Shown here: piece after piece, positions 1 to 64,000 of the stretch | How positions within the stretch are numbered: the first letter of the stretch is position 1 | Layout: every line of letters starts with the position of its first letter | Source of the DNA: Natronomonas moolapensis 8.8.11 | GTDB lineage: Archaea > Halobacteriota > Halobacteria > Halobacteriales > Haloarculaceae | Length of the DNA stretch: 64,000 bases | Reading direction: 5' to 3' | NCBI RefSeq assembly: GCF_000591055.1 | Contig: NC_020388.1 | Location: 868,001-932,000, forward strand | Made by a program: the position numbers and the translations under genes | The notes under the pieces: model-generated | What the model was told of the DNA's origin: nothing | The model's database searches: none | What the model saw: the letters and a program-made list of their open reading frames with translations, nothing else

Positions 1-164
1 ACGTCGCGCCGTTCGAGCGCTTCGACGACGGTCCGGCGGCAGGCCGGTTCCTCGCTGAGCCGCCCGCCGCCGGGGCACTCGTCGCTCTCGACGGAGAGGC
101 GGTCGGCATCGAACGTCGACTCACAGCGACAGTCCTCCTCCGATGACAGCAGTCGGGCGAACAC
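1..164 (-). CDS. Type IV pilus/secretion ATPase, N-terminal part (runs off the window)
   Basis: A minus-strand frame is open from a GTG at 164 to the window edge and overlaps the end of the DUF7311 gene by 44 nt. It shows a Cys-rich start (CRCES), then DECPGGGRL and PACRRTVVEAL. This resembles the N-terminal metal-binding-like region of haloarchaeal PilB/GspE-type secretion ATPases. In haloarchaea such ATPase genes follow DUF7310/DUF7311 genes, which is the order here. Only about 54 residues are visible and no Walker motif is in the window, so the family call rests on the start region and the neighbours. The GTG start is a guess. Confidence 0.5.
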   Translation of the reverse strand, partial: MFARLLSSEEDCRCESTFDADRLSVESDECPGGGRLSEEPACRRTVVEALERRD

Positions 165-618
165 GGGGCGTCTGGCCGCGCGTTCGTATATAAACCCTCT
201 CCCGGCCGACCCGGAGCCGAACCACGGCGGCCCCGTCGGTCCGAACCAACGCTAGCCGGACTCGCGCTCGATCGGTGAGGATCGCCGGGTCGTCGATGCG
301 GACCGGGACCGCGACATCGATTGTCACGTTACGGCCGACAGAGGACTCCCACCGCAGGCTGTCGTCCGCGATCCGGAGCCGACCGGGCTCGGCGAACGTC
401 GGCTCGGGCGGTTCGAGTGCGACGGTCGTCGCGGCCGGATCCCGCCCTGGCGCGACGGGATCGTTCTCGGCCGCGAGCCGTTCGGCGGCGTCGCGCAGCC
501 GTTCGAGCTCCTCGGTGGCGAGCGCGGCGCTTCGCTCCCGGTCGGCGTGCTCGACGCTCGGCATCACGAGGCCGAATATCGCCGCAGCCAACGCGACGGC
601 GAGGACGACGCGGATCAC
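121..618 (-). CDS. DUF7311 family protein (pilin-operon membrane protein)
   Basis: 165 residues. One N-terminal membrane segment (about 2-20, VVLAVALAAAIFGLVM) is followed by a short charged helix (25-50) and a beta-rich C-terminal half (85-150). The layout is that of a small, pilin-like or pilus-accessory protein exposed outside the membrane. Its start overlaps the end of the DUF7310 gene by 4 nt (ATGA), so the two are probably translationally coupled. It lies between DUF7310 and the secretion ATPase, as in other haloarchaea. The biochemical role is unknown. Confidence 0.7.
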   Translation of the reverse strand: MIRVVLAVALAAAIFGLVMPSVEHADRERSAALATEELERLRDAAERLAAENDPVAPGRDPAATTVALEPPEPTFAEPGRLRIADDSLRWESSVGRNVTIDVAVPVRIDDPAILTDRARVRLALVRTDGAAVVRLRVGRERVYIRTRGQTPRVRPTAVIGGGLSL

Positions 619-1109
619 AACCGTTCGCGAAGCCGTTCGAGGGGCGTCGGGCGGTCGCTGGACCGGCCGTCGGCCGCGGACGCCGAGGCCTCTCCGGACT
701 CGACGTCCGGTTCGGACCCGAACACCGGGGCAGGATCGGACCTGCCGGCGTCTTCGCCGCCGCCATCGGGGGCCGAGCCGGCACCGTGGCGGAACCGGCC
801 TGGGGCGACGTTTCGCTCGACGGCTTCGGCCTTCCGGAGAGCGCGGTCGGCCCGCAGTTCGATCTCCTCGTTGACCGCCCGGACGGACCCGACGTAGCCG
901 CGCAACGCCTGTACCGCCGCCTCGAGTTCGACGACCCGCGACTCCAGCTCGTCGATCCGGTTGGCCCGCTCGATCGGTTCCTCCTCCGAGAGCGCCCGTT
1001 CGACGGCTTCGAGCCGCCGCTTGAGCGTCTCGCGGTCGTGGTCGATCCCGGCCGGGGACGGATCGCCGTCAGTCGAGGGGGGATCGCGGTCGGTGTTGGT
1101 CGGGGGCAT
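615..1109 (-). CDS. DUF7310 family coiled-coil protein
   Basis: 164 residues, soluble and strongly acidic. Residues about 28-95 form a clear heptad-patterned coiled coil (RRLEAVERALSEEE, then IDELESRVVELEAAVQAL). The rest is a disordered Asp/Gly/Ser-rich tail. It is the first gene of a three-gene minus-strand operon with DUF7311 and the ATPase. A TATA-like box lies about 26 nt before the ATG. The function is unknown; the conserved neighbourhood suggests a scaffold for a type IV pilus-like machine. Confidence 0.7.
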   Translation of the reverse strand: MPPTNTDRDPPSTDGDPSPAGIDHDRETLKRRLEAVERALSEEEPIERANRIDELESRVVELEAAVQALRGYVGSVRAVNEEIELRADRALRKAEAVERNVAPGRFRHGAGSAPDGGGEDAGRSDPAPVFGSEPDVESGEASASAADGRSSDRPTPLERLRERL

Positions 1110-1128
1110 ACCGCGAGCTGGCTCGCCA

Positions 1129-1140
1129 TCGTTTATAAAC
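1129..1140 (-). promoter_or_regulatory. TATA box for the DUF7310 operon
   Basis: The palindromic string GTTTATAAAC centres about 26 nt upstream of the DUF7310 ATG at 1109. This is the distance expected for a leaderless haloarchaeal transcript. Confidence 0.5.
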
Positions 1141-1149
1141 CACCGGGCG

Positions 1150-1184
1150 TGACATCCTCCCCGCCGTGAACGGCGGGGCTTCCC
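1150..1184 (-). repeat. Right-end hairpin of the first IS1341-type element
   Basis: A perfect 8-bp stem (CCCCGCCG / CGGCGGGG, 1159-1166 and 1171-1178) encloses the loop TGAA and is preceded by TGACATCCTC. Read on the minus strand, this sits just downstream of tnpB, where IS200/IS605-family elements carry the right-end hairpin and the 3' part of the guide (omega/re) RNA. An omega RNA running from the tnpB 3' end to this hairpin is inferred from family knowledge and not shown by the sequence. Confidence 0.6.
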
Positions 1185-1211
1185 ACACGGTGAGAATCCG
1201 GTAGGCAGGTT

Positions 1212-2447
1212 TCAGTCCGAAAACGCCGAGAGCGTCATCTGTCCGGTTCTCGGACTCGTCTCTCGGTGAACTGTGGCGCTGTCACAGGCGCTCCTATCCC
1301 GAGGCGAGTCATCGCGTCCGGGTTCCCAACGGACGCTTTCTCCCCACGGGTTAGCGCGACCGGCGATGTTCGCCGCCGCGTTGATGTCTGCTTGGAACTC
1401 CGATACGTGGCAGTCCTCGTGCGGACACACAAACTCCGCTTGCTGACTCCGCCGGCCGAGACGACCGCAGGCGTGGCACGTCTGCGAGGTGTACGCCGCG
1501 TTGACGTACTCGACGCGAATCCCTGCCTCGGCCGCTTTGTCTTCGATTCGGCCCTGTAGCCGGGCAAACGCCCATGAGTGCAAACGCCGATTCATGAGTT
1601 TGCCGTAATCCAGCGATTCGCGGATGTACGACAGGTCTTCGAGAACGATAACGGGATTCTCGAAGGACTCGGCGTACTCGACGGCCTGCCGAGACGCTTT
1701 CTCGACGATATCTGTGAGCGCGTTCTGGTAGTGGTCGAATCGCTCGTCGATCCGCCACTCCGAAGCATCGCGCTCTTGAAGCCGTTGCAGTGTGGTGTGC
1801 ATTTCTTTGCGGAGGTGTCGCGCTCGACTGCCGCTGACGAGCATCGGCTTCCGTGGTGCGTCGCGTTTGAGGGCACAGCCCGTGATCAACGCGCTCTCAC
1901 CGACGTCGAAACCGATGTATGTCTCGTCGTCCGAGTCGGTCGGTTCTTCGACCGGGTATTCGACGGTGACGTGCAACTCCCACGACGTGCGGTGTCGCTG
2001 TAGCCGTAGTTCGCCCGCCTTCGCGTCCTCGGAGAGCAGGTCGAACCACAGAGATTCCTGCTCGGGGTTGATCCGAAGCGGAATCCAGAAGTTCGTCCCG
2101 CGTCCAGGTTGCGGGGCCTGCCACACGAAACCGTGTTCGCGCTCGTCGGAGTAGTCGAACGTCGCGGCCCGGTTGACGAGTCGAAGCGGATGCTCGTCGT
2201 CCAACTCTTCGGTGTTGTACGTCGAGCGGAGTTTCGGGACGTAAGATTTGAGCGCGTCTTTGGCTTGATACGGCAGGTCGTAGGGCGTCACAACGTCGTT
2301 GACGGCAGACATTGTGTCGGCCCTGTTGTCGAAGGCGTCGTGGAGTGCTTCGCGGTAGGTGTCCAAGAGTCGTTGTAAGCGTTGCTCTTTGCCCGTGGTG
2401 GGCGTTGCGAGCGTGGCCTGTAGCGTCTTCGTCACCGTCTCGGACAC
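1212..2447 (-). CDS. tnpB: RNA-guided endonuclease TnpB (IS1341-type, tnpB-only element)
   Basis: 411 residues, full length for the family. TnpB cuts DNA guided by an RNA from the element's right end. The RuvC triad looks intact: D181 in IGFDVG, E270 in VLEDLS, D354 in QADINAA. A four-Cys zinc finger lies between motifs II and III (C324, C327, C341, C346). The N-terminal half is the helical/wedge region. A hydrophilic tail of about 45 residues follows motif III. There is no tnpA nearby, so the element cannot move without help from elsewhere. A small divergent gene starts 55 bp upstream. Confidence 0.9.
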   Translation of the reverse strand: MSETVTKTLQATLATPTTGKEQRLQRLLDTYREALHDAFDNRADTMSAVNDVVTPYDLPYQAKDALKSYVPKLRSTYNTEELDDEHPLRLVNRAATFDYSDEREHGFVWQAPQPGRGTNFWIPLRINPEQESLWFDLLSEDAKAGELRLQRHRTSWELHVTVEYPVEEPTDSDDETYIGFDVGESALITGCALKRDAPRKPMLVSGSRARHLRKEMHTTLQRLQERDASEWRIDERFDHYQNALTDIVEKASRQAVEYAESFENPVIVLEDLSYIRESLDYGKLMNRRLHSWAFARLQGRIEDKAAEAGIRVEYVNAAYTSQTCHACGRLGRRSQQAEFVCPHEDCHVSEFQADINAAANIAGRANPWGESVRWEPGRDDSPRDRSACDSATVHRETSPRTGQMTLSAFSD

Positions 2448-2501
2448 AGTGCTACAATAGTGTTAGTCACAATTAACACCGTCGGTCACAAACCATGAGA
2501 C

Positions 2502-2639
2502 GTGAAGAACATCAACATCGAGGTAGGCGAAGAACAGTACGAGAGCCTGAAAGAAACGAAGAAGCACCACGGACTGACGTGGCGAGGGATGCTACTCCAC
2601 GCGCAACGGGAGTTGGATTCCGACCGAGCCACCGAGTAG
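2502..2639 (+). CDS. Small protein divergent from tnpB (45 aa)
   Basis: The frame opens at GTG 2502 (a stop codon lies two codons before) and ends at TAG 2637-2639. The product begins with a short beta-like stretch (NINIEV), then a helical charged segment (EEQYESLKETKKHHGL) and TWRGMLLHAQREL. The strand-helix-helix pattern resembles a ribbon-helix-helix DNA-binding fold. Small ORFs of this type recur next to haloarchaeal tnpB genes, which I state from memory. It could be a regulator of the element. It is too short and too GTG-dependent for a firm call. Confidence 0.55.
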   Translation: MKNINIEVGEEQYESLKETKKHHGLTWRGMLLHAQRELDSDRATE

Positions 2640-2660
2640 CGGTCAGTCAGCACCGTGTCG

Positions 2661-2695
2661 CATTCCCTCCCGGCTTAAAGACCGGGATTCCCTGC
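2661..2695. repeat. IS1341-type end-like hairpin
   Basis: A 6-bp stem (TCCCGG / CCGGGA, 2668-2673 and 2682-2687) has an 8-nt loop. It is flanked by CATTCCC and TTCCCTGC, the flank pattern of the other tnpB end hairpins in this window. It lies beyond the small divergent gene, so it is either the left end of the first element or a leftover right end of another copy. Confidence 0.45.
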
Positions 2696-2830
2696 TTGAA
2701 TTAAGATGGCTGTTCTTTATGAGGATTCGCTCGGGAACAGTACTCACGCCGAAAGACCCGCTGGTCATCTGGGCGGTCCGACCCTTTGGGGAAGCGCAAC
2801 CACCGGGCGAACACGGAACTCTCGATATAT

Positions 2831-5026
2831 ATGGGAAAACAACTCGAGCGCGACCTCGGTCTCGCATCGGTAACGGCCATCAGCATCGGTGCAATGGTCG
2901 GGAGTGGTATCTTCATCCTGCCGGGGTTGGCAATGGAGATGGCGGGGCCGGCGGTCATCTTCGCGTATTTTCTCGCCGGCGTGTTGGTGTTGCCGGCGGC
3001 GTTGAGCAAATCCGAAATGGCGACGGCGATGCCGGAGGCCGGCGGAACCTACCTCTATATCGAGCGGGCGATGGGGCCGCTGTTCGGAACTATTGCCGGC
3101 GTCGGGACGTGGTTCTCGCTGACGTTCAAAGGAGCGCTGGCGCTGGTCGGGGGCGCGCCCTACCTGGTGTTGCTGTTGGACATCCCAGTGACACCGCTCG
3201 CGCTGACGGTCGCCGCCCTGTTGATCCTTCTGAACATCGTCGGTGCGAAACAGACCGGTCGGATGCAGGTCGCGATCGTCGCGGTGATGCTCGCGGTGAT
3301 GGTCTGGTTCATCGTCGCCGGTGCGCCCAGCGTCGAGAGCGCCCGCTACGACAACTTCTTCGACAGCGGGCTCGAGGGGATCCTCGGGGCGACCGGCTTC
3401 GTCTTCGTCTCCTACGCCGGCGTCACAAAGATCGCGAGTGTCGCCGAGGAGGTCGAAAACCCCGACCGGAACCTCCCCCTGGGCATTCTCGGCTCGCTTA
3501 TCATCACTGCCGGGATCTACGTCGCCATTGTCACCGTCATGGTCGGCGTCGCAGATCAAGCCGACCTGACGAACACGGAGACGCCGATGGAACTCGCCGC
3601 CGGCAACGCGCTGCCGGCCATTGGAATTACGGCGGTCATCGTCGCAGCGCTGTTGGCGCTGGTCAGCACCGCCAACGCGGGGATTCTCTCCTCCTCACGG
3701 TATCCCTTTGCGATGAGTCGGGACGGACTGGCTCCCACCGTCTTCGAGACCGTCAGCGAACGGTTCGAAACGCCGGTGAACGCGATTACGATCACCGGCG
3801 GTGTGTTGCTCGTCCTCATCGCCTTCGTCCCGATCGACGATATCGCCAAACTCGCCAGCGCGTTCAAAATCCTGGTGTTCATCCTGATTAACGTCGCCCT
3901 CATCGCTTTCCGGCAGGGGTCGATCGAAGCCTACGATCCCAGTTTCAAATCACCGCTGTACCCCGTGCCTCAATTGGTCGGTATCATCGGCGGGGCCGTC
4001 CTCCTGCGGTATATTGGCTTTGTCCCGCTGGTCGGGGCTGTCCTCATCACTGTCGGGTCGATGGCGTGGTACTATTTTTTCGTCTACCGCCGGGGCGGAG
4101 TTGGCCGCGAGGGAGCCATGACCGACGCAGTTCGCCGCAGCGTCGGGCGAGACGTGGTCGATCAGACCGAATCCGAAGTCGAGGTCGATAGCAACGAGGT
4201 GCTCGTGGCGGTCACCGACCGGACGCCACCCGACACCGAGCGATCGTTGATCGATCTTGCGGTCGATTTCGCACGCACTCGCGAGGGGGGTGTTCGGGTC
4301 GCACAGTTCGACGAGGTTCCCGACCAGACGCCGCTTCCGCAGTCCGCCGATAGCCTCACCGAGGCCGATCAGGCGTTCGAGGCCAGAATGGCCGACAGGG
4401 CGACCGATTCCGAGATCTCGATCCGGTACGGCGAGGTCGTCAGCCACGATACGCGACACGCCATCGTCAACTATGCCGCTGATGTCGAGGCCGATACGCT
4501 GCTCATCGAGCGGTCGAGCGGACGCGACACGCTGCTCGGCAGCGACACCGACTGGATCGAAGAACACGCCCCCTGCGACGTCATCGAGGTCACGGACCTC
4601 CACTATGACACAGCCAGCCACATCGGTGTCGTGACTGATGAAGGACCGTTCGATCCCCCGAAGGTCGGACTGACCGACGCGCTCGCCATGGCGGTCGATG
4701 GAACGGTCACGTTCTATTTCCCGATGCCGGTGGACGCGCCGGAAAGCCGCCGGAACACCGTCGAGGATTACCTCTCCGAGCTGGCGGATCTGTGTGAGGC
4801 CCCGGTTGAAACCAAAATCATCGAGCCTGGAACTGACGACGCAATGGAACGTGCAGCGCGTGAGTCCGACGTTCTCATCGTAAGCGGCGTCCAGCGCGGT
4901 CTCACAGACCGACTGTTCGGGCGTGCCAGCCGGGTTACAGCAGGAAGCAAACACGGAACGTTGGTCGTCTATGGGGCGAGCCGACCGGGACGAGTCCGCG
5001 GAGCAATCGAACGGCGGCTGTTTTAA
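2831..5026 (+). CDS. APC-family amino acid permease with C-terminal universal stress protein domains
   Basis: 731 residues from ATG 2831, chosen because MGKQLERDLGL directly precedes the first membrane segment. An upstream ATG in frame would add an unsupported 15 residues. Residues 1 to about 420 hold roughly 12 membrane helices with the APC signature GAMVGSGIFILPG near residue 20, so it moves amino acids or amines across the cell membrane. Residues about 450 to 731 form two USP-like domains, cytoplasmic and possibly nucleotide-binding. Such fusions are common in haloarchaea. The substrate cannot be read from the sequence. Confidence 0.85.
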   Translation: MGKQLERDLGLASVTAISIGAMVGSGIFILPGLAMEMAGPAVIFAYFLAGVLVLPAALSKSEMATAMPEAGGTYLYIERAMGPLFGTIAGVGTWFSLTFKGALALVGGAPYLVLLLDIPVTPLALTVAALLILLNIVGAKQTGRMQVAIVAVMLAVMVWFIVAGAPSVESARYDNFFDSGLEGILGATGFVFVSYAGVTKIASVAEEVENPDRNLPLGILGSLIITAGIYVAIVTVMVGVADQADLTNTETPMELAAGNALPAIGITAVIVAALLALVSTANAGILSSSRYPFAMSRDGLAPTVFETVSERFETPVNAITITGGVLLVLIAFVPIDDIAKLASAFKILVFILINVALIAFRQGSIEAYDPSFKSPLYPVPQLVGIIGGAVLLRYIGFVPLVGAVLITVGSMAWYYFFVYRRGGVGREGAMTDAVRRSVGRDVVDQTESEVEVDSNEVLVAVTDRTPPDTERSLIDLAVDFARTREGGVRVAQFDEVPDQTPLPQSADSLTEADQAFEARMADRATDSEISIRYGEVVSHDTRHAIVNYAADVEADTLLIERSSGRDTLLGSDTDWIEEHAPCDVIEVTDLHYDTASHIGVVTDEGPFDPPKVGLTDALAMAVDGTVTFYFPMPVDAPESRRNTVEDYLSELADLCEAPVETKIIEPGTDDAMERAARESDVLIVSGVQRGLTDRLFGRASRVTAGSKHGTLVVYGASRPGRVRGAIERRLF

Positions 5027-5138
5027 TTAATCGGCTTCGGCGTTTTGCTCCCGCATTCGCGCTCGAACACGCGCTCGGTCCGGTAGAGCCTGATGTTGAT
5101 TCGACGAGCGGACCACGCCGTTCAGGACACAGGAGAGC

Positions 5139-6473
5139 TCACACCAACGAGGCGCCGTCGAAATCGCCACGGTCGATGTCGATATCGAGGAGTTCGAGCA
5201 CCGTCGGCGCGATGTCGTAGAGGTCGGCGTCTTCGATCTTCGCGCCGTCGTCGTCGACGAACAGGCAGGCGTTCTCGAAGCTGTGCATCCCGTTTCGCGG
5301 CCCGGTGTCGAACACCGCATCGCCGCCGCGGAAGCCGGACTTGAGATCGAAGCCGTCATTCGGGATGACGACGAGGTCGGGGGCGATCTCGTCGTGAGCC
5401 CCACGGAAGGCGTCTTCCTTCGTCACGATACGGTCGGCGACGGGTCGCCCGTCCGGCCCTTCGAGCGCCTCTAGGTCGGTTTTGAGCTCCGTTCGGACCG
5501 TCTCGTACTCCGCCTCGGGAACCGATCCACGCGGCTCGCGACCCTCGAGGTTGATGTAGAACCGACCCGGAATGAGCGAGTACGCCCGGGTGTCGTCGGC
5601 GATGTCGCCGAGGCTGTCGTGGTCGTCGCCGTCGAAGGAGAGCCACCCCTGTTCCTCGAGCCAGACGTTACATTTGACCTCGTAATCGAGCGAGGTGAAG
5701 CCGTGATCGGAGGCGACGACCATCGTCGTCTTCTCGTCGAGCATCCCGCGCAACTCCCCGATGTAGTCGTCGAGTTTCGCGTAGAACTCGAGGAACTCCG
5801 TTTTGTACTCGCCGTCCTCGGCGTAGTCCTTGAACAGGAAGTGATTCACGCGGTCGGTCGTCATGAAGACACCGAAAAAGAGATCCCAGTCGTCGCCCTC
5901 GATGTATCGCTTGAACGCCTCGAAGCGGGCGTCGAGCGTCCGGTGGGCGTCCTCGATGAACGCCTCCTTGTCGTCTTTGTGCCCGAGCTTCGCGTTGACG
6001 TCGATCTTGTACTCGAGGTTCTCGAGCGTCTCGCGGAGTTCGTCGGGGTAGGCCGCCTTCTCGACGCCCGGGGAGAGGAACCCGCTGACCATCCGCTGGA
6101 TGTCCCGGTCCGGGGGGAACGTGACGGGGACGTTCATTACTGTTGCCTCCCCGCCGGCGTCGTCGACACGGGACCACAGCCGCGTCGCCTGGACGTCCTG
6201 GCCCATCGGGACGTACGTCTCGTAGCTGTCTATTTCGCGGTCCTGGAAGCCGTAGACGCCAGTCGACCCGGGGTTGACGCCGGTTGTCAGGGCCGGCCAG
6301 CACGCGCTCGATTCGGGCGGGACGATCGAGTCGATCGTCCCGCCCGACGCGATGGCGTGGAGGTTCTCGAACGTCCCCTCGTTGTCGGCGATCAGTGAGT
6401 ACGGTACGCCATCGATACCGAAGAAAGCGACCCGTGGTCCGCTCCCGCCACGAAGCCGATCGAACAGTCCCAT
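5139..6473 (-). CDS. Alkaline phosphatase superfamily enzyme (type I phosphodiesterase/nucleotide pyrophosphatase-like)
   Basis: 444 residues. FFGIDGVPYSL at the N-terminus carries the first metal-binding Asp. PPESSACWPALTTG holds the probable nucleophile Ser/Thr region. VVASDHGF (near 260) and GMHSFENA (near 405) supply the second metal site. This is the standard layout of phosphodiesterase-type members of the superfamily, which cleave phosphate or sulfate esters with two metal ions. No signal peptide is visible, so it should be cytoplasmic. The substrate is unknown. It stands alone, convergent with the permease gene. Confidence 0.8.
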   Translation of the reverse strand: MGLFDRLRGGSGPRVAFFGIDGVPYSLIADNEGTFENLHAIASGGTIDSIVPPESSACWPALTTGVNPGSTGVYGFQDREIDSYETYVPMGQDVQATRLWSRVDDAGGEATVMNVPVTFPPDRDIQRMVSGFLSPGVEKAAYPDELRETLENLEYKIDVNAKLGHKDDKEAFIEDAHRTLDARFEAFKRYIEGDDWDLFFGVFMTTDRVNHFLFKDYAEDGEYKTEFLEFYAKLDDYIGELRGMLDEKTTMVVASDHGFTSLDYEVKCNVWLEEQGWLSFDGDDHDSLGDIADDTRAYSLIPGRFYINLEGREPRGSVPEAEYETVRTELKTDLEALEGPDGRPVADRIVTKEDAFRGAHDEIAPDLVVIPNDGFDLKSGFRGGDAVFDTGPRNGMHSFENACLFVDDDGAKIEDADLYDIAPTVLELLDIDIDRGDFDGASLV

Positions 6474-6614
6474 GTCTCGCCTTGCGAGAGGCGGCTACAA
6501 GAAGTTTCGTTTCGACGGGCAAAGCCGACAGCGGTCGTCGAAACCGGCAAGTGAGTTCCCCGGACGGTATCGCCCCGAGTGCTCGCTGTTTCCGGGTGAG
6601 ACCGTCGGACCCCG

Positions 6615-6716
6615 CTACCCGTCGTCCGGATCCGCGTCGGCGTCCACCCGCTCGAAGTTCTCCGGGACGACGGTCGGGTGCCGCACGCCGAAACTGTCGG
6701 TAGGATCCGTGCTCAT
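6615..6716 (-). CDS. Very small acidic protein (33 aa)
   Basis: The frame runs ATG 6716 to TAG 6615. It reads MSTDPTDSFGVRHPTVVPEN, then NFERVDADADPDDG. A strong TATA-like box lies about 28 nt before the ATG, fitting a leaderless gene. Composition is typical of haloarchaea. It precedes the phosphatase gene on the same strand with a 141-bp gap. The function is unknown and the call depends on promoter spacing and codon character. Confidence 0.5.
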   Translation of the reverse strand: MSTDPTDSFGVRHPTVVPENFERVDADADPDDG

Positions 6717-6739
6717 ATGGCTTTCTACGGTATCCGAAC

Positions 6740-6752
6740 GTATATATCAACC
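6740..6752 (-). promoter_or_regulatory. TATA box for the 33-aa gene
   Basis: Read on the minus strand, TTGATATATACG lies about 25-30 nt upstream of the ATG at 6716. The surrounding 6753-6960 shows no convincing gene on either strand. Confidence 0.45.
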
Positions 6753-6960
6753 TATAATCATAACGTATCCACGGGCGGACGCCGTATTCTCGTTGGTAAT
6801 TGTCTTCCGGAAACTGAGGTACAGAGAGGGAATCGATCGATTATTCGTGCGTAGCCGATCGATGCGGGAGTCGTCTCTGCGTGGCGTCGCAGATGCGGTC
6901 GGCGACCGACAAACCCGGCGACCGACGGACTCGGTGGTTATGCGTTCGTTCCTCGTCGAT

Positions 6961-6997
6961 TGACATCCTCCTCCGCCTGAAGACGGCGGAATCCCAC
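6961..6997 (-). repeat. Right-end hairpin of the second IS1341-type element
   Basis: TGACATCCTCC is followed by a 6-bp stem TCCGCC / GGCGGA (6972-6977, 6985-6990) and then ATCCCAC, matching the pattern at 1150-1184. It should be the right end for the tnpB at 7792-9069, but it is now separated from most of that gene by an inserted IS6-family element. Confidence 0.55.
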
Positions 6998-7022
6998 GGC
7001 ACCGCACCGCTGGATTGGGATA

Positions 7023-7105
7023 TTAGGGTTTGCAGTCCACCACCTCTTCCCGAGGTTGGAATCCTCGGGAGAGGCCATGAAGGTAGACTTTGGGCTGTGC
7101 CAACC
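7023..7105 (-). pseudogene. Displaced native C-terminus of the second tnpB
   Basis: Joining this stretch to the tnpB frame across one copy of the 9-bp direct repeat restores an uninterrupted reading. The reading is TGWLAQPKVYLHGL, then SRGFQPREEVVDCKP, and a TAA at 7023-7025. The tail is in frame and has the character of haloarchaeal TnpB tails. It is now stranded on the far side of the IS6-family insertion. Confidence 0.75.
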
Positions 7106-7802
7106 GGTAGTGTTTAGATAAGCTGATTCCATGCGAAGGCGAACGCTTGTAACCAATTTTCGGCGGTGCTTGGTTCGACGTGGCTAAACGTATTTGAAAA
7201 TTGGTTTGTCCGTCGTTTTACTTCGCGAAAGACACGTTCGACGGCATTCCGATTCCCATGTGTGACGTGTTGGAATCGGAGCCCGTGTCGATGGCAGGCC
7301 GCGTGTAACCACGGTGCACCGTCGACGAGAAAGATCGCGTCGTCAACCTGATGTTTCTCACGCAGTTCTGAGAGAAACATCGAGGATACCGCGTTTGTTC
7401 TCGTCGGATAGAGCCGAACATGAAGCAGTCGGTTCGTGTCGGGATCGACAGCAGCGTACAGCCAATACTGCTCAGAGTTGAGCTGAATCACGGTCTCATC
7501 GACCGCAACGTGATTCGGATCGGCACCATCGGTCGGCTGTAGATCGGCCTTCTGAACCCACCGATGGACGGTGGTTCGATGGCGATCGACACCCAACCTC
7601 TCAAGAATCGAAACGGTATCCGAAAGTGATAAGCCAGCCAAATGAAGTCGGATACCGAGCTTCATCGCCGGCTCGGGTGTCGCCTCTCGCTCCAGAAAAT
7701 CTAATTCGATACAACCGCTATCGCCGCTGAGGCGGTCAAAGCTGAGCATAGAGCACTCAATCTTTTGACCGCCTCACCCTTCGACCTTATCTCAACACCG
7801 CC
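7106..7802 (-). mobile_element. IS6-family insertion sequence inside the second tnpB
   Basis: About 697 bp. The ends are imperfect inverted repeats: the left reads GGTAGTGTTTAGATAAG and the reverse complement of the right reads GGCGGTGTTGAGATAAG. Flanking direct repeats GTGCCAACC lie at 7097-7105 and 7803-7811 (8 or 9 bp; IS6 elements usually make 8). One transposase gene fills it. Both ends look intact, so the insertion may be recent. Confidence 0.85.
7114..7749 (-). CDS. IS6-family transposase
   Basis: 211 residues, full length. A helix-turn-helix-like N-terminal part (about 38-70) is followed by the DDE catalytic core: D84 in VAVDET, D143 in LVDGAP, and E171 in the NAVERVFREVKRR stretch. 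It carries out replicative cut-and-join of its own element. Very similar proteins are common in haloarchaea. The coding region starts and ends within 60 bp of the element ends. Confidence 0.9.
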   Translation of the reverse strand: MLSFDRLSGDSGCIELDFLEREATPEPAMKLGIRLHLAGLSLSDTVSILERLGVDRHRTTVHRWVQKADLQPTDGADPNHVAVDETVIQLNSEQYWLYAAVDPDTNRLLHVRLYPTRTNAVSSMFLSELREKHQVDDAIFLVDGAPWLHAACHRHGLRFQHVTHGNRNAVERVFREVKRRTNQFSNTFSHVEPSTAENWLQAFAFAWNQLI

Positions 7803-9069
7803 GTGCCAACCAGCCGGTACTCCTATCCCCACCCAAATCGGGAGCAGACTCGGAGTTACTTTGCTTCAACTCGAGACGGATGTTCTCCGCCCCATTCACG
7901 TCAGCGTTGAACACCGCGTCACACGGCTCGCAGACATACAAGCCACGTTCGACACGCTGACTCTCGTCTTCTCTACCGCAGACGCAACACGTCTTGCTCG
8001 TGTCGCGCTCTGAGACCTCTACGACTTCGACGCCCTCGACTTCGGCCTTGTATTCGAGAATCGAGGTGAAGCGGTCGAACGCCCAGCCGTGCAGGTCGAG
8101 GTTCCCGTGCCGCCCCCAGTTCTTCGCCTCGCCGTTGTCGTCTTCACGGACACCAGCGAGCTTCCCGATGTTGATACGCCCAACACCACGCTCGATACAT
8201 CGCTGGACGATGTGTTTGGATAAGGAGTGGAAGAAGTGGGTGCGGCGCTCCGACCACTTCGCGTGGAGACGGGGCGCTTCTTTACCACCCGAGTCGTCGC
8301 ACTTGGCGATTTCTTTCGGGAAGTAGTACCCGTCCTGTTTCAACCGGTTGCCGGGGTAGAGGTCAGCTTGTTCAGTGCTGTATGCGACTGCCGCGAAGTT
8401 ACAGATGCCGAGGTCGATACCCGCTGTCTCGTTTCCGGGTGCGGTGGGTGTCTCGATTTCATCCTTACAGACGAGATGCAGTTCCCAGCGCCTCTTTGCT
8501 TTGTCGTAGACGGCTCTGACCTGTTGGAGGTTCTCAACAGTGACACCGGGGCGCGTCTCGTATTCGACAAGGATGTACTCCCATGCTTTCGGGTGTTCCT
8601 TGTGATTCGAGCCTTTCGAGAGACGGACACGGTTGTTCTTCGTGTCGTGTTTGATGCCGTTTTGTTTCCACGTCACCGTGCTACGCGGGTGTTCTTCGTG
8701 GACGCGGTTGCCGTGGTCATCGTAGTAGTTTTTCTTGCGGTAGCCGGGCGGATTCGCTCGATTATCAGACTTCCTCTTTTCGTACCACGAGTTGAAGGCT
8801 TCAGCGAGTTCCTCCAGAACGCGCTGACTGGACTGCGAGTGCAATCCCTTGTACTTTGAGTGACCTTTCAACTCGTCTTTGAGGTCGCTGTGGTCTGGAA
8901 TCTCACCCGTATCATCCCATTTTTGTCGAGAGTGGTAATTAGCGACGTTCCAGAGTTTGCTGGCACTCCACCCGTGCCGGTCAAGCGGGTCCTCTACCTG
9001 TGAGTGGTTGAGGATTTTCGCCCGGTGGGTTCGATGGATTTCCAGCATTCTGAACGCCTCTATAATCAC
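7792..9069 (-). CDS. tnpB: TnpB-like protein with C-terminus replaced by an IS6 insertion
   Basis: 425 residues as read; M8 (position 9048) is an alternative start. RuvC motif I is D219 in GIDLGICN and motif III is D390 in FNADVNGAEN. A zinc finger uses C361, C364, C380 and C383. At RuvC motif II, where most TnpB have Glu in a V-E-D-L context, this reads INIGKLAGVRED, with Gly at that place and the nearest Glu (E309) seven residues on. The last three residues and the stop come from the IS6 end. About 26 native residues and the right-end hairpin lie beyond the insertion. Activity is doubtful. Confidence 0.8.
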   Translation of the reverse strand: MIIEAFRMLEIHRTHRAKILNHSQVEDPLDRHGWSASKLWNVANYHSRQKWDDTGEIPDHSDLKDELKGHSKYKGLHSQSSQRVLEELAEAFNSWYEKRKSDNRANPPGYRKKNYYDDHGNRVHEEHPRSTVTWKQNGIKHDTKNNRVRLSKGSNHKEHPKAWEYILVEYETRPGVTVENLQQVRAVYDKAKRRWELHLVCKDEIETPTAPGNETAGIDLGICNFAAVAYSTEQADLYPGNRLKQDGYYFPKEIAKCDDSGGKEAPRLHAKWSERRTHFFHSLSKHIVQRCIERGVGRINIGKLAGVREDDNGEAKNWGRHGNLDLHGWAFDRFTSILEYKAEVEGVEVVEVSERDTSKTCCVCGREDESQRVERGLYVCEPCDAVFNADVNGAENIRLELKQSNSESAPDLGGDRSTGWLARRC

Positions 9070-9160
9070 TTATACTCGCATTTGTTGTAAAGGTTCGGTT
9101 TGAGAACGGTGGAATATCCAGCCGTGCTATCGGCGGTGGGTTGTGGAGGAGTTGTCGGAT

Positions 9161-9190
9161 TCATCCTGCGGCTAAAGCCGCAGGTATTCT
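9161..9190. repeat. Hairpin beyond the second tnpB
   Basis: A perfect 8-bp stem CCTGCGGC / GCCGCAGG (9165-9172, 9177-9184) has the loop TAAA and is preceded by TTCAT. Like the one at 2661, it lies upstream of a tnpB start and may be its left end or an old right end. Confidence 0.45.
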
Positions 9191-9214
9191 CCTTGCTCCC
9201 TATAAACGCGCCCG

Positions 9215-9874
9215 TCACCCCTCGACGGTTTCGGTCGCCGGCGCGTACGCCTGCAGGAACGTCTCGAGATCACGGAATTCGGCGAGGCGCTCGCCGATCG
9301 TTTCGTGGTTCCAGTGCCACCACTCGGTCGCTTCCAGGCGGGCCGCAACCTCCGGGGAAAACCGGCGGTCGATCGGTTCGGCGGGGACGCCCGCGACGAC
9401 CGTGTAGGGCTCGACGTCGTGCGTGACGACGGCGCCGGCCGCGACGACCGCCCCGTTCCCGATCGTGACGTCCGGGAGGACCGTCGCGTTGTGGCCGATC
9501 CAACTGTCGTGACCGACCTCGACGGGCTGGTCGGCACGCCACTCGAAAACGGACTCGTCGTCCTCGTCGGCCAGCTCGTACATCTCACACCGATAGGTGA
9601 AGTGGTGGGCTGTCGGTCGGTGTATCGGGTGATTGGTCGGTCCCAGCCGGGCGTGGGAGGCGACGTTCACAAACTTGCCGACGTCGGCATAATCGAGCTG
9701 GACGCGCTCCATCACATAGCTGTAATCGCTGAGCGTCGATGCGTGAATACGCGAGCCCTCGCGGACTTCGGTCCACGCGCCGAGTTCGCTCCCGGAGACG
9801 GAGACAGGGTCGTGGAGCGTCGGTTCCGGACCGAGATCGAGCGTGCGGTCCGGCCCGTATGATTCGATATACAC
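9215..9874 (-). CDS. Hexapeptide-repeat acyltransferase of phosphonate clusters (DapH/DapD/GlmU-related)
   Basis: 219 residues. A left-handed beta-helix with hexapeptide repeats spans about 30-180. The catalytic-type His-rich stretch is [16 protein letters not shown], and the usual end [17 protein letters not shown] is present. The family is typically found in C-P lyase operons and is thought to acylate a phosphonate or aminophosphonate, by analogy with PhnO, though the substrate is unproven. It follows phnE by 3 bp on the same strand, so it is the last gene of the uptake arm. Confidence 0.8.
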
Positions 9875-9877
9875 GGG

Positions 9878-10876
9878 TTATCGCTTCCCCATCGACGACT
9901 GGACGATCTTTTTCGGTGCTGTAACGAACGCTTCGAGGATGCCGGTCCGTTCGATATCGTCGTCCTCGCGGAGATACGAACGCAGCCGCTGGGAAAGCAG
10001 TTCGACGGACCCGGCCAACAGAATGACCAGGATGATACAGGCCATCATTTCCGTATAATTGAACGTTCGCCGCTGAACGTTGAGTTCGAGGCCAAGCCCG
10101 CCGGCTCCGATGAGGCCGAGACTGATAGCCACGCGGACGTTGTGTTCGAGGTCGAAGGCAAGCCAGGCGATAAACTGCCGAAACACTTGACTCAACATCC
10201 CAAAGGAAATGACCTGCGATTTGCTCGCTCCGGTGCTTCGGATCCCCTCGATGGGGCCGTCGGTGATCTCTTCGAGTTCGTCGGTGAACAGCCGGCCGAG
10301 ATAGCCGGTCGTGTCGATCATGACGGCAAGCGTCGCAGTAAAGGGACCGACACCGCCCAGCGGAATGAGAATGAGGACCCAAACGAGCGCCGGGATCGCA
10401 CGGATAACGCTCATCGTCAGCCGGAACAGGAAATTGAACGGATACGGAACGACGCGCTCGCTCGCCATGACGCCGAAAAAAAGTGCTCCCGGCAATCCGA
10501 GGGCCGTCCCCGCGATAGCGATGGCGACGGTCACCTGCGAGGCGGCGAACAACTCAGCTTCTATCATGAATTCCCAGTACTGCATCACGTCGATGAACGG
10601 AAGGAATCCGAAGTACGTCGTCGGCGGGAAGTATTCGGTCAGCGCTTCGCCGAACTCCGGGAGCTGAGCGAACAGCTCCGCCAGCGAGAATTCGACGGTC
10701 GTGAGACTCCAAGAGAAGACGACAACAAAGGCGAAAACACCGAGCGTGCCCCAGAGACGACGGAGCGTCTTCCGGTACTTGATATCCTTGAGTTTCCGGT
10801 CGACCGCCGAGTCACCGGTCGCGGCAAAGCCGAAGTACTCGCGGAGGCCATCGATCGGTGAGGGCCCGGAACTCAC
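9878..10876 (-). CDS. phnE: Phosphonate ABC transporter permease PhnE
   Basis: 332 residues from a GTG that overlaps the phnC stop by 4 nt (GTGA). Six or so membrane helices are visible. The binding-protein-dependent permease loop reads GIRSTGASKSQVISFG, near residue 230. It forms the membrane channel for phosphonate or phosphate-ester uptake with PhnC and PhnD. The longer frame continuing upstream overlaps phnC and is not coding. Confidence 0.9.
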   Translation of the reverse strand: MSSGPSPIDGLREYFGFAATGDSAVDRKLKDIKYRKTLRRLWGTLGVFAFVVVFSWSLTTVEFSLAELFAQLPEFGEALTEYFPPTTYFGFLPFIDVMQYWEFMIEAELFAASQVTVAIAIAGTALGLPGALFFGVMASERVVPYPFNFLFRLTMSVIRAIPALVWVLILIPLGGVGPFTATLAVMIDTTGYLGRLFTDELEEITDGPIEGIRSTGASKSQVISFGMLSQVFRQFIAWLAFDLEHNVRVAISLGLIGAGGLGLELNVQRRTFNYTEMMACIILVILLAGSVELLSQRLRSYLREDDDIERTGILEAFVTAPKKIVQSSMGKR

Positions 10877-11658
10877 GCCTCGACCTCCAGTTGATGTCGC
10901 TTTTCTTCCGTTTGATCGGTGTCCGTTTTTGCGAGCGCGACCGTCTCGACACTCCCGTATAGGTCGTCGACGAGCGCGGGCGTGAGTTCGTCCGGACCGA
11001 CGTCGAATATGAGTTGTCCCTCCCGGAGTCCGAGGAACCGCTCTCCGAAGTGGGCGGCGATGTTGACCTGATGAAGGCTCACTAGCGCCGTGACTTCGTG
11101 GACGGCCGCGGCCTTCTTGAGGTAGCCCATGACGCTCTCGGCGCTCGAGGGGTCGAGACTGGCGACCGGTTCGTCGGCGAGCACCAGCGACGGGTCCTGC
11201 ACCAATCCGCGGGCAATCCCGACGCGCTGTTGTTGTCCCCCACTCATCTGTGAGACGGTCTGGTGGGCCTCCTCGAGGAGACCGACCGTCTCGAGCGCCT
11301 CGAGTGCCCGTCGTTTCGTGTTCCTGTCTTGACGCTGGAGGAGGCTTTCGACCGTCGACGCGTCGGCGAGCGAGCCTGTCAACGCGTTCAGGTACGCCGA
11401 GATACCTTCGACGAGGTTGTGCTGTTGGAATATCATCCCGACCTCGGGCTGTGACCCGGCTATCGACGCCCCTTCGAGGCGTATCTCCCCGCTCGTCGGC
11501 TCCGTGAGGCCGTTGACACACCGCAACAGCGTCGATTTCCCGGCGCCGGACTCCCCGAGCAAGACGACGAATTCGTCTTCGATTTCGAACGATACGTCCT
11601 CGAGCGCGGTTACGTCACCGTACTCCTTGGTCAGATTCTCGACTGTCAGTGTACTCAT
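10873..11658 (-). CDS. phnC: Phosphonate ABC transporter ATP-binding protein PhnC
   Basis: 261 residues. Walker A is GESGAGKST (about 35-43), the signature is MSGGQQQRVGIARG (near 143), Walker B is LVLADEPVASLDP, and a switch His lies in VSLHQV. It drives phosphonate import through PhnE. The C-terminal tail after about 225 is extended and charged. It lies 27 bp downstream of phnD and overlaps phnE by 4 nt. Confidence 0.9.
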   Translation of the reverse strand: MSTLTVENLTKEYGDVTALEDVSFEIEDEFVVLLGESGAGKSTLLRCVNGLTEPTSGEIRLEGASIAGSQPEVGMIFQQHNLVEGISAYLNALTGSLADASTVESLLQRQDRNTKRRALEALETVGLLEEAHQTVSQMSGGQQQRVGIARGLVQDPSLVLADEPVASLDPSSAESVMGYLKKAAAVHEVTALVSLHQVNIAAHFGERFLGLREGQLIFDVGPDELTPALVDDLYGSVETVALAKTDTDQTEEKRHQLEVEA

Positions 11659-11685
11659 TGTGATAAAATACCTGTAGGGTCTCGG

Positions 11686-12702
11686 CTATCCGAGCTCGAT
11701 TCCGAGGTCGTTGAGCCGCTTGATGACAGGCTGGTAGTTGTCCATCGTGGTGTCGCTGAGCGTCGTGAAGGGCAAATCGGACTCATTGTAGTCATCGGGC
11801 ATATACTCCCGAATCAACTCCTCGTCGGAGTCAAGCAGCTGCTGTTCGATCTTGCCCTTCATGTCCGACTCCCAGTCTTTGCGAGCGTAGATGGGTTGTT
11901 TCGGGATCGGGAACGACCACCAGAACGGCCGCAGCGTCGCGTCTGCATTGCCACGATTCCCGATGAACGAGTCCTCCTCTCGGACCTCCTGTGGGAGTTC
12001 CTGGTCTTCTGGGAGGTAGGCCATACCGTTGCCAGTCCAGGTACAGCAGGCGTCGGCGTCGTCGTTGATGACTTTCTGGACGGCGTCCGCGTGGTTCGAC
12101 CAGACCCCATCGAAGTCGACCGGGTCACCGTCGGGGGCGTCGCCAACGTCGAGGCCGGCCTGCTTGAGAGCGTACACGGCGAATATCGACCCGCTCGTCG
12201 AGAGTCGGTCGGCGAATGCAACCCGTTTGCCTTCCAGATCCGTCCGCTCGTCGATCGACGAGTCCGGCTTTGTGAGCATCATCGAAAAATAAAACGCCGC
12301 CCCGCCCGAGACGGCCGTGCCGAACAGGTCCATCAGGTCCGGCGCGGAGATGAGCGTCACGTCGTCCATGCCGATTTCGGCCTGCCCGCTGTCCAGTGCG
12401 GGTCGGACTGCCGAGTAATCCTGCGGAACCTCGACTTCGAGGTCGAGACCGTCTATTTCGCCACGCAGCATCTCGGTGACGGGCTCGTATTGCGGACGGA
12501 CATCCGAAGGGGTATCCGGTGTCAGCAACATCGTAACAGTTTCGTCGCCCCCGGCGGCACCACCGATACAGCCCGCCGTCAGCCCGAGCGCGCCGGCACC
12601 ACTTCCAGCGATGAATTTCCGCCGCCCCATGCGGCCCACGATTCGTCCGTTGTTCGTTTCGGATGTACCCGCCGTGTCAGTGACCGTCTGGTCCGAGGTC
12701 AT
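11686..12702 (-). CDS. phnD: Phosphonate ABC transporter substrate-binding lipoprotein PhnD
   Basis: 338 residues from ATG 12702. M25 (position 12630) is a possible later start; the frame's first Met at 12792 lies upstream of the likely promoter. A twin-arginine signal (GRRKFIAGSGAG) runs into the lipobox LTAGC, so the protein should be Tat-exported and lipid-anchored outside the membrane. The body has the periplasmic-binding fold of PhnD, with AEIGMDDVTLISA and RVAFADRLSTSGS as ligand-loop regions. It is the first gene of the uptake arm, divergent from phnG. Confidence 0.9.
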   Translation of the reverse strand: MTSDQTVTDTAGTSETNNGRIVGRMGRRKFIAGSGAGALGLTAGCIGGAAGGDETVTMLLTPDTPSDVRPQYEPVTEMLRGEIDGLDLEVEVPQDYSAVRPALDSGQAEIGMDDVTLISAPDLMDLFGTAVSGGAAFYFSMMLTKPDSSIDERTDLEGKRVAFADRLSTSGSIFAVYALKQAGLDVGDAPDGDPVDFDGVWSNHADAVQKVINDDADACCTWTGNGMAYLPEDQELPQEVREEDSFIGNRGNADATLRPFWWSFPIPKQPIYARKDWESDMKGKIEQQLLDSDEELIREYMPDDYNESDLPFTTLSDTTMDNYQPVIKRLNDLGIELG

Positions 12703-12925
12703 CAGGTGTGTCGAGCAATCAGGGTCAATTAACGGTTTACCCGGTAGAGTCCGGACGCGTATCACGCCCCAATAGGCGAACCCATCACTCAATATTCGAG
12801 AGACCAGTATATATCGGTCCAGTCGTTCGATCGCGACCGACTACTCCGACCAACACCTATCGGATAGACTGTAGAGTACCTAACGAAGGCTTATCCAGCG
12901 AGTTCCAGTGGTTACAGTCGAGTAC
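12703..12925. promoter_or_regulatory. Divergent promoter region between phnD and phnG
   Basis: TATA-like strings are placed for both arms. TTAATT at 12725-12730 is about 25 nt upstream of phnD on the minus strand. GGCTTATCC at 12888-12896 is about 31 nt before the phnG ATG. A central TATATAT at 12808-12814 could serve either strand. No gene is visible here. Shared control of both arms, for example by phosphate, is plausible but no operator is identified. Confidence 0.5.
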
Positions 12926-13369
12926 ATGACAGACCCATACGACCGGTCGGATCGATTCGAGTTACTCGCCGCCTGTGACGCGGAGCGGCTCGTAGCCCAC
13001 GCCGACGCCGTCATCGACGGAGGCTCCGAGGTTCGCGTTCTGCAGTCACCGAGTCCACAGCTCGTCATGCAACAGGTGGTCGATCCGGTGGCCCGCCAGC
13101 CATTCAACCTGGGCGAGGTGCTGGTGACTGCGGCCGAGGTCGCACTCGACGAAAAAAAGGGGTTCGCGATGCGCCCGGGCAAGGCCGAGAAGCCGGCACT
13201 ATCGGCGGCAGTCGTCGACGCCGCCGTCGAGGGCGAGCACCCGCTCGCCGAGGAAATGGTCGCGTCGCTGGAGGCGGCGGCGAGCGAGCGCGAAGGGACC
13301 CGCCGCCAGCGCTGGGGCGAGACACGCCAGACGACCGTCGAGTTCGAGGAGATGGAGGACCACACGTGA
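12926..13369 (+). CDS. phnG: Phosphonate C-P lyase complex subunit PhnG
   Basis: 147 residues from ATG 12926; a GTG at 12908 is possible but less likely. LQSPSPQLVMQQVVDPV and FNLGEVLVTAAEV match the conserved middle of PhnG. The C-terminal helix QRWGETRQTTVEFEEM is also typical. PhnG is part of the PhnGHIJ core that transfers the phosphonate to ATP ribose and cleaves the C-P bond. It overlaps phnH by 4 nt. Confidence 0.9.
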   Translation: MTDPYDRSDRFELLAACDAERLVAHADAVIDGGSEVRVLQSPSPQLVMQQVVDPVARQPFNLGEVLVTAAEVALDEKKGFAMRPGKAEKPALSAAVVDAAVEGEHPLAEEMVASLEAAASEREGTRRQRWGETRQTTVEFEEMEDHT

Positions 13370-13923
13370 GAGCCCTCGATATGGATCCGGTACACGACAC
13401 GCGTGCGTGCTTCCGGGCGCTCGTCGACGCGATGAGCCGCCCCGGAACCGTCGCCACCGCGCCGACCGAACCGGCGGACCACGCGGTGTTGTCCACGCTG
13501 GTCGACCACGAGGTGACGTGTTTCACACCCGACGAGACGATTCGGACAGCCCTCGAAAACGAGGGGCGGCTCACGGCCACCGAGGCCGAGCAAGCGAGCA
13601 TCGTCCACGCGCCCACGCCCGGCGAGTGCCCCGTGAGTGATCTGACGCGGGGGAGCCTCAAAGAGCCCAGCGACGGGGCGACGGTCGTCTACTGCGTCGA
13701 CAGGCTGGAGACGTCTCCCACTGAAAACGCGGGCACGACGCTCGTCGTCTCGGGGCCCGGCGTACCGGGCCGACGACGTCTCGCCGTTGACGGTTTCAGC
13801 GCGAACGACGCGCGGGAATTGGCCGATGTCCAATCCACCTATCCGCGCGGAGTCGATGCCGTCCTGACGACGGAGCGATCCATCGCCGCGATTCCGCGCT
13901 CGGTTGCGCTGGAGGTGGCCTAA
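13366..13923 (+). CDS. phnH: Phosphonate C-P lyase complex subunit PhnH
   Basis: 185 residues from a GTG overlapping phnG. HDTRACFRALVDAMSRPGT near the N-terminus and GPGVPGRRRL in the C-terminal half are characteristic of PhnH, the dimerising structural subunit of the C-P lyase core. It ends 0 nt before the phnI ATG. Confidence 0.9.
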   Translation: MRALDMDPVHDTRACFRALVDAMSRPGTVATAPTEPADHAVLSTLVDHEVTCFTPDETIRTALENEGRLTATEAEQASIVHAPTPGECPVSDLTRGSLKEPSDGATVVYCVDRLETSPTENAGTTLVVSGPGVPGRRRLAVDGFSANDARELADVQSTYPRGVDAVLTTERSIAAIPRSVALEVA

Positions 13924-15078
13924 ATGGGGTATGTCGCCGTCGAGGCCGGCGAGGACGTCATCCGACGCGCCGAGGAACTGTTCGAGAAACAACGCGTCGC
14001 CGGCGAGAGCGAACAGGTGTCGGTCGAACAGGTCGACGAGCAGTTCTCGCGGCTCACCGCCCAGGCGATGAGCGAAGGCGGACTCTACGCCCCCCGGCTC
14101 GCAGCCATCGCGGTCAAGCAGGCTCAAGGCGACACTGCAGAGGCCGCCTTCCTGCTTCGAGCCTACCGCTCAACGCTGGAGCGGTGGGGGTCCACTACCC
14201 CGACCGAGACGGCAGACTCGTTTAGTACCCGGCGCGTCTCCCCGGCCTACAAGGACGTACCGGGCGGCCAGGTGCTTGGCGCGACAAAGGATTACACCCA
14301 GCGGTTGCTCGACTTCGAGTTAACCGATGACGACGGGATCGATCCGACCGACGACTGGGACGTCGAAGCGGAGGACCCCCCGCAACTCCGGAACGTCATG
14401 AACGTCCTACGCGAGCAGGGGCTCGTCCACGACCCGGCGGGTGACTCGGACGGGATTGAAAACGGAGGCGAGGACGGCGGTGAGAACGAATCACCCGACG
14501 AGACGGAGCCGTTCGACGCGACGCGGGACCCGGTGACCTATCCGGCCCCCCGGTCGGCCGTCCTTCAGGAACTCGCACGTGGCGAGACCGGCGCGGTGAC
14601 CGCCCTGGGGTACAGCGAACTGCGCGGCTACGGCCAGGTCCACCCGACGCTCGGCGAGGTCCGCACGGGCGAACTCCCAGTGACGATCGAGCATCCCTAC
14701 ACCGGCGACGAGGTCGAAGTGACGAGCGCCGCGGTGACCGAAACGGAGTGTGTCGTCCCCATCTACGAGAAAGCCGACGATCCGCAGTTCTCATTCGGGT
14801 ACGGGCTGGTGTTCGGTCGCAACGAGCGCAAGGCCATCGGGATGAGCATCCTCGATGCAGCCATCCAACTGGATGGCGAGGGGCCGGCACAGGACGCCGA
14901 GTTCGTCCTCGACGTCGTGGACGGCATCGACTCTTTCGGCTTCATCGAACACCTCAAGCTTCCCCACTACGTCACCTTCCAGAGTATTCTCGACCGCATC
15001 CGGTCGATACGCGAGCGAACGACCGCCGCAGCGGCCGACGAGGATCCGGTCTCACAGGAGGTGAACGCCGATGACTGA
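13924..15078 (+). CDS. phnI: Phosphonate C-P lyase complex subunit PhnI
   Basis: 384 residues. GYVAVEAGEDVIRRAEEL at the start and SEGGLYAPRLAAIAVKQAQG near residue 45 are hallmark PhnI sequences. DSFGFIEHLKLPHYVTFQ closes the fold. PhnI carries the nucleosidase-type activity that couples the phosphonate to ribose of ATP with help from PhnG, H and L. An acidic insertion at about 180-200 (DSDGIENGGEDGG and following) is probably a halophilic surface loop. It overlaps phnJ by 8 nt. Confidence 0.9.
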   Translation: MGYVAVEAGEDVIRRAEELFEKQRVAGESEQVSVEQVDEQFSRLTAQAMSEGGLYAPRLAAIAVKQAQGDTAEAAFLLRAYRSTLERWGSTTPTETADSFSTRRVSPAYKDVPGGQVLGATKDYTQRLLDFELTDDDGIDPTDDWDVEAEDPPQLRNVMNVLREQGLVHDPAGDSDGIENGGEDGGENESPDETEPFDATRDPVTYPAPRSAVLQELARGETGAVTALGYSELRGYGQVHPTLGEVRTGELPVTIEHPYTGDEVEVTSAAVTETECVVPIYEKADDPQFSFGYGLVFGRNERKAIGMSILDAAIQLDGEGPAQDAEFVLDVVDGIDSFGFIEHLKLPHYVTFQSILDRIRSIRERTTAAAADEDPVSQEVNADD

Positions 15079-16120
15079 CGAGCGGGCCGTCGGGTCGGTC
15101 TCCGACGCCGAGTCCGTCGAGGACATACTCGACGGTGTCCGAGACGAGGGGCTGGCCGGCTACAACTACGCGTATCTGGACGAACACACCAAACGCGAGG
15201 TGCGGCGTGGCGTCCTGAAGGCCATCGCGCTCCCCGGCCATCAGGTCCCGTTCGCGTCCCGGGAGATGCCGCTCGCACGGGGCTGGGGGACCGGCGGTAT
15301 CCAGACCTCGCTGTCGCTGCTTGGCCCGGAGGACACGTTCAAAGTCATCGATCAAGGCAGCGACGAAAGCGTCAACGCGGCGAACATCCGACGGCTGGCG
15401 ACCCGGACTGCGGACGTCGAGACGACGACCGACGCCACCGAGGCGTCGGTGATACAGACGCGACACCGCATTCCAGAGGAAGTGCTGGACGATGAGCAGA
15501 TCCTCGTCCTTCAGGTACCCATCACCGACCCGCTTCGACGGGTCGACGGCAGCGACGACGCCAACCGACGGCGGCACGCCCACGGCAACTACTCGAAGAT
15601 GTGGGTCGCTCTCTACGAGAACGTCGTCGAGTACGGCGAGATCAAACTCTCCTCGCGGTATCCAGTACTGGTCGACGACCGGTACCTGATGGACCCCTCG
15701 CCCATCCCGCGCTGGGACGTGTCGAAACTCGACGATGCCGACAACCTGTTTTTGTTCGCGGCCGGGCGGGAAGCGCGTATGTACGCGGTCCCGCCTCACA
15801 CCGACGTCGAGCCACTGGCGTTCGAGGACCGGCAGTTTCAGGTCGAGCGGTTCCCCGAGCAAGCCTGTGAGTACTGCGGCAGCGAGGACACGTTCCTCAC
15901 GGAGGTCGAAACCGATGACGGCAGCCGACGCTACGCCTGCAACGATACGGCGTTCTGTGAGAAACGACAGGCCGACTCCGAGTTGTCGAAAGCTCACCAC
16001 CGCGAGGGGACGGACCACGCCTGGGGACCGCCGACTGATCCGGACGTGCCATACGAGACGGACGGGGACCGTGAGGAACGCCGCCCCACGGCCGACGCGA
16101 GTGGAGGGGAAGGGAAATGA
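15071..16120 (+). CDS. phnJ: C-P lyase PhnJ (radical SAM carbon-phosphorus lyase)
   Basis: 349 residues. PhnJ breaks the C-P bond of 5-phosphoribosyl-1-phosphonate, giving the alkane and cyclic phosphate. The four essential cysteines are C266, C269, C290 and C296, spaced CX2CX20CX5C, one residue tighter than the CX2CX21CX5C of E. coli. LAGYNYAYLDEHTKREVRR near residue 30 contains the Gly-radical region. The tail after 310 is long and hydrophilic. This gene makes the cluster a true C-P lyase and not just a phosphonate importer. Confidence 0.93.
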   Translation: MTDERAVGSVSDAESVEDILDGVRDEGLAGYNYAYLDEHTKREVRRGVLKAIALPGHQVPFASREMPLARGWGTGGIQTSLSLLGPEDTFKVIDQGSDESVNAANIRRLATRTADVETTTDATEASVIQTRHRIPEEVLDDEQILVLQVPITDPLRRVDGSDDANRRRHAHGNYSKMWVALYENVVEYGEIKLSSRYPVLVDDRYLMDPSPIPRWDVSKLDDADNLFLFAAGREARMYAVPPHTDVEPLAFEDRQFQVERFPEQACEYCGSEDTFLTEVETDDGSRRYACNDTAFCEKRQADSELSKAHHREGTDHAWGPPTDPDVPYETDGDREERRPTADASGGEGK

Positions 16121-16938
16121 CGGTTCTCTCGGTCTCGAATATCGGCAAAATCTACGGCCAGCCCTGCGGCGACTGCGTCGAGCATACCGGCCCTGCGGTG
16201 GGCGACAACCAGTGTCCCGTCTGTGACAGCGTCGTCGCCTGTGCGGACGTGGACTTCGAGTTACACGACGGCGAAGTCTTGGGAATCGTCGGTGAGTCCG
16301 GCAGCGGCAAGTCCAGCCTGGCGGAGATGCTGGCGCTCGATTTGGACGCAACGGCTGGCGACGTCCGATACGACGCCTACGGCGGGAACCTGCTTTCGGC
16401 GGACTACCGGGCACGACATGAACTACGGAACGAACACATCGGGATGGTCCACCAGCACGTCCAAGACGGGCTGGAACTGTCTTTTTCAGGCGGTGGCAAC
16501 GTCGCCGAGAAGCTACTGGCGGCCGGCTGGCGACACTACGGCGACATTCGTGAGCGCGTCGAGTCCCTGTTTCGCGAGACGGAGGTACCGGTCTCCCGGA
16601 TGGACGACGCGACGGAGACCTACAGCGGCGGGATGCAACGGCGTGTCCAGATCGCGAAGGCCATCGCCAACGACCCGGGACTGGTCGTGCTCGACGAGCC
16701 AACGACGGGGCTGGACGTGAGCGTCCAGGCTCGCGTCCTCGATATGTTCCGTCGGCTCCAGCGCGAGCAGAATGTGGCGACTGTCGTCGTTTCACACGAT
16801 CTGGACGTGATTCGGCTGCTTGCAGACCGGACGCTGGTGATGCGACACGGCCGCGTCATCGAGACGGGGCTGACGGACCGCATCATGGAGGACCCACACC
16901 ACGAGTACACGCAGACACTCATCAACTCAGTGCTATGA
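16117..16938 (+). CDS. phnK: C-P lyase complex ABC-type ATPase PhnK
   Basis: 273 residues. Walker A is GESGSGKSS, the signature is YSGGMQRRVQIAKA, Walker B is LVVLDEPTTGLDVS. Between the first strand and Walker A it carries two CxxC pairs (CGDC and CPVC), a known PhnK feature. PhnK docks on the PhnGHIJ core and hydrolyses ATP during turnover. It overlaps phnJ and phnL by 4 nt each. Confidence 0.92.
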   Translation: MTVLSVSNIGKIYGQPCGDCVEHTGPAVGDNQCPVCDSVVACADVDFELHDGEVLGIVGESGSGKSSLAEMLALDLDATAGDVRYDAYGGNLLSADYRARHELRNEHIGMVHQHVQDGLELSFSGGGNVAEKLLAAGWRHYGDIRERVESLFRETEVPVSRMDDATETYSGGMQRRVQIAKAIANDPGLVVLDEPTTGLDVSVQARVLDMFRRLQREQNVATVVVSHDLDVIRLLADRTLVMRHGRVIETGLTDRIMEDPHHEYTQTLINSVL

Positions 16939-17666
16939 TTCTGGATATCGACGCCGTCTCGAAGACGTTCGAAATGCACGTTCTCGACGGGAAGACCGTC
17001 CCGGGCCTGGCGGACGTAAGTTTCTCCGTGGACGAAGGCGAGTTCGTGGCCATCGTCGGCGAATCCGGCAGCGGCAAGTCGTCGCTACTGAAGTGCATCC
17101 ACCGGACCTACGAACCGACGAACGGTACGGTCCGGTTCCGAACCGAGGACGGTGAGATCGACCTCGCGAGCTGTCCGGATCGCGACGTGTTGGCGGTTCG
17201 GGGCAGCGAGTTGGGCTACGCCTCGCAGTTTCTCGACGAGATTCCGAGGGTGCCCGCGGTCGACGTGGTAGCCCGGCCGATGTGGGAACAAGGAACGGAC
17301 CGCGAGGCCGCCCGCGAGCGGGCCCGGGAGCTGTTGACCGCGTTGTCCCTGCCTGCGGACCTGTTCAACGCCTACCCGGCGACGTTCAGCGGCGGCGAGC
17401 GCCAGCGCGTCAACTTCGCGCGAGCCATCGGCCCGCAGCCGCGGCTCCTGTTGCTCGATGAACCGACAAGTGCCCTCGACCCCGAAACGCGGGCCAGCGC
17501 GCTCGAACTGCTCGACAGCTACCTGCCGACATCGACCACGATGATCGGCGTATTCCACAACTACGAGGTGGTTCGGCGGATCGCCGATCGCGTGGTCGTC
17601 CTTGCTGATGCGGAACTTCAGCGCGTCGTCGACGTCGCTGACTACAACCCGGAGGTACTCGCATGA
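16935..17666 (+). CDS. phnL: C-P lyase complex ABC-type ATPase PhnL
   Basis: 243 residues. The ATPase motifs are GESGSGKSSLLKC, FSGGERQRVNFARA and LLLLDEPTSALDP. The start LDIDAVSKTFEMHVLDGK is typical PhnL. It binds with PhnK to the C-P lyase core. It is more compact than PhnK and has no Cys insertion. It overlaps phnM by 4 nt. Confidence 0.92.
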   Translation: MILDIDAVSKTFEMHVLDGKTVPGLADVSFSVDEGEFVAIVGESGSGKSSLLKCIHRTYEPTNGTVRFRTEDGEIDLASCPDRDVLAVRGSELGYASQFLDEIPRVPAVDVVARPMWEQGTDREAARERARELLTALSLPADLFNAYPATFSGGERQRVNFARAIGPQPRLLLLDEPTSALDPETRASALELLDSYLPTSTTMIGVFHNYEVVRRIADRVVVLADAELQRVVDVADYNPEVLA

Positions 17667-18823
17667 CGACGAACCAGCAACTCGCACAGTCGTACTGTCT
17701 GACGAACGCCCGAATCGTGACTCCGGAGACCGTCCTACAGGGGAGCGTTCGAATCGAGGGGGACCGCATCGCCGCGGTCGGGCCCGACGTCGACCCGACG
17801 CGGGGAGACGACATCGTCGACGCGGACGGACAGTACCTGTTGCCCGGTCTCATAGACCTCCACGGCGACGATATCGAGGGGCAACTCCAGCCCCGAAACG
17901 GGGCCCGCATGGACACCGCGATGGCGCTTGGGGCCGCGGACCGTTCGAACGTCGCCGCCGGCATCACGACAAAATACCACGCCATCGCGTTCGAGAACGA
18001 CCCGGAGGAAGGGCGAACGACCGAGCTCGCAGCCGAGCTGACCGAGGCCATCGAGGCCGCCGACTCGTGGATGGCCGATCACCGTATCCACGTTCGGTGT
18101 GAGGTCACACAAGAGGAGGCCGTCACGGCGGCGATCCGTGACATTCAACGCGACGCTGTCGATCTCGTCTCGGTAATGTCTCACATCCCCGGCAAGGGGC
18201 AGTTCGAGGACATAGCGGCGTTCAAGAAGTATTACGAGACGTCGGATCGGCATACAGTCGCGGAGGCCGAGCGGTTTATCGAGGAGCGAACCAGCATCTC
18301 GATGGTGGAGATCCGCGACCGCATCGACCGGGTCGTCAAAGCTGCCCGCGACGCCGGCGTCGTCACGGCGTCGCACGACGACGAGGACCCACAGGAGGTC
18401 GAACGGCTCAGCGAACGCGGCGTCGACATCGCCGAGTACCCCATCACGCTCGAGACGGCGAAGCGCGCGAACGAACTCGGCATGACAACCGTCATGGGTG
18501 CTCCCAATCTCGTCCGCGGAGAGAGCCAGTGGGGGAATCTCACGTCCATCGATGCTGCCGACGCTGGCGTCCTCGATGTTCTCTGTGTCGATTATCATCC
18601 CCCGTCGCTGCTGGCCGCGCCGTTCGTCGACACCGGCGAACCGCTTCCAAAGCGGGTCGCACGCGTGACGAAGAACCCGGCCGACGCGGTGGGGCTACAG
18701 GACAGAGGGCGTATCGCCGAGGGCGCGCGTGCCGATCTCGTGGTGGTGGACACCGAAGAGACGCCGACGGTGTCGCGCGCGTTCGTCGCGGGCCGAGGCG
18801 TATACAAAGCGGAGGGCAGCTGA
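17663..18823 (+). CDS. phnM: Alpha-D-ribose 1-methylphosphonate 5-triphosphate diphosphatase PhnM
   Basis: 386 residues, an amidohydrolase-fold metal enzyme. It removes pyrophosphate from the 5-triphosphate made by PhnGHIL, before PhnJ acts. LPGLIDLHGDDIEG supplies the metal-site His and Asp residues, VVTASHDDEDPQEV the second metal region, and YHPPSLLAAPF the C-terminal strand. It is full length and ends by sharing one base with the start of the next gene (TGATG). Confidence 0.92.
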   Translation: MTTNQQLAQSYCLTNARIVTPETVLQGSVRIEGDRIAAVGPDVDPTRGDDIVDADGQYLLPGLIDLHGDDIEGQLQPRNGARMDTAMALGAADRSNVAAGITTKYHAIAFENDPEEGRTTELAAELTEAIEAADSWMADHRIHVRCEVTQEEAVTAAIRDIQRDAVDLVSVMSHIPGKGQFEDIAAFKKYYETSDRHTVAEAERFIEERTSISMVEIRDRIDRVVKAARDAGVVTASHDDEDPQEVERLSERGVDIAEYPITLETAKRANELGMTTVMGAPNLVRGESQWGNLTSIDAADAGVLDVLCVDYHPPSLLAAPFVDTGEPLPKRVARVTKNPADAVGLQDRGRIAEGARADLVVVDTEETPTVSRAFVAGRGVYKAEGS

Positions 18824-19614
18824 TGCGCCTCGGGGCCAATATGGACGTGCGGTTCGGCGCGACCGTCGAGGAGTTCGTCGAGTATCTCGTCGAGCTCGGT
18901 CTCGAACACGTCGAACTCACCACCGAGTACCTGCAGGCACATCCGGACGCGCCCGACCCCGAAACGGTCGGCGAAATCACGTCGGTGCACGACGTAAGCG
19001 TCACCTATCACGCGCCGTTCCGGGACTGGAATCTCGGGAGTTTCAACGACGACTCGGCGCAGGCCGGCGTTATGCAGGTCAAGCAGACGCTCGATGCCGC
19101 CGCAACCGCCGGGGCCGGTGCCGTCGTCGTCCACGGCGGCTCCGTCCCGCGGCGCTACCCGGACTGGGTTCGCGAGACGGGCCGCCGGAACGCCGTCGAG
19201 TCGCTGCGTGCGTGTGCCGAACACGCCGCCGAGGTGGGCGTCCAGCTCTGTTTGGAGAACCAGCCGTTCGACAGTCGTGATGAACGACACACGGTCGGCC
19301 CGGACGCGCTCGCGGAAACGCTCGATGCCGTCGACGTCGACCCGGACGCGCTGGGAATTACACTCGACGTGGGCCACGCCTCGGTCAACGATACCGACTG
19401 GCGTGAGTACGTCGAGCGGTTCGGCGACCGGATCACCGTCTGTCATCTCCACGACAACGACGGGGAAAGCGACGCACACGAGCCGCTGCCCGAGTATGAA
19501 CCCATCGTTGACGCTGTCGACGCACCGTACAACGTCTTCGAGATGAAGACCGTGGCCGACGTCGCGGCGTGTCTCGAAACCCAACCGGATCACATACCCC
19601 AAGCGCAGCCATGA
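18823..19614 (+). CDS. Xylose-isomerase-like TIM-barrel protein (sugar phosphate isomerase/epimerase family)
   Basis: 263 residues from ATG 18823, overlapping the phnM stop by one base. The longer upstream frame lies inside phnM. Motifs are LEHVELTTEYLQ, VTYHAPFRDWNLG, AVVVHGGSVPRRYPDW, CLENQPFDSRDE, LGITLDVGHAS and ITVCHLHDNDG, which place metal-binding Glu, Asp and His residues of the AP-endonuclease-2 fold. The position directly after phnM and before a HAD phosphatase suggests a role in handling the ribose phosphate released by C-P lyase, but the reaction is not known. Confidence 0.8.
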   Translation: MRLGANMDVRFGATVEEFVEYLVELGLEHVELTTEYLQAHPDAPDPETVGEITSVHDVSVTYHAPFRDWNLGSFNDDSAQAGVMQVKQTLDAAATAGAGAVVVHGGSVPRRYPDWVRETGRRNAVESLRACAEHAAEVGVQLCLENQPFDSRDERHTVGPDALAETLDAVDVDPDALGITLDVGHASVNDTDWREYVERFGDRITVCHLHDNDGESDAHEPLPEYEPIVDAVDAPYNVFEMKTVADVAACLETQPDHIPQAQP

Positions 19615-20264
19615 ACTACGACGCAGTCGTCCTCGATATGGACGGTGTCGTCATCGAGCCCACCGACAGAGCCGTGATTCGGGAGTCGATCACCGACACG
19701 TTCGGTGAGTTCGGCGTCGACTCACCGTCGCCGGCGCTTGTCGAGCGGTTGCTCGACCAGGAGGTGCCCACCGAAACGCTGAGAGAGCGACACGGGATCG
19801 ATCCGGCCGAGTTCTGGACGCAACGGGAACACGGTGCCTCGCAGGCGCAGATCGAGGCGGCCGACCGCGGCGCGAAGGCGCCGTACGACGACGTCTCCGT
19901 TCTCGATGAACTCCCGACGCCACTCGGATTGGTGAGCAACAACCAGCGGCCGACGGTCGAGTTCCTCCTCGAGCACCACGGCCTCACGTACTTCGAGACG
20001 GCGTACGGCCGGGAACCGACGCTGACCGGAGCCGCTCGGAAAAAACCCGACCCCCACTACATCGAGCGGGCGCTGGCGGATCTCGACGCCGATACTGCAC
20101 TGTACGTCGGCGATTCGAACGTCGACGTCGAAGCGGCACACCGTGCCGAGGTCGACTCGGCGTTTGTCCGGCGGCCACACCGGACGGACTACGCGCTCGA
20201 GCGTGAGCCGACGTACGAGCTGTCGACGCTGGCCGGGCTGACCGGGATACTCGGCTCTTCTTGA
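19611..20264 (+). CDS. HAD-superfamily hydrolase (phosphatase) of the phn operon
   Basis: 217 residues from ATG 19611, overlapping the previous stop by 4 nt. An earlier Met at 19569 is unlikely. HAD motif I is VVLDMDGVV (D9 and D11), motif II is LVSNNQRP, motif III is the Lys in ARKKPDPHY, and motif IV is LYVGDSNVDVEAA. The small cap domain is of the phosphoglycolate-phosphatase type. It is probably a sugar phosphate phosphatase. As last gene of the nine-gene plus-strand operon it may dephosphorylate a product of phosphonate breakdown. Confidence 0.82.
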   Translation: MNYDAVVLDMDGVVIEPTDRAVIRESITDTFGEFGVDSPSPALVERLLDQEVPTETLRERHGIDPAEFWTQREHGASQAQIEAADRGAKAPYDDVSVLDELPTPLGLVSNNQRPTVEFLLEHHGLTYFETAYGREPTLTGAARKKPDPHYIERALADLDADTALYVGDSNVDVEAAHRAEVDSAFVRRPHRTDYALEREPTYELSTLAGLTGILGSS

Positions 20265-20315
20265 TCGCCGCGCCGGGTCGTTTTCGACACACAGCCGCCT
20301 TTGATTGAAACACCG

Positions 20316-20360
20316 AACAGAACAGAACAGAACAGAACAGAACAGAACAGAACAGAACAG
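20316..20360 (+). repeat. Pentanucleotide microsatellite (AACAG)9
   Basis: Nine perfect tandem copies of AACAG follow the end of the phn operon, in a stretch (20265-20500) where I see no confident gene. A 5-bp unit shifts frame with each copy, but no reading frame that would profit from this is supported. Confidence 0.9.
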
Positions 20361-20371
20361 AACACGATGCG

Positions 20372-20509
20372 ATGCGGCGTGACGGAACGGACGAGAATGT
20401 CGCGACCAACACCGGCCGCGACGCCGCGTATCTCGCCGGTCGCGAATACGGGGTCGAGGCCGAGTTCATGGACAGGCCCCAGCCTCAACGAGCGACCCCG
20501 TCAAGATGA
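20372..20509 (+). CDS. Short open frame of unknown origin (45 aa)
   Basis: ATG 20372 to TGA 20509. The reading includes DENVATNTGRDAAYLAG and REYGVEAEFM, which has haloarchaeal coding character in its middle. The tail (RPQPQRATPSR) does not. It overlaps the end of the ArsD fragment by 9 nt on the opposite strand. It could be a broken piece of a larger gene. I do not recognise it. Confidence 0.2.
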   Translation: MRRDGTDENVATNTGRDAAYLAGREYGVEAEFMDRPQPQRATPSR

Positions 20510-20659
20510 GCGAAGCAGGGTGGGCCGTTGACGATCATCGAACGCGTCTTCGAGCTGGTCGAGCGCCGCGCTGACCTCGACGAGTTCGCCGTCGGATCCG
20601 GGACCGCAGACGCCGGTAGAGCAACACATCGCTTCTTCGTACGGGGTGAGTTCGGTCAT
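20501..20659 (-). pseudogene. ArsD-like metallochaperone, truncated after about 43 residues
   Basis: From ATG 20659 the product reads MTELTPYEEAMCCSTGVCGP, then GSDGELVEVSAALDQLEDAF. The CCSTGVC motif is the arsenite-binding signature of ArsD, and the following helix also fits. After DDR the frame leaves the family and stops at 52 residues, where ArsD needs about 100-120. An AT-rich TATA-like stretch lies about 25 nt upstream. No arsA, arsB or arsC is in the window, so this looks like a remnant of an arsenic operon. Confidence 0.6.
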
Positions 20660-20703
20660 TGGCCGACGCGCTCGTTCACTTATTTTACAGAGTTCGAGGA
20701 GAA

Positions 20704-20733
20704 TGCCCCAGGGCTTGACCCTGAGGCGATTCA
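20704..20733. repeat. IS-end-like hairpin
   Basis: A 5-bp stem CAGGG / CCCTG (20709-20713, 20719-20723) has the loop CTTGA and is followed by AGGCGATTC. A near copy lies at 61762-61790 (CCTCG / CGAGG, followed by AGGCGATTGG or similar). Both look like leftover ends of one haloarchaeal IS group. The rest of 20660-20936 holds no gene I can support. Confidence 0.4.
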
Positions 20734-20936
20734 CGAACCTACGTATCGAGGTGTGTATATTCGTCGTGTCCCCGGACTCACCTGCGAGTGAATCGTGGGA
20801 TTCGCGCGCCCATGGCCCGTCTTTCCGACGAATTATAAACTGCGACTACGGAGAAGCGATCCGGCACACGCCACGACTGTGCGCCGAGGAAACGAGGCCG
20901 AGGAGCCACGACACGGGACGGACCGAGCGCCGACTC

Positions 20937-21386
20937 TCACGTCGGGAGCGCCGTGAATATCGCGACGACGAACAGAACAAACGCCAGGGCCAGGCCGGCA
21001 GCGACGTACAACACGACGCCGAGCCCGAGGCCGGCGACAGTGTGTAACGTCATCGGTCGTCGAGTGGGGCGTCCCCGGTTCCGTACGCCGATTGCGGCAG
21101 CACCGAGCGCGGACAGTGCCACCGGGTAGCCGACGACGACACCGAGAAGTCGGGGGAGACTCGAACCCACGCCGAGCGGCTCCCACAGCGCTACCATCAC
21201 GACCCAATGACCGATCACCACCCCGGTCACCGACAACAGATAATTGATGACCAGCCGGTCACTCGGCCACGTTTCGAGCAGTGGCCGGACGCTGTCGACG
21301 CCGAGTACCGGACTGCAGACGGCCGAAAAGATACCCACTGCAACAATCAACGAGACGACCGGGCGCAGGAGGGCGATCGGCTCCAT
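20937..21386 (-). CDS. Four-helix membrane protein, unknown function
   Basis: 149 residues from ATG 21386, chosen because the first hydrophobic helix (LLRPVVSLIVAVGIFSAV) starts just after it. Four membrane segments are predicted by eye at about 5-23, 45-65, 75-98 and 118-145. There is no motif or signal to give a role. It is monocistronic, with no close neighbour on its strand. Confidence 0.55.
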   Translation of the reverse strand: MEPIALLRPVVSLIVAVGIFSAVCSPVLGVDSVRPLLETWPSDRLVINYLLSVTGVVIGHWVVMVALWEPLGVGSSLPRLLGVVVGYPVALSALGAAAIGVRNRGRPTRRPMTLHTVAGLGLGVVLYVAAGLALAFVLFVVAIFTALPT

Positions 21387-21616
21387 ACCCGTTGTACAGC
21401 GCTGGAGACCCCAAGTATTACTGGACACTCGGATCGGCGTTTGAGCCACATGGCGGTATCTCGACCCGGGGCCGGGCGTCTCGAATTAAAACCGGCCTTC
21501 GAGGCGTCATCGACCGCCGTACAGCCGTTTTTTCGCCAGCGTAGACTGCGTTCACGCCGGGAGCAGCGTTCCCGCCCGGTCGGCTCGGTAAAAACACGAT
21601 TTCAGCCACGACCGTC

Positions 21617-21754
21617 TCAATGAGCCTCGCGATCCTGTCGGTCGATGTGATCGGTCTCGGAGAGGTGCTTTTCGCCGGCGTGCTCGCTGCGGTTTGTGTG
21701 CAGCCAGTCCATGACAGTATCGTCGCGGGGTGTGTCGTCCGTCTGGGACGTCAT
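21617..21754 (-). CDS. Small hydrophilic protein at the end of the bactofilin-like operon (45 aa)
   Basis: ATG 21754 to the stop at 21617. The sequence is rich in Asp, His, Thr and Glu (MTSQTDDTPRDDTVMDWLH, then HTNRSEHAGEKHLSETDHID). It lies 44 bp downstream of the 430-residue membrane protein gene and could be the last gene of that operon. There is no known family. It is modestly supported. Confidence 0.35.
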   Translation of the reverse strand: MTSQTDDTPRDDTVMDWLHTNRSEHAGEKHLSETDHIDRQDREAH

Positions 21755-21798
21755 TTCCCAGGCGGACGACTGGTTGACACAGGCCACAGAAGACCGCT

Positions 21799-23091
21799 TC
21801 AACGCAGAGCGTTGATCGCTGTCGTTGCTACCTGATCGTTCGTGTCGATACGACGATTCTTCAGGATATCATCCGCCCACTCATCTTCAATTGATGAACA
21901 GAGCTCACAGACAGCCGATCGAACATCCGGATCATCAGCGTCCTCGTATCGACGTAGAGCTGTAATAGCTTCCTCTGGAACATCCTTACTGGGCAATTCA
22001 TCACCGAGTGCCCTGATTTTGTCTGGCGTCACTGGGCCGGTATCGAGTTCCTCGACCATTGAGTTGATTTCGGTGGGGTGCTCCTCGGAGCCATCAGTTG
22101 CCACCGACTCCTCCGTTGTTGTATCCTCCTCGACACCTTTCGATCCTCGCGTTGTTGTCTCTGTACTCTGTTTAGACTCGGCAACCGCAGCATCTGGCGA
22201 AGCTGACGGAGTTGTCTCGGTTGGGGATTGATCACGAGCGCCTCCAGTAGGGCTGGAAGACACTCCGCCGCTAGTGGGTTCCTTGTAGCCTGTCTCGGTG
22301 CTGGAAATAGCTGTTGGGGCTCGCTGATCTCCCGAGGAGTCGCTTTGGTCTAGTGCTTTTGTTTCATGAGTATTAGTTACGGTTGGCTGAGACGATCCAC
22401 CTGGGTCAGCGTATACAGCCTGTCGACCTTTCCACCCAGTCCACAGAATCGCTCCAAGCAACACACTCTGCCCTATGACGACAATATAGAGCAATGGCTG
22501 ATTCGCCGCTACCGGCCCAGTCGTCGGACCTAACGGACTGGATGATATGTATACAAACCCAACCAACTGGAGGACACTACCAGCGGCGAGGAGCACGGAG
22601 AGCCCGAAGGTGATACCCCACGCATATTTTGATCTGACACGCGCCAGCCCTGCGAGAACCGCCGGCAAAACTGCAGCAAAGACACTTGCACGCAGTAGAT
22701 CGCCTATCGAAATGAACTGTAAGCTACCGCTCACCAATCCGAGCACTATCGGAAGAAGCGCCACGTAGACAACAAGCCCAATAAGCAGGTTCTGAAACCG
22801 CTGATACTGAGATTCGACGTCAGCAGGTTGAGCACTGGCTCCAGCACGACTAGTGGATTGAGAGTCTACTGAGTGCTGACTATCGTCAGTTGCCTCTGTA
22901 TCTCGTTTTTCAGCGGCGGTTTCGGCAGCGTCTTTCGCCTTTTCGGTTGCGTCGGCTGCAGTAGTCGCGGCCTTGCGCGAGACGCCGAATATTTTGAGTA
23001 TCGCATTTTTCGTTTTCCGGAGCACGGCTAACGCGATGAACAGTGGGGAAAGCGCGCTTTTGATCATCCCCCAGATCAGTTTCCGGATCAT
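21799..23091 (-). CDS. Membrane protein with long acidic linker and HEAT-like C-terminus, unknown function
   Basis: 430 residues. An amphipathic N-terminus (IWGMIKSALSPLFIALAVL) is followed by an Ala/Glu helix (40-70). About four membrane helices lie between 98 and 215. A low-complexity Ser/Thr/Glu linker spans about 225-360. A helical domain at 365-430 has paired helices with VPEEAITALRRYEDADDPDV and ATTAINALR, like one or two HEAT repeats. It follows the bactofilin-like gene by 3 bp. The domain order suggests a membrane anchor whose HEAT part faces the cytoplasm. Confidence 0.75.
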   Translation of the reverse strand: MIRKLIWGMIKSALSPLFIALAVLRKTKNAILKIFGVSRKAATTAADATEKAKDAAETAAEKRDTEATDDSQHSVDSQSTSRAGASAQPADVESQYQRFQNLLIGLVVYVALLPIVLGLVSGSLQFISIGDLLRASVFAAVLPAVLAGLARVRSKYAWGITFGLSVLLAAGSVLQLVGFVYISSSPLGPTTGPVAANQPLLYIVVIGQSVLLGAILWTGWKGRQAVYADPGGSSQPTVTNTHETKALDQSDSSGDQRAPTAISSTETGYKEPTSGGVSSSPTGGARDQSPTETTPSASPDAAVAESKQSTETTTRGSKGVEEDTTTEESVATDGSEEHPTEINSMVEELDTGPVTPDKIRALGDELPSKDVPEEAITALRRYEDADDPDVRSAVCELCSSIEDEWADDILKNRRIDTNDQVATTAINALR

Positions 23092-23094
23092 CGC

Positions 23095-23880
23095 TTAGAC
23101 GACCGGTGGGAATTCCGATTTATCCACGCCAAGTGTGTGAAGTAGTTTACTGGCTGGTGGTACTTCCGCCGCAGACGTAGCCGTCGCGACTTGCTCGAGC
23201 GCTCCTTCGAGTTTGTCAAGTCGCTTCTTGACCGTCTCTAAATTCAGTATTCGTGGCGACAACGAGAGGTACGTCGACCCATCAATCTTGATAATATCGT
23301 CGTTATCCATCGCTGGTAGCCGCCCCTCCGGTAACTCTAGTTCCCCGAGACCGGTTACGCTGACTGGGTCTGCTAACTTGAGTTCAGTACCGATAATGGC
23401 TTGCGGCAGTACCGTCGATACATTCATCAGTTTCGTAGTTTCATACGACTTGAAGGTGTACATCAACGTGTTTTTTGCATGGAGCTTCCGCTCTGCGGTA
23501 ACGATCCCGACGACCGCACAGTTTTCAAGTATGACATCCGCACCAACGACGTTCCCGTAAATAATCGAGTCTTCGAGTCGGATCCGGGTTCCAGATACGG
23601 TTCCGTGGATCGTTGCTTTCGATCCAACAACTTTTCCATCCGACCCAACATCACCGTGAACTGAACCGCCATCAAATTCGACACTTTCAGCTCCCATCAC
23701 AGACCCTTCAACCGTTCCACCCTCTATTGAGACGGTTTCACCATAGACGCTTCCTTGTACCGTTGCGCCGTCATATATTTGCACAGGTCTGTTAATTTCA
23801 GCCTTAACGGTCGGAATAATCTTCCCGTCGTATGTCTCTCCTGACTCGACGATTGCACGAGTTTTTTCGATTTTCGGCAT
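23095..23880 (-). CDS. Bactofilin-like beta-helix (polymer-forming) protein
   Basis: 261 residues. Positions about 28-130 are regular short beta repeats with alternating hydrophobic residues and Gly turns (GATVQGSVYGETVSIEGGTV, VEGSVMGAESVEFDGG, GSVHGDVGSDGKVVG). This is the right-handed beta-helix pattern of bactofilins and the haloarchaeal halofilins. A second domain from 150 ends in a predicted coiled coil (LETVKKRLDKLEGALEQVA). Bactofilins polymerise without nucleotide and organise cell shape or surface structures. It is followed after 3 bp by the membrane protein gene and preceded directly by a coiled-coil gene. Confidence 0.72.
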   Translation of the reverse strand: MPKIEKTRAIVESGETYDGKIIPTVKAEINRPVQIYDGATVQGSVYGETVSIEGGTVEGSVMGAESVEFDGGSVHGDVGSDGKVVGSKATIHGTVSGTRIRLEDSIIYGNVVGADVILENCAVVGIVTAERKLHAKNTLMYTFKSYETTKLMNVSTVLPQAIIGTELKLADPVSVTGLGELELPEGRLPAMDNDDIIKIDGSTYLSLSPRILNLETVKKRLDKLEGALEQVATATSAAEVPPASKLLHTLGVDKSEFPPVV

Positions 23881-24807
23881 TTACGATCCCCCCTCAACGG
23901 CAATTTCTCCTTCGTCATCTACCGTATCTTCGATAAGCCCGCCGTAGGAGAGTAATGGCTTATCGCGACTGATATACTGGTCCAATTGATTTCGAACGGC
24001 ATCTCCATCGAGTGACTCTACTTGGCCTCGGTTGAATCCAGTATGCGAAACAAGACGATCCATCCCAGGTAACGATTGCAGCGAGGCGGAGACTGGGCCA
24101 TCGTTGTCAGCTACCTGAGAGGGTCTGATGACCCGCTGTTCGGTTTTCCCGTCGCGCTCGACAGTAACGACGTAGTACGGAACCTGCATCGCCACGGGAT
24201 CCGAAAGCGACCGATCAAACTTCGTTCGCGTCCGTTCGATGCGGTTGACAAGCTCGTTCTGGTGGTCAACGAACTCATGTATTTTTCCGACTACCTCGCC
24301 AGTCGTTGATTCGACGCGATCGCGACGCTGCTCTCTTACTGCCTCATTCTGTGATTGAAGCGTTTGCCATGTCGCGGTTACATGCTCGGTAAATGGTTGT
24401 TCAATACCATCCTCAAACTGCTCTTCGTCAAGCTCGAAGATGTGTGCTCCAACATCCCGAATGCGCGACGCAGCCTTCTCATCAAGTTCATTATGCTTTC
24501 GTTCGTATCGCTCGGCGATGCGGTCGAGTTGCCGGTTGAGCTCCTCCTGTTCGGATTCGATCCGCTCCTGCTCAGCTGTTATTTGCGGTCTGATTTCGCG
24601 CACTTCCGCAACACGCTCCATCATTTTCATTTCAGCCTGTGCCTGGATAGAATCGTGCACTGCATCGACGATAGCCTCGGCACCCTCTGTAACAGCTGTA
24701 TATACTTTCTTTACATCGCCTCGAATCTCTTTGACCGATGTAAGGATATCTCCTAACGTCTGATGGATCCGCTTGAGAATCGGATGAAGGTCGTCATTGC
24801 CGGCCAT
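23881..24807 (-). CDS. Long coiled-coil protein, unknown function
   Basis: 308 residues, soluble. An N-terminal helical region (LKRIHQTLGDILTSVKEIRG) leads into long coiled coils at about 65-115 (QERIESEQEELNRQLDRIA) and 150-200. A small beta-containing domain follows (about 205-300; VPYYVVTVERDGKTEQRVI). It lies head to tail between the bactofilin-like gene and the broken Zn-ribbon gene. This suggests it is a structural partner in one assembly. There is no enzyme motif. Confidence 0.75.
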   Translation of the reverse strand: MAGNDDLHPILKRIHQTLGDILTSVKEIRGDVKKVYTAVTEGAEAIVDAVHDSIQAQAEMKMMERVAEVREIRPQITAEQERIESEQEELNRQLDRIAERYERKHNELDEKAASRIRDVGAHIFELDEEQFEDGIEQPFTEHVTATWQTLQSQNEAVREQRRDRVESTTGEVVGKIHEFVDHQNELVNRIERTRTKFDRSLSDPVAMQVPYYVVTVERDGKTEQRVIRPSQVADNDGPVSASLQSLPGMDRLVSHTGFNRGQVESLDGDAVRNQLDQYISRDKPLLSYGGLIEDTVDDEGEIAVEGGS

Positions 24808-26272
24808 ATTATTTCCCCCTCCGCTCCGGTTTCCGCTGATTAGTCACCGCAATCGTACTCATAACCGCTGCGGTATGTACCCGATCTCGCGCTGCACGGT
24901 CCTCTGCGATTGCCTCCTGTGTGGCGATCGTTTCACGATGACGCTGGCGCTCTTCTTCCCGCATCGTCTCGGCTCGCGCCTCAGCCTCCTTTTCAGCCTC
25001 TTCAATACGATCTTCGACGACCCCCTCGGTTTCTTTGAGGACACGCTCTGTCTCCTCGTCGATCGCCTCAAAGGACTGGTTGACATCGGCCCGGAACCGT
25101 TCTATCTTTTGTTGCTGCAACCGTTCATATTTGCTCATTAGGTCCCCCATCTCTTTGACGATTCCTTGCTTGGCTCGCGCTTCAGTTTGGAGATCGCGAA
25201 TCTTTGCGCGAATGTCTTTGATGCGATCTTCAACGGTCCGGATTTCCTCTCGCCGTTGCTCGAACTCCCGTTCGGTCAACTCGGCCTTCTGATCCTCAAT
25301 AGACTCATACACCTCACGTTTCTGATCGTCTTTTTCTATCCAGAGTTGATCCCAAATATCAAGCACAATTTCGTCACGAATCCGGTGTCGAGGGACCCCA
25401 GCCGGTACTTCCATAGATGAACGACAGGTAGGGCAATACCACTGACCATCCTCCTGCCGTATTTCGAGTAGCGATTCGATATCATCCCCCATGCAATCCG
25501 GGCAGTAGAAATTATACGAGATGAGTCCAACCATATCGCCCGCGGTTGCAATATGCTGATTCAGTAACTCGGTAGCCTGCTTTTGATGGCCTGAAAGGTC
25601 GTTGGCGATTTGCCGGCTCTGTTCGCTGACGTCCAGTAATACTGATTCCCCGCGGTCTTCGTCCGCCATCGACTCGAATTCATCGAACGTCTCTACCTGC
25701 TGTTCAGCCTCCTGCTGAGAGAGTGTGACGCCTCCAGCGTCAATCGACCCCGAGTCAGCCTCCGTAGCCAACTGTGATAGAGACTCGATTGCCGGATCAT
25801 CGTCCTGTAAAACCGGTGACGTTAGTTCATGCGTTTCGCTGTTTTTGATCTCAGTCTCGATTGCCGAGATGCTATTGACGAACTGGTCTTCAACGTCATT
25901 TTTTCGTTCATTACGACTGGGAACTCCTCCATCGAAGCAAGCCGTTGTTTGACTCCCTGTGCCTGCTCCGGATCTTTGAGAAGGTTCAGCTGAAATTGTT
26001 GTGGATCTATTGACTCGGTAGCGTCAAAGACGACTGTTTCGTCGCCGTCCGGAACGAGGTACCCCGTCCAGTACCCTTTTTGCACCCCGGACACCGTAAC
26101 GTCCGGTGTCTGAGAACGAACGTATGCGCCTCCCCCGACTCCCCCTAAAACTCCGATGCCAAGCAGCCCTGCACCGATACCGGTCTCACCGATAGCAACG
26201 CCGCCGATACCAGCGAGTATCAGAATAGTTGCGGCTGCTATTGCCAGCTTCAGCCGAGACCACTGTTGGTTG

Positions 26273-27379
26273 CTCCGTTGAATACCGACGCCGTCTGCGG
26301 ATTATATCGCTGATTTCAGGGGAATTGGACGCCGTCTTGCGATATGGGGCGTCTCAGGACCCTCGCACAAACGTTTCGAGACTTTGCCACAAACCACGTA
26401 GAGGAACCAGACGTACCCGCCGCGCCGGACGGCGCGGACGGGTACGCTAACTCCACGAAAATCGCGCTGCTTCTACTTAAAGAGGAAATCAATAAACCAC
26501 TCCGGAAGCTCGAAGATTACCTGAACGAGATGCCGGGAATCCTCGATGTGTTCGGCCTTGAGAAATCTCCAGATTACTCGTCGTTCAGCGTTTGGGACGG
26601 TGAATTTCCGATGAAAGAGTTGCGCCGCCTGCTCCGCCAGTCAGCGGAGCAGGCGGGGCTTTCGGGCACTGCGTCGATTGATGCCAGTGGCTTCCAACGA
26701 GATCAAGCTAGCTCACACTACCGAAATCGAGTCGGTTACTCGTTCAATGCTATGAAGACGACGCTGCTCGTTGATACGGACTCACTTGCCATCATGGATG
26801 CTCATTTCACGACGAAGAAAGCCTATGACGGCCATATCGGACTGCAGGTCTTTCGGCGCAACGCCGAAGACCTGCAGGAGTTGCTGGCTGACAAGATGTA
26901 CTCGTGGAGCGATCTCCGTGAAGCCTGCCGTGACGCGTCAACGCGACCAGTAATCAAACACTGTGAGCAAAACGGACTCAAGAAGGCCCACAACGCTCGA
27001 ATTGACGACGATGTCTACAATCAGCGGTCAATGAGCGAGACAGTGTTTGCGATGGTGAAGGACGGTGGCGATGAGATTCGCTCCCGGAGTTGGCACGGCC
27101 AATTCCGGGAGCTCACGCGCAAGTGCATCGTACATAACCTGACGCAGGCGGCGAGTTAGGCTCGCCGCCTGCTCTCCTTCTCTGGACGTATCCGTGAGAG
27201 GCATCGCCATCGTCCACCTCATTCTTCGTGCGGTATCTTGTGAAACTGATGTTTTGACCACTGCGTAAAGCCGCTAAAATTGAATCGTCCGATCTTAGAA
27301 TCCGCAGAGAGAGCGTAGCTACCCGTGAAAAATCTAATATCATAATACTGATTCTGTCGCTGTCTTGCGTTCAACAGAG
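26273..27379 (+). mobile_element. IS5-type insertion sequence inside the Zn-ribbon gene
   Basis: About 1107 bp. End inverted repeats are short and imperfect: CTCCGTTGAA on the left and the reverse complement CTCTGTTGAA on the right. Direct repeats CACTGTTGGTTG flank it at 26261-26272 and 27380-27391. This is long for a target duplication, but it restores the host reading frame exactly when one copy is removed. It carries one intact transposase gene. Confidence 0.75.
26344..27159 (+). CDS. IS5-family transposase
   Basis: 271 residues, apparently full length. The DDE residues are D113 in SIDASGFQ, D183 in LLADKMYSW, and E232 in QRSMSETVF. IKHCEQNGLKKAHNARID between the second Asp and the Glu is typical of haloarchaeal IS5-group proteins. 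The start ATG lies about 70 bp inside the element. Confidence 0.88.
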   Translation: MGRLRTLAQTFRDFATNHVEEPDVPAAPDGADGYANSTKIALLLLKEEINKPLRKLEDYLNEMPGILDVFGLEKSPDYSSFSVWDGEFPMKELRRLLRQSAEQAGLSGTASIDASGFQRDQASSHYRNRVGYSFNAMKTTLLVDTDSLAIMDAHFTTKKAYDGHIGLQVFRRNAEDLQELLADKMYSWSDLREACRDASTRPVIKHCEQNGLKKAHNARIDDDVYNQRSMSETVFAMVKDGGDEIRSRSWHGQFRELTRKCIVHNLTQAAS

Positions 27380-27520
27380 CACTGTTGGTTGAAATGCCCC
27401 TCGATCTCGTCGCGTACCGCCTCGTGAATCGCTAACGCCCGCGCGTTTTCTTCACTAACAGTACTGCTGTCATCGAAAATTACTGACGAGACTCGCACGG
27501 TAGATGGTACACTACAACAT

Positions 27521-27530
27521 AACTTAAAAT
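27521..27530 (-). promoter_or_regulatory. TATA box for the broken operon's first gene
   Basis: On the minus strand ATTTTAAGTT centres about 28 nt before the GTG at 27498, fitting a leaderless promoter. Its presence supports the GTG start. Downstream operon genes may now depend on it or on promoters within the IS. The stretch 27531-27777 has no gene I can support. Confidence 0.5.
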
Positions 27531-27770
27531 GTTCCCACGGGACAGAAATTGAAAATATTTCTGCGAATTAACGAACCAAATCCGCATTAACGGTACTTCC
27601 CGGCCGGGACCTCAGTGAGCATATTGAAGCCAGCTGAATTAAAAAGCCTCACAACGGCTACTTGATAGTTCACTGTACTACGTGAGAACGGTGATAAACA
27701 GCGATACCCCCGGCTTCTGCTGTTGTTTCTGAATGGGGCTGTAGCTCGGAGAGGGCTAGCCCGAGGCCAC

Positions 27771-27784
27771 GGGCTGATCAGCCC
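27771..27784. repeat. Perfect 14-bp palindrome with a second palindrome nearby
   Basis: GGGCTGATCAGCCC at 27771-27784 is a perfect palindrome that includes the stop of the DUF6159-like fragment. GGGCTAGCCC lies at 27753-27762. They may form a terminator-like hairpin or be insertion targets. Confidence 0.5.
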
Positions 27785-27978
27785 GCGGCCCGGGCATACG
27801 CATTGAGGACACTCACACCGTTCATCTCAACCAACCCTCCGAACAGCGTCAAAAGAAAGCCAACGCCCGAGAGCCCACCGACCAGCGGAAACACGAGCAA
27901 CTCCGGGTAGGCTCGAAGCACACGGCCACTTCGCCGTGCCGTCCCGAAGCCAATTTTGAGACGAGTGAACACGTCCAT
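27778..27978 (-). pseudogene. N-terminal fragment of a DUF6159-like membrane protein
   Basis: 66 residues from ATG 27978: MDVFTRLKIGFGTARRSGRV, then LRAYPELLVFPLVGGLSGVG. This is the start region of DUF6159 proteins, which normally exceed 200 residues with several membrane helices. The frame ends just after the first helix at a palindromic sequence, with unrelated DNA downstream, so the gene is truncated. Confidence 0.5.
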
Positions 27979-28094
27979 GTTGCTCGCAAACGTGTCCGTG
28001 ATACAGTTCAACCAACCGGTTGATCAAATCGTAATTGAACCGATAGACACGTTTGTTGACCGTCCCCGCTGGTCAGATTACGGAAGTTCGAGGA

Positions 28095-28620
28095 GAGAGC
28101 CTCGCCGTTCACGGCGGGGATGAATCCGACACCAGGGCGACAACCGCCAGAAGTATTCCCCCAGACAGCGTGTCCGTGGGTACGCACAACGGGCAAAAAC
28201 TGGCGGTTGGATTGGGGTCCGCCCGGACGACGAAGGCCACCACACCGTTCCCGCAAGGGCGTCTCCGAAGCCGTCGGGAGACGGCAGACAAAAAGCGACC
28301 CTCGCCCGAGTGTGCCTGCCCACCGTGGCACGAAAGGCAGGCAGGCCGATGGCACGGCCCGTGCCCGGACGCGCCGAAGAGGGCGACCGGGGGCATCCCC
28401 GCTGTCTCTTCGAGACAAACGGGATGCCCGGTGCAAGCGGATACCGCGTCCGAACGGACGCGCAACACGCCACACCCCTCGCGGGGCCGACGTATCGCGC
28501 ACGAACCCGGTATCGCCTCGCCGGACCCCATCCGGCAGGTGAGAAGTTGCCAGCGGGGACACGGGACCAGCCCGCTGTCCCGCGCTGGAATCCTCGCGCT
28601 TCAGCGCGGGGAGGATGTCA
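28095..28620 (+). mobile_element. Orphan IS1341-type right-end/omega-RNA-like remnant
   Basis: Two end-type hairpins in the same orientation bound a GC-rich stretch without a convincing gene. They are CTCGCCGT / ACGGCGGG at 28101-28118 and CCTCGCGCT / AGCGCGGGG at 28592-28611, the latter followed by AGGATGTCA. Read on the plus strand, the second hairpin is in the usual tnpB right-end orientation, but no tnpB coding remains. It may be a dead right end or a free-standing guide-RNA locus. Several long overlapping frames here are GC-rich shadows. Confidence 0.45.
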
Positions 28621-29475
28621 ATGGCGCTCCTGTTCCCACTCTTGGACATGTGGGTTCTCCGGAGTGAACCAGCCCGCAAGCCCGCCCGCATCGGCTCGTA
28701 TTCCAACGGACCGACGCGACCAGTCAACCACAGCCTTCCCCGCTGCGAAAACGACCACGGGAGCGAGAACTGATAGCTCACCCCCGGCAGCTCCACCCGC
28801 TGAGCCGGGAATCACAACCCCACCCAGGGCCTGCTCCAGTAGTAATCCGAGTAATAGTAGGCCGATAATAGTTACAGGGACCACGGCCACTCCCAGCACA
28901 ATATAGAAGACAACGACCCGCTGTGCGGCCTCGACGGTCATATATGCCGACCAGCTCTCGTAGGTATTCGGTAGGAAATATTCTCGTCGGAGCTCGGCTA
29001 ATTGCGACGTACAAACCGCTATTGACCCGAGTATGACTGCTGGTGACCCCAGGGCAGCCACCGGGTTCGAGACAACGTTGCTCAGATACGCCCACAGCAC
29101 TGCGAGGAACACCACGATGGCTAGAGACCGCCCGACAACGGCGAAGTTTCGCCGATACATCGGGGGAAGGCGTGATCCGACTACATCCGGAAGCACGTTT
29201 CCGCTCCAGTCGATCGGCTCAGACGCACCATCCCAACGGTCCTCGTCAATCTCTTCGCGTCTACTGTATCCAACGATGTAGAAGTCGCGGTCCTCCAGTA
29301 CGATCGGCTGTTTCGCGAATAGTGCTGCAACACTGTAGCCAGCGATCATCACGACAACCTCTATCCAGTATAGAACTAGGATCTCAGACGCACGCCATCC
29401 CAGAATGACAACTCCCACGACTGGGACCGCATTCGAAACGAAAACAAGAATTATACCGAGCCATTTCCGGTTCAT
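28618..29475 (-). CDS. DUF6498-like membrane protein with C-terminus ending in IS remnant
   Basis: 285 residues from ATG 29475. Six or so membrane helices begin with LGIILVFVSNAVPVVGVVIL, then WRASEILVLYWIEVVVM, which is the DUF6498 signature region. Function is unknown. The stop codon TGA at 28618-28620 lies in the IS end sequence (ATTGACATCC read from the gene), so the native C-terminus was probably cut off or replaced by the remnant downstream. Confidence 0.6.
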   Translation of the reverse strand: MNRKWLGIILVFVSNAVPVVGVVILGWRASEILVLYWIEVVVMIAGYSVAALFAKQPIVLEDRDFYIVGYSRREEIDEDRWDGASEPIDWSGNVLPDVVGSRLPPMYRRNFAVVGRSLAIVVFLAVLWAYLSNVVSNPVAALGSPAVILGSIAVCTSQLAELRREYFLPNTYESWSAYMTVEAAQRVVVFYIVLGVAVVPVTIIGLLLLGLLLEQALGGVVIPGSAGGAAGGELSVLAPVVVFAAGKAVVDWSRRSVGIRADAGGLAGWFTPENPHVQEWEQERH

Positions 29476-29832
29476 TCGGTGTTGGAGGGCCATCGAAGAT
29501 ATTCAAACGAGGCGTCAGTACGGCTGACATAACGGCATTTCGATGTACTGATGTGACGGCGTTGGCTCCGGAGCGATATCTACTTCCAGTCGCTGCGGTT
29601 CGGTCTCCCTCGCTTGAGCCGGGGCTAGAGCGTACAGCACAGTCAGGACACGTTCGTGCTCTACCACACGTTGGCGCTTCATTCACTCAGAGAAACAAAA
29701 AACACGCTCCGCTTACTCGGCGCTTGAGGCACTCATAAAGCTGTTTGGCAGTGGATACATCGGCTGGCTGATAGCGGTCACAGCCAGCTTGAACGTATAC
29801 TTTTCTGAAGATTTCAACAGTACCTCTAGTCG

Positions 29833-30177
29833 CGCAACCGTACTCCTGCAAAACATAGTCTCGGTAGACGACTTCCTGAATGTCGTGGCTACCGGGACAG
29901 TGCCACTGTTCGAGCATCTTGAGTTCGAATCTCGACTGGAGTACGGCGTGTTCGCCCCCGCTTGAGGAAGCGAACACGAATTCACCAGCCTCCAGATCTC
30001 ATTCAGGGCGTTCTGCGCTGCTACTACGAGGATGTCTACGGCACACATCCGGTCACACGAGAACGCCAGCACGGCCTCGTCTGGCACCAGCCGAGAATCT
30101 GCCGACACTGTCGGAGATCTCCTCGGCGATGTCGCCTGAGAGAACTTCCGAGCGACCTACGGAATCTATTCGATTAG
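29833..30177 (+). pseudogene. N-terminal remnant of an ISH11-type transposase
   Basis: One frame gives VSVDDFLNVVATGTVPLFEH, then LEFESRLEYGVFAPA and a stop. A second frame continues with HQPPDLIQGVLRCYYEDVYG and THPVTRE. Together they match the N-terminal 90-100 residues of a common haloarchaeal transposase, remembered as the ISH11 group, with at least one frameshift. The catalytic part is missing. The preceding 29494-29832 holds no gene I can support. Confidence 0.6.
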
Positions 30178-30279
30178 ATTCGATGGTTGAACGCCAATCG
30201 TTTTATCCGACACTATCGTCAGTTGGCTTGTATTGACTGCCGAGCACGTCGCACCAGCTGTGTACACAAATAGTAACGC

Positions 30280-30567
30280 ATGACACTCGCACAACTCCTC
30301 GAACAGTACGTCAGTCTCGGCATTTTCGTTCTCGCTGGGGGGCTTAGCGTCCTCAGCTTTCTCGCATGGCGACGGGAACGTCATAATCAAATGCGAATCG
30401 TCACACTCGGGTACGCGATGTTTGCCGTCTATGGACTCACCGTGTTTCTGAAATACCTTTTGCTCCCCTATCTCCCGTACGCGCCGCTCGAACTGCTCGA
30501 ACACGCAAGTGCACTCTTGATTCTCGGTGGGCTCATGACCTTCTTCGTCGCTCTCACGCGAGACTGA
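30280..30567 (+). CDS. DUF7521 family small membrane protein
   Basis: 95 residues with three membrane helices (about 10-28, 40-62, 70-90; GIFVLAGGLSVLSFLAW, then RIVTLGYAMFAVYGLTVF). In haloarchaea this family is regularly paired with the winged-helix regulator that follows 3 bp later. It may be the membrane sensor of that pair. No direct evidence for a ligand. Confidence 0.75.
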   Translation: MTLAQLLEQYVSLGIFVLAGGLSVLSFLAWRRERHNQMRIVTLGYAMFAVYGLTVFLKYLLLPYLPYAPLELLEHASALLILGGLMTFFVALTRD

Positions 30568-30570
30568 GTA

Positions 30571-31092
30571 ATGTCGGATCCGAACCTCGAACTGGACTCT
30601 CGGCGGGTGATCTACCAGCGGATAGCCGACACGCCGGGCGTTCACTTTCGCGCGCTCCTCAGCGACCTCGAGTACGCGCAGGGAACGCTCCAGTATCAGC
30701 TCCGCTGGCTCGCCGACGAGGGCTTGATCGACATCTCGGACGACGGCAAGTACACGCGGTACTACCCTGCCGTCGAGTTCGACGAGGCTGATCGAGCAGT
30801 GATGAACGCGTTGCGGCGAGAGTATAGTCGCCGCATCCTTGCACACCTTCTCACAGACGGCCCACTCTCGACAACCGAACTCAGCGACCGCCTCGCGAAG
30901 GCGCAATCGACCGTTTCGTGGCATCTCTCGAAGCTTGCCGAGGCCAACCTCGTCACCAAAGAGCGCGATGGCCGGAGTGTTATGTATCAGGTTTGCGACC
31001 CGGACCGGGTCAAATACCTCTACACGGTTCACCAACGCTCGTTCACTGACAAAGTGGTCGACCGTATTCTGGGCCTCTGGGATGGCTACTAA
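30571..31092 (+). CDS. Transcription regulator with two winged-helix domains
   Basis: 173 residues. The first wHTH (about 10-65; RIADTPGVHFRALLSDLEYA) and the second (about 75-150; LSTTELSDRLAKAQSTVSWH, then LSKLAEANLVTKERDGR) are both ArsR/MarR-like with clear recognition helices. It is cytoplasmic and likely a repressor. It sits directly downstream of its DUF7521 partner and converges with the redox operon at 31106. Confidence 0.82.
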   Translation: MSDPNLELDSRRVIYQRIADTPGVHFRALLSDLEYAQGTLQYQLRWLADEGLIDISDDGKYTRYYPAVEFDEADRAVMNALRREYSRRILAHLLTDGPLSTTELSDRLAKAQSTVSWHLSKLAEANLVTKERDGRSVMYQVCDPDRVKYLYTVHQRSFTDKVVDRILGLWDGY

Positions 31093-31105
31093 TCCGGGGT
31101 CGATA

Positions 31106-31648
31106 CTAATCCGGGGTCGCGTTCGCTGGCATCTCTCGAAGCACCAGTAGACGCAACAGGAGCACGTACACGAGAAACGCAACTGAAGGGCCCAACAGAG
31201 GACGGACGAGTCCCGTCAGATCAGTCCCGATCGCTGCTGCGTGAATCGTCCCGAAGGCGAACCCGGCATACGCAAACGAGTGAACGACACGTGGCCCCCA
31301 CGGGCGCTGGAAGCGTTTCGGGTCAATAAAAGCAACTACCGCGACGACGAGCATGAGCAGCGCCCCCGCACCCACAGCCACGCCGCCGAAAAAGTACGGC
31401 ATCGAGTATGCCGGCGCTGGAACCGCTCCGATGACGACGAACCACGCGTCGAGGACGCCAAGCCCCGCGTGTAGCAACGTGACGATCATCGCGAACACGG
31501 ATAGTTCGACGTGGATACGTCTGGCGGCCTCGTGGAGCACCCCGAACGACTCCGTGTTGTAGAAGATGCCCGTGAGGACGGCCAGGTACAGCAACGGGTA
31601 CGTGATGAGCGCGGCACCGCGGTCGAGGAGCCAGACGAGTTGTGACAT
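31106..31648 (-). CDS. Ferric-reductase-like/cytochrome b-type membrane protein
   Basis: 180 residues with about five membrane helices. Paired His residues lie on helices as in di-haem ferric-reductase-like domains: EAARRIHVELS, VTLLHAGLG, PRVVHSFAYAGF and FGTIHAAAIG. It would carry electrons across the membrane through haem. It is the last gene of a coupled four-gene operon; its start shares one base with the preceding stop. The electron donor and acceptor are not identifiable. Confidence 0.7.
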   Translation of the reverse strand: MSQLVWLLDRGAALITYPLLYLAVLTGIFYNTESFGVLHEAARRIHVELSVFAMIVTLLHAGLGVLDAWFVVIGAVPAPAYSMPYFFGGVAVGAGALLMLVVAVVAFIDPKRFQRPWGPRVVHSFAYAGFAFGTIHAAAIGTDLTGLVRPLLGPSVAFLVYVLLLRLLVLREMPANATPD

Positions 31649-31935
31649 TACGATGCTCCCGTCGTTTCGACGACATCGGGACAGCCGTCCGAATCCTGGA
31701 ATCCGTTATTCGTCTCTGCACGTGTCGGACACTTGTCGGTGGAGTCCTCGATGCCATCTCCGTCGTAATCTGTCGGTGTCTGTCGCTCCAAAACGGTCTG
31801 ATCGATGAGGTCGCTCTGTGCTTTCTCAGTCGCCTGGGTGGCACGGATGTCGTCGATCTGCCAGAGGATTGGCACGGCCACGACCAGCACGACGATCGCA
31901 ACGACGGTGATTCGCTGTTTATGTGTCCATGACAT
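31648..31935 (-). CDS. Membrane-anchored protein with thrombospondin type-3-like calcium motif
   Basis: 95 residues. A single N-terminal helix (VVAIVVLVVAVPILW) is followed by a short extracytoplasmic part. This part ends in DYDGDGIEDSTDKCPT and NNGFQDSDGCPD, the Asp-rich calcium-binding TSP3 pattern with two Cys. It overlaps apbE by 17 nt. It is probably a small anchored partner on the outer face. Its exact role is unknown. Confidence 0.65.
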   Translation of the reverse strand: MSWTHKQRITVVAIVVLVVAVPILWQIDDIRATQATEKAQSDLIDQTVLERQTPTDYDGDGIEDSTDKCPTRAETNNGFQDSDGCPDVVETTGAS

Positions 31936-32797
31936 GTGAATCGAATCCTCCTGTCGTGTGGAAGACGCCGCCGTGAATGATCAGCGCCTCTAATCCGTCC
32001 CACTCGGCTGCTAATTCACGCGCTTCATCGAGGGAGAGTGCAGCGAGCGTCGTTGCCAGGGCATCGGCTTCCATACAGTCCCGGCGCGCGAGGACAGTAA
32101 CGGACTCGTGACGTGAGCCGAGCGACTCGGTGGTCGCGTCATAGATGTGGTCCGTGTCGTTTCGCGAGCGTCGGTATCCTCCAGACGTCGCGACGAACCA
32201 ATCCGTATCCAGAATCTTCAGCGGTGTGTCGTCGCCGTACGGGCTCTCGATGGCGACCGGGCCCGTGGGCGGGGACATATCTCCACCACCACTGACGAAC
32301 CCACGTCGACCAAGCCCTGCGAGCGCTTCGCTGGCTTGGTCAACGATGTACCCCTTCGCGAGGCCGTTGAGGTCAAGCTCGACATCGGTACTGACCTGAG
32401 GCCCGCTGACATGGACCGATCCGGTATCGAATTCTGTGGGTGGTGTTTCGTTGTCACCACGCAGGAACGTTTTGAGCTCCTGTTCGACGCGGCCCTGGTG
32501 GATATCGAACACTCCGGCGGTCCTGTCGTCGTATTCGAGCCCACGGCGAACGATACGGGCGACGTGTTCGTTCGCGATCGCACCGTCGCGGTTGAGTTGG
32601 CTGACGGCACTCGCCCCGTCGAAGGCGTTCAGTTGTGCTTCGAGTGACTCAGCCGTGTCTCGTGCCGCAGTCACCGCAGCGTCGGCCCGGATGCCTGTCG
32701 CGTGGACCCGAAACGTTGTATCACAACAGTTGAACTCGCGGTTAATCTCCCCGAACCGTTCGGTGAGCGATGCAAGCGATCCTACCATCTCGGTCAC
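31919..32797 (-). CDS. apbE: FAD:protein FMN transferase (ApbE)
   Basis: 292 residues (M4 is an alternative start). Motifs are LEAQLNAFDGASAVSQLN near 50, VELDLNGLAKGYIVDQ near 140, SGGGDMS, and HIYDATTESL with DCMEADALATTLAALS as the metal and FAD region. ApbE attaches FMN covalently to Ser/Thr of target redox proteins, usually outside the membrane. No signal peptide is visible here. No FMN-bind domain target is encoded in this operon. It overlaps both neighbours. Confidence 0.85.
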   Translation of the reverse strand: MTEMVGSLASLTERFGEINREFNCCDTTFRVHATGIRADAAVTAARDTAESLEAQLNAFDGASAVSQLNRDGAIANEHVARIVRRGLEYDDRTAGVFDIHQGRVEQELKTFLRGDNETPPTEFDTGSVHVSGPQVSTDVELDLNGLAKGYIVDQASEALAGLGRRGFVSGGGDMSPPTGPVAIESPYGDDTPLKILDTDWFVATSGGYRRSRNDTDHIYDATTESLGSRHESVTVLARRDCMEADALATTLAALSLDEARELAAEWDGLEALIIHGGVFHTTGGFDSHVMDT

Positions 32798-33186
32798 TCG
32801 TTCTCTTCGTATTCGTCATCCTCGTGCTCCTCATCTTCGTATTCGTCATCCTCGTGCTCCTCATCTTCGTATTCGTCATCTTCGTATTCGTCATCTTCGT
32901 ATTCGTCATCCTCGTGCTCGTCATCTTCGTATTCGTCATCCTCGTGCTCCTCATCTTCGTACCGAGACTGCGTCTGAACTGCTGGGGTGAACTCCTTATT
33001 TTGCGTCGGCACATCAGAAGCAGCTTGCTGTGGGGTGTCTGACGCGGTCGTACCTGGGTTAGGTTGCTCGCCGGCCTGCGCGAGGCTGCCACCGGGCAGT
33101 GCCAGGGCTCCGGCGACACCAGCTGTGAGGAGCGCACCTATGAGCGTGAAGGCGACGAGTTTGTTACTGGGGACTGGAATACGCAT
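32794..33186 (-). CDS. Secreted protein with Glu/Asp/His/Tyr repeat tail
   Basis: 130 residues from ATG 33186. A signal peptide spans about 1-33 (LVAFTLIGALLTAGVAGALA). A short linker follows, then about 55 residues made only of E, D, H, Y and R in repeats such as YEDDEHEDDE. The tail could bind metal cations or simply be an acidic surface brush. It is the first gene of the operon and overlaps apbE by 4 nt (ATGA). Confidence 0.7.
   Translation of the reverse strand: MRIPVPSNKLVAFTLIGALLTAGVAGALALPGGSLAQAGEQPNPGTTASDTPQQAASDVPTQNKEFTPAVQTQSRYEDEEHEDDEYEDDEHEDDEYEDDEYEDDEYEDEEHEDDEYEDEEHEDDEYEENE
32812..32965. repeat. Tandem minisatellite encoding the acidic tail
   Basis: Mixed 12-, 18- and 30-bp units built from CTTCGTATTCGTCATC and CTCGTGCTCCTCAT alternate for about 154 bp. 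All units are multiples of 3, so copy-number changes keep the frame and only lengthen or shorten the acidic tail. Confidence 0.85.
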
Positions 33187-33362
33187 GATCAGCTGCACCC
33201 CGCTGTAGGATCGCTACCATTGACGTGTCGGTCGTTGCGTTTTGCCATTACAACTGGAGGATTGAGACAACCGTAGTAAGTCGTTGGCGTCCAATCTTCG
33301 AATCCTCGTACAGTTATCGAATCGACTCAGAGCGCGAAGTGTGTGGATACTTCTCAGAGGAG

Positions 33363-33383
33363 ACTGTATAATGATATACAGTA
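33363..33383. promoter_or_regulatory. AT-rich inverted repeat upstream of the redox operon
   Basis: CTGTATAATGATATACAG is an interrupted palindrome (CTGTAT / ATACAG) followed by TATATTAG. It lies about 180 bp upstream of the operon start and 66 bp before a transposase remnant on the other strand. It could be an operator with a TATA box, but the target gene is uncertain. The rest of 33187-33448 shows no gene. Confidence 0.35.
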
Positions 33384-33448
33384 TATTAGTATCGCACTGT
33401 CTATTTGAGCCAGTTTGAGAAGCGAGCAGGTCGTTGCGTGAATTGGTC

Positions 33449-33859
33449 ATGTCGCTCGTCGACCTGCTCAGCAATTGCTTTGCGGCAGATTTAAAAGAAC
33501 CTTGGGAGCGTGAGCGGACGGCGACGCCCCTCAGGGCGTTCGCCGTCTGGCTCCACGCGACCGGCTGTTCGCTTAGAGGGACAACCCCGATCCTCTCTGA
33601 AGTAGGCGTTGAACGCTTTCACGGAGCGGTCTGGAACTGGGTACCTCGGATTACTGACAGCGTTTCCAACCCGCGACGGCGCAACCGTCGCGGGTCGCGG
33701 TCATCGAGACTGCTGTCAGAATCAGCGCTGAATGGCCTTGATCGACACGGCACCGATCCAGCGGCTGCGTTTCTGTCCGGTCTCGTCGAGAAACACGATC
33801 ACTCAGACACCGTGTTTCTCGTCGATCAATTCGGCTATTGGGCTGTCATTCGTTCGTAG
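33449..33859 (+). pseudogene. IS6-like transposase remnant with internal deletion
   Basis: The N-terminal part is clear (PWERERTATPLRAFAVWLHA, ATGCSLRGTTPILSEVGVER). A frame change gives VAVIETAVRISAEW. A gap of roughly 60 nt is followed by DRHGTDPAAAFLSGLVEKHD and DTVFLVDQFGY before a stop. The catalytic Glu region is missing. It is a different subgroup from the intact IS6-family copy at 7106. Confidence 0.65.
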
Positions 33860-33896
33860 GTATCGGTCATGTAATAAATGATCGCCGGAAAGGACG

Positions 33897-34544
33897 TTAC
33901 TCCTCGTCCGGCCGGCCGTCCCCTCGGAGTCGGTGCGTGTCGTCGGACGGCTCGGCGCCGTCGACCGCATCGGTGTCCGTTAGCGTCGCGTCGTCCGCCG
34001 ATCCCGCCGCCTCCGTCGGCTCGACTTGCTTGCCGATCGCTTTCGGGATCACCCGGTGGGTCGCGTCGTCCCACTCGCGCTCGAGTTCCCGCCCCTCGAA
34101 GAGCCGATCGAGAAAGACGGCCAGGCCGGCGACCTCTGAGTGTGGCTGGTTCGTCACGCCGACGTTGTAATCGGCCCGCTCGTAGACGTCGAAGGGGACT
34201 TTCTCGGCCCCGACGACGACCAACAGCGACCCCTCCTCGTGGTCGCTTCTGACCTCGGATTCGACCGCTTGGATCGGCAGCCCGTACATCGTGAGGTGAA
34301 CAACAGTCCCCTCGAAGCCTCGGATGACTCCCCGTGGTTCCTCGGTCAACTCGGCGTCGAAGGGACCGCCAAACCGGTCCGTGATGTCCTCGATGGTTCC
34401 CTTCGACCCCGAGGCGGCCCCGGAGATGATCACTCGATCGGCGCCGAGCGCCCGGGCTGTCAGGCCCACGTGAGTCGTCATCCGGTTGTCCCGTCCCGGC
34501 CGATGGCCGAGCCGGAGGACGACAACCTCGGGATCTGCGTGCAT
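33897..34544 (-). CDS. trm56: tRNA (cytidine(56)-2'-O)-methyltransferase aTrm56
   Basis: 215 residues from ATG 34544, where the family-typical start MHADPEVVVLRLGHRPGRD begins. It methylates the ribose of C56 in archaeal tRNA using S-adenosylmethionine. LLVVVGAEKVPFDVYERADY and NVGVTNQPHSEVAGLAVFLD form the SPOUT knot that binds the cofactor. A disordered acidic tail follows residue 180. It is divergent from the epimerase gene with about 100 bp between starts. Confidence 0.9.
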   Translation of the reverse strand: MHADPEVVVLRLGHRPGRDNRMTTHVGLTARALGADRVIISGAASGSKGTIEDITDRFGGPFDAELTEEPRGVIRGFEGTVVHLTMYGLPIQAVESEVRSDHEEGSLLVVVGAEKVPFDVYERADYNVGVTNQPHSEVAGLAVFLDRLFEGRELEREWDDATHRVIPKAIGKQVEPTEAAGSADDATLTDTDAVDGAEPSDDTHRLRGDGRPDEE

Positions 34545-34651
34545 ACGTCGGCTTTCGCCCCGGGCCGTTAGGCGGTTTCGGTCGTCGGAGCGGGGAGGCG
34601 TCCCGTTCCCGCGTCGAAACCGATTTATTACACCCGATCCCACCGCCGTCA

Positions 34652-35581
34652 ATGCAACTCTCCGGACTGCGGATCTGTATCACCGGTGGCGGCGGGTTCG
34701 TCGGGTCACACCTGGCCGACCGCCTCGTCGACGACAACGACCTCCTCGTCGTCGACCACTTCGAAAACGGCCGCCAGGAGTGGATACCCGGGGGCGCAAC
34801 AGTGATACGGGGCGACCTCCGGGAGCCAACCGTCCGCCGCGAGGCGATCCCCGACGGGACGGATCTGGTCTTTCATTTCGCCGCGGACAAGGCCGTCGAC
34901 AGCGACGACCCGGACGGACAGTTCCGGGCGAATACGGCTCTGACGGCCTCCGTCCTCGAACGGATGGACACCGCCGGCTGTCGCCGAATCGCGTTCACGT
35001 CGTCGTCGACGGTGTACGGAGAGGCCCCGCGGCCGACGCCCGAGGATTACGCCCCGCTGGAACCGATCAGCGCCTACGGGGCGGCGAAACTCGCAGAGGA
35101 GGCGCTGTTATCGGTGTACACCCACAGTCACGGGTTCGACGTCTGGTGTTTCCGTTTCGCGAACATCGTCGGCCCGCGGCTCCAGTTGGGGGCCGTGATT
35201 CCCGATTTCATCCACAAGCTCCGCGAGGATCCGACCGAACTCGAGATCCTCGGCGACGGCCGCCAGGAGAAGTCCTACATGCACGTCGAGTCGTGTCTGG
35301 ACGCGATGGAACACGTCGTCGAACACGCCGACGCGCCGATGAACACCTACAACCTCGGTACCCGGACTACGACGTCCGTCCGGCGGATCGCGGACATCGT
35401 CGCCGAGGAGATGGGGCTCGACCCCGCCTACAGCTTCACCGGCGGGGACCGCGGCTGGGTCGGCGACGTGCCTCGGATGCGGCTCTCGATCGAGAAGCTG
35501 GCCGCGACGGGGTGGACGCCAGAGGCGTCGTCGGACGACGCCGTCCGGCGGGCGGTTCGGGAGCTTCTCGCCGAGGGATAA
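34652..35581 (+). CDS. NAD-dependent epimerase/dehydratase (UDP-glucose 4-epimerase type)
   Basis: 309 residues, an extended short-chain dehydrogenase. The NAD site is ITGGGGFVGSHLADRL, the catalytic Ser-Tyr-Lys comes from TSSSTVYGEA and ISAYGAAKLAEE, and the C-terminal sugar-binding region includes RLQLGAVIPDFIHKL and GDGRQEKSYMHV. It probably makes a nucleotide sugar for surface glycans. It is a single-gene unit with no glycan neighbours. Confidence 0.85.
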   Translation: MQLSGLRICITGGGGFVGSHLADRLVDDNDLLVVDHFENGRQEWIPGGATVIRGDLREPTVRREAIPDGTDLVFHFAADKAVDSDDPDGQFRANTALTASVLERMDTAGCRRIAFTSSSTVYGEAPRPTPEDYAPLEPISAYGAAKLAEEALLSVYTHSHGFDVWCFRFANIVGPRLQLGAVIPDFIHKLREDPTELEILGDGRQEKSYMHVESCLDAMEHVVEHADAPMNTYNLGTRTTTSVRRIADIVAEEMGLDPAYSFTGGDRGWVGDVPRMRLSIEKLAATGWTPEASSDDAVRRAVRELLAEG

Positions 35582-35607
35582 CGGGAAGCCCGGCCGCCGG
35601 GCACGGC

Positions 35608-35933
35608 CTACATCAAAAACGGCGTCCGGGCCGAGACACTCCGCTCGCTGACGCGGAGCGTCGGCTCGACGGTGTAGTCGCCAGGCTCCGGATCGGGCCA
35701 CGTCCCCCCGAACGTCGCCGCCTCGCCGGGCTGGAGGTTCGCCTCGGTACGCGACTGTTCGAAAGTCCGACCGTCGCTGTAGCGCCATATCTCGTCGCCG
35801 TCCCGATACACTTCGAAGTCGGCCCTGCAGGCGTCCTGGAACGTCAGCTCGATCGGCGTGCTTCCAGCGTTGACGACGGAGAGATCGAACGTAACGCCGC
35901 GACGACGGTCACCTCCAGCGCCGTTTCGAGCAT
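35608..35933 (-). pseudogene. BsuPI-domain protein with an apparent frameshift near the start
   Basis: The body GVTFDLSVVNAGSTPIELTF and the later GDYTVEPTLRVSERSV form a BsuPI-type beta sandwich. The family-like start MLETALEVTV at ATG 35933 is in another frame, although a TATA-like ATATAT sits about 22 nt before it. A one-base loss around 35895-35905 would explain this. It may be a real inactivation or a sequencing error. The function of BsuPI proteins in archaea is unknown. Confidence 0.55.
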
Positions 35934-36010
35934 ACGCCACGTTTGAGCCGATATATGAAGTGGTATCTCGGTGCCGGCGCTGTGACGAAACGACTAGATC
36001 TAGTTCGGAT

Positions 36011-36018
36011 TTATATAT
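36011..36018 (+). promoter_or_regulatory. TATA box for the lipoprotein gene
   Basis: TTATATAT lies 22-29 nt before the ATG at 36040, consistent with a leaderless transcript. Confidence 0.55.
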
Positions 36019-36039
36019 GTGGTGGCAGATACACCGGTG

Positions 36040-37278
36040 ATGCGCCGACGTAGGTACCTTGCCCTCTCGGGTGCGGCCGCTTCGGTCGCGCTCTCGGGGT
36101 GTGGTGGGAGTACTGATGGTGATGGGAATGGATCGGATCAAATAACGGACACGCCGACAGAGACATCCACACCTGAATCGACACCGACGGAGACTCCCGA
36201 ACCAGACCCGCCGGTCGTGATCGACTCGCTGTCGCTCTCGCGCGTGAGCGAACAAGACCTATCGCTCCCGACACCGTCTGAGCGAACAACCGCCGTCGTG
36301 ATTGCGGTGGCGTACACGACGAACGACACTGACCAGTTCGATTTGACTGCCCAACTCCGAGATGGCGACACAGTACGCTCGGAGACGACGGCTACCGTCA
36401 CGGCGGACGATGGGTCACCGTACGAGGTGGAGCTCTCCGCAAGCGACGTCGAACCGGGGACCCGAACCGTCACCGTCACGGCTGACGTGGATGGGACGAC
36501 ACATCGCTCCGAAACAGAGGTGGACATCAGAGACCAACCGCTTAGCGCCCTGGATCAGTGGGAAGCGTACTACGAGCGCTCTGTCGGGTATATCGAGGAT
36601 GCGCTCGCAGCCTACGGTGAGCGAGCTGCGTACGAGGGGGATGGGGCAACGCTTCTCCATGTCCTCCCCAGTATGGAGATCGACGTCACCGACGCCGAGG
36701 ACGAGCTGGATGAGGCCGAACGATGGGAAGAGCGTGCGTATGACGTCCAGGGACGACTTGATGGAGATGAATTCGAACGAACTCAAACGCTGCGGCGTAA
36801 TATCACGATGGTCGAAGATCTCGCCGAGTGTCAAGAACACCTTCACGGAATTTTTAATGAACTCGATGAAGAGTGGAATGTTTGGGATGATGACGAAGCC
36901 AGTGAGCGCGATCGCCCCGAGCAGGATGATCTCGAGCCTGCAGACACACTCCACGGAGAGATCGAAGAGTTACTTGGCGAGTGGGGGACGGTGACTGACG
37001 GGATCGGCGACAAGGTGAACCAGATCGACTGGCAGTTGGAACAGCTCGAAACGATGCAGGGCGCTGTAGATCTGATGTGGCAGGCCACGGTCCCAGAGCT
37101 CGATCAAGTCCGGCTGGCGCGAGAAGACTTCGAGTCCGTTGAGGCGGAACTCGAGGACACTGAATCGGCTGCCCCCGAGGAAATCGCCGACGAAGCGTGG
37201 CTGGAGCTCGCTGAGACGTGGCGCGAAGAGGCGGAAGAAGTCGAGCGCTCGCTTGTGTCCGGCACACCCAGCTCATAA
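36040..37278 (+). CDS. Tat-exported lipoprotein with coiled-coil body, unknown function
   Basis: 412 residues from ATG 36040. The signal MRRRRYLALSGAAASVALSG runs into the lipobox LSGC, so it should be Tat-exported and lipid-anchored. A Thr/Pro/Glu linker (about 25-60) leads to an Ig-like beta domain (65-170; VVIAVAYTTNDTDQFDL). A long helical region with heptads follows (175-405; KVNQIDWQLEQLETMQGA). No enzyme motif is seen. It is a single gene with its own promoter. Confidence 0.75.
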   Translation: MRRRRYLALSGAAASVALSGCGGSTDGDGNGSDQITDTPTETSTPESTPTETPEPDPPVVIDSLSLSRVSEQDLSLPTPSERTTAVVIAVAYTTNDTDQFDLTAQLRDGDTVRSETTATVTADDGSPYEVELSASDVEPGTRTVTVTADVDGTTHRSETEVDIRDQPLSALDQWEAYYERSVGYIEDALAAYGERAAYEGDGATLLHVLPSMEIDVTDAEDELDEAERWEERAYDVQGRLDGDEFERTQTLRRNITMVEDLAECQEHLHGIFNELDEEWNVWDDDEASERDRPEQDDLEPADTLHGEIEELLGEWGTVTDGIGDKVNQIDWQLEQLETMQGAVDLMWQATVPELDQVRLAREDFESVEAELEDTESAAPEEIADEAWLELAETWREEAEEVERSLVSGTPSS

Positions 37279-37345
37279 AAACAACTGTCCCGCGTTCGGA
37301 GCCGCGGTCCCAACCGATAAATCGCTCCCGCGACTACCCACTCCC

Positions 37346-38113
37346 GTGCAGGTCGTCGACTACCGGACGGGCGCTCGTGCGGACGCGGAGCCGGCGTTGG
37401 TTCTCGCGAGCCAGGGCGAGTTGGAGCGCGAACCGCTCACACCGGGGCGGGAACTCGCGTACACGCTCGGCGAGCGACACTGTGCCGGGGCGATAGACGA
37501 CGAGGAACACCTGCCCTGTGTCGCTCCGGCGGCGCCGTACTGCGAACTGCACGACTCGACGTGGGTCTGTGCGAAGTGTACCGGGACCTGCCTGAAGCGG
37601 GAGATGGACTGTCACACCGACCACGTCATCTACCTGGCGGCCTTCGCGCCGGCGACGTTCAAAGTCGGCGTGACTGGACGGTCCGATCCCGCTATCCGGC
37701 TCCGCGAGCAGGGTGCGGATCGGGGCGCGGTCGTCGGACGCGTCGCCGACGGCCGGATCGCCCGGGAACTCGAAGCCGAAATTGCGGCCACGACGCCACT
37801 TCCGGATTCGGTCCGCGTCGCGACGAAGGTCGAGGGGATGGGTCTCGGGGTCGACGAGAGGGCGTGGGAGCGACTGCTCGAGGGGTTCGACGTCGAGACG
37901 ACCTACGACTTCGAGTACGGCCTCGGACTCGACACCGCGCCGATCCCCGACACGTTCGCCGCCGGAACCGTCCTCGGGACGAAGGGTCGCGTACTCGTCG
38001 TGGAGCGTTCGGGGGGTCGCTTCGCCGTCGATATGCGGTCGCTGGTCGGGTACGAACTCGAACCGGGGGCGGAGACGCGGGCGTTGCAGTCGAATCTCGG
38101 GTCGTTCGGCTGA
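37346..38113 (+). CDS. DUF2797 family protein
   Basis: 255 residues from GTG 37346, where the family-like start VQVVDYRTGARADAEPAL begins. A Cys/His cluster (CVAPAAPYCEL, CAKCTGTCLKREMDCHTDH) suggests zinc binding. HVIYLAAFAPATFKVGVTGR resembles a GIY-YIG core. Function is unproven, perhaps nucleic-acid related. It precedes the Gly/Met-rich protein gene on the same strand with a 61-bp gap. Confidence 0.82.
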   Translation: MQVVDYRTGARADAEPALVLASQGELEREPLTPGRELAYTLGERHCAGAIDDEEHLPCVAPAAPYCELHDSTWVCAKCTGTCLKREMDCHTDHVIYLAAFAPATFKVGVTGRSDPAIRLREQGADRGAVVGRVADGRIARELEAEIAATTPLPDSVRVATKVEGMGLGVDERAWERLLEGFDVETTYDFEYGLGLDTAPIPDTFAAGTVLGTKGRVLVVERSGGRFAVDMRSLVGYELEPGAETRALQSNLGSFG

Positions 38114-38174
38114 CCGTTGCTCACGTCTCGCCCGTAACCTGTGGACTTTTTTGTCGGGAGCCGAAAGAGCGGGT

Positions 38175-38594
38175 ATGACAGACGAAGAGGAGTCCGAAGC
38201 CGAGGGCGAAAGCGGGGACGAAGAGAAGTCGTTCCGCGAGCGCGTCGAGGAGATCAGACAACAACGTTCCGAGGAAGGCGGCGAGGGCGACGGAGAGGAG
38301 ATGAGCCGCGAGGAGAAGATGCAGGAGATGATGGGCGGCGGTGGCGGTCCCGGCGGCATGGGCGGCGGTGGGATGGGCGGCAGCCCCTTCGCGCAGATGA
38401 TGGGCGGGATGATGGGCGGCGGTGGCGGTCCCGGCGGCATGGGCGGCGGCCCGCCCGGGATGGGCGGTCCCGCCGAAGCCGGAGACGAGGAGGCCGGCAA
38501 CGAGGAACTCGTCCGCGAGGTCCGGAAGGTCCGCGACGAACTCCACGACATCCGACGCGAGATCGAGCGCATCGGCGACGCCCTAGAGGAGTAA
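38175..38594 (+). CDS. Gly/Met-rich acidic protein with C-terminal coiled coil
   Basis: 139 residues from ATG 38175. An acidic helical N-terminus (RERVEEIRQQRSEEG) is followed by a low-complexity middle of GGGGGPGGMGG-type repeats (about 55-100). A C-terminal heptad helix ends it (VREVRKVRDELHDIRREIER). It is conserved among haloarchaea as far as I recall, with unknown role. A T-rich stretch at 38622-38632 may terminate the transcript. Confidence 0.65.
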   Translation: MTDEEESEAEGESGDEEKSFRERVEEIRQQRSEEGGEGDGEEMSREEKMQEMMGGGGGPGGMGGGGMGGSPFAQMMGGMMGGGGGPGGMGGGPPGMGGPAEAGDEEAGNEELVREVRKVRDELHDIRREIERIGDALEE

Positions 38595-38728
38595 CGGAGA
38601 CACGGCGCGCTCGGCGCCGATCCTTTTTATTCGCTATGCAGCCGGCGGATGACGGTCGTGTAGCTGTCGATCTTTGCCGTTTGTTTGTAAATCGATTTCC
38701 GGCTGCCGACCCGGACGTACACTCCGAT

Positions 38729-39877
38729 TTATAAGTAGCCGGCGTCGGCGAGCCGATCGACGGCCTCGCGGAGCCGGTCCTCGCTCGCGGCGTAGGAGAG
38801 TCGCGCGTAGCCGGGCGTCCCGAAGGCGCTGCCCGGGACGGTCGCGACGTGGGCCTCCTCGATGGCCCCCTCACACCACGCCTGGTCGTCGTCATCGACG
38901 GGCAACATCATGTAGAACGCGCCGTCCGGGACGGGGACGTCGATGCCGTGCTCGCCGAACAGTTCGACGAGCATATCGCGTCGATCCTCGAAGGCGTCGC
39001 GCATCTCCGCGACCGCCTCGTCGGTGCTCTCCAGCGCCTCGATCCCGGCGTGTTGGACGAAGTTCGCCGCACACGACACCGAGTGCGAGTGGAGCTTTGC
39101 CGCCTGTTCGACGAGCGCCTCGGGGGCGGCGAGGTAGCCGAGCCGCCACCCGGTCATCGAGTACGCCTTCGAAAAGCCGTTGATCGTGACCGTCCGGTCG
39201 CCCATTCCCTCGAGGGAGCCGAGGGAGGTCTGTTCGACCCCGTAGGTGACCGCGTCGTAGATCTCATCGGAGATGACCGTCACGTCGTGTTCGACCGCGA
39301 GGTCGCGAACACCCTCGAGGGCGGCATCGGTAAACACTGCCCCCGAGGGGTTCGACGGCGAGTTGATGACGAGCACTTCGGTGTCGTCCGAGACCGTCGC
39401 CGCGAGGTCGTCGAGCACCGGCTCGAGCTGGAAGCCCGAACCGGAGAGGTCGATCCGGGAGAGTTCCCCGCCGGCCAGCTTCGCCATCGCCTCGTAGCTG
39501 ACCCAGGCCGGATCCAGGAGGACGACCTCGTCGCCGTCGTCGACGAGCGTCTGGAACGTCTCGTAGAGGGCCTGCTTGCCACCCGGGGTGACGATGATCT
39601 CGTCGGTCGTGTACGCGAGCCCGTCCGAATCGAGCTTCTCGGCGATGGCCTCTTTGAGCCCCGGGATGCCGTTCGAGGGCGTGTAGCCGGTGTGACCGGC
39701 GTCGAGGGCGTCCTTGCCGGCCTCGACGACGTTCTCCGGCGTCGGGAAGTCGGGTTCGCCGACCGAGAGGTCGACGACGTCGACGCCGTCGGCTTCGAGT
39801 TCCGATGCGAGGTTGCTGATCGCGAGCGTCGCGCTGGGTTCGACCCGCCCGACGCGCTCGGTGAATTGCATTGTCAT
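38729..39877 (-). CDS. PLP-dependent aminotransferase (class I, aspartate-aminotransferase-like)
   Basis: 382 residues; M3 is an alternative start. VDLSVGEPDFPTPENV is the substrate-end motif, NSPSNPSGAVF the PLP ring site, SDEIYDAVTY the Asp pairing with the cofactor, and NGFSKAYSMTGWRLGY contains the Schiff-base Lys. It transfers amino groups between amino acids and 2-oxoacids in the cytoplasm. It overlaps the ribH stop by 4 nt, so the pair is co-transcribed. Confidence 0.9.
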   Translation of the reverse strand: MTMQFTERVGRVEPSATLAISNLASELEADGVDVVDLSVGEPDFPTPENVVEAGKDALDAGHTGYTPSNGIPGLKEAIAEKLDSDGLAYTTDEIIVTPGGKQALYETFQTLVDDGDEVVLLDPAWVSYEAMAKLAGGELSRIDLSGSGFQLEPVLDDLAATVSDDTEVLVINSPSNPSGAVFTDAALEGVRDLAVEHDVTVISDEIYDAVTYGVEQTSLGSLEGMGDRTVTINGFSKAYSMTGWRLGYLAAPEALVEQAAKLHSHSVSCAANFVQHAGIEALESTDEAVAEMRDAFEDRRDMLVELFGEHGIDVPVPDGAFYMMLPVDDDDQAWCEGAIEEAHVATVPGSAFGTPGYARLSYAASEDRLREAVDRLADAGYL

Positions 39878-40290
39878 AGTGTATCGAGTTCCTCCGCGAG
39901 TGAAATAGCGCTTCGGACGGCGCTCGCGCCGTGGTGGGTCCGCTCTTCGGCCTCCGCCTGGCTCATTCCGGGGCCGGTAATCCCGAGCGTGACCGGCGTG
40001 TCACGGTCCAGGGAGACGTCGGTGAGCCTGCCGGCGGCCGAATCGGCGATCACTCGATCGTGATCGGTGTCGCCGGTGACGATCGCGCCGAGGACCGCAA
40101 CGGCGTCGATCTCTGGACGGCGGGCCAACCGGTCGGCCGCGAGCGGCGTGTCGTAGGAGCCGGGCACCTCGATCGTCTCGAGTATCTCGGCGCCGGCCTC
40201 GTCGGCGGCGTCCCGGGCCCGTGACTCCATCTCGTGGGTCACCGGCCGCTCCTTGTTGAACTGCGCGACCACCAGTCCGAGCGCTACCAT
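39874..40290 (-). CDS. ribH: 6,7-dimethyl-8-ribityllumazine synthase
   Basis: 138 residues from ATG 40290; the upstream extension is not family-like. It condenses ribityl-aminouracil with dihydroxybutanone phosphate in riboflavin synthesis. VAQFNKERPVTHEMESRARD, the motif EVPGSYDTPLAADRL, GAIVTGDTDHD and GITGPGMSQAEAEERTHH match the pentamer-forming archaeal family. The repeat array at 40333 ends just upstream of its start, so its promoter region is cramped against the repeats. Confidence 0.92.
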   Translation of the reverse strand: MVALGLVVAQFNKERPVTHEMESRARDAADEAGAEILETIEVPGSYDTPLAADRLARRPEIDAVAVLGAIVTGDTDHDRVIADSAAGRLTDVSLDRDTPVTLGITGPGMSQAEAEERTHHGASAVRSAISLAEELDTL

Positions 40291-40332
40291 ACCTTCCCGT
40301 CGGTTTCGGCACCTAAAAGAACTGCCGAAAGG

Positions 40333-40687
40333 CCGCTCGTGCCGCAACCCGTTCGACTCGCTCAGGCCGCCGCCTTCGCTTCGTCGAAGTCACAGCGTCA
40401 CGTCACTCCGCTCGTGCCGCAACCCGTTCGACTCGCTCAGGCCGCCGCCTTCGCTTCGTCGAAGTCACAGCGTCACGTCACTCCGCTCGTGCCGCAACCC
40501 GTTCGACTCGCTCAGGCCGCCGCCTTCGCTTCGTCGAAGTCACAGCGTCACGTCACTCCGCTCGTGCCGCAACCCGTTCGACTCGCTCAGGCCGCCGCCT
40601 TCGCTTCGTCGAAGTCACAGCGTCACGTCACTCCGCTCGTGCCGCAACCCGTTCGACTCGCTCAGGCCGCCGCCTTCGCTTCGTCGA
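40333..40687. repeat. 75-bp tandem repeat array derived from the 3' end of rpl11
   Basis: Four perfect-looking 75-bp units start at 40333, 40408, 40483 and 40558. A partial fifth runs from 40633 to about 40687, where it merges into the L11 coding sequence. Each unit contains the last eight L11 codons, the stop and about 48 bp of downstream sequence. The long plus-strand open frame across the array (period PLVPQPVRLAQAAAFASSKS) is a by-product of the 3n unit length. Confidence 0.95.
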
Positions 40688-41153
40688 ACGTCCCGTCGAA
40701 CTCGCCGTTCTCCAGTCGTTCGTTGAACATTCGGGCATCCTCGCCCTCGACGGTGACGCCGAGTGACGCACAGGTGCCGGCGACCTCCTTTGCGGCGTTA
40801 CGCGCGTCGTACGCCAGGAGGTCGGGGAGCTTCTGTTCGGCGACCGTTTTGAGCTGTTCGGCGCTCATGTCGGCGACGAACTCCTCGTTGGGCTCGCCCG
40901 AGCCGGTCTCGAACCCGAGTTCGTCCTTGATCAGCGCGGCCGTCGGCGGGACGCCGACCTCGATACCGAACGAGCCGTCGTCGTCGTAGTCGACGGTGAC
41001 GGGGACTTCCGTCCCGTCGAACGCCGCCGTCTGCTCGTTGATCTCGTTGACGACCGCCTGCACGTCGACCGGGGTCGGGCCGAGTTCGGGGCCGAGCGGC
41101 GGCCCGGGGTTGGCCTGCCCGCCGGGGACGAGTACTTCGATAGTTCCAGCCAT
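40662..41153 (-). CDS. rpl11: Large ribosomal subunit protein L11
   Basis: 163 residues from ATG 41153 (MAGTIEVLVPGGQANPGPPL). The N-terminal Pro-rich factor-binding domain and the C-terminal 23S rRNA-binding domain (LPDLLAYDARNAAKEVAGTC and following) are complete. L11 forms the stalk base of the ribosome. The end FDEAKAAA lies inside the first repeat unit. rpl1, rpl10 and rpl12, often next to rpl11 in haloarchaea, are not in the window. Confidence 0.95.
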   Translation of the reverse strand: MAGTIEVLVPGGQANPGPPLGPELGPTPVDVQAVVNEINEQTAAFDGTEVPVTVDYDDDGSFGIEVGVPPTAALIKDELGFETGSGEPNEEFVADMSAEQLKTVAEQKLPDLLAYDARNAAKEVAGTCASLGVTVEGEDARMFNERLENGEFDGTFDEAKAAA

Positions 41154-41235
41154 ATACGGATTGAGTGTCGCGGTGGTTTTAAGGGTTGTCGATTCGGGCC
41201 GGCATGGTAGCCGCACGCACCCGACGGGCGCGGGC

Positions 41236-41436
41236 TCAGGGTATGGCGACGCCGTGTCGGGCGAGGTACTGGCTTACGTCCTTGATCGCGAGTGGGCTCC
41301 CGATGATGCGGGCGGTCGCCTCCTCGTCGGTGACGGTGACGGGGAACTCGGACTCGAGGTCGCGGTGAAGCCCGTCGGGCGTATCGGGCGGGAGGACGAT
41401 CTGGGTGCTGTCGCGGAGGCTGGCGGGGTCGGCCAT
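41236..41436 (-). CDS. VNG_1110C family small protein
   Basis: 66 residues from ATG 41436: MADPASLRDSTQIVLPPDTP, with RIIGSPLAIKDVSQYLARHG at the end. It is a small conserved haloarchaeal protein usually next to rpl11, as here (82-bp gap, same strand). It is soluble with a short alpha/beta fold. Role unknown; the neighbourhood hints at translation. Confidence 0.8.
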   Translation of the reverse strand: MADPASLRDSTQIVLPPDTPDGLHRDLESEFPVTVTDEEATARIIGSPLAIKDVSQYLARHGVAIP

Positions 41437-41505
41437 CGGTATGTGAGTGGTTCCGCCTGTTGATGAAGCTGTTGAAGCGGGGGGATCGGCGCCGGGGGCG
41501 CCTCG

Positions 41506-41570
41506 ATCCGATCCGACCCGGTCCGACCCGACCTGACCCGGTCCGACCCGACCCGACCCGACCCGATCAG
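41506..41570. repeat. Low-complexity CCGACCCG-type repeat
   Basis: About 65 bp of GATCCGACCC / GGTCCGACCCGACC units lie between two short genes. It is irregular, with 5- and 10-bp periodicity. No gene use is seen. Confidence 0.8.
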
Positions 41571-41731
41571 GCGTTGACCACCAGGATTCCGAACACCGCC
41601 GCCGCGATGAGACCCACGCTGACCGTTCTGAACCCGTAGCCGAAAACCGTCGAGAAGACGAGATGGAAGACGCCCACGAACGCGACCCCGGCACAGAGCA
41701 GCGTGGCCGCGAGGGCCCGTTTGCCGTCCAT
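41567..41731 (-). CDS. Small two-helix membrane protein
   Basis: 54 residues from ATG 41731 (MDGKRALAATLLCAGVAFVG, then two hydrophobic helices with the short loop GYGFRT between). The longer upstream extension is Arg-rich and not coding. No family is recognised. It begins 139 bp from the divergent DRG gene. Confidence 0.55.
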   Translation of the reverse strand: MDGKRALAATLLCAGVAFVGVFHLVFSTVFGYGFRTVSVGLIAAAVFGILVVNA

Positions 41732-41869
41732 ACGCCCGATACGGACGGGGGGCACATATGACTGTGTGTCCCGACGCCCGGGGGTCGATCGTCGCGGAAT
41801 CGCGCGCACCCGACGCTGGACGGGTCCCAACCGAACGCCTTTTTCGGCACCGACGATACGTCTCCCCTA

Positions 41870-42985
41870 ATGGGGCTCAAAGAGGAGATCGAGGCGATCG
41901 AGGCGGAGATCGCCGACACCCCGTACAACAAATCGACCGAACAGCACATCGGTCGGCTGAAGGCCAAGCTGTCGGAAAAAAAAGAGAAGCTGGAGCGCCA
42001 GCAGTCCTCCGGGAGCGGCGGCGGCGGATACGCCGTCGAGAAACACGGCGACGCGACGGTCGCGCTCGTCGGGTTTCCATCCGTCGGCAAATCGACGCTC
42101 CTCAACGCCCTGACGAACGCCGACAGCGAGGTCGGCTCCTACGAGTTCACGACGCTGGATGTCAACCCCGGGATGCTCGATTACCGCGGCGCGAACATCC
42201 AGTTGCTCGACGTGCCGGGGCTCATCGAGGGAGCCGCCGAGAACCGCGGCGGCGGCCAGGCGGTCCTCTCGGTCGTCCGAACCGCCGATTTGGTGTTGTT
42301 CGTCCTCTCGGCGTTCGAGATCGACCAGTACGAACGGCTGTATCAGGAGTTGTACAAGAACAAGGTCAGACTCGACACGGAGCCCGTCCAGGTCAACATC
42401 CGCAAGAAAATCAAGGGGGGTATCAACCTCACCACCTCGGACCGGGTGAGCCTCGACGACGAGACGATCATGGGCGTCCTCCGGGAGTACGACTACGTCA
42501 ACGCCGACGTGACGATCCGGGAGGACCTCACGATCGATCAGTTGGTCGACTCGCTGCAGGACAACCGCGAGTACCTCCCCTCGGCCGTCGCGGTCAACAA
42601 GGTCGACCTGATCGACCCGAGCTACGTCGAGACGGTCAAGGAGAACCTCCGACGCCACGACATCGACCCCGAGGACACCGTATTTATCAGTGCGGAGGAC
42701 GGTCGCGGTCTCGACTCCCTGAAAGAAACCGTCTGGAACGACCTCGGACTCATCCGCATCTACATGGACAAGCCGGGCCGCGGCGTCGACCGCGAGGAGC
42801 CGCTCATCCTGACCGAGACGCAAAACACCGTCGACGACGCGTTGCACAAACTCGGCGGCAGCTTCGAGGACCGCTTTCGGTTCGCCCGCGTGAGCGGCCC
42901 CTCGGCGAAGCACGACGACCAGCAGGTCGGCCGCGATCACGAACTCTGGGACGAGGACGTCCTCCGGATCGTCGCCCGGAAGTGA
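41870..42985 (+). CDS. DRG/OBG-family GTP-binding protein
   Basis: 371 residues. An N-terminal helical domain (KEEIEAIEAEIADTPYNKST) precedes the GTPase core with G1 GFPSVGKST, G2 region YEFTTLDVNPG, G3 LLDVPGLIEGA and G4 NKVDL, and a C-terminal TGS domain (IYMDKPGRGVDREEPL). DRG proteins bind ribosomes or RNA and affect translation. It is full length with its own promoter region. Confidence 0.92.
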   Translation: MGLKEEIEAIEAEIADTPYNKSTEQHIGRLKAKLSEKKEKLERQQSSGSGGGGYAVEKHGDATVALVGFPSVGKSTLLNALTNADSEVGSYEFTTLDVNPGMLDYRGANIQLLDVPGLIEGAAENRGGGQAVLSVVRTADLVLFVLSAFEIDQYERLYQELYKNKVRLDTEPVQVNIRKKIKGGINLTTSDRVSLDDETIMGVLREYDYVNADVTIREDLTIDQLVDSLQDNREYLPSAVAVNKVDLIDPSYVETVKENLRRHDIDPEDTVFISAEDGRGLDSLKETVWNDLGLIRIYMDKPGRGVDREEPLILTETQNTVDDALHKLGGSFEDRFRFARVSGPSAKHDDQQVGRDHELWDEDVLRIVARK

Positions 42986-43083
42986 GACGGACCCGTGGAT
43001 GAAAGCGCCGTTCGGAGGCGCGAGGAGTCAAAAACGCCGTCATGAGGGGTGGAGTTATTTGCATCGGTGGGGTACGACCCGAC

Positions 43084-43530
43084 ATGAAGCTCAAACGTCC
43101 CAGCCGCCCCCGGGGGTTCCGGGTAGCCGACTCCGCCCAGCAGCTCGTCGGCGGGTTCCTGCTGGCTGGGCCGTTCGTCGTCACCGAAGAGGTGTGGGTG
43201 CTGGCCGCCAACATGAGCGTCTTTCACGCCCTGGCGACGGTCGGTGTGGTGTTCGCCATCGGGTACGCGACCCTTTATAAAGCGGACACCAACCGGGATC
43301 CCGACGACGAGCAGAACGTCGGCGGGATTCCGCTCCGGTTCATTTCGTTGATGCTCGTCTCGTTCGGTTCGGTAGTGATCCTGGCGGCGCTGTTCGACGC
43401 TCCTGACACCTTCCTCCGAGGAACCGAGTCGAACGGCGCAATCGCCGTGACGATATTTAAAACCGTGAGCGTCGGCGCGATCTTCAGCGTCGTGGGTGCG
43501 GCGACGGCCGACAGCGTCTTTTCGCAGTGA
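43084..43530 (+). CDS. DUF2391 family membrane protein
   Basis: 148 residues from ATG 43084. About four membrane helices: LVGGFLLAGPFVVTEEVWVL, MSVFHALATVGVVFAIGYAT, ISLMLVSFGSVVILAALF and ISVGAIFSVVG-like. The family is defined in haloarchaea and some bacteria without a known role. It is followed by a 116-bp gap and artA. Confidence 0.8.
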   Translation: MKLKRPSRPRGFRVADSAQQLVGGFLLAGPFVVTEEVWVLAANMSVFHALATVGVVFAIGYATLYKADTNRDPDDEQNVGGIPLRFISLMLVSFGSVVILAALFDAPDTFLRGTESNGAIAVTIFKTVSVGAIFSVVGAATADSVFSQ

Positions 43531-43615
43531 GGGCGCTCCGATGCGGCGGTCGCCCGCGACCGACACGCATCTGCCGGCAGACGCCTGTGCGGCCCGCCGG
43601 CAGCCGACGATAAGA

Positions 43616-43623
43616 CATATACC
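43616..43623 (+). promoter_or_regulatory. TATA box for artA
   Basis: CATATACC lies 24-31 nt upstream of the artA ATG at 43647. Confidence 0.5.
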
Positions 43624-43646
43624 CCTCGTGGTGTATCGTTGCGGTA

Positions 43647-44600
43647 ATGTCGCTCTCCACGCAGTCGCTCACCGAGTTCTCGGTGTTGCCCTACACCGAC
43701 GTGCTCGCGTGGATCGTGATGGCGGTCTTCGTCGCCGGCGTCGTGTTGGACCGACGGGACCGACGCGATCTCGCCGTTCCGGTGACGGCGGGCGCGTGGG
43801 GACTGTTCGCCGTGTTCTGGTTCCTCCTGATACACCACTTCGCGTTGATCCACCGGAGCGCGATCCAGACGGTCCTCGTCGTCGTCGCCGTCCCGGCCTG
43901 TCTGTACGTCGGGTGGCAACTCTACGGCGGTCGCGAGTCGTTGTTGACGCTCTCTCGGGCGATCGCATTCATGACGATCATCTACCTGCCGTTCGAGACC
44001 TCCTACGTCGCCCGACGGGTGTTGATCGAGACCGTCGCGACCCAGACGGCGGCCGTGATCGACGTACTCGGCATCGGAGAGGGCGTTCGGTTCGTCGAGG
44101 ACCCGACCGGCGAGACGACGTTTATGAACACCTTCTGGTTCCCGGAAACGGGGCAGGCCTCCCGTATCGTCTTCGCCTGCACCGGGATCGGATCGATAGC
44201 GATCTTCGGCGGCCTGATCGCCGCCGTCGACGCCGCGCGCCCGAAGAAAGCGATCGCAGCCACGGTGTCGATCGCGGTCATCTGGGTCCTCAACATCGGC
44301 CGGAACGTCTTCATCGCCGTGGCCAACGGCTACCAGTGGTTTGCGATCCAGTGGCTCGAGGGCCCGGTCATGCTCCTGTTCGGGCTCTCGGACGCATCGC
44401 GCGTCTCGTTTTTCGTCGCGGACCGGATCCTCTCGCAGGGGCTTGCGGTGTTCGCACTCGTCGGCATTGCCTTCCTCGTCTCGCGGTGGGTGCCGGAGCT
44501 GCTCGACATCGGCGAGGAACTGCTCTCCGTGCTCTTGGGCCGGGACGTCCGTCTCCGGACGCCGGAAACCGCACCCGACGGGGGTGAGAGCGAACGGTGA
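43647..44600 (+). CDS. artA: Archaeosortase A
   Basis: 317 residues with about eight membrane helices. The catalytic residues are C178 in FACTGIGS, R219 in LNIGRNVF and R252 in DASRVSFF. ArtA removes the PGF-CTERM tail of surface proteins such as the S-layer glycoprotein and links them to a lipid. It overlaps the next gene by 4 nt. No PGF-CTERM substrate is evident in this window; the large adhesin at 55360 lacks the motif. Confidence 0.93.
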   Translation: MSLSTQSLTEFSVLPYTDVLAWIVMAVFVAGVVLDRRDRRDLAVPVTAGAWGLFAVFWFLLIHHFALIHRSAIQTVLVVVAVPACLYVGWQLYGGRESLLTLSRAIAFMTIIYLPFETSYVARRVLIETVATQTAAVIDVLGIGEGVRFVEDPTGETTFMNTFWFPETGQASRIVFACTGIGSIAIFGGLIAAVDAARPKKAIAATVSIAVIWVLNIGRNVFIAVANGYQWFAIQWLEGPVMLLFGLSDASRVSFFVADRILSQGLAVFALVGIAFLVSRWVPELLDIGEELLSVLLGRDVRLRTPETAPDGGESER

Positions 44601-45604
44601 ACGACAGCGGGGACGACGGCGGCGGGAAAGCCGGTGGGGTCACCCGGCGCCGCGTGTTGCTCGGTGGCGGCGCGTCGGTCGCCACCGTCGGCGGCGCGAA
44701 GGCGCTGTACAACACCGTCCTCGGATACGGCCGGTTCGGCATGGGGACGAACCTCGAAGAACAGGACCTCGCCGCGCTCGCGGCCGAGCGACTGGTGCCG
44801 ACGTACGAGGAATCGATCGGTGGGACCCGCGTCCGGCTCGCGGGCGACGGGATCGTCGTGGACGGCGAGACCACCCTGTCGTTCGACGACGACCCCGCCG
44901 ATGTCGAGGAACTCGACTCGCGGCTCGGATTCGGGGGCCGTCTCCGCGAGTTGTTCGCCGACGCCGCCGCCGTCCGGGCCGGAACGTACGCCTTCGAGTT
45001 CCACGATCCGCCGGCGTTCTTCGACCGGATGGACGACGGCGAACCGCGGCCGGAGGTCGTCACCGCGATCCGTACGAACTGGGACCGGACCGTCGATCCG
45101 GGGCTCGTCGGGCGGTTCGCCGGGGTCGACCCCTCGGACCCGGCGGCCGTCGTCGAGGGACTCGTCGGCGGGTTCCGCGAACACACCCACTACGACGTTC
45201 CGCGGTATCTCGCCGGTTCGATAGAGGACAACGTCATCCTGGGGGCGGCCGACCTCCGGCAGTACTTCGAGGACGCGGTCGAATTCGAGGCGCTGCTCGA
45301 ATCCGACGGGACCGGGATCTTCTGCTGGGAGTTGGTGTATCGGTCGATCGAGGCCCTACACGCCGTTTCGCCGGCCCGTCAGGCTGCTCCGATCGCCGCC
45401 TGTTACGTGATCGATAGGCGACACAAACACGCGTTCACGGGCCTTCTGGGCGCGATCCGCGTCGACGACGGCCTCCGGTTCCCGATGACGTTCGTCGATT
45501 ACACCCACACGACGATGTACGACGACTTCCGGCTGACGGGCGTGTTGGGCGAGGGACTCGACGCGTACAACGACCGCCACCGGGCGTCGGAGATCTACTG
45601 GTGA
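44597..45604 (+). CDS. Tat-signal protein coupled to artA, unknown function
   Basis: 335 residues from GTG 44597, overlapping artA by 4 nt. A twin-arginine-like start (TRRRVLLGGGASVATVGGA) suggests export; there is no lipobox Cys. The body is soluble alpha/beta. DGTGIFCWELVYRSIEALHA and YVIDRRHKHAFTGLLGAIR recall a transglutaminase/papain-like Cys-His arrangement, which I cannot confirm. The tight coupling suggests a role in surface protein processing. Confidence 0.7.
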   Translation: MNDSGDDGGGKAGGVTRRRVLLGGGASVATVGGAKALYNTVLGYGRFGMGTNLEEQDLAALAAERLVPTYEESIGGTRVRLAGDGIVVDGETTLSFDDDPADVEELDSRLGFGGRLRELFADAAAVRAGTYAFEFHDPPAFFDRMDDGEPRPEVVTAIRTNWDRTVDPGLVGRFAGVDPSDPAAVVEGLVGGFREHTHYDVPRYLAGSIEDNVILGAADLRQYFEDAVEFEALLESDGTGIFCWELVYRSIEALHAVSPARQAAPIAACYVIDRRHKHAFTGLLGAIRVDDGLRFPMTFVDYTHTTMYDDFRLTGVLGEGLDAYNDRHRASEIYW

Positions 45605-45611
45605 GCGGCGC

Positions 45612-46412
45612 TCAGACGGGGTCCGGAAGGGCCTCCGGGGGCGCACCGGCCAGTTCGACGAGTGCGTCGCGTTCGACGACGTGGAGGTCACCCGGAACGA
45701 CGAGCAGGTGCAGCGGATCACCGAAGGACCGGCCGGCGAGGGCCTCGAGCCGGTCGGCCGCCACGAGGGGGTCCGGAGCGCCGGCGCGGGCGACGACGAC
45801 GCCGATCCCGTCGAGGTCCTCGGCGAGCCGCCCCGCCGCGTGGTCGGCGGTCATGTACGCCTCGTGGTCGGGGTCCGGGCCGGACGGTCCGATGCCGACT
45901 TTGATGTCGAGATAGACGAGCGTGTGGAGTCCCCGCTCGCGGTTGTCGGCGATCGTATCGAGGACGCTGCCGGGGACGCCGTCCCCGCCGTGGGCGTAGG
46001 GGAACGGCAGCGTCGTCGCCTTGCCGAACCGGTAGTTCTGCAGGCCACTCAGCGAGGCGGCCGCCGCGTCGGCGGTCGTTCCATGTACGATTCGGGTGTC
46101 GATCCCACGGTCGGCTGCTCGCAGGCGCAAGTCGACGTGGGTCGTCGAGATCATCGTATCGCCGGCGGTGAGGAAGACTGCGTCGCCCGACTCGGCGGCT
46201 TCAAGGATCGCCTCGGGGTCTTCCTCGACGTCGGGGCGATCCCGGACGTCGATCTCCACGCCGTGATACGATTCGAGTTCGCCGACGGTCGCGCCCGCCA
46301 GCGTACTGGTGTAGAACTCCGCGAAGACGCGGTCGGCATCGGCGATGGCCGCTTCGCCGTCGGCCGCGACCGACCGCTCGTCGTAGAGCCCGAGTCCGAC
46401 GAATGTAAGCAT
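45612..46412 (-). CDS. dph5: Diphthine synthase
   Basis: 266 residues from ATG 46412 (MLTFVGLGLYDERSV). It methylates the modified His of elongation factor 2 on the way to diphthamide, using S-adenosylmethionine. DAVFLTAGDTMISTTHVDLR, GLQNYRFGKATTLPFPY and VVVARAGAPDP are hallmark motifs of the tetrapyrrole-methylase fold. It converges on the artA operon with a 7-bp gap. Confidence 0.93.
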   Translation of the reverse strand: MLTFVGLGLYDERSVAADGEAAIADADRVFAEFYTSTLAGATVGELESYHGVEIDVRDRPDVEEDPEAILEAAESGDAVFLTAGDTMISTTHVDLRLRAADRGIDTRIVHGTTADAAAASLSGLQNYRFGKATTLPFPYAHGGDGVPGSVLDTIADNRERGLHTLVYLDIKVGIGPSGPDPDHEAYMTADHAAGRLAEDLDGIGVVVARAGAPDPLVAADRLEALAGRSFGDPLHLLVVPGDLHVVERDALVELAGAPPEALPDPV

Positions 46413-46601
46413 ACGCAGTTTCGGCACCGCCGACGCAAAAGCCCCGCGCTTCGGGGAACGAGAGCCCCCGACGCCGGTCGTGGGAACTGGAACAATATTT
46501 ATTATAGACCGTCGCCGCTGCGCGCCACAGAGCGGAATAGCACGAATAGCACAATACAGCTGAAACGGCTGAATACGCCGGTGTTAGCCCCGAAATAGGC
46601 G

Positions 46602-46615
46602 AAACATTTAAATAG
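46602..46615 (+). promoter_or_regulatory. BRE/TATA promoter of tfb
   Basis: CGAAACATTTAAAT fits a BRE (CGAAAC) followed by a TATA element, about 90-100 nt upstream of the tfb ATG. That implies a leader of about 65 nt. The whole stretch 46413-46701 otherwise holds no gene. Confidence 0.6.
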
Positions 46616-46701
46616 TTTTCGCACTAACATTATATCAGGAACGGTCCGCCCCGGGTTCTTCGGTTTTCCCGCCTCCGGAGACGGACGTAACCCATCACAT
46701 C

Positions 46702-47676
46702 ATGAGCAACACTGAACTCAGAACCCACGTAGAAGAGAGCCGAACCGACCCGACCGAACGAACCGACAGCGCCGAGGACACCACGACCTGCCCGGAGTGT
46801 GACGCCCGTCTAGAGGCCGATTCGGAGCACGGGGAGACGGTCTGTACCGAATGCGGGCTCGTCGTCGAAGAGGACGAGATCGACCGCGGGCCGGAGTGGC
46901 GCGCCTTCGACAGCGCCGAGAAGGATCAAAAGTCCCGCGTCGGCGCCCCCACCACCAACATGATGCACGACAAGGGGCTCTCCACCAACATCGGCTGGCA
47001 GGACAAAGACGCCTATGGACGGCAGCTATCGACCCGTCAGCGCCAGAAGATGCAGCGGTTGCGGACCTGGAACGAGCGCTTCCGCACGCGGGACTCCAAG
47101 GAGCGCAACCTCAAGCAAGCCCTCGGCGAAATCGAACGGATGGCCTCCGCGCTCGGTCTCCCCGAAAACGTCCGCGAAACCGCCTCCGTCATCTACCGCC
47201 GCGCGCTCGACGACAACCTCCTCCCCGGACGCTCCATCGAAGGCGTCTCCACCGCCGCGCTGTACACCGCCGCCAGACAGGCCGGCATCCCGCGCAGCCT
47301 CGACGAGATCGAGCGCGTCTCCCGCGTGGATCGGATGGAGTTGACCCGCACGTACCGCTACATCATCCGGGAGTTGAACCTCGAGGTCAAGCCGGCGGAC
47401 CCGGAGAGCTACATCCCGCGGTTCGTCAGCGACCTCGGTCTCTCCGACGAGGTCGAACGCCGCGCGCGCGAACTCATCGAGGCCGCCCGTGGCGACGGGC
47501 TCCTCTCCGGGAAGTCGCCGGTGGGGCTGGCCGCCGCCGCGGTGTATGCCGCCGCGTTGCTCTGCAACGAGAAGGTCACACAAAACGACGTCTCGGAGGT
47601 CGCGGACATCTCCGAGGTCACCATCCGCAACCGGTATAAAGAACTGCTCGAGGCGGGCGACGTCGTGACGGCGTAG
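46702..47676 (+). CDS. tfb: Transcription initiation factor IIB
   Basis: 324 residues. An N-terminal zinc ribbon (CPECDARLE, VCTECGLVVEEDE), B-reader (RGPEWRAFDS) and two cyclin-like repeats (about 120-210 and 220-315; ISEVTIRNRYKELLEAG closes) are complete. TFB binds TBP and the BRE and recruits RNA polymerase. Haloarchaea carry several tfb paralogues, and I cannot say which this is. Confidence 0.95.
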   Translation: MSNTELRTHVEESRTDPTERTDSAEDTTTCPECDARLEADSEHGETVCTECGLVVEEDEIDRGPEWRAFDSAEKDQKSRVGAPTTNMMHDKGLSTNIGWQDKDAYGRQLSTRQRQKMQRLRTWNERFRTRDSKERNLKQALGEIERMASALGLPENVRETASVIYRRALDDNLLPGRSIEGVSTAALYTAARQAGIPRSLDEIERVSRVDRMELTRTYRYIIRELNLEVKPADPESYIPRFVSDLGLSDEVERRARELIEAARGDGLLSGKSPVGLAAAAVYAAALLCNEKVTQNDVSEVADISEVTIRNRYKELLEAGDVVTA

Positions 47677-47810
47677 GCGGTTGGACCGGGACGAAACCGC
47701 CCGAGACGGCCGTACTACTGGTTTTGAGCGCTGTTCGCGCGAGTCGACACCCGAACTCGGGGCGGAAGCCGTGACAAAAGTTTTCATACCTGCCGGTCGT
47801 TACGGGCGGT

Positions 47811-47984
47811 ATGGAAACGTACGCCAGACTCTTATGCCCCGAGTGCGGCAAGACGTGGGAAAAATCCCCCAAGGACCTCCCCGACCCGAGTCGGACGTTT
47901 CACTGCCCCGCGTGTCACGCGAGCCGTCGGCTTTCGGAGTTCGCCCGGACGGAACACGACCTCGATACGCTCAAAGGGTTCTAA
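47811..47984 (+). CDS. DUF7836 family putative zinc-binding protein
   Basis: 57 residues from ATG 47811: METYARLLCPECGKTWEKSP, then CPACHASRRLSEFARTEHDL. Two CPxC knuckles predict one zinc ribbon. It is a small conserved haloarchaeal protein, possibly nucleic-acid binding. It follows tfb by 134 bp on the same strand. Confidence 0.75.
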   Translation: METYARLLCPECGKTWEKSPKDLPDPSRTFHCPACHASRRLSEFARTEHDLDTLKGF

Positions 47985-48066
47985 GACGGGCACGTCCCGG
48001 CAGCGTCGCCCACCGAGGGGCCGCTCCGCGCCCTCGAGGCCAGCCCGTGGCGCGGCCGCCCGTGGA

Positions 48067-48630
48067 TCAGTACACGTGGTACAACAGCGCGTAGATGACG
48101 AGTCCCATGGAGAAGGAGACGAGCCAGAGCGTCGCGGCGATGCGGCCCGCTCGCCGGTGGTTCGTTCCGGGGAGTTCCGAGACGGAGTGCGTGCCGGCGG
48201 ACAACAGCGCGTAGAAGACGAACGGGACACAAACCACCGCCAGCGAGACGTGGACGGCGAGAAACGGCAAATAGAGGTACGTCCGGACGGCCTCGGGGCC
48301 GGGGAAGTCGCTCGGCCCGAGGATAGTGACGCGGTAGAGGTACAACAGGAGGAAGGCCGCAAAGAGGCCGAAACTGGCGAGCATCCGGACCCGGTGGCGA
48401 GCGACGTCGCCGCGCCTGATGGCCCGAACCCCAGAGAGGATGGTCCCGATCGCGGCGACGCTGATGGCCGCGTTGAGGTGTGGGACGAGGGTCAAAAGCG
48501 CCTCCGAGCGCGGGAGGACGCCCGCCGGGATCATCCGCAGCACCGCACCGAAGACGAGTGCGAGCGAAACGGCCGAGAGAAGAACGGTCAATTCGGGGAC
48601 GCGTCCGCGGGCCCACTCTTGAGTCGACAT
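48067..48630 (-). CDS. DUF420 family membrane protein
   Basis: 187 residues from ATG 48630. Five or six membrane helices carry conserved His residues (LLTLVPHLNAAISVAAIG, DVARHRVRM, LPFLAVHVSLAVVCVPF). The family is often found with cytochrome oxidase or haem assembly genes. No such neighbour is present here, so the role stays open. Confidence 0.85.
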   Translation of the reverse strand: MSTQEWARGRVPELTVLLSAVSLALVFGAVLRMIPAGVLPRSEALLTLVPHLNAAISVAAIGTILSGVRAIRRGDVARHRVRMLASFGLFAAFLLLYLYRVTILGPSDFPGPEAVRTYLYLPFLAVHVSLAVVCVPFVFYALLSAGTHSVSELPGTNHRRAGRIAATLWLVSFSMGLVIYALLYHVY

Positions 48631-48783
48631 ACACACGATAGCGACGGCGGCCGAATAGGTGTTTTTTTCGCCGCTGCGCTCGTAGGTATTGCTACCATAT
48701 TTCGTACAGAGAGACCACGCCAGAAACCCAACTGGACGCCGGCTGAGCTACGAATGACAGTAGATGTGCACGGGAATCCGTGA

Positions 48784-49011
48784 GTCACATCGTCACGTAT
48801 ATCGACCGCAAGTGATTCGAATACGGGAGGAACCGAAACGGCCGAGAAAGACGTGTCCGATGCGTTTCAAACGTGGCTCGACGTAGAACTCCGGAGTGAG
48901 AACGCCAAAGCAGTCGTGCTCAGTGTCGCTACAACACTCCACGATCACGGGCCACTCGGGGCTAACTCACAACGAGAGCACAAATTTTGTCGGGAGATGA
49001 TACGTGCTTGA
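48784..49011 (+). pseudogene. Open fragment without a start codon
   Basis: A frame open from 48784 reads TAEKDVSDAFQTWLDVELRS, then AKAVVLSVATTLHDHGPLGA and HKFCREMIRA before TGA 49009-49011. The residue use looks coding and helical. There is no ATG; a GTG at VSDAF is the only likely start. It may be a cut-down remnant at the island edge. The rest of 48631-49049 shows nothing. Confidence 0.3.
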
Positions 49012-49049
49012 CTAAAATTATGTAGCAGCATACCGAACCAACATAGCAT

Positions 49050-51269
49050 ATGGGACTCGCGGCGTTTGGCTCGATGGCCATGGCTGGACTCGTCGTGAGT
49101 CACGTCGGTGCTGCGGTGTTGAGCCTCGGCCTGTGTGTCTACGTCGGCCGCAACCACTGGCACCAGCCACTGGGGCGAGCTTTTGTCGGTATGGTCGGGA
49201 TGACAACGATTTGGATGGTCGCATCGATTGCCCGCTTGTTCGCTACGAGTCTCGACGCCTTCGTCGCGGTCTCGGTCGTGAAATACGTGGGTATCTCAAT
49301 GCTCGTCCCGTCGCTACTCGTCTTCGCACTGCTGTACGACGGGAGAGAATACTTGCTAACGAACCGAAGGCTCGCGGCACTGCTTGCCATTCCAGTGGCG
49401 TCCTTACCGGTGGTCGCCACGACGCAGTTCCACGAACTGTTCTATACGGCCTATGAGACTCGCTCGCTCGCGTCGCTGTCCGTAATCGCCATCGTCGAGG
49501 TGGGACCACTGTACTGGGTGTTACTCGTCTATATTTGGACAATCTTCGTCGTCGCATCAGCCTTACTGGTCTATGCGGGATTCAGACGATCGCGGTTCTA
49601 TCGTAGCCAACTGGTGTTCGTACTGCTTGGTGTCCTCGCTGCCTGGGTCGCAAACTTCGCATACGTCTTTTTCAACTGGCCCCACGCCGCCGTCGATCCG
49701 ACACCCTTCGGACTCGCACTGGCGAACGCGCTATTGGCGCTGGGTGTCTTCTCGAGTGACCTTGTCGACATTTCACCGGCGGCCCGATACGCGGTTCTGG
49801 ACGCCATTGAGGACGGCGTCGTTGTCCTAGACCACGACGACCGCGTCGTGGACGTCAACGACGCTGCCAGACCCCTGATGGAGAGCAACGGCACAATTGG
49901 TGAGCCGGTAACCGAGGTGTTCCCGCAGAAAATAACCGGGTCGGAGACAGGCGGCGCGACCACAGTCGAACTCACAGTCGATTCACGACGGCGTTTTTAC
50001 CGCCGCAGACGGCTGCCGATTGGCTCCAAGGGGTCGAAAAAGAGTGTTATTGTCCTCACAGACGTTACCGCCGAAACAGAGTCTCAACAACAAGCCGAAC
50101 AAGCCCGCAGGAGACTCCGGCAGGCCATCGATCTCATCCCGGATCCGATCTTTGCGAAAGATCTGGACGACGAAGTGCTGCTCTCGAACGAGGCAAATGC
50201 CACGCTACACGGCATGAAGCCGGCGGAAATCGAGGGGAAACGGGAGCGGGACATCGAACCCGAGGTCGAGAATATCGATGACTTCGATAAGTATCGACAG
50301 CGCGAACTCGCGGCCGTAAAGACGGGTGGCCCGTTGACATCCGAAGAAGAACTGATGGGGCCTGACGGTAAAACGAAGGTTTTCAAGACGACGCGAATCC
50401 CGTTCGAGACTGCTGGCGATGACGAGAGCGCGGTTCTTGGCTACGCTCGTGACGTGACCGATCTCAAGGAATACGAACAGGAACTCGAAGCGACAAAAGA
50501 ACGACTCGAACGGACAAACGAGGAACTGGAGACGTTGAACCGAATCCTTCGCCACGACATCGGGAACGACGCCGTCGTCATCGGACGACTCGCACAGAAA
50601 CTCGAGCAACACGTCGATGAAGACGGGCAGGAACATCTGGACAACCTGCTGGATCGGGGTGAGCACATCGCGGAGATGACGACCAATCTGCGGAATCTAA
50701 TGCAGGCGATGCTGGACGAGCGGAGTGAACTCGAGCCAGTGCGACTCGACACGATTCTCGAAGCCGAAATCGAGAGCATGTCTGCCTCCCACGAGAACGC
50801 CAGCGTCACCGTCGACGGTGACATACCACGGGCGAGCGTACGGGCTGACCGGATGCTCTCGTCGGTGTTCCAGAATCTCCTGCGAAACGCAATCCAGCAC
50901 AACGACAAGGCTGTGCCGGAAGTTACGGTCGCCGCCCACGACCGCGAGGAGTCCGTCGTCGTCGAAGTCGCGGATAACGGTCCCGGCGTCCCCGACGACA
51001 GCAAAGACGACATCTTCGGGAAGGGCGAGCGGGGCCTCCAGAGCAAAGGGACCGGCGTCGGCCTGTATCTAGTCACCAAGCTGCTCGACCGGTACGGCGG
51101 AACCGTCCACGTCCGGAACAGGGTCTTATCCAATGCCACTGACAACCGAGGGGTAGACGATGATGGGAGACTCCGCCTTGCAGCCGGGGCGCCAGCGACC
51201 GAGCAGGGAGAACCCGACGGGTCGGTGTTCGTCGTGGAGTTGCCGGCCGTGACGGGTGAGAACCGATGA
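49050..51269 (+). CDS. Sensor histidine kinase (7TM-PAS-PAS-HisKA-HATPase)
   Basis: 739 residues. Seven membrane helices occupy about 10-235 (histidine-kinase N-terminal 7TM type). Two PAS domains follow (about 245-340 and 350-465; IDLIPDPIFAKDLDDEVLL). The H-box is NRILRHDIGNDAVVIG near 500. The ATP-binding domain has N-box NLLRNAIQHND, G1 VADNGPGVPD and G2 GTGVGLYLVTKLL. It senses a membrane or cytoplasmic signal and phosphorylates a regulator. It overlaps the next gene by 4 nt. Confidence 0.88.
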   Translation: MGLAAFGSMAMAGLVVSHVGAAVLSLGLCVYVGRNHWHQPLGRAFVGMVGMTTIWMVASIARLFATSLDAFVAVSVVKYVGISMLVPSLLVFALLYDGREYLLTNRRLAALLAIPVASLPVVATTQFHELFYTAYETRSLASLSVIAIVEVGPLYWVLLVYIWTIFVVASALLVYAGFRRSRFYRSQLVFVLLGVLAAWVANFAYVFFNWPHAAVDPTPFGLALANALLALGVFSSDLVDISPAARYAVLDAIEDGVVVLDHDDRVVDVNDAARPLMESNGTIGEPVTEVFPQKITGSETGGATTVELTVDSRRRFYRRRRLPIGSKGSKKSVIVLTDVTAETESQQQAEQARRRLRQAIDLIPDPIFAKDLDDEVLLSNEANATLHGMKPAEIEGKRERDIEPEVENIDDFDKYRQRELAAVKTGGPLTSEEELMGPDGKTKVFKTTRIPFETAGDDESAVLGYARDVTDLKEYEQELEATKERLERTNEELETLNRILRHDIGNDAVVIGRLAQKLEQHVDEDGQEHLDNLLDRGEHIAEMTTNLRNLMQAMLDERSELEPVRLDTILEAEIESMSASHENASVTVDGDIPRASVRADRMLSSVFQNLLRNAIQHNDKAVPEVTVAAHDREESVVVEVADNGPGVPDDSKDDIFGKGERGLQSKGTGVGLYLVTKLLDRYGGTVHVRNRVLSNATDNRGVDDDGRLRLAAGAPATEQGEPDGSVFVVELPAVTGENR

Positions 51270-53212
51270 GCGAGAGAGAACACACACACGTCCTGCTAAC
51301 CGACGACGACAGACAGTGGGCCGAGTTGCTGGCCGAGGACATCGCTGATGCAGCCAGCGAGTGCGAAGTCACACTGGCGACGAGCGCTGAGGACGCTCTC
51401 GAGAAATTAAGCCAGAGCGAATTCGATTGTGTCGTGGCGGACTATCGAATGCCCGGCGCAGACGGCCTTGAGTTACTCGACCAGATCCGCGACACTGACT
51501 CTCGACTTCCTTTCCTGCTGGTGACGAGCCAGGGGACCGAAGACGTTGCTGCCCGTGCCATTGAGGCGGGCGTGGACGACTACGTCATCAAGCAGTTCGG
51601 CTCCCAGCAGGCCACCCAGTTCGTCAGCAAGATACGAACGGCAGTCGATCAGTATCGACTCCAGCAGGCACTCGAGGAGAGCGAACAGCGCTACCGTACC
51701 GTCACCGAAGAAAGTCACGACGCGGTCGTCGTTCTGGACGGGCTCCGACTGGCATTTTGCAACGACCGGGCCACAGAACTGCTCGAGAGGGACCGAGATG
51801 AGCTACGGGGCGAGGATGTGGTCGAGGCGGCAGTCCACCGCGAGGACCGGGCACGACTCCGTGAGCAACTCAACCGCTGGGAGGACGGTGAGACCAAACC
51901 ACGGTTGGAGGAGGCCCGCATCGTCCGCCCCGACGGGACTGTCAGAAACTGTGAGTGTAGTGGCCGGCCGATAACCGTCGACGGCCAGCAGCGCTTGCTA
52001 GTATCGTTGCGCGACGTGACCGAACGGAACCGCCGGGAGCGGGAACTCCAGTGGGAACGGGAACTCAATCGGACAGTCCAGCAGGTGCTGGTCGACTCAG
52101 AGACGAGAGAGGAACTCGAGCGTCAAATCGTCCAACAATTACGCGAACACGGCTATCCCCTCGCTTGGATCTGTGAGCAGGCAGACGGCGAGTTACTCCC
52201 GCGAGTCGTGCGTGGCGATCGACGGTACGTCGACACGGTGGAGAAAGCTATTCAGGACGGGGGGCGAACCAGCGAGCCGGCGAGTAGGGCAGCCGCGACT
52301 GGCGAGGCGCAGTTCTGTCAGGACATCGAAGAGGTACCGGCCTGTGAGTGGCGCGAGACTGCCCAGACCTACAGTTATCGGAGCTGTGCCGCAGTTCCCC
52401 TCGCGTACAACGACGTTCTCTATGGCGTGTTGGCAGTCTATCACGACCACTCCGGTCGGTTCGACGACACCGAACAGCGCCTCTTGGGCGAACTCGGTGA
52501 CACGGTCGCTCTCGCAATTCACACACTGGAAACCCAGAGTGCGCTGTCGTCGGACCGCGTCTTCGAAGCCAAACTACAGATACGCGGCAGTTACTATCTC
52601 GTCGACCTCGCCAGAAGCGGGGGCTTTCGTGACTGTGAGGGGATCACCGTCCAAGGGACAGTACCCCTGGAGGACGATAGCGTCGTCCAGTATCTCTCAC
52701 TCCAGATAGGGGAAGCCGACGTAGTCCGGGACAGGCTCGAAAGCCACGCCGCGGTCGAGGACGTGGTCGTCGTCGACGGCGGGAGTCCTGCCCGTCTCCA
52801 GGTGACCGTCACCGAACCGGTTCCCGAAGCGATGCTAGCCAAGCGGGGACGGGTCGTCCAGTCGACGGATGTGGAGGGTACCTGTGCGACCATCACCGTT
52901 GAAGTCCCCGCCAGAGAGGAGGTTCGCGTACTCGTCGACCATCTCGAAACCACTTTCGGGGCCGTCTCCGTCAGTGCCATCAGAGAACGGACGGACGAGC
53001 GGCGAGTGGACCGTCGTCCGGTCGTCGAGACGGGATTGCTGACCGACAAGCAACGCGCCGCGCTCAAAGCCGCCTACTTCAACGGGTACTTCGAACAGCC
53101 ACGCCGAGCCTCTGCGACCGAGGTGGCCGAGTCACTGGGCGTTTCTCACTCGACGTTTTTGCGCCACCTTCGGACTGCCCAGCAGAAGACGTTCGGTGTG
53201 CAGTTCGACTAG
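51266..53212 (+). CDS. Response regulator with PAS, GAF and HTH_10 (Bat-type) DNA-binding domain
   Basis: 648 residues. Receiver domain about 8-125 with acidic pair D13/D14, phosphorylation site D59 (CVVADYRMPG) and a Lys after VIK. PAS about 140-260. GAF about 270-420. The bacterio-opsin-activator region and HTH_10 end the protein (LLTDKQRAALKAAYFNGYFE, ATEVAESLGVSHSTFLRHL). It is the cognate partner of the kinase by overlap, and probably regulates nearby genes. The DNA target is unknown; the motif near 53283 is a candidate. Confidence 0.88.
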   Translation: MSEREHTHVLLTDDDRQWAELLAEDIADAASECEVTLATSAEDALEKLSQSEFDCVVADYRMPGADGLELLDQIRDTDSRLPFLLVTSQGTEDVAARAIEAGVDDYVIKQFGSQQATQFVSKIRTAVDQYRLQQALEESEQRYRTVTEESHDAVVVLDGLRLAFCNDRATELLERDRDELRGEDVVEAAVHREDRARLREQLNRWEDGETKPRLEEARIVRPDGTVRNCECSGRPITVDGQQRLLVSLRDVTERNRRERELQWERELNRTVQQVLVDSETREELERQIVQQLREHGYPLAWICEQADGELLPRVVRGDRRYVDTVEKAIQDGGRTSEPASRAAATGEAQFCQDIEEVPACEWRETAQTYSYRSCAAVPLAYNDVLYGVLAVYHDHSGRFDDTEQRLLGELGDTVALAIHTLETQSALSSDRVFEAKLQIRGSYYLVDLARSGGFRDCEGITVQGTVPLEDDSVVQYLSLQIGEADVVRDRLESHAAVEDVVVVDGGSPARLQVTVTEPVPEAMLAKRGRVVQSTDVEGTCATITVEVPAREEVRVLVDHLETTFGAVSVSAIRERTDERRVDRRPVVETGLLTDKQRAALKAAYFNGYFEQPRRASATEVAESLGVSHSTFLRHLRTAQQKTFGVQFD

Positions 53213-53282
53213 CAGACCCAACTGAACCGGGAAAATCGGAACGGTTCGCGTGTAGCCGAAATAAAAAGCCTAGACCCGGTTT

Positions 53283-53310
53283 GTTCACATGTGCATACTA
53301 TTTTTACAAG
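53283..53310 (+). promoter_or_regulatory. Promoter-like motif, copy A
   Basis: TGTTCACATGTGCATACTAT is followed by TTTTTAC. It matches TGTTCATATGTGCATATTGC at 55033. Both copies are followed by ACCCGCGTTCGG and a GAGGA ribosome-site-like string before a coding start. The core CAYATGTG is palindromic. It could be an operator for the HTH_10 regulator. Confidence 0.45.
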
Positions 53311-53383
53311 TGGGCGTCACGTGGGTGTTCCCAAACCCGCGTTCGGACTCGACTGATTGGGCCGGGACGCGAGGAGCAATGTA

Positions 53384-53554
53384 ATGATGACTGACAGCAC
53401 CAGATTCCAAGAGCGAGCGGGGTCGCGCCCAGCGTACAGACGCAGAAACAGCGGTGACTGCCGGCGAGTCGTCCTATCGGCCAACGCCATACCAGACCTG
53501 CTCGTCGATGGGCCACCGCAACGAGACGGCCGGCCAGCACCGGAGGTCCGATGA
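53384..53554 (+). CDS. Small basic protein (56 aa)
   Basis: ATG 53384 (a second ATG follows directly). A GAGGAG ribosome-binding-like string lies about 8-13 nt upstream, unusual enough here to support the start. The end overlaps the next ATG by 4 nt. The sequence has AGSRPAYRRRNSGDCRRVVL, without family match. It may be a coupled leader peptide for the coiled-coil gene. Confidence 0.45.
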   Translation: MMTDSTRFQERAGSRPAYRRRNSGDCRRVVLSANAIPDLLVDGPPQRDGRPAPEVR

Positions 53555-53832
53555 CCGACGACCGATCCGGGGACGGCCCAAGTCTCGCGCGGGTCCGCAC
53601 CTCGCTCGAACGGACGACCGAGCGTATTGAGGAACTCGAAGCGGACCTAAAAGACAAGCAGACACAGTTGTCCCACCAGCGCGAGCGCATCGACCGCCTA
53701 GCAGCAGAGTTGCTGAACAAGGACAGACGGATTCAGCAACTCGAAACCGAAAACGACCAGTTACGGAGTCGTATCGGCAGCATCGAGACCACTCTCGACG
53801 GCGGCGAATCGCCCGATACCGCCGAGAACTGA
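53551..53832 (+). CDS. Small coiled-coil protein (93 aa)
   Basis: Residues about 10-85 are one continuous heptad-patterned helix (RVRTSLERTTERIEELEADL, QRERIDRLAAELLNKDRRIQ). It overlaps the preceding small gene by 4 nt. It lies downstream of the two-component pair and motif A, so it may be one of its targets. Function is unknown. The stretch 53833-53978 holds no gene. Confidence 0.65.
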   Translation: MTDDRSGDGPSLARVRTSLERTTERIEELEADLKDKQTQLSHQRERIDRLAAELLNKDRRIQQLETENDQLRSRIGSIETTLDGGESPDTAEN

Positions 53833-53857
53833 CGACGAGAAATGGCTCTTGCCACGC

Positions 53858-53878
53858 GTGTTCGTCTGTGCATACTGC
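53858..53878 (+). repeat. Diverged copy C of the 53283/55033 motif
   Basis: GTGTTCGTCTGTGCATACTG shares the TGTTC and TGTGCATACT blocks with copies A and B, but lacks the downstream leader. It lies between the coiled-coil gene and the toxin-antitoxin pair. Confidence 0.35.
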
Positions 53879-53978
53879 ACGAAATCGACCCCGAGCAGTT
53901 CGACCAGCGACGAGTCAATGGACGGGCGGCTGGTCGAGCGACAGGCGCGCGGTGCAACTGGTCGATACGGTCTCATCC

Positions 53979-54425
53979 TCACTCCAGTACCCCACTGTCA
54001 TCGAGATATTCGCGTACAGCAAAGAGAAAGTCTCGATACCGGTCAAGCTCCTGTAACGCGTCGTAGCCATCGTCGTGCTTGATCGCGTTCCCGTAGGTAT
54101 GTGCGAGAACGTTCCGGAAGCGCGCTGCTTGGGTCATCTTCTCTGTGGTCGCGTCATCAAGCACGTCCATATGCCCCAGTGCAACCATCACTGCCGGGTT
54201 GCTATCTGGTTGTGCCCCACGTTTCTGGCTGACGAGCGTCCGTGCGATGTCGAGCGCCGCCTCGGTCAACTTGACGAACCGGCGCTCGACGATATCCCGC
54301 GCCGCTCGGTCGGTCGTGAACTCTTTACGAGACAACGATTGTTTGCCAGCAAGCACCGCCAGACTCGCCTCCATCGTTTCGACAGCGCTGACGATGCGTT
54401 CGATGTCGTCGTCGGAGAGAGTCAT
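53979..54425 (-). CDS. HepT-like ribonuclease toxin (type VII toxin-antitoxin)
   Basis: 148 residues, all-helical HEPN fold. The active-site motif RX4HXY is R104-NVLA-H109-T-Y111. HepT toxins cut RNA and are silenced by AMPylation from the MntA partner. It overlaps the antitoxin gene by 4 nt, with antitoxin first, the usual order. The domain is full length. Confidence 0.85.
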   Translation of the reverse strand: MTLSDDDIERIVSAVETMEASLAVLAGKQSLSRKEFTTDRAARDIVERRFVKLTEAALDIARTLVSQKRGAQPDSNPAVMVALGHMDVLDDATTEKMTQAARFRNVLAHTYGNAIKHDDGYDALQELDRYRDFLFAVREYLDDSGVLE

Positions 54426-54862
54426 GCGAGGTGGTCGTCAATAGACGCGAGAGCGTCGTCGAACCGCTCTGCCGGCGACCGGCGGTCTTCGGTCGCGTCG
54501 TCCAGCAGTGTTTCGCGGAGATGACTGGCCGCTTCGTCGGTACCGACGACGAGCTTCCCGTCGCGGAATATCGCACGGAGGAGCGCCGGCGGTGCCGAAC
54601 GAAGGTCGACTACGTCGATATCGTCGGTTCCGAGTGCGAGTGCCAGGTCAGCACCCAGGCCGAGACGTGCGTCCAGATGTCCGGACTCGCCCGGTTGACA
54701 GTCCTCGAAGGCAATCGCAACGTCGAAATCACTGTAGTCGTGGCTCTCACCGCGAGCCCGAGAACCAAACACGATTCCGACCGAAACGGGATGAGCAGCA
54801 AGCACTGACTCGACGGTCTCAAGCCAGTCAATGTCGTCTCCGTCCGCGGTCGAATTCGCCAT
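54422..54862 (-). CDS. MntA-like minimal nucleotidyltransferase antitoxin
   Basis: 146 residues from ATG 54862; a TATA-like TTTTATCT lies about 25 nt before it. The nucleotidyltransferase signature is GSRARGESHDYSDFD (G33-S34, D45 and D47), followed by a third Asp region DDIDVVDL. It would transfer AMP to the Tyr of the HepT active site. The upstream in-frame extension to 55039 overlaps motif B and is unlikely to be translated. Confidence 0.85.
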   Translation of the reverse strand: MANSTADGDDIDWLETVESVLAAHPVSVGIVFGSRARGESHDYSDFDVAIAFEDCQPGESGHLDARLGLGADLALALGTDDIDVVDLRSAPPALLRAIFRDGKLVVGTDEAASHLRETLLDDATEDRRSPAERFDDALASIDDHLA

Positions 54863-55032
54863 ACACAGGTGTAGGCTGGAATTAGATAAAAGGGTTCGGA
54901 CGGGGATTCCCTCGTATCGGGGCGACCGGGCCTGCCCAAGGTGCCGAACTCGTGACACCGACGGCCAGTCCGGGCGGACCGATGCCTGCACAGCCTCACC
55001 GATAGCGGGAAACTGCCAGTCTGAGCGACGAG

Positions 55033-55059
55033 TGTTCATATGTGCATATTGCTATTAAG
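55033..55059 (+). promoter_or_regulatory. Promoter-like motif, copy B, upstream of the adhesin operon
   Basis: TGTTCATATGTGCATATTGC is followed by TATTAAG as a TATA-like element, then ACCCGCGTTCGG and GTGAGGATG near the first start. The match to copy A covers about 60-80 bp with gaps. See the entry at 53283. Confidence 0.45.
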
Positions 55060-55117
55060 TGGATACTCACTCGAACCTAGGTAGAACCCGCGTTCGGGGA
55101 TACGCACGAACGTCAGC

Positions 55118-55363
55118 GTGAGGATGATAATGATATTCGACGACCAAACAGACAGGGCAGACGAACAGAGCGCGAACAGCGTACAAAACAATACCAACGG
55201 ACGGAGAGCGGTGATTTATACAGGAGACGACACTGGTGCTGGAAAATGTATTGCACTCGGGGTGCAACACCAACTCCGTCGAAGTGAGCGAGACGCTGTC
55301 ATTGCGAGTCCAGACGTGACAACCAAACTCGATACCGACAGTTGCCACTGGTGGGCTGCATGA
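55118..55363 (+). CDS. Small protein coupled to the adhesin gene (81 aa or less)
   Basis: Open from GTG 55118; internal ATGs at residues 3 and 5 are alternative starts. The stop overlaps the adhesin ATG by 4 nt (ATGA), which argues for translation. The sequence includes RRAVIYTGDDTGAGKCIALG and a Trp-rich end (CHWWAA), without family match. It may be a translational leader for the adhesin. Confidence 0.45.
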   Translation: MRMIMIFDDQTDRADEQSANSVQNNTNGRRAVIYTGDDTGAGKCIALGVQHQLRRSERDAVIASPDVTTKLDTDSCHWWAA

Positions 55364-58300
55364 GAGCGACACTGAACAGGGAGCAAATTGGGTCTATCTT
55401 CTTCTCCCTGCTATTGATCACGTCGGTATTTGCGGGTGTAGTTGTGATGTCGGAACCGGCTCAGGCGGCGGAGACGACGTCACAGTTGGACTTCTCTAGT
55501 ATTTACGACGCCGACGTTGTCTACGGCTCGGACGAATCTGGGGATTTCGACGGTGGTGGAGGTGCACTCGTGTCGTCTACGGTGGCTAGTAACAACGGCA
55601 ATCCGGGAAGTGACGGTGTTCCGGACGATGGTGTAATCTCCGCAGATCCGGGGCTTCACCCGAGGTTTGAGCTCGCAGACTTTCACGACAGCAGCGGTAA
55701 CAACGCTTGGCAGGAGCTTTCTACAGGTTCGAGAACGGCAAGTGTTACCAACGGCGAGTACAATAATGTCCACGTCGTCGCATCGGCTGGAGGCGCAGGA
55801 ACGGGAAGCCCGGCCAAATTCGAACTGATATTGCACTATGATGATGGGACGACCGACGCGTGTGAGTTTACCGTCAACGACTGGTTCGGATCTGTGCCCA
55901 GCGACGGCTACGCAGTTAGAGATGGTATGGACAGGTGGGATAGCGATTCATACGATGACGCAAACAAAGCAGGAATCTGGGGCTTCGCAGTAAGTGCCGA
56001 TTCGAGCAAGACACTGACAAACGTTGAAATCGACGTGACGGAAAATCAGGCTGGGTCGTTCGTATTCCTCGGCGGCGCGGCAACGACCAAGTCGAGCAGT
56101 GAGACAAATAGCGCACCGACAGCCGACGCGACTGTCGGGGATACGTCCATCGTCGAGGGGCAGAGTGTCAGCTTCGATGGTAGTAGATCCAGCGACCCGG
56201 ACGGAGACTCACTTAGCTACAGTTGGTCGTTCAGGGACGGTGGTTCGTCGACCGCCACCAGCCCCAGTTACACGTTCCCGGATGCAGGCGGGGGAGCCGG
56301 CGGAAGCGCGACGTACACACCGTCACTGACGGTGAACGACGGGAACGGTGGCTCGGACTCGGATTCGACGGCATCTATCACAGTCTATAACGACTTCGAC
56401 GGTGACGGGCGGGCAGACGATGACAGTGCAACTGGCGTGAGCACCGACAGCGACGACGACGACGACGGAATAGATGACTCGAGCGACCCGGCCCCGTACA
56501 ACGTGTATCCGGAAGCGCCGGACGGGACCGAGTCCACAGACGAGGACAGTACCCTCACCGGCGACCTAGCCCAACTCGCTAATGACGGGTACAAAAGCTA
56601 CGACTCCAACACCGATTCGATCATTATCGAGAAGGTCGATGGGGAGAGTTTCTCTACGGAGAGCACGGTGACGTTCAGCTCTGGAGCAACAGTCACCGTC
56701 AAGAGTGACGGAACGTGGACGTACGATCCCAACGGACAGTACGAGAATCTCGATAGCGGCGACTCGAAGACAGACAGTTTCACCTACACCGTTACCGACG
56801 ACGAACATGAGGGCACCGCAGCGGCGACTGACCAGGGAACAGTTTCTATAACTATTAATGGCGTCAACGATGCGCCCACTGCGCCCACCGACGACGATAG
56901 CACGACAAACGAGGTATCCGAAGACGACACGGCTGGCACGGCAGTCGGAATCACCGCCTCGAGTACGGACGTCGACGACGGTGACACTGTCTCGTACGGA
57001 TTGACGGACGATGCCAACGGCGCGTACAAGATCGATTCCTCGACTGGGGAAGTGACTATCGACGACCCCGCGGAAGTCGACCACGAGGCTGCAAACAGTA
57101 ACACCATCACCGTGGAAGCCTCGGACGAGACAGATGCCGTCACAACGGATTTCGATATCACCGTCACCGACGTCGATGAGACGCCTGACTTCATCAACGG
57201 CGGCCCCAGCAGCGTGGCTGAAGACGCAACTAACGGGACTGCTGTCCACGATGTCGACACATCTGTCGACACCAGTGCCAGCAACAGCCCGGATGTCGGC
57301 GTCAGCTACACCATAACCAGCGGTAACAGTGACGGCGCCTACGAAATCGACAGTTCCACCGGACAGATAACCGTCGCCGATACCACACAACTCGACCACG
57401 AAGTCTCCAGCAGTCGGAGTGTCACCGTTGAGGCCAGCGAGGAATCGAAGAATCAAAGCCAAGACATCACGCTGAACGTCAACGACGCCGACGAAACGCC
57501 CACCTTCACCACCAGCGGTTCCGACAGCATTCCTGAAAACACTACCAATGGTACCGCAGTTCACGACGTCGGGGCAAACGTCGGCGGCGACTCCGACGAA
57601 GGTGTCAGCTACACGTTCACCGACGGCAACGGCGACGGTGCCTACACTATCGACAGTGTGACGGGCGAGATAACCGTCGCTGATGAAACCCAACTTGACC
57701 ACGAGGTCTCCGGCAGTCGCACTCTCACCGTTGAGGCCAGTGAGGGAAGCGCGACAAACACACAGTCCGTCGACATCGACGTCACCGATATCAATGAGAC
57801 GGCCATCTTCACTTCTTCGACGAGTAACGATGTCGACGAGAACAAGACAAACGGCGCGACGGTTCACGATGTCAATGCGGATGTCGACGCGCACGGGGCT
57901 CAAGCAAGCGACACTGGAATTACCTACGCGATTACCAGCGGCAACGTTTATAACGCCTTCGCCATCGACAGTTCGACCGGCCAGGTGACTGTCGATAACG
58001 CCTCCGCCGTCGAGACTGAACTCCGCACGAATCAAAATATTACGTTCACTGTCGAGGCTACCGAGGGCCAACAGACCCAGACACAGACCATCACGGTTGA
58101 CATCAACCAGGTCGACGAGGTGCCAGTGTTCACCTCTGGAACCAGTGCCAGCGTCCGCGAAGACGCGCTCAACGATTTCGTCGCACAGGACGTACAGGCG
58201 AACGTTGGAGGCGATCCCGATGAAGATGTCACCTATCAGATCACCGGCGGCAACAGTGCAGGACTGTTCGAAATTGAGCGTGCAAGCGGCAAACTGAAAA

Positions 58301-61300
58301 TAGACTCATTCCAAGATGCTATTGAACTTGACCACGAAAATATCACGAGCGTTACACTCACTGTCAAAGCCAGTGAAAACACTGTGAGCACTACGCAGAA
58401 GGTCACAATTGATGTGGCTGACATCGACGAGAGACCGAAGCTCGGTGTCCCACCAGCACCCGCTGTCACGGAGAGTGCTTCCAGCAACACGCAGTTTCAT
58501 GATGTCGATGCCTATGTCGACGAGGCAGACCGTACGTTTGATGTGGGCGTGAACTATACCATCGTTGGCGGGAATACCGATAGCGCGTTTGCGATAAACA
58601 ATTCAACCGGGGAGCTGACCGTCGACAACGCTTCCGCTGTCGAAACCGAAATTCGTTCTGATTTGACGATTACCGTCGAAGCGGCCGAAGGGGATGAGTC
58701 TGACACCCAAGACATCACCGTGGATATTAGTCAGGTCGACGAAGTGCCCGAATTTACCTCCGGCACGACTGCTTCCGTCTCCGAAGACGCCACCAACGGC
58801 ACTGCTGTCACCGATGTGGAGGCCGACGTTGGCGGTGCCGCCGACGAGGATGTCAGCTATGCGATCACCAGCGGCAGCAACGACAACGCATACACTATCG
58901 ACAGCAGTTCCGGTCAGATCACACTCACTAACGCCACTGCAATCGATCACGAGGCCTCGGACACTTGGAGCATCACCGTCGAAGCCAGCGAGGGGACTGA
59001 GACGAACACACAGACCCTCGATATCGACGTCACTGACGTCGACGAACGCCCGTCGTTTACTTCTGACACCACGGCAACTGCCTCCGAGTCAGCCACTGTT
59101 GGTACGGACGTGCTTGATGTCAACGCCACTGTCGGAGGAGACGATGATGAGGGTGTCAACTACGCGATTACTGCAGGTAACGACGACGTGGCAGGCAACG
59201 GTGGTGAGGCCTTCGCCATCGACAGTTCCGGCCAGATCAACATAAGTGATACAGAGGACATCGACGAGTCTGAGCAAAGTAGTTTCTCGCTGACAGTCGA
59301 GGCCAGCGAGGGGACCACGACGAACACCCAGACAGTTACGATCACCGTCACCGACGACGTAGCGCCAATCTTCAAGCCCGATTCGAGTACACCCGCAGAC
59401 GATGCGACGGACCACGCCCCCAGCAACGATATCCAACTCGAGTTCGACGAGGACGTGGCACTCGACAGCGGGAATATCGAAATCGTCGACGACAGTGAGG
59501 GGTCCAGTACACAGACGCTCAACGTCGCCGACAGTGCAGTGTCCGCCTCGGGTAGTACCGTCACTGTCTCACCGTCGAGTACCCTCGAACCGGAGACGAG
59601 CTATCATGTCAAGGTGGACAGTGATGCCATCGAGGACGGCTTCGGGAACAGTTACGACGGGGTTTCCGACGACACCACGTATAACTTCACGACTGCAAAC
59701 ACAGCAGCCTCGTTCACCAGCCCCAGTCCGGCGTCGGTGTCGGTCGACGAAGACGGCAGCGTGAACCTCACAACTGTGCTCGAAGTGCGGGACGTCTCCG
59801 CCAGCGACGACCTGACTTGGACGGTCACGAGTGCGCCCAGCAACGGTAGCCTCGCCGGAGTTGACGGCAACACAAACGCCGATCTGAAAGGGAATAACAG
59901 CCCGCATACACTCTCGACCTCGCCCACCTACACGCCTGACCCCGAGTTCAACGACGGCGGAACTCCCGACGACAGCTTTGAGGTGAAAGTTACGGACAAC
60001 AACCCCGGCACAAGCGACACTATACCCGTCGAAGTGACAGTCGTCACTCTCAACGACGCGCCCTCGATCGAGGTCGGCAGCGACCAGACCGTCATGAACA
60101 ATACTACTCAACAGACAGTCTCGAACGTCGCCACCAATTTCGACCCGGGCGGCGGCAGCGACGAGAGCACTCAACGTATCAGCGACTTTTTGATCACCAA
60201 CGACAACAACGGCCTGTTTGCCAGCCAGCCTGAGATCAACAACGACGGGACTCTCACCTTCACGCCAGCAGACGGCGTACAGGGAACGGCGACGGTTGAG
60301 GTGCAGGTGATAGACGACGGGGGAACGACAAATGGCGGAACCGATACGTCGGCCCCCAGTCGGTTCAATATCACCGTCGACAACAGAGGGCCGACGATCA
60401 CCGACCTCAGTGTGAACAACCCATCCGGCCAGAATGTGAACGTTTCCTTTGAGAGCGACGAATCGCTGTCGACGATCAGTGTCTCAATCAGTGATGCCGA
60501 ATCCGCAACACTCGACGAGGTTAATTTCAGCGAGACTGACACCGGCGACGGCACCTACACCTACGAGGCTACTTACAGTGGTTCTACCGACGGCAGCTAC
60601 AATGTCTCGCTCGACACTATCGAAGACACTGCCGGGAACTCCGGTGAAACCGACGAGTCCGATAGCGTCGACGTTTCGACTGGCGGTGGCGGCGGTGGCG
60701 GCGGTGGCGGCGGTGGCATCGGTGGCATCGGTGGCATCGTTGGCATCAGTGGCGATGACGACGAGGAAGACGGAGGCAACCCCGATGATCGCGGTGGCGA
60801 CCCAGATAGCGCCGGTGCCGGTGGGGAAGATGGGGACAATCTCGGTGACGACGGGGACAGCGGCGATGGCGGGGTGGAAGACGGTGGCGATGAGACCAGT
60901 GGCCCACGGGAGCCGAGCGGTGAAACGAGTGGGGACGAAGAGTGGGTCGAACCTTCCGAGTTTCACGCAGTCGATATCGTGGACGTGCAGCTAGTAACCG
61001 CCCCCGCAAACAGCGTGAACGCGACGAGCATCGTCACGCTGGACAATCCATCCACGGACGACCAGCGGACCGACGTCCGGTTCGTCATCGACGGTGAGGT
61101 CGTCGAAGAACGCGACGTCGTGGTTCCGGGCACAGAACGGGTGAACGTGACCCACAGCGAGATCCTCGAGGAGCCCGGCACCCACGAGTCGGCCTCGAAT
61201 ATCGCCACGAGGGCGGACGACGGTGGAACTGTCCGCACATACGACTTCGAGATCGGATCCGTCGAACTCGACGAGGACGGAACCGAACTCGCCAGTTCGA

Positions 61301-61443
61301 GTGCTGTCCCACCGTCCGGTCCTGACGACGCGGACACTGGTGAAGCTGCGAACGCACGGGGAACTCTGTTGTTCGCCCTGCTCGGATTGGTGGCTCTGGT
61401 CGCTGTCATACTGGGGGCACTCTACTGGCGTCGCTCCGACTAG
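55360..61443 (+). CDS. Giant cadherin-repeat surface adhesin
   Basis: 2027 residues from ATG 55360. Signal peptide about 1-36 (IFFSLLLITSVFAGVVVM). Then a beta domain (to 245), PKD (about 250-345), an Asp-rich calcium segment (345-385), a VCBS-like domain (385-505) and eight cadherin-like repeats (about 503-1330) with linkers such as DVDETPDF and QVDEVPEF. An Ig-like Big_5 domain (1335-1450), further Ig-like domains, a poly-Gly/Asp linker (from about 1773), a CARDB-like domain and a C-terminal membrane helix (LLFALLGLVALVAVILGALY) followed by RR end it. It is probably a calcium-dependent cell-surface adhesin. No PGF-CTERM motif precedes the helix. Confidence 0.88.
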   Translation: MRATLNREQIGSIFFSLLLITSVFAGVVVMSEPAQAAETTSQLDFSSIYDADVVYGSDESGDFDGGGGALVSSTVASNNGNPGSDGVPDDGVISADPGLHPRFELADFHDSSGNNAWQELSTGSRTASVTNGEYNNVHVVASAGGAGTGSPAKFELILHYDDGTTDACEFTVNDWFGSVPSDGYAVRDGMDRWDSDSYDDANKAGIWGFAVSADSSKTLTNVEIDVTENQAGSFVFLGGAATTKSSSETNSAPTADATVGDTSIVEGQSVSFDGSRSSDPDGDSLSYSWSFRDGGSSTATSPSYTFPDAGGGAGGSATYTPSLTVNDGNGGSDSDSTASITVYNDFDGDGRADDDSATGVSTDSDDDDDGIDDSSDPAPYNVYPEAPDGTESTDEDSTLTGDLAQLANDGYKSYDSNTDSIIIEKVDGESFSTESTVTFSSGATVTVKSDGTWTYDPNGQYENLDSGDSKTDSFTYTVTDDEHEGTAAATDQGTVSITINGVNDAPTAPTDDDSTTNEVSEDDTAGTAVGITASSTDVDDGDTVSYGLTDDANGAYKIDSSTGEVTIDDPAEVDHEAANSNTITVEASDETDAVTTDFDITVTDVDETPDFINGGPSSVAEDATNGTAVHDVDTSVDTSASNSPDVGVSYTITSGNSDGAYEIDSSTGQITVADTTQLDHEVSSSRSVTVEASEESKNQSQDITLNVNDADETPTFTTSGSDSIPENTTNGTAVHDVGANVGGDSDEGVSYTFTDGNGDGAYTIDSVTGEITVADETQLDHEVSGSRTLTVEASEGSATNTQSVDIDVTDINETAIFTSSTSNDVDENKTNGATVHDVNADVDAHGAQASDTGITYAITSGNVYNAFAIDSSTGQVTVDNASAVETELRTNQNITFTVEATEGQQTQTQTITVDINQVDEVPVFTSGTSASVREDALNDFVAQDVQANVGGDPDEDVTYQITGGNSAGLFEIERASGKLKIDSFQDAIELDHENITSVTLTVKASENTVSTTQKVTIDVADIDERPKLGVPPAPAVTESASSNTQFHDVDAYVDEADRTFDVGVNYTIVGGNTDSAFAINNSTGELTVDNASAVETEIRSDLTITVEAAEGDESDTQDITVDISQVDEVPEFTSGTTASVSEDATNGTAVTDVEADVGGAADEDVSYAITSGSNDNAYTIDSSSGQITLTNATAIDHEASDTWSITVEASEGTETNTQTLDIDVTDVDERPSFTSDTTATASESATVGTDVLDVNATVGGDDDEGVNYAITAGNDDVAGNGGEAFAIDSSGQINISDTEDIDESEQSSFSLTVEASEGTTTNTQTVTITVTDDVAPIFKPDSSTPADDATDHAPSNDIQLEFDEDVALDSGNIEIVDDSEGSSTQTLNVADSAVSASGSTVTVSPSSTLEPETSYHVKVDSDAIEDGFGNSYDGVSDDTTYNFTTANTAASFTSPSPASVSVDEDGSVNLTTVLEVRDVSASDDLTWTVTSAPSNGSLAGVDGNTNADLKGNNSPHTLSTSPTYTPDPEFNDGGTPDDSFEVKVTDNNPGTSDTIPVEVTVVTLNDAPSIEVGSDQTVMNNTTQQTVSNVATNFDPGGGSDESTQRISDFLITNDNNGLFASQPEINNDGTLTFTPADGVQGTATVEVQVIDDGGTTNGGTDTSAPSRFNITVDNRGPTITDLSVNNPSGQNVNVSFESDESLSTISVSISDAESATLDEVNFSETDTGDGTYTYEATYSGSTDGSYNVSLDTIEDTAGNSGETDESDSVDVSTGGGGGGGGGGGGIGGIGGIVGISGDDDEEDGGNPDDRGGDPDSAGAGGEDGDNLGDDGDSGDGGVEDGGDETSGPREPSGETSGDEEWVEPSEFHAVDIVDVQLVTAPANSVNATSIVTLDNPSTDDQRTDVRFVIDGEVVEERDVVVPGTERVNVTHSEILEEPGTHESASNIATRADDGGTVRTYDFEIGSVELDEDGTELASSSAVPPSGPDDADTGEAANARGTLLFALLGLVALVAVILGALYWRRSD

Positions 61444-61483
61444 ACAAACACAACAGGATTTCACTCACGATCGTCGGTAGCTC

Positions 61484-61751
61484 TCACCAGTTATGAGTGC
61501 TTACTCGGTTTTGCGCCGTGGTGAATCGCCAGACGTGGCTTGATTTCACCGCCTGCTCGATGTTGTGAACGACACATATCAAAACGGGCTCACGAAACTC
61601 ACCGTCCCAAGCCCGCGCACGGCGTCGCCGAGCGTGCGCCTAATATCCGAGAAGACGGTCTCACACATCGCTCGTTGCCTGAACTCACGATGTCTTATTA
61701 GTGGTCTTGCTCCCTCGTTAGGAGGTTTCTCGCGTGATTTCATCACGAAAC
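61484..61751 (-). pseudogene. C-terminal remnant of an IS5-type transposase
   Basis: One frame gives MKSREKPPNEGARPLIRHRE, then RAMCETVFSDIRRTLGDAV. After a frame change, DGEFREPVLICVVHNIEQAV and KSSHVWRFTTAQNRV continue to the stop at 61484. The CETVF Glu of the DDE core is present but the two Asp parts are missing. It lies just downstream of the adhesin gene. Confidence 0.65.
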
Positions 61752-61761
61752 AGGGCGGATA

Positions 61762-61790
61762 CCTCGGGGCTTGACCTCGAGGCGATTGGC
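61762..61790. repeat. IS-end-like hairpin
   Basis: CCTCG / CGAGG with a GGGCTTGAC-type middle, followed by GGCGATT. It is a near copy of the hairpin at 20704-20733. The remaining stretch to 61919 shows no gene. Confidence 0.4.
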
Positions 61791-61919
61791 CCAGTATCCG
61801 TTGTGCTCGCCTCACCCACTGACAGTTGTACTGCACGCTACGGGCAGTGTTTCGTGAGATTTGCGTGGGTGCTGTCTGCGAGCACCCGCACTGGATTGGT
61901 GGCGGTGAGCCACCGACAG

Positions 61920-62004
61920 TGCGTGGGACCGGATTTGAACCGGCGGACCTCTACAGGACAGCGCCCTCAACGCTGCGCCGTTGGCCTGGCTTGGCTACCC
62001 ACGC
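61920..62004 (-). tRNA. tRNA-Leu (anticodon GAG)
   Basis: On the minus strand the RNA begins GCGUGGGUAGCCAAGCCAGG and ends with the acceptor strand CCCACGC plus discriminator A. The anticodon arm is CAGCG-UUGAGGG-CGCUG, placing GAG at 34-36. A long variable arm and a T arm with GGUUCAAAUCC are present, as expected for a class II tRNA. CCA is not encoded. A TATA-like TTTTAT lies about 40 nt upstream. Confidence 0.93.
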
Positions 62005-62162
62005 ACGGCGTATCTGTCTGCAATCCTCAGTAATCCGGGGGGCAATAAAAGGGCTTTCCTTTCCCCCGGGGACGCTCGTTGGGTAGCGATTCCACCCCTC
62101 CCGGACGGAAGCGCGGAGCGCGGTACCGCAACTTCAAGTGTGTTCCGGCAGTTCGGGGGGGT

Positions 62163-62645
62163 ATGGCGAAGTACTCCACCGGCGGCGTCGGGGGCGACTC
62201 CGGCGGTGCCTGTGAACTCTGTGGAGCGGAGGGGCGATCCCTCGAGACCGCGACGGTCGCGGGGGCGCGACTCGAGGTCTGCAGCGAGTGTGTCGAACAC
62301 GGCGAGTCGGATTCGCACGCGGACGACGATCGGACGCGCGAACGCCGTCGGAAGGCCGCACAGAACGCCGCCAAACTCGACGACGCCCGGTCTGTCGAGA
62401 CGGACTGGGAGGCGGGCACGGACTACGAAGACGACCCGCTTCCGTACCTCGTTCGCGGCTATGGCGACCGCGTCGAGGAGGCCCGGCAGGCGGCGGGGCT
62501 GCAGACTGACGAACTCGCGGCCGACGCCGAGATCGACGAGGACGACCTCGTCGCGATCGAACAGGGGCGGGCCGCGCGCGCGAACGTCGGCGGGGCCGCC
62601 ATCGAGTCGCTCGAGGCGTGTCTCGGAATCGAACTCGCCGAGTGA
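62163..62645 (+). CDS. Archaeal multiprotein bridging factor aMBF1
   Basis: 160 residues from ATG 62163. An N-terminal zinc ribbon (CELCGAEG and CSECVEHG) and a C-terminal Cro-like helix-turn-helix (RVEEARQAAGLQTDELAADA, EDDLVAIEQGRAARANV) match archaeal MBF1. It is thought to contact the ribosome or the transcription machinery; its role in archaea is not settled. A long acidic linker joins the domains. Confidence 0.9.
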   Translation: MAKYSTGGVGGDSGGACELCGAEGRSLETATVAGARLEVCSECVEHGESDSHADDDRTRERRRKAAQNAAKLDDARSVETDWEAGTDYEDDPLPYLVRGYGDRVEEARQAAGLQTDELAADAEIDEDDLVAIEQGRAARANVGGAAIESLEACLGIELAE

Positions 62646-62669
62646 AGCGCCGACACACCTGCGAAGACG

Positions 62670-62915
62670 CTACTCGTCCGTCTCGGCGGATGCTCGCCGC
62701 CACGCGTAGAGGTACACCAAAACGGCGATACAGAGCCACGCGACCGCGCCGGCCCGGACCGCGAAGTTCGCGCGCTGGCCCCACGTCGCCAACTCGAAGG
62801 GAAGCGACGAGAGCGCAACGGCGGGCGCGCCGACGACAATCGTCAACACGAACGTCGTCTGCATGACCCACCCGTAGTCGATGCCCTCCGGATCGGTCGT
62901 CTCGACGGGGCGCAT
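62670..62915 (-). CDS. DUF5822 family small membrane protein
   Basis: 81 residues from ATG 62915: MRPVETTDPEGIDYGWVMQT at the start, two membrane helices (VLTIVVGAPAVALSSL and AVAWLCIAVLVYLYAW). It is conserved in haloarchaea, with unknown role. It is divergent from panB with about 100 bp between starts. Confidence 0.8.
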   Translation of the reverse strand: MRPVETTDPEGIDYGWVMQTTFVLTIVVGAPAVALSSLPFELATWGQRANFAVRAGAVAWLCIAVLVYLYAWRRASAETDE

Positions 62916-63014
62916 ACCGCGTCTCGGTGAGAGAGCGTGTAAGCGGTTACGGTTCGGCGCCGTCGGTGCCCTGGAAGCGGGAGCGTTTAACCTCTCGGGG
63001 GACGCAGTTCGCGT

Positions 63015-63821
63015 ATGCGAGCGAAGGACATCCGCGCGAAGGCCGGCGAGGAGCCGATCACGATGCTCACCGCCTACGACGCACCGACGGCCCGGTTGAT
63101 CGACGAGGCCGGCGTCGACATCGCGCTCGTCGGGGACTCGGTCGGCAACACGCGGCTCGGGTACGACTCGACACTGCCGGTCACCGTCGACGAGGTGGCG
63201 AGCCTCACCGCGGCCGTCGCCCGCGCGACCGAGGACGCCCTCGTCGTCTCGGACATGCCGTTTCTCTCCTTTGGGGCCGATGCCGACGATGCGATCGAGA
63301 ACTGCGGCCGGATGCTGAAGGAGGCGAACGCGGACGCAGTCAAACTCGAGTGCGGGCCCCACACGGTCGAGTTGACGCGTCGGCTCACGGAGATCGGCGT
63401 TCCGGTGCAGGCCCACCTCGGGTTGACGCCGCAACGGGAGAACGAAACCGGCCTCTACCGGCAGGGCACCGAGGAGGAATCCGCCCGAAACCTCCTCGAT
63501 CTCGCCCGCCAACACGAGGCGGCGGGGGCGTTCTCGCTCGTCTTGGAACACATCCCGGCGAACCTCGCCGAGTCAGTCACCGAGGCGCTGTCGATCCCCA
63601 CGATCGGGATCGGCGCCGGTCCCGACTGTGACGGCCAGGTGCTCGTCGTCGACGAGGTGATCGGCCTCTCTGAGCGGACCGCGCCGTTCTCGAAGCGGTT
63701 CGGCGACGTTCGCGGCGAAATGAAGGGGGCGATCGACGACTACGTCGACGCCGTCGAGTCCGGGGCGTTCCCCGCCGAGGAACACAGCCACCACGAGGAC
63801 GGCCTCGACGACATATACTGA
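63015..63821 (+). CDS. panB: 3-methyl-2-oxobutanoate hydroxymethyltransferase
   Basis: 268 residues. It adds a hydroxymethyl group from methylene-tetrahydrofolate or a tetrahydromethanopterin-type carrier to 2-oxoisovalerate, making ketopantoate for coenzyme A. LTAYDAPTARLIDEAGVDIA, LVGDSVGNTRLGYDSTLPV (metal Asp), VKLECGPHT and PTIGIGAGPDCDGQVLVVD are hallmark motifs. It is full length, with its own promoter region. Confidence 0.95.
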   Translation: MRAKDIRAKAGEEPITMLTAYDAPTARLIDEAGVDIALVGDSVGNTRLGYDSTLPVTVDEVASLTAAVARATEDALVVSDMPFLSFGADADDAIENCGRMLKEANADAVKLECGPHTVELTRRLTEIGVPVQAHLGLTPQRENETGLYRQGTEEESARNLLDLARQHEAAGAFSLVLEHIPANLAESVTEALSIPTIGIGAGPDCDGQVLVVDEVIGLSERTAPFSKRFGDVRGEMKGAIDDYVDAVESGAFPAEEHSHHEDGLDDIY

Positions 63822-63909
63822 GACCCCATCCGCGTGCCGGACGCCGCGGTGGTCCGGGCAACTGGGCCGCCGGACACGACTTATGTGGCTCCGACACGTC
63901 TATTCCGGC

Positions 63910-64000
63910 ATGGCAGAACGCGTGTCGGCCGGCGAGCGGGCGGGCACCGGGGCCGCTCCAACCGACGACGGAACCCACGACGACGAAGCGGGCGGCGACA
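63910..64000 (+). CDS. Start of an unidentified gene (runs off the window)
   Basis: ATG 63910 with a TATA-like CGACTTATG about 27-33 nt upstream. About 30 residues are visible (MAERVSAGERAGTGAAPTDD, then an acidic stretch). This looks like a disordered acidic N-terminus, too short to name. Confidence 0.4.
   Translation, partial: MAERVSAGERAGTGAAPTDDGTHDDEAGGD

Follow-up and report, generated by a model that had tools for sequence, protein, structure and literature searches.

The C-P lyase operon of Natronomonas moolapensis 8.8.11 continues past phnM into a TIM-barrel gene and a HAD phosphatase gene, and the reading we hold with moderate confidence is that the TIM barrel is a phosphodiesterase replacing PhnP and that the HAD protein, where present, is a ribose 1,5-bisphosphate (R15P) phosphatase that makes PhnN unneeded. 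Under this proposal PhnJ would yield 5-phospho-alpha-D-ribosyl 1,2-cyclic phosphate, which the TIM barrel, a putative metal-dependent phosphodiesterase of the endonuclease IV/CbiR type, would open to R15P as a non-homologous stand-in for the metallo-beta-lactamase (MBL) PhnP. Where present, the HAD protein would take the C1 phosphate off R15P to give inorganic phosphate and ribose 5-phosphate, and the kinase PhnN would thereby not be needed; where it is absent, R15P may pass to R15P isomerase or another phosphatase. The substrate, cut bond and product that we infer for the TIM barrel, along with the HAD step, would make this a route ending in pentose phosphate.

The window analysed here is a 64,000-nucleotide stretch of the genome, and open reading frames (ORFs) were listed for its positions 1-26000. 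These ORFs and family profiles gave the gene order phnGHIJKLM, TIM barrel, HAD, all on the forward strand, so that the core genes characteristic of a C-P lyase operon occur together in the window. The operon comprises phnG (12908..13369; PF06754), phnH (13366..13923; PF05845, and TIGR03292 over cut-off), phnI (13924..15078; PF05861), phnJ for the C-P lyase radical SAM subunit (15071..16120; PF06007, 440 bits), phnK (16117..16938; best NCBIfam match TIGR02323, 228 bits, below cut-off), phnL (16935..17666; best NCBIfam match TIGR02324, 237 bits, below cut-off) and phnM (17663..18823; NF011990 at 451 bits, over cut-off, and TIGR02318 at 369 bits, just under cut-off). It then runs into the TIM-barrel gene, the proposed PhnP replacement (18823..19614; PF01261 AP_endonuc_2, 112 bits), and the HAD-IA gene, the proposed optional R15P phosphatase (19611..20264; PF13419 HAD_2, 61 bits). 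The preliminary description of this DNA had the last three genes joined by overlaps of 1 and 4 nt, and the ORF coordinates confirm both: the phnM stop codon TGA (18821-18823) shares one nucleotide with the TIM-barrel start ATG at 18823, and the HAD gene begins with ATG at 19611, within the end of the TIM-barrel gene. On the reverse strand lie a divergent phnD-like gene for a substrate-binding protein (11686..12792, start codon not fixed) and a divergent phnC-like ABC ATPase gene (10873..11658), ORFs whose places match annotated PhnD/SsuA-type proteins and an annotated phosphonate ABC ATPase, respectively, in haloarchaeal records, as well as a hexapeptide transferase gene of a phn-associated family (9215..9874; TIGR03308, 293 bits, over cut-off).

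The lack of phnP and phnN, previously noted for the window, extends at the curated cut-offs to the genome as a whole. In profile searches of the complete 2.91 Mb single contig, neither PhnP (TIGR03307; best match 48.9 bits against a cut-off of 272.25) nor PhnN (TIGR02322; 24.3 bits against 156) was found over cut-off, and the same was true of PhnP and PhnN in all 38 phnJ-bearing genomes within a set of 391 haloarchaeal genomes (the other 353 are without phnJ). PhnP and the TIM barrel are proposed to share one reaction and one pathway position, but their families and folds are unrelated (MBL and PF01261, respectively). The 2H phosphodiesterase fold is likewise unrelated to a TIM barrel, and TIGR03223, a phn-operon model which we take to represent the 2H phosphodiesterase (RcsF), was over cut-off in none of the 38 phnJ-bearing genomes. 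That enzyme is an alternative to PhnP noted earlier in bacterial phn operons without phnP (PMC10574752), as the TIM barrel would be here.

The TIM-barrel gene tracks phnJ closely. Relatives at 45% identity or more occurred in 38 of 38 phnJ genomes compared to 22 of 353 without phnJ, the gene was found at the expected distance and strand past phnJ in 36 of the 38, and phnM was immediately upstream in 32 of 34 named loci. A Fisher test of phn-type TIM copies alone against phnJ was set aside as circular, the groups being defined by phn linkage. Copies away from phn genes formed a single clade in a tree drawn without the outgroup rows L162, L169 and L172, and an ECF-type transporter was a frequent neighbor of this solo clade. 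Since the family can thus take other substrates, the TIM barrel might act upstream or on a C-P lyase side product, for instance a wrongly formed phosphodiester, whether cyclic or linear, off the main route; this is very improbable, given that the gene is as constant as phnM, which a side role would hardly explain, and that none of the other cyclic-phosphate enzymes looked for follows phnJ in these genomes. No relative was found in the viral contigs searched. It had been asked whether the TIM barrel and HAD track phnJ as a pair, and the answer is affirmative for the TIM barrel and only partly so for HAD: the HAD gene directly adjoins the TIM-barrel gene in 18 of the 38 phnJ genomes and is not adjacent in 20, a few carry it in split or broken form, and HAD paralogs were present in 60 of 60 genomes searched. 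For these reasons the two do not travel as a pair, and the TIM barrel alone is the constant part.

Haloarchaeal records annotate the TIM barrel as an epimerase, and the preliminary description called it epimerase-like; judged from the sequence, this reading is probably wrong because the protein carries the metal-ligand set of the superfamily's phosphodiesterases. Its best NCBIfam match is the phosphodiesterase CbiR (NF041277; 56.2 bits, under the cut-off of 105), and it falls far short of both the endonuclease IV model NF002198 (39 bits, cut-off 244) and the curated psicose 3-epimerase family (33 bits, cut-off 300). Nine ligand positions of endonuclease IV type (H63, H104, E145, D182, H185, H208, D217, H219 and E240) were the same in all 39 phn-type copies compared (the distinct sequences among 43, with the short fragments L108, L109 and L110 left out) and in all 23 solo copies. 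All nine align in a homolog of CbiR encoded in a cobalamin operon; the CbiR family differs from the TIM barrel in its substrate and in lying beside cobalamin rather than phn genes. Matching to the residues that we take to be the three-metal ligands of E. coli Nfo placed six of nine in register and the other three offset in an automatic alignment; this endonuclease IV shares the superfamily, but the TIM barrel is without DNA-repair context. CbiR itself is described as a member of the AP endonuclease 2 superfamily with conserved residues of metal-ligand type (PMC7733943). H63 and H104 are missing from the epimerase YcjR and, in the alignment, from the tagatose 3-epimerase 8xix; UlaE lacks five of the nine positions, and the isomerase Hyi has a histidine at position 63 and none at 104.

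The ligand set was rejected as a unique mark of the phn-type TIM barrel. Paralogs of obscure function at 31-35% identity kept eight positions in 20 of 20 cases (the ninth in 1 of 20), and therefore the substrate cannot be read from the ligand set by itself. Fold comparison was also rejected as a means of separating phosphodiesterase from epimerase. The protein has the xylose-isomerase-like TIM-barrel fold, which is common to the whole superfamily, including D-tagatose/psicose 3-epimerases, and xylose isomerases and epimerases scored near endonuclease IV. The closest PDB match, MJ1311 (3wqo; 25% identity, Z 27.9, rmsd 2.6 over 244 residues), is an uncharacterised protein with a D-tagatose 3-epimerase-like title; read by eye, its aligned region retains eight of the nine ligand positions.

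The many epimerases and isomerases among these fold neighbors, together with the existing annotation, lend something to the main rival explanation, in which opening of the cyclic phosphate falls to a housekeeping PhnP-like MBL and the TIM barrel works at a later step, as an isomerase or epimerase acting on, for example, R15P or ribose 5-phosphate. Such an MBL with a cysteine-rich N-terminus is indeed encoded in the N. moolapensis genome (G000:C1:2778100; this is the 48.9-bit match), and TIGR03307 matches at E 1e-8 were found in 375 of the 391 haloarchaeal genomes. However, the gene lies outside the phn operon and does not track phnJ (34 of 38 genomes with phnJ and 341 of 353 without, at E 1e-8), and no match at that threshold was found in the phnJ genomes G082, G101, G109 and G267. 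In addition, the TIM barrel keeps the H63 and H104 that the compared epimerases lack, and R15P isomerase is already present in 19 of the 38 phnJ genomes with the TIM barrel. The Haloferax volcanii MBL HVO_2763, a possible ortholog of the N. moolapensis protein, processed none of the MBL substrates tested, a panel that included phosphodiester compounds but no cyclic ribose phosphate (PMC3296008). Overall, this explanation is considered fairly unlikely.

The idea that HAD may substitute for PhnN appears half right: its catalytic-type residues are intact, and its adjacency is limited to the 18 genomes given above. Residues D9, D11, S109, K145, D168 and D172, which we assign to the HAD motifs, were unchanged in all 22 phn-linked copies. 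In a tree without the partial HADs L047/L121, L073/L113/L135 and L124, one HAD subfamily occupied the slot after the TIM barrel in at least two positions, which suggests that it serves the pathway. No PDB sequence matched HAD at E 1e-8, and inspection of solo-HAD neighborhoods revealed no consistent partner. The haloarchaeal RuBP phosphatase, a HAD enzyme whose substrate is a pentose bisphosphate like the one proposed here (PMC9700705), is likened to the phn HAD by description; it acts on RuBP, however, and needs an upstream R15P isomerase.

Neither R15P isomerase nor NMP phosphorylase was over cut-off in the N. moolapensis genome, and a phosphatase would therefore be an exit for R15P there. 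R15P isomerase was over cut-off in 258 of the 391 haloarchaea and, with status taken from best E-values, in the 19 phnJ genomes mentioned above; being missing here and present in just half of the phnJ set, it was rejected as a general sink. It was present in 12 of the 20 phnJ genomes without adjacent HAD, and its presence showed no significant association with HAD absence across the 38 (Fisher p 0.33). NMP phosphorylase exceeded its cut-off in 6 of 38, none of which has HAD adjacent (Fisher p 0.02, uncorrected for relatedness), and was also rejected.

Eight of the 38 phnJ genomes, including G014, G313 and G316, all of one genus, lack both an adjacent HAD and an R15P isomerase over cut-off. These eight, and more widely the 20 genomes without adjacent HAD to which they belong, favor the possibility that the TIM barrel alone cuts both ester bonds to give ribose 5-phosphate and phosphate, as the Eggerthella cyclic phosphate dihydrolase does in hydrolysing both, with HAD in a separate, dispensable role such as side-product clearing. 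This appears improbable: the recurrence of one HAD subfamily in the same slot suggests a pathway role, and endonuclease IV is not known to cut more than one bond. CbiR, as described, also stops at one bond (PMC7733943).

Outside the haloarchaea, the link between the TIM barrel and phn genes is supported by an independent relic cluster in an archaeon of another class, where a truncated phnL, phnM and the TIM-barrel gene persist with a 4-nt overlap and the latter keeps all nine ligands at 29% identity. In Thiothrix the slot after phnM is filled by phnN and then phnP. A Thermus C-P lyase locus shows no annotated phnN or phnP, and a close homolog of TTHB071, an uncharacterised protein of solved structure, lies approximately 3 kb downstream. 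It is tentatively possible, though doubtful as a general rule, that TIM barrels of endonuclease IV type are a general class of non-homologous PhnP replacements in haloarchaea, at least one other archaeal class and perhaps Thermus, and that with HAD or other phosphatases C-P lyase breakdown ends in ribose 5-phosphate and phosphate, not PRPP. No published claim for the TIM-barrel gene in this role was found in the open literature searched. If true, the proposal would correct the epimerase annotation in haloarchaeal records and provide a third way of dealing with the cyclic intermediate, in addition to PhnP and the 2H enzymes. It would also close a gap that the literature has pointed out, the late steps of phosphonate breakdown in haloarchaea, which PhnP and PhnN carry out in bacteria; with one conserved gene named as the candidate phosphodiesterase, that gap can be tested.

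The phn operon, recognised from phnG to phnM by Pfam and NCBIfam matches (12908-18823, forward strand), runs on according to the ORF calls into two further genes, with no gap between phnM, a TIM-barrel gene that overlaps it by 1 nt (18823-19614, forward strand), and a HAD-IA phosphatase gene that overlaps the TIM-barrel gene by 4 nt (19611-20264, forward strand). This layout is as given in the preliminary description, which had also seen no PhnP or PhnN in the window and suggested the two extra enzymes as possible substitutes; judged by the curated cut-offs, the absence extends to the whole genome, a single contig of 2,912,573 bases with an estimated completeness of 99.98%. With curated models, no match genome-wide exceeded the cut-off for PhnP (best 48.9 bits vs 272) or for PhnN (24.3 vs 156), while each cut-off was exceeded in one of 14 control genomes, presumably E. 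coli. Neither protein was found over its cut-off in any of the 38 phnJ-bearing haloarchaeal genomes, nor did these genomes match TIGR03223, which we take to be the 2H phosphodiesterase model, at E 0.01. A review of the pathway notes a 2H phosphodiesterase in some bacterial phn operons lacking phnP, and places Natronomonas moolapensis among archaea with phnGHIJKLM and without phnNOP (PMC10574752). Judged by the TIM protein, Halorientalis pallida is the nearest named relative (84%), followed by Natronomonas sp. LN261 (80%). A run of 5-base repeats (AGAAC) lies a little past the HAD gene (20316-20364), ORFs resembling transposase/TnpB types by eye lie left of the phn region (7114-9069 and 1212-2447), and the phn locus is plasmid-borne in many relatives.

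Among 391 Halobacteria genomes, 38 contained phnJ, and each of these also had a TIM relative with at least 54% identity; two of the matches were partial (G313 and G345). By coordinates, the TIM gene in 36 of these genomes shares the strand of phnJ and lies 2.3-4.2 kb beyond it. One of the exceptions (G299) has a locus split over contigs, with phnL-phnM-TIM-HAD on one of them; the other (G313; L108:1865-15520) has a decayed operon in which phnJ is truncated and only a fragment of the TIM gene remains, 10 kb further along, and no phnK, phnL or phnM match was found in the stretch fetched. Of 34 named loci in another set, which overlaps the first, 32 have the TIM gene immediately after phnM, the others being a copy away from phn (L151) and a fragment (L153). 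The expectation that the pair would track phnJ thus held for the TIM gene but not for the HAD gene, which adjoins it in only 18 of the 38 genomes.

The main rival reading, a less likely one, is that a housekeeping metallo-beta-lactamase (MBL), the fold of PhnP, performs the PhnP step instead of the TIM barrel. Almost all haloarchaeal genomes encode a PhnP-like MBL (375 of 391 at E 1e-8), among them 34 of the 38 with phnJ; however, these MBLs do not track phnJ, being present in 341 of the 353 other genomes (by subtraction), four phnJ genomes lack one at the same threshold, and the PhnP cut-off was exceeded in none of the 391. The H. volcanii MBL HVO_2763, possibly the ortholog of the Natronomonas protein, was discussed with PhnP in mind and reportedly acted on none of the MBL substrates offered to it, which did not include cyclic ribose phosphate (PMC3296008). 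These observations weaken the case for an MBL, and the TIM barrel remains the preferred candidate.

The TIM protein belongs to the Pfam family AP_endonuc_2, and its best NCBIfam match is the cobamide remodeling phosphodiesterase CbiR (NF041277; 56 bits), followed by endonuclease IV and then epimerases, all under their cut-offs. CbiR is described as an AP endonuclease 2 superfamily member with conserved metal-binding-type residues (PMC7733943). Nine putative ligands (H63, H104, E145, D182, H185, H208, D217, H219 and E240) are invariant in all 39 distinct phn-linked TIM copies and all 23 copies away from phn (solo copies). In profile alignments, a CbiR homolog beside cobalamin genes matches all nine positions, while E. 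coli endonuclease IV, for which we assumed the ligand numbering, matches six, with the rest out of register. Of the other enzymes aligned, the epimerase YcjR has neither H63 nor H104, five of the nine are missing from UlaE, and the isomerase Hyi has H63 but not five others; in a separate alignment, tagatose 3-epimerase 8xix is also without H63 and H104. Because haloarchaeal paralogs at 31-35% identity keep eight of the positions (20 of 20; the ninth in one of 20), the set marks a broad phosphodiesterase-like group, not a cyclic phosphate substrate. W69, S73 and E35, invariant in the 39 phn-linked copies, absent from the 23 solo copies, and nearly invariant in a wider alignment that includes one solo row, may be substrate readers. 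Structure prediction gave a confident model (mean pLDDT 93.5) whose nearest solved structure is MJ1311 (Z 27.9, rmsd 2.6, 244 aligned); since isomerases, epimerases and endonuclease IV all follow at Z about 22-24, the modelled fold does not decide between phosphodiesterase and isomerase/epimerase.

The solo copies comprise relatives at 45-56% identity from 22 genomes without phnJ and a second copy from one phnJ genome (G379), and no phn genes were found in their fetched flanks. In the tree they group as a single clade (support 99/86), placed next to or within the phn-linked copies; we interpret this as a single exit from the phn operon into a new role. Many adjoin genes for an ECF-type transporter, namely a two-domain ABC protein, a CbiQ-like protein and an unknown membrane protein (L013:4396-9768, L080-L101), and in one annotated case a 2-phosphosulfolactate phosphatase-like gene lies alongside, a setting in which some phosphodiester compound is possibly taken up and trimmed. 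On a Pseudosulfitobacter plasmid (L205:3474-5777), consecutive genes next to an ABC transporter encode a glycerophosphodiesterase, a HAD and a TIM barrel in which all nine ligand positions are present, another phosphodiester-like setting for the group.

A profile search across the phylum (216 genomes) turned up a distant homolog (29% identity, all nine positions kept) in an archaeon outside Halobacteria (G462). Here a truncated phnL-like remnant precedes a PhnM that exceeds its curated cut-off (394 vs 390.55 bits) and has a 4-nt overlap with the TIM gene (L198:3703-5857), and a PstS-like gene and a metallophosphoesterase lie upstream; the cluster is an independent case of the phnM-TIM link. 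Among plasmids, the TIM relatives recovered lay in phn loci of haloarchaea, in a cobalamin operon of Vescimonas and in a small number of other settings. On a Thermus thermophilus plasmid (L203:4696-14045), a phnDEGHIJKLM-type C-P lyase locus has no annotated phnN or phnP in the stretch covered. A TIM barrel closely homologous to TTHB071 (PDB 3ayt; eight of nine positions aligned) lies about 3.1 kb downstream of its phnM, and the genes in between encode an ABC ATPase, a binding protein and a TIGR00282 metallophosphoesterase. The TIM barrel and the metallophosphoesterase are candidates for the cyclic phosphate step there, although this is only suggestive. In Thiothrix, for comparison, the genes that follow phnM are phnN and phnP.

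The HAD protein keeps D9, D11, S109, K145, D168 and D172, which we take to play the roles of HAD motif residues, in all 22 phn-linked copies; two of the 18 TIM-adjacent copies are disrupted (G267 is frame-split, and in G048 a stop interrupts the gene close to a contig end). Relatives occur at E 1e-10 in all 60 genomes searched, and the tree calls for a minimum of two switches between phn-linked and solo HADs, pointing to more than one recruitment, or one plus relocation. Given this history, the ubiquity and the limited adjacency, the HAD is therefore an accessory part of the system. Of the phnJ genomes, 7 of the 18 with the adjacent HAD and 12 of the 20 without it have R15P (ribose 1,5-bisphosphate) isomerase (p 0.33); eight of the 38 have neither, which the proposal does not explain. 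Because the Natronomonas genome has no R15P isomerase (best match E 4e-44) or NMP phosphorylase (27 bits vs 535) over cut-off, removal of the C1 phosphate from R15P by the HAD phosphatase would be a sensible exit. If the TIM barrel replaces PhnP, the chances that the HAD is the R15P phosphatase are about even. The proposal as a whole, weighted to its TIM part, is moderately favoured, and from its conservation and genomic context the TIM barrel itself is probably the PhnP replacement.

Follow-up and report, generated by a model that had tools for sequence, protein, structure and literature searches.

A conserved three-gene cassette encoding a bactofilin-like protein and linked to ESCRT-type loci in haloarchaea

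We analyzed a 64,000-nucleotide stretch of the Natronomonas moolapensis 8.8.11 genome (hereafter the window), in which a sequence-only reading had described an operon of five minus-strand genes separated by gaps of 1-44 bp. The minus-strand genes g2, g3, and g4 lie immediately 3' of the 3' part of g1 (24809-25771), and the tight packing was borne out, although the gaps in the g1-g2-g3-g4 series measure 0-3 bp. g2 (23881..24807) encodes a 308-aa coiled-coil protein of an apparently new family with a small C-terminal beta domain, g3 (23095..23880) a 261-aa bactofilin-like beta-helix protein, and g4 (21799..23091) a 430-aa membrane protein with a HEAT-like C terminus. The fifth frame (21617..21802, also on the minus strand), taken earlier for a small acidic protein, is a transposase fragment outside the operon: across 91 bp it shares 81% nucleotide identity with another, transposase-like frame of this genome, which marks it as insertion sequence (IS) debris, and, since no counterpart lies beside g4 in any relative, we rejected it as a component. 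g4 itself is an optional partner, present beside the cassette at 10 of 17 loci, and some loci carry an 81-aa membrane protein in its place. We conclude that the operon is real and that its core comprises three genes (g1, g2, and g3) rather than five.

The sequence-only reading had also regarded g1 as broken, correctly so. The g1 product is laid out as a transmembrane (TM) hairpin near the N terminus, a zinc ribbon (CPxC...CxxC), and a long coiled coil, and intact relatives of ~526-580 aa cover all three minus-strand pieces found in the window. The 5' piece (27381..27498) holds the first ~39 codons, from a GTG start at 27498, and is cut by a plus-strand IS of 1,109 bp (26272..27380), which is flanked on both sides by the 10-bp direct repeat AACCAACAGT, the duplicated target. 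The IS carries a DDE_Tnp_1 transposase frame (26344-27159), and two more full-length copies, 100% identical, are present in the genome. The middle piece (25899..26271) contains the TM hairpin and a conserved beta region and ends in the second of the two lesions, an apparent frameshift where six A residues follow one another (A6 run, 25899-25904), beyond which the 3' piece (24809..25898; listed as an open reading frame at 24809-25771) encodes the zinc ribbon and the coiled coil. A minus-strand element upstream of g1 (27524..27560) contains the TATA-like sequence CATTTTAA ~26 nt 5' of the GTG start and, because haloarchaeal mRNAs are leaderless, is a putative promoter. By protein identity and dN, the 3' piece of the window g1 has evolved no faster than g2 or g3, and the loss of g1 therefore looks recent; dN/dS against the window was unusable because synonymous sites are saturated.

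Neither g1 nor g2 matched any known family in family and profile searches, in keeping with the earlier remark that the partners were unrecognized, and on this basis the two coiled-coil families are new. The AlphaFold model of g1 was poor (pLDDT 57), and a PDB match of g1 to a tendon-repeat protein was judged to be a coiled-coil artefact. In g3, the repeat pattern noted previously is real, with ~16-17 residues per turn, and the beta-helix placed at residues 28-130 corresponds to a region of regular repeated strands at residues ~33-150 of the AlphaFold (AF2) model (pLDDT mostly 89-97). The model thus predicts a short-turn beta-helix core of unproven handedness. The assignment of g3 as bactofilin-like holds for the predicted repeat fold and for the family, of which 15/16 members match Bactofilin (PF04519) at E<0.01 (best 1.3e-6), but less firmly for the window protein, which at 20.7 bits scores under the Pfam curated cut-off of 27.9. 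Like bactofilins, including the haloarchaeal halofilins, g3 has a beta-helix of short turns between short tails; unlike them, it has its own C-terminal region of ~110 residues and sits in a fixed operon with two apparently new coiled-coil families.

The order g1-g2-g3, with gene ends touching or overlapping, is the same in all 17 genomes in which the cassette was found (the window and 16 others), and because it is identical in the 16 other genomes, it is conserved far beyond chance. The co-occurrence that the earlier reading had predicted is therefore present. All 17 carriers are archaeal and nearly all are salt-loving; 16 fall within a single haloarchaeal order or among close relatives of it, and the remaining genome lies outside. 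g1 and full-length g3 mark an identical set of genomes (9/195). In a scan of contigs, g3 as the query gave no match, and an alignment of g1 recovered relatives. Searches of plasmid and phage records gave no match to the cassette, and a phage or plasmid origin was rejected; a single match on a viral contig covered only a 32-residue zinc ribbon and was not convincing.

Genes for a kinase, an AAA protein, and an ESCRT-III-like protein directly adjoin the cassette in genome G103 (loci L024/L084), in Halorhabdus amylolytica (L034), and in the distant genome G212 (L054/L083); in Halonotius aquaticus (L036), the cassette is linked to a kinase. The linked loci encode a Vps4-like AAA protein, an ESCRT-III-like protein, a Ser/Thr kinase, a PP2C phosphatase, and an SPFH protein, a content resembling that of the haloarchaeal "main" and "Halo_FHA" ESCRT loci (mBio 2024, PMC10936438), described as comprising Vps4 (AAA plus MIT) with ESCRT-III upstream, a kinase, PP2C, an FHA protein (arCOG13166), and arCOG09748/08177. 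The likeness extends to an AAA protein with a possibly MIT-like N terminus, a small gene immediately 5' of the AAA gene that encodes a charged coiled coil, a coiled-coil protein of ~660-718 aa, the Ser/Thr kinase, PP2C, and an SPFH-zinc-ribbon protein. The AAA domain is clear (2e-36) and a weak MIT match (E=0.024) lies at the expected N-terminal place; the best solved relatives are Cdc48/VCP, with Vps4 scoring lower. The associated kinase (Pkinase, 1e-29 to 8e-49) and phosphatase (PP2C, 3e-16) are both present. The ESCRT-III-like gene, directly upstream of the AAA gene, is conserved and encodes a charged, helical protein of ~220 aa, which by sequence matched neither the Snf7 profile nor any solved ESCRT-III structure in the PDB; the Snf7 model falls under the cut-off in a Sulfolobus control too, and, in contrast to the published loci, an ESCRT-III identity is here not provable by sequence. 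The p246, CC664, and p214 genes occupy positions matching the FHA protein (arCOG13166) and arCOG09748/08177, and Pfam searches of their products detected neither FHA nor DUF3568.

The window genome has an ESCRT-type locus of its own, 0.6 Mb from the cassette (C1:1484-1495 kb). Behind its kinase we found a g1 stump (G000:C1:1494868), which comprises the same upstream element and the first ~52 codons (96%), and we conclude that the window cassette moved out of this locus and left the stump behind. Four of the five genomes with the ESCRT-III-like gene carry the cassette, compared with 6/393 overall (hypergeometric 8e-8, relatedness ignored). Conversely, at least 11 of the 17 cassette genomes are without an ESCRT-III-like gene of the same family, which indicates that the cassette does not need it; g1-g2-g3 thus occurs both with and without such a locus.

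The reading we prefer, and which we hold with about as much belief as doubt, is that g1-g2-g3 forms a bactofilin-type scaffold, tethered to the membrane, which cooperates with the ESCRT-type system without depending strictly on it, and that the window copy is relocated and probably inactive. A membrane-tethered cytoskeletal or envelope assembly with new partners had been proposed from the sequence; the tethering fits because g1 has a TM hairpin, and the novelty of the partners stands, whereas polymerization and shape control are still what we infer. Bactofilins polymerize without nucleotides into non-polar filaments. In the proposed mechanism, g1 would be anchored by its hairpin, its zinc ribbon and coiled coil extending into the cytoplasm; g2 would contact both g1 and g3 as a coiled-coil linker; the beta-helices of g3 would associate through their ends, giving filaments that are short and non-polar; and g4, or the 81-aa protein at some loci, may serve as an extra membrane partner. 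Most likely, the cassette either originated as an accessory to an ESCRT-type membrane-remodeling locus of haloarchaea or was recruited into that role, and at such a locus it would provide a stable, possibly phosphorylation-controlled platform for dynamic ESCRT polymers; elsewhere, it would act alone. Because g1 is disrupted, the window copy probably no longer makes a membrane anchor. A more specific version, which we offer only tentatively, is a kinase-regulated scaffold in which g1 marks a membrane site, g2 and g3 form a static filament, and this filament supports membrane remodeling by the AAA/ESCRT-III-like pair. If true, a dedicated scaffold would link two polymer systems, bactofilin and ESCRT, that have been treated separately so far; "bactofilin" does not occur in the main text of PMC10936438.

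It is possible, if somewhat doubtful, that the cassette instead determines cell shape as a cytoskeleton in its own right. It would then be a third bactofilin system of haloarchaea, analogous to halofilins, that in some genomes came to lie beside ESCRT-type loci merely through shared islands. Most carriers are indeed without the ESCRT-III-like gene, the genes around the cassette in these carriers show no relationship from one locus to the next, and halofilins function in cell shape (PMC12186497). Chance sharing of islands accords less well with direct contiguity with kinase and AAA genes across three genera, one genome of which falls outside the order, with kinase linkage in a fourth genus and the stump in a fifth, and with the cassette's presence in four of five ESCRT-type genomes.

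Less probable still, and in our view unlikely, is a mobile, defence-type island module in which kinase, phosphatase, and AAA protein act as sensor and the cassette as a membrane effector scaffold. The very patchy spread, the IS debris at both ends of the window cassette, and the presence in the window genome of kinase arrays whose sensor domains are diverse would suit such a module, but we rejected a defence system as such, given that PADLOC returned only unspecific matches of coiled-coil type for the coiled-coil proteins and none for g3; moreover, toxin-like or nuclease domains were not found in the cassette proteins, and the searches of plasmid, phage, and viral sequences yielded no convincing cassette. 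That g3 is a left-handed, hexapeptide-type beta-helix oligomer in an eIF2B/LpxA-fold enzyme or regulatory complex, and not a bactofilin, seems to us highly improbable. LbH_EIF2B matches 10/16 members (best 2.2e-6), eIF2B gamma gives the best PDB sequence matches, and an LpxA-type protein tops a Foldseek search of the g3 model against the PDB, in which nothing was significant. However, a turn spans 16-17 residues, compared with 18 in hexapeptide helices; more of the members match Bactofilin, whose top score is also marginally better; and no acyltransferase domain is present.

To our knowledge, no function has been demonstrated for the ESCRT loci of FtsZ-dividing haloarchaea, and in the literature searched we found no account of an archaeal bactofilin with partners encoded in its operon; the three-gene module described here, constant in order and linked to ESCRT loci, offers concrete, testable proteins for both questions in culturable organisms. 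Further, among the CdvA-type proteins and the zinc-ribbon/coiled-coil relatives of TACK archaea, arCOG03733 resembles g1 in combining a zinc ribbon with a long coiled coil near ESCRT genes (PMC10936438), a likeness of layout only, and g1 differs in its TM hairpin. Finally, the window genome contains two other bactofilin-domain genes, beside which g3 represents a further system.

Four minus-strand coding regions follow one another head to tail in the window (G000:C1:868001-932000, within a 2.91-Mb single-contig genome with haloarchaeal relatives), with 0-3 bp between them: the 3′ part of g1 (24809-25771), g2 (23881-24807), g3 (23095-23880) and g4 (21799-23091). The core of the five-gene operon proposed in the sequence-only reading stands. 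An insertion sequence of 1,109 bp (26272-27380) separates the 5′ part of g1 from the rest; it carries a DDE_Tnp_1 transposase, has the 10-bp direct repeat AACCAACAGT on either side and is present in two more copies, 100% identical, elsewhere in the genome. A second lesion in g1, a frameshift in an A6 run (25899-25904), may be a sequencing error; g1 is already broken by the insertion sequence, whatever the status of the frameshift. The TATA-like element CATTTTAA lies ~26 nt upstream of the g1 GTG (27498), a spacing that fits leaderless haloarchaeal messages. The reading frames of g2, g3 and g4 are still open, and, because the remaining part of g1 evolves no faster than g2 or g3, the loss of g1 looks recent; as g1 is disrupted, g2-g4 may be unanchored in this genome.

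The small fifth protein (61 aa, ORF 21617-21802) did not survive as an operon member. We rejected it because every relative compared lacks a counterpart and because a reading frame at C1:1586090, itself similar to a transposase-like ORF (C1:1477095-1478039), matches its DNA at 81% identity over 91 bp; from these matches, it is most likely insertion sequence debris. Nearby, a tRNA-Ser gene (20101-20189) overlaps a plus-strand ORF (19569-20264) and lies ~125 bp from a perfect GAACA x10 microsatellite (20315-20364).

Searching other genomes for the same gene order, we found g1-g2-g3, the cassette, on one strand with ends touching or overlapping in 17/17 loci, the window included. In a sample of 195 genomes of the same order, tblastn with the gene pieces detected intact g1 (~526-580 aa) in eight, and g1 and full-length g3 occurred in exactly the same nine genomes; one same-genus genome retains the g3 tail alone. 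A pattern scan of named genomes recovered the Halonotius aquaticus cassette again and added Halorhabdus amylolytica, Halorientalis marina, Halorientalis regularis, Halorarius halobius, Natronorubrum thiooxidans, Halolamina pelagica and Halorubellus salinus, and all three genes are present in a genome outside the order (G212). Relatives of g4 adjoin the cassette, upstream or downstream, in 10 of the 17 loci. In three other loci, which lack g4, g3 is directly followed by a protein of 81 aa that has as many as three hydrophobic segments (L027:9167-9412, minus strand; L038:13463-13708; L039:13490-13735), perhaps a substitute membrane partner.

The cytoskeletal reading of the operon holds up as a probable one. 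Bactofilin matches were obtained for 15 of 16 g3 family members (best 1.3e-6; the window g3 scores below the curated cut-off), the repeat length is 16-17 residues, and the AlphaFold2 model predicts regular strands at residues ~33-150 (pLDDT mostly 89-97) followed by a helical C terminus. The handedness of the helix is unproven, because fold comparison with the PDB gave no significant match and mixed left- and right-handed helices, and 10 of the 16 members match a left-handed-helix family as well. Near residues 45-85 the g1 product has a transmembrane hairpin, of which H. amylolytica shows two segments above threshold and two others show one; the protein further contains a long coiled coil and a conserved CPxC/CxxC zinc ribbon, and its structure model is of poor quality. 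The g2 product is likewise a coiled coil, with a PYYVV region conserved in its C-terminal part. Beyond coiled-coil noise, neither g1 nor g2 could be assigned to a family of Pfam, NCBIfam or PADLOC or to a relative of solved structure.

By genomic context, the cassette is tied to an ESCRT-type system. G103, a relative, has, in this order, g4-g3-g2-g1, a Ser/Thr kinase, a zinc-ribbon protein, a ~298-aa protein, an SPFH-like zinc-ribbon protein, a membrane coiled coil, an AAA ATPase, a ~220-aa charged helical protein, a small membrane protein, p214 and a ~700-aa coiled-coil protein (L024 and L084), and H. amylolytica carries almost all of these genes in a single stretch. G212 has the AAA/220-aa/p92/p214/coiled-coil block, a second AAA and a kinase together with the cassette in a region of ~16 kb; in Halonotius aquaticus, a kinase adjoins the cassette and the block occurs in two copies on other contigs. 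G122, where the block is present but the cassette is not, is useful for comparison. Its SPFH protein is clear (Band_7 3e-9), and its locus (L112, G122:C6:30001-44300) encodes kinases, a PP2C, a zinc-ribbon protein, SPFH, AAA and a 226-aa helical protein.

We call the locus "ESCRT-type" by gene content, which agrees with that of the Halobacteriales "main" and "Halo_FHA" ESCRT loci (Vps4, ESCRT-III, coiled-coil/winged-helix protein, small partner, Ser/Thr kinase and phosphatase), SPFH occurring in a related ESCRT-locus clade (PMC10936438). The main text of that paper does not mention bactofilin, and our literature search found nothing tying bactofilins to archaeal ESCRT. The AAA has a weak MIT match (E=0.024) and is closer to Cdc48 than to Vps4 among solved proteins. 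The 220-aa protein matched neither Snf7 nor the PDB; the missing Snf7 match means little, because the model was under its cut-off in a Sulfolobus control too. Among 393 genomes of the phylum, the 220-aa family occurs in five, the cassette in six and both in four (hypergeometric P = 8e-8; P = 3e-4 in the order sample; both values ignore phylogeny). In the g2+g3 tree, the window, G103 and H. amylolytica cluster, Halonotius and Halorientalis marina (the latter lacking the 220-aa gene) are nearby and G212 is distant, so the linkage either dates far back and was often lost or evolved on two occasions.

In the window genome, the block is found at C1:1484-1495 kb, ~0.6 Mb from the surviving cassette; it includes PP2C (3e-16) and a kinase with 55% identity to the G103 kinase. 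Immediately behind this kinase come the g1 upstream element (93% over 74 bp), an insertion sequence with transposase and then the initial ~52 codons of g1 (96% over 145 bp), after which other DNA takes over. This stump argues that the cassette formerly stood behind the kinase in this genome too, the arrangement seen in G103 and H. amylolytica. Because the stump has no insertion sequence at the position matching that in the window, the latter presumably hit the moved copy only or arrived later. Most likely, g1 would tether both g2 and g3 at the membrane, g3 would stack into short filaments in bactofilin fashion, and the kinase/phosphatase and AAA/ESCRT-III-like pairs would act at the site so marked; since most cassette carriers are without the 220-aa gene, the scaffold must be of use by itself as well. 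Beside the ESCRT-type locus, ~eight Ser/Thr kinases form an array with insertion sequences between them (G000:C1:1465316-1499147; L077, L078, L079) and varied attached domains (PQQ beta-propellers, TPR, Hsp70, plastocyanin-like). Within it, a single ORF (G000:C1:1474009-1477137; L114:509-3637) is a chaperone-kinase fusion of Hsp70 (1e-191), GrpE-like (2e-7) and Ser/Thr protein kinase (3e-31) domains.
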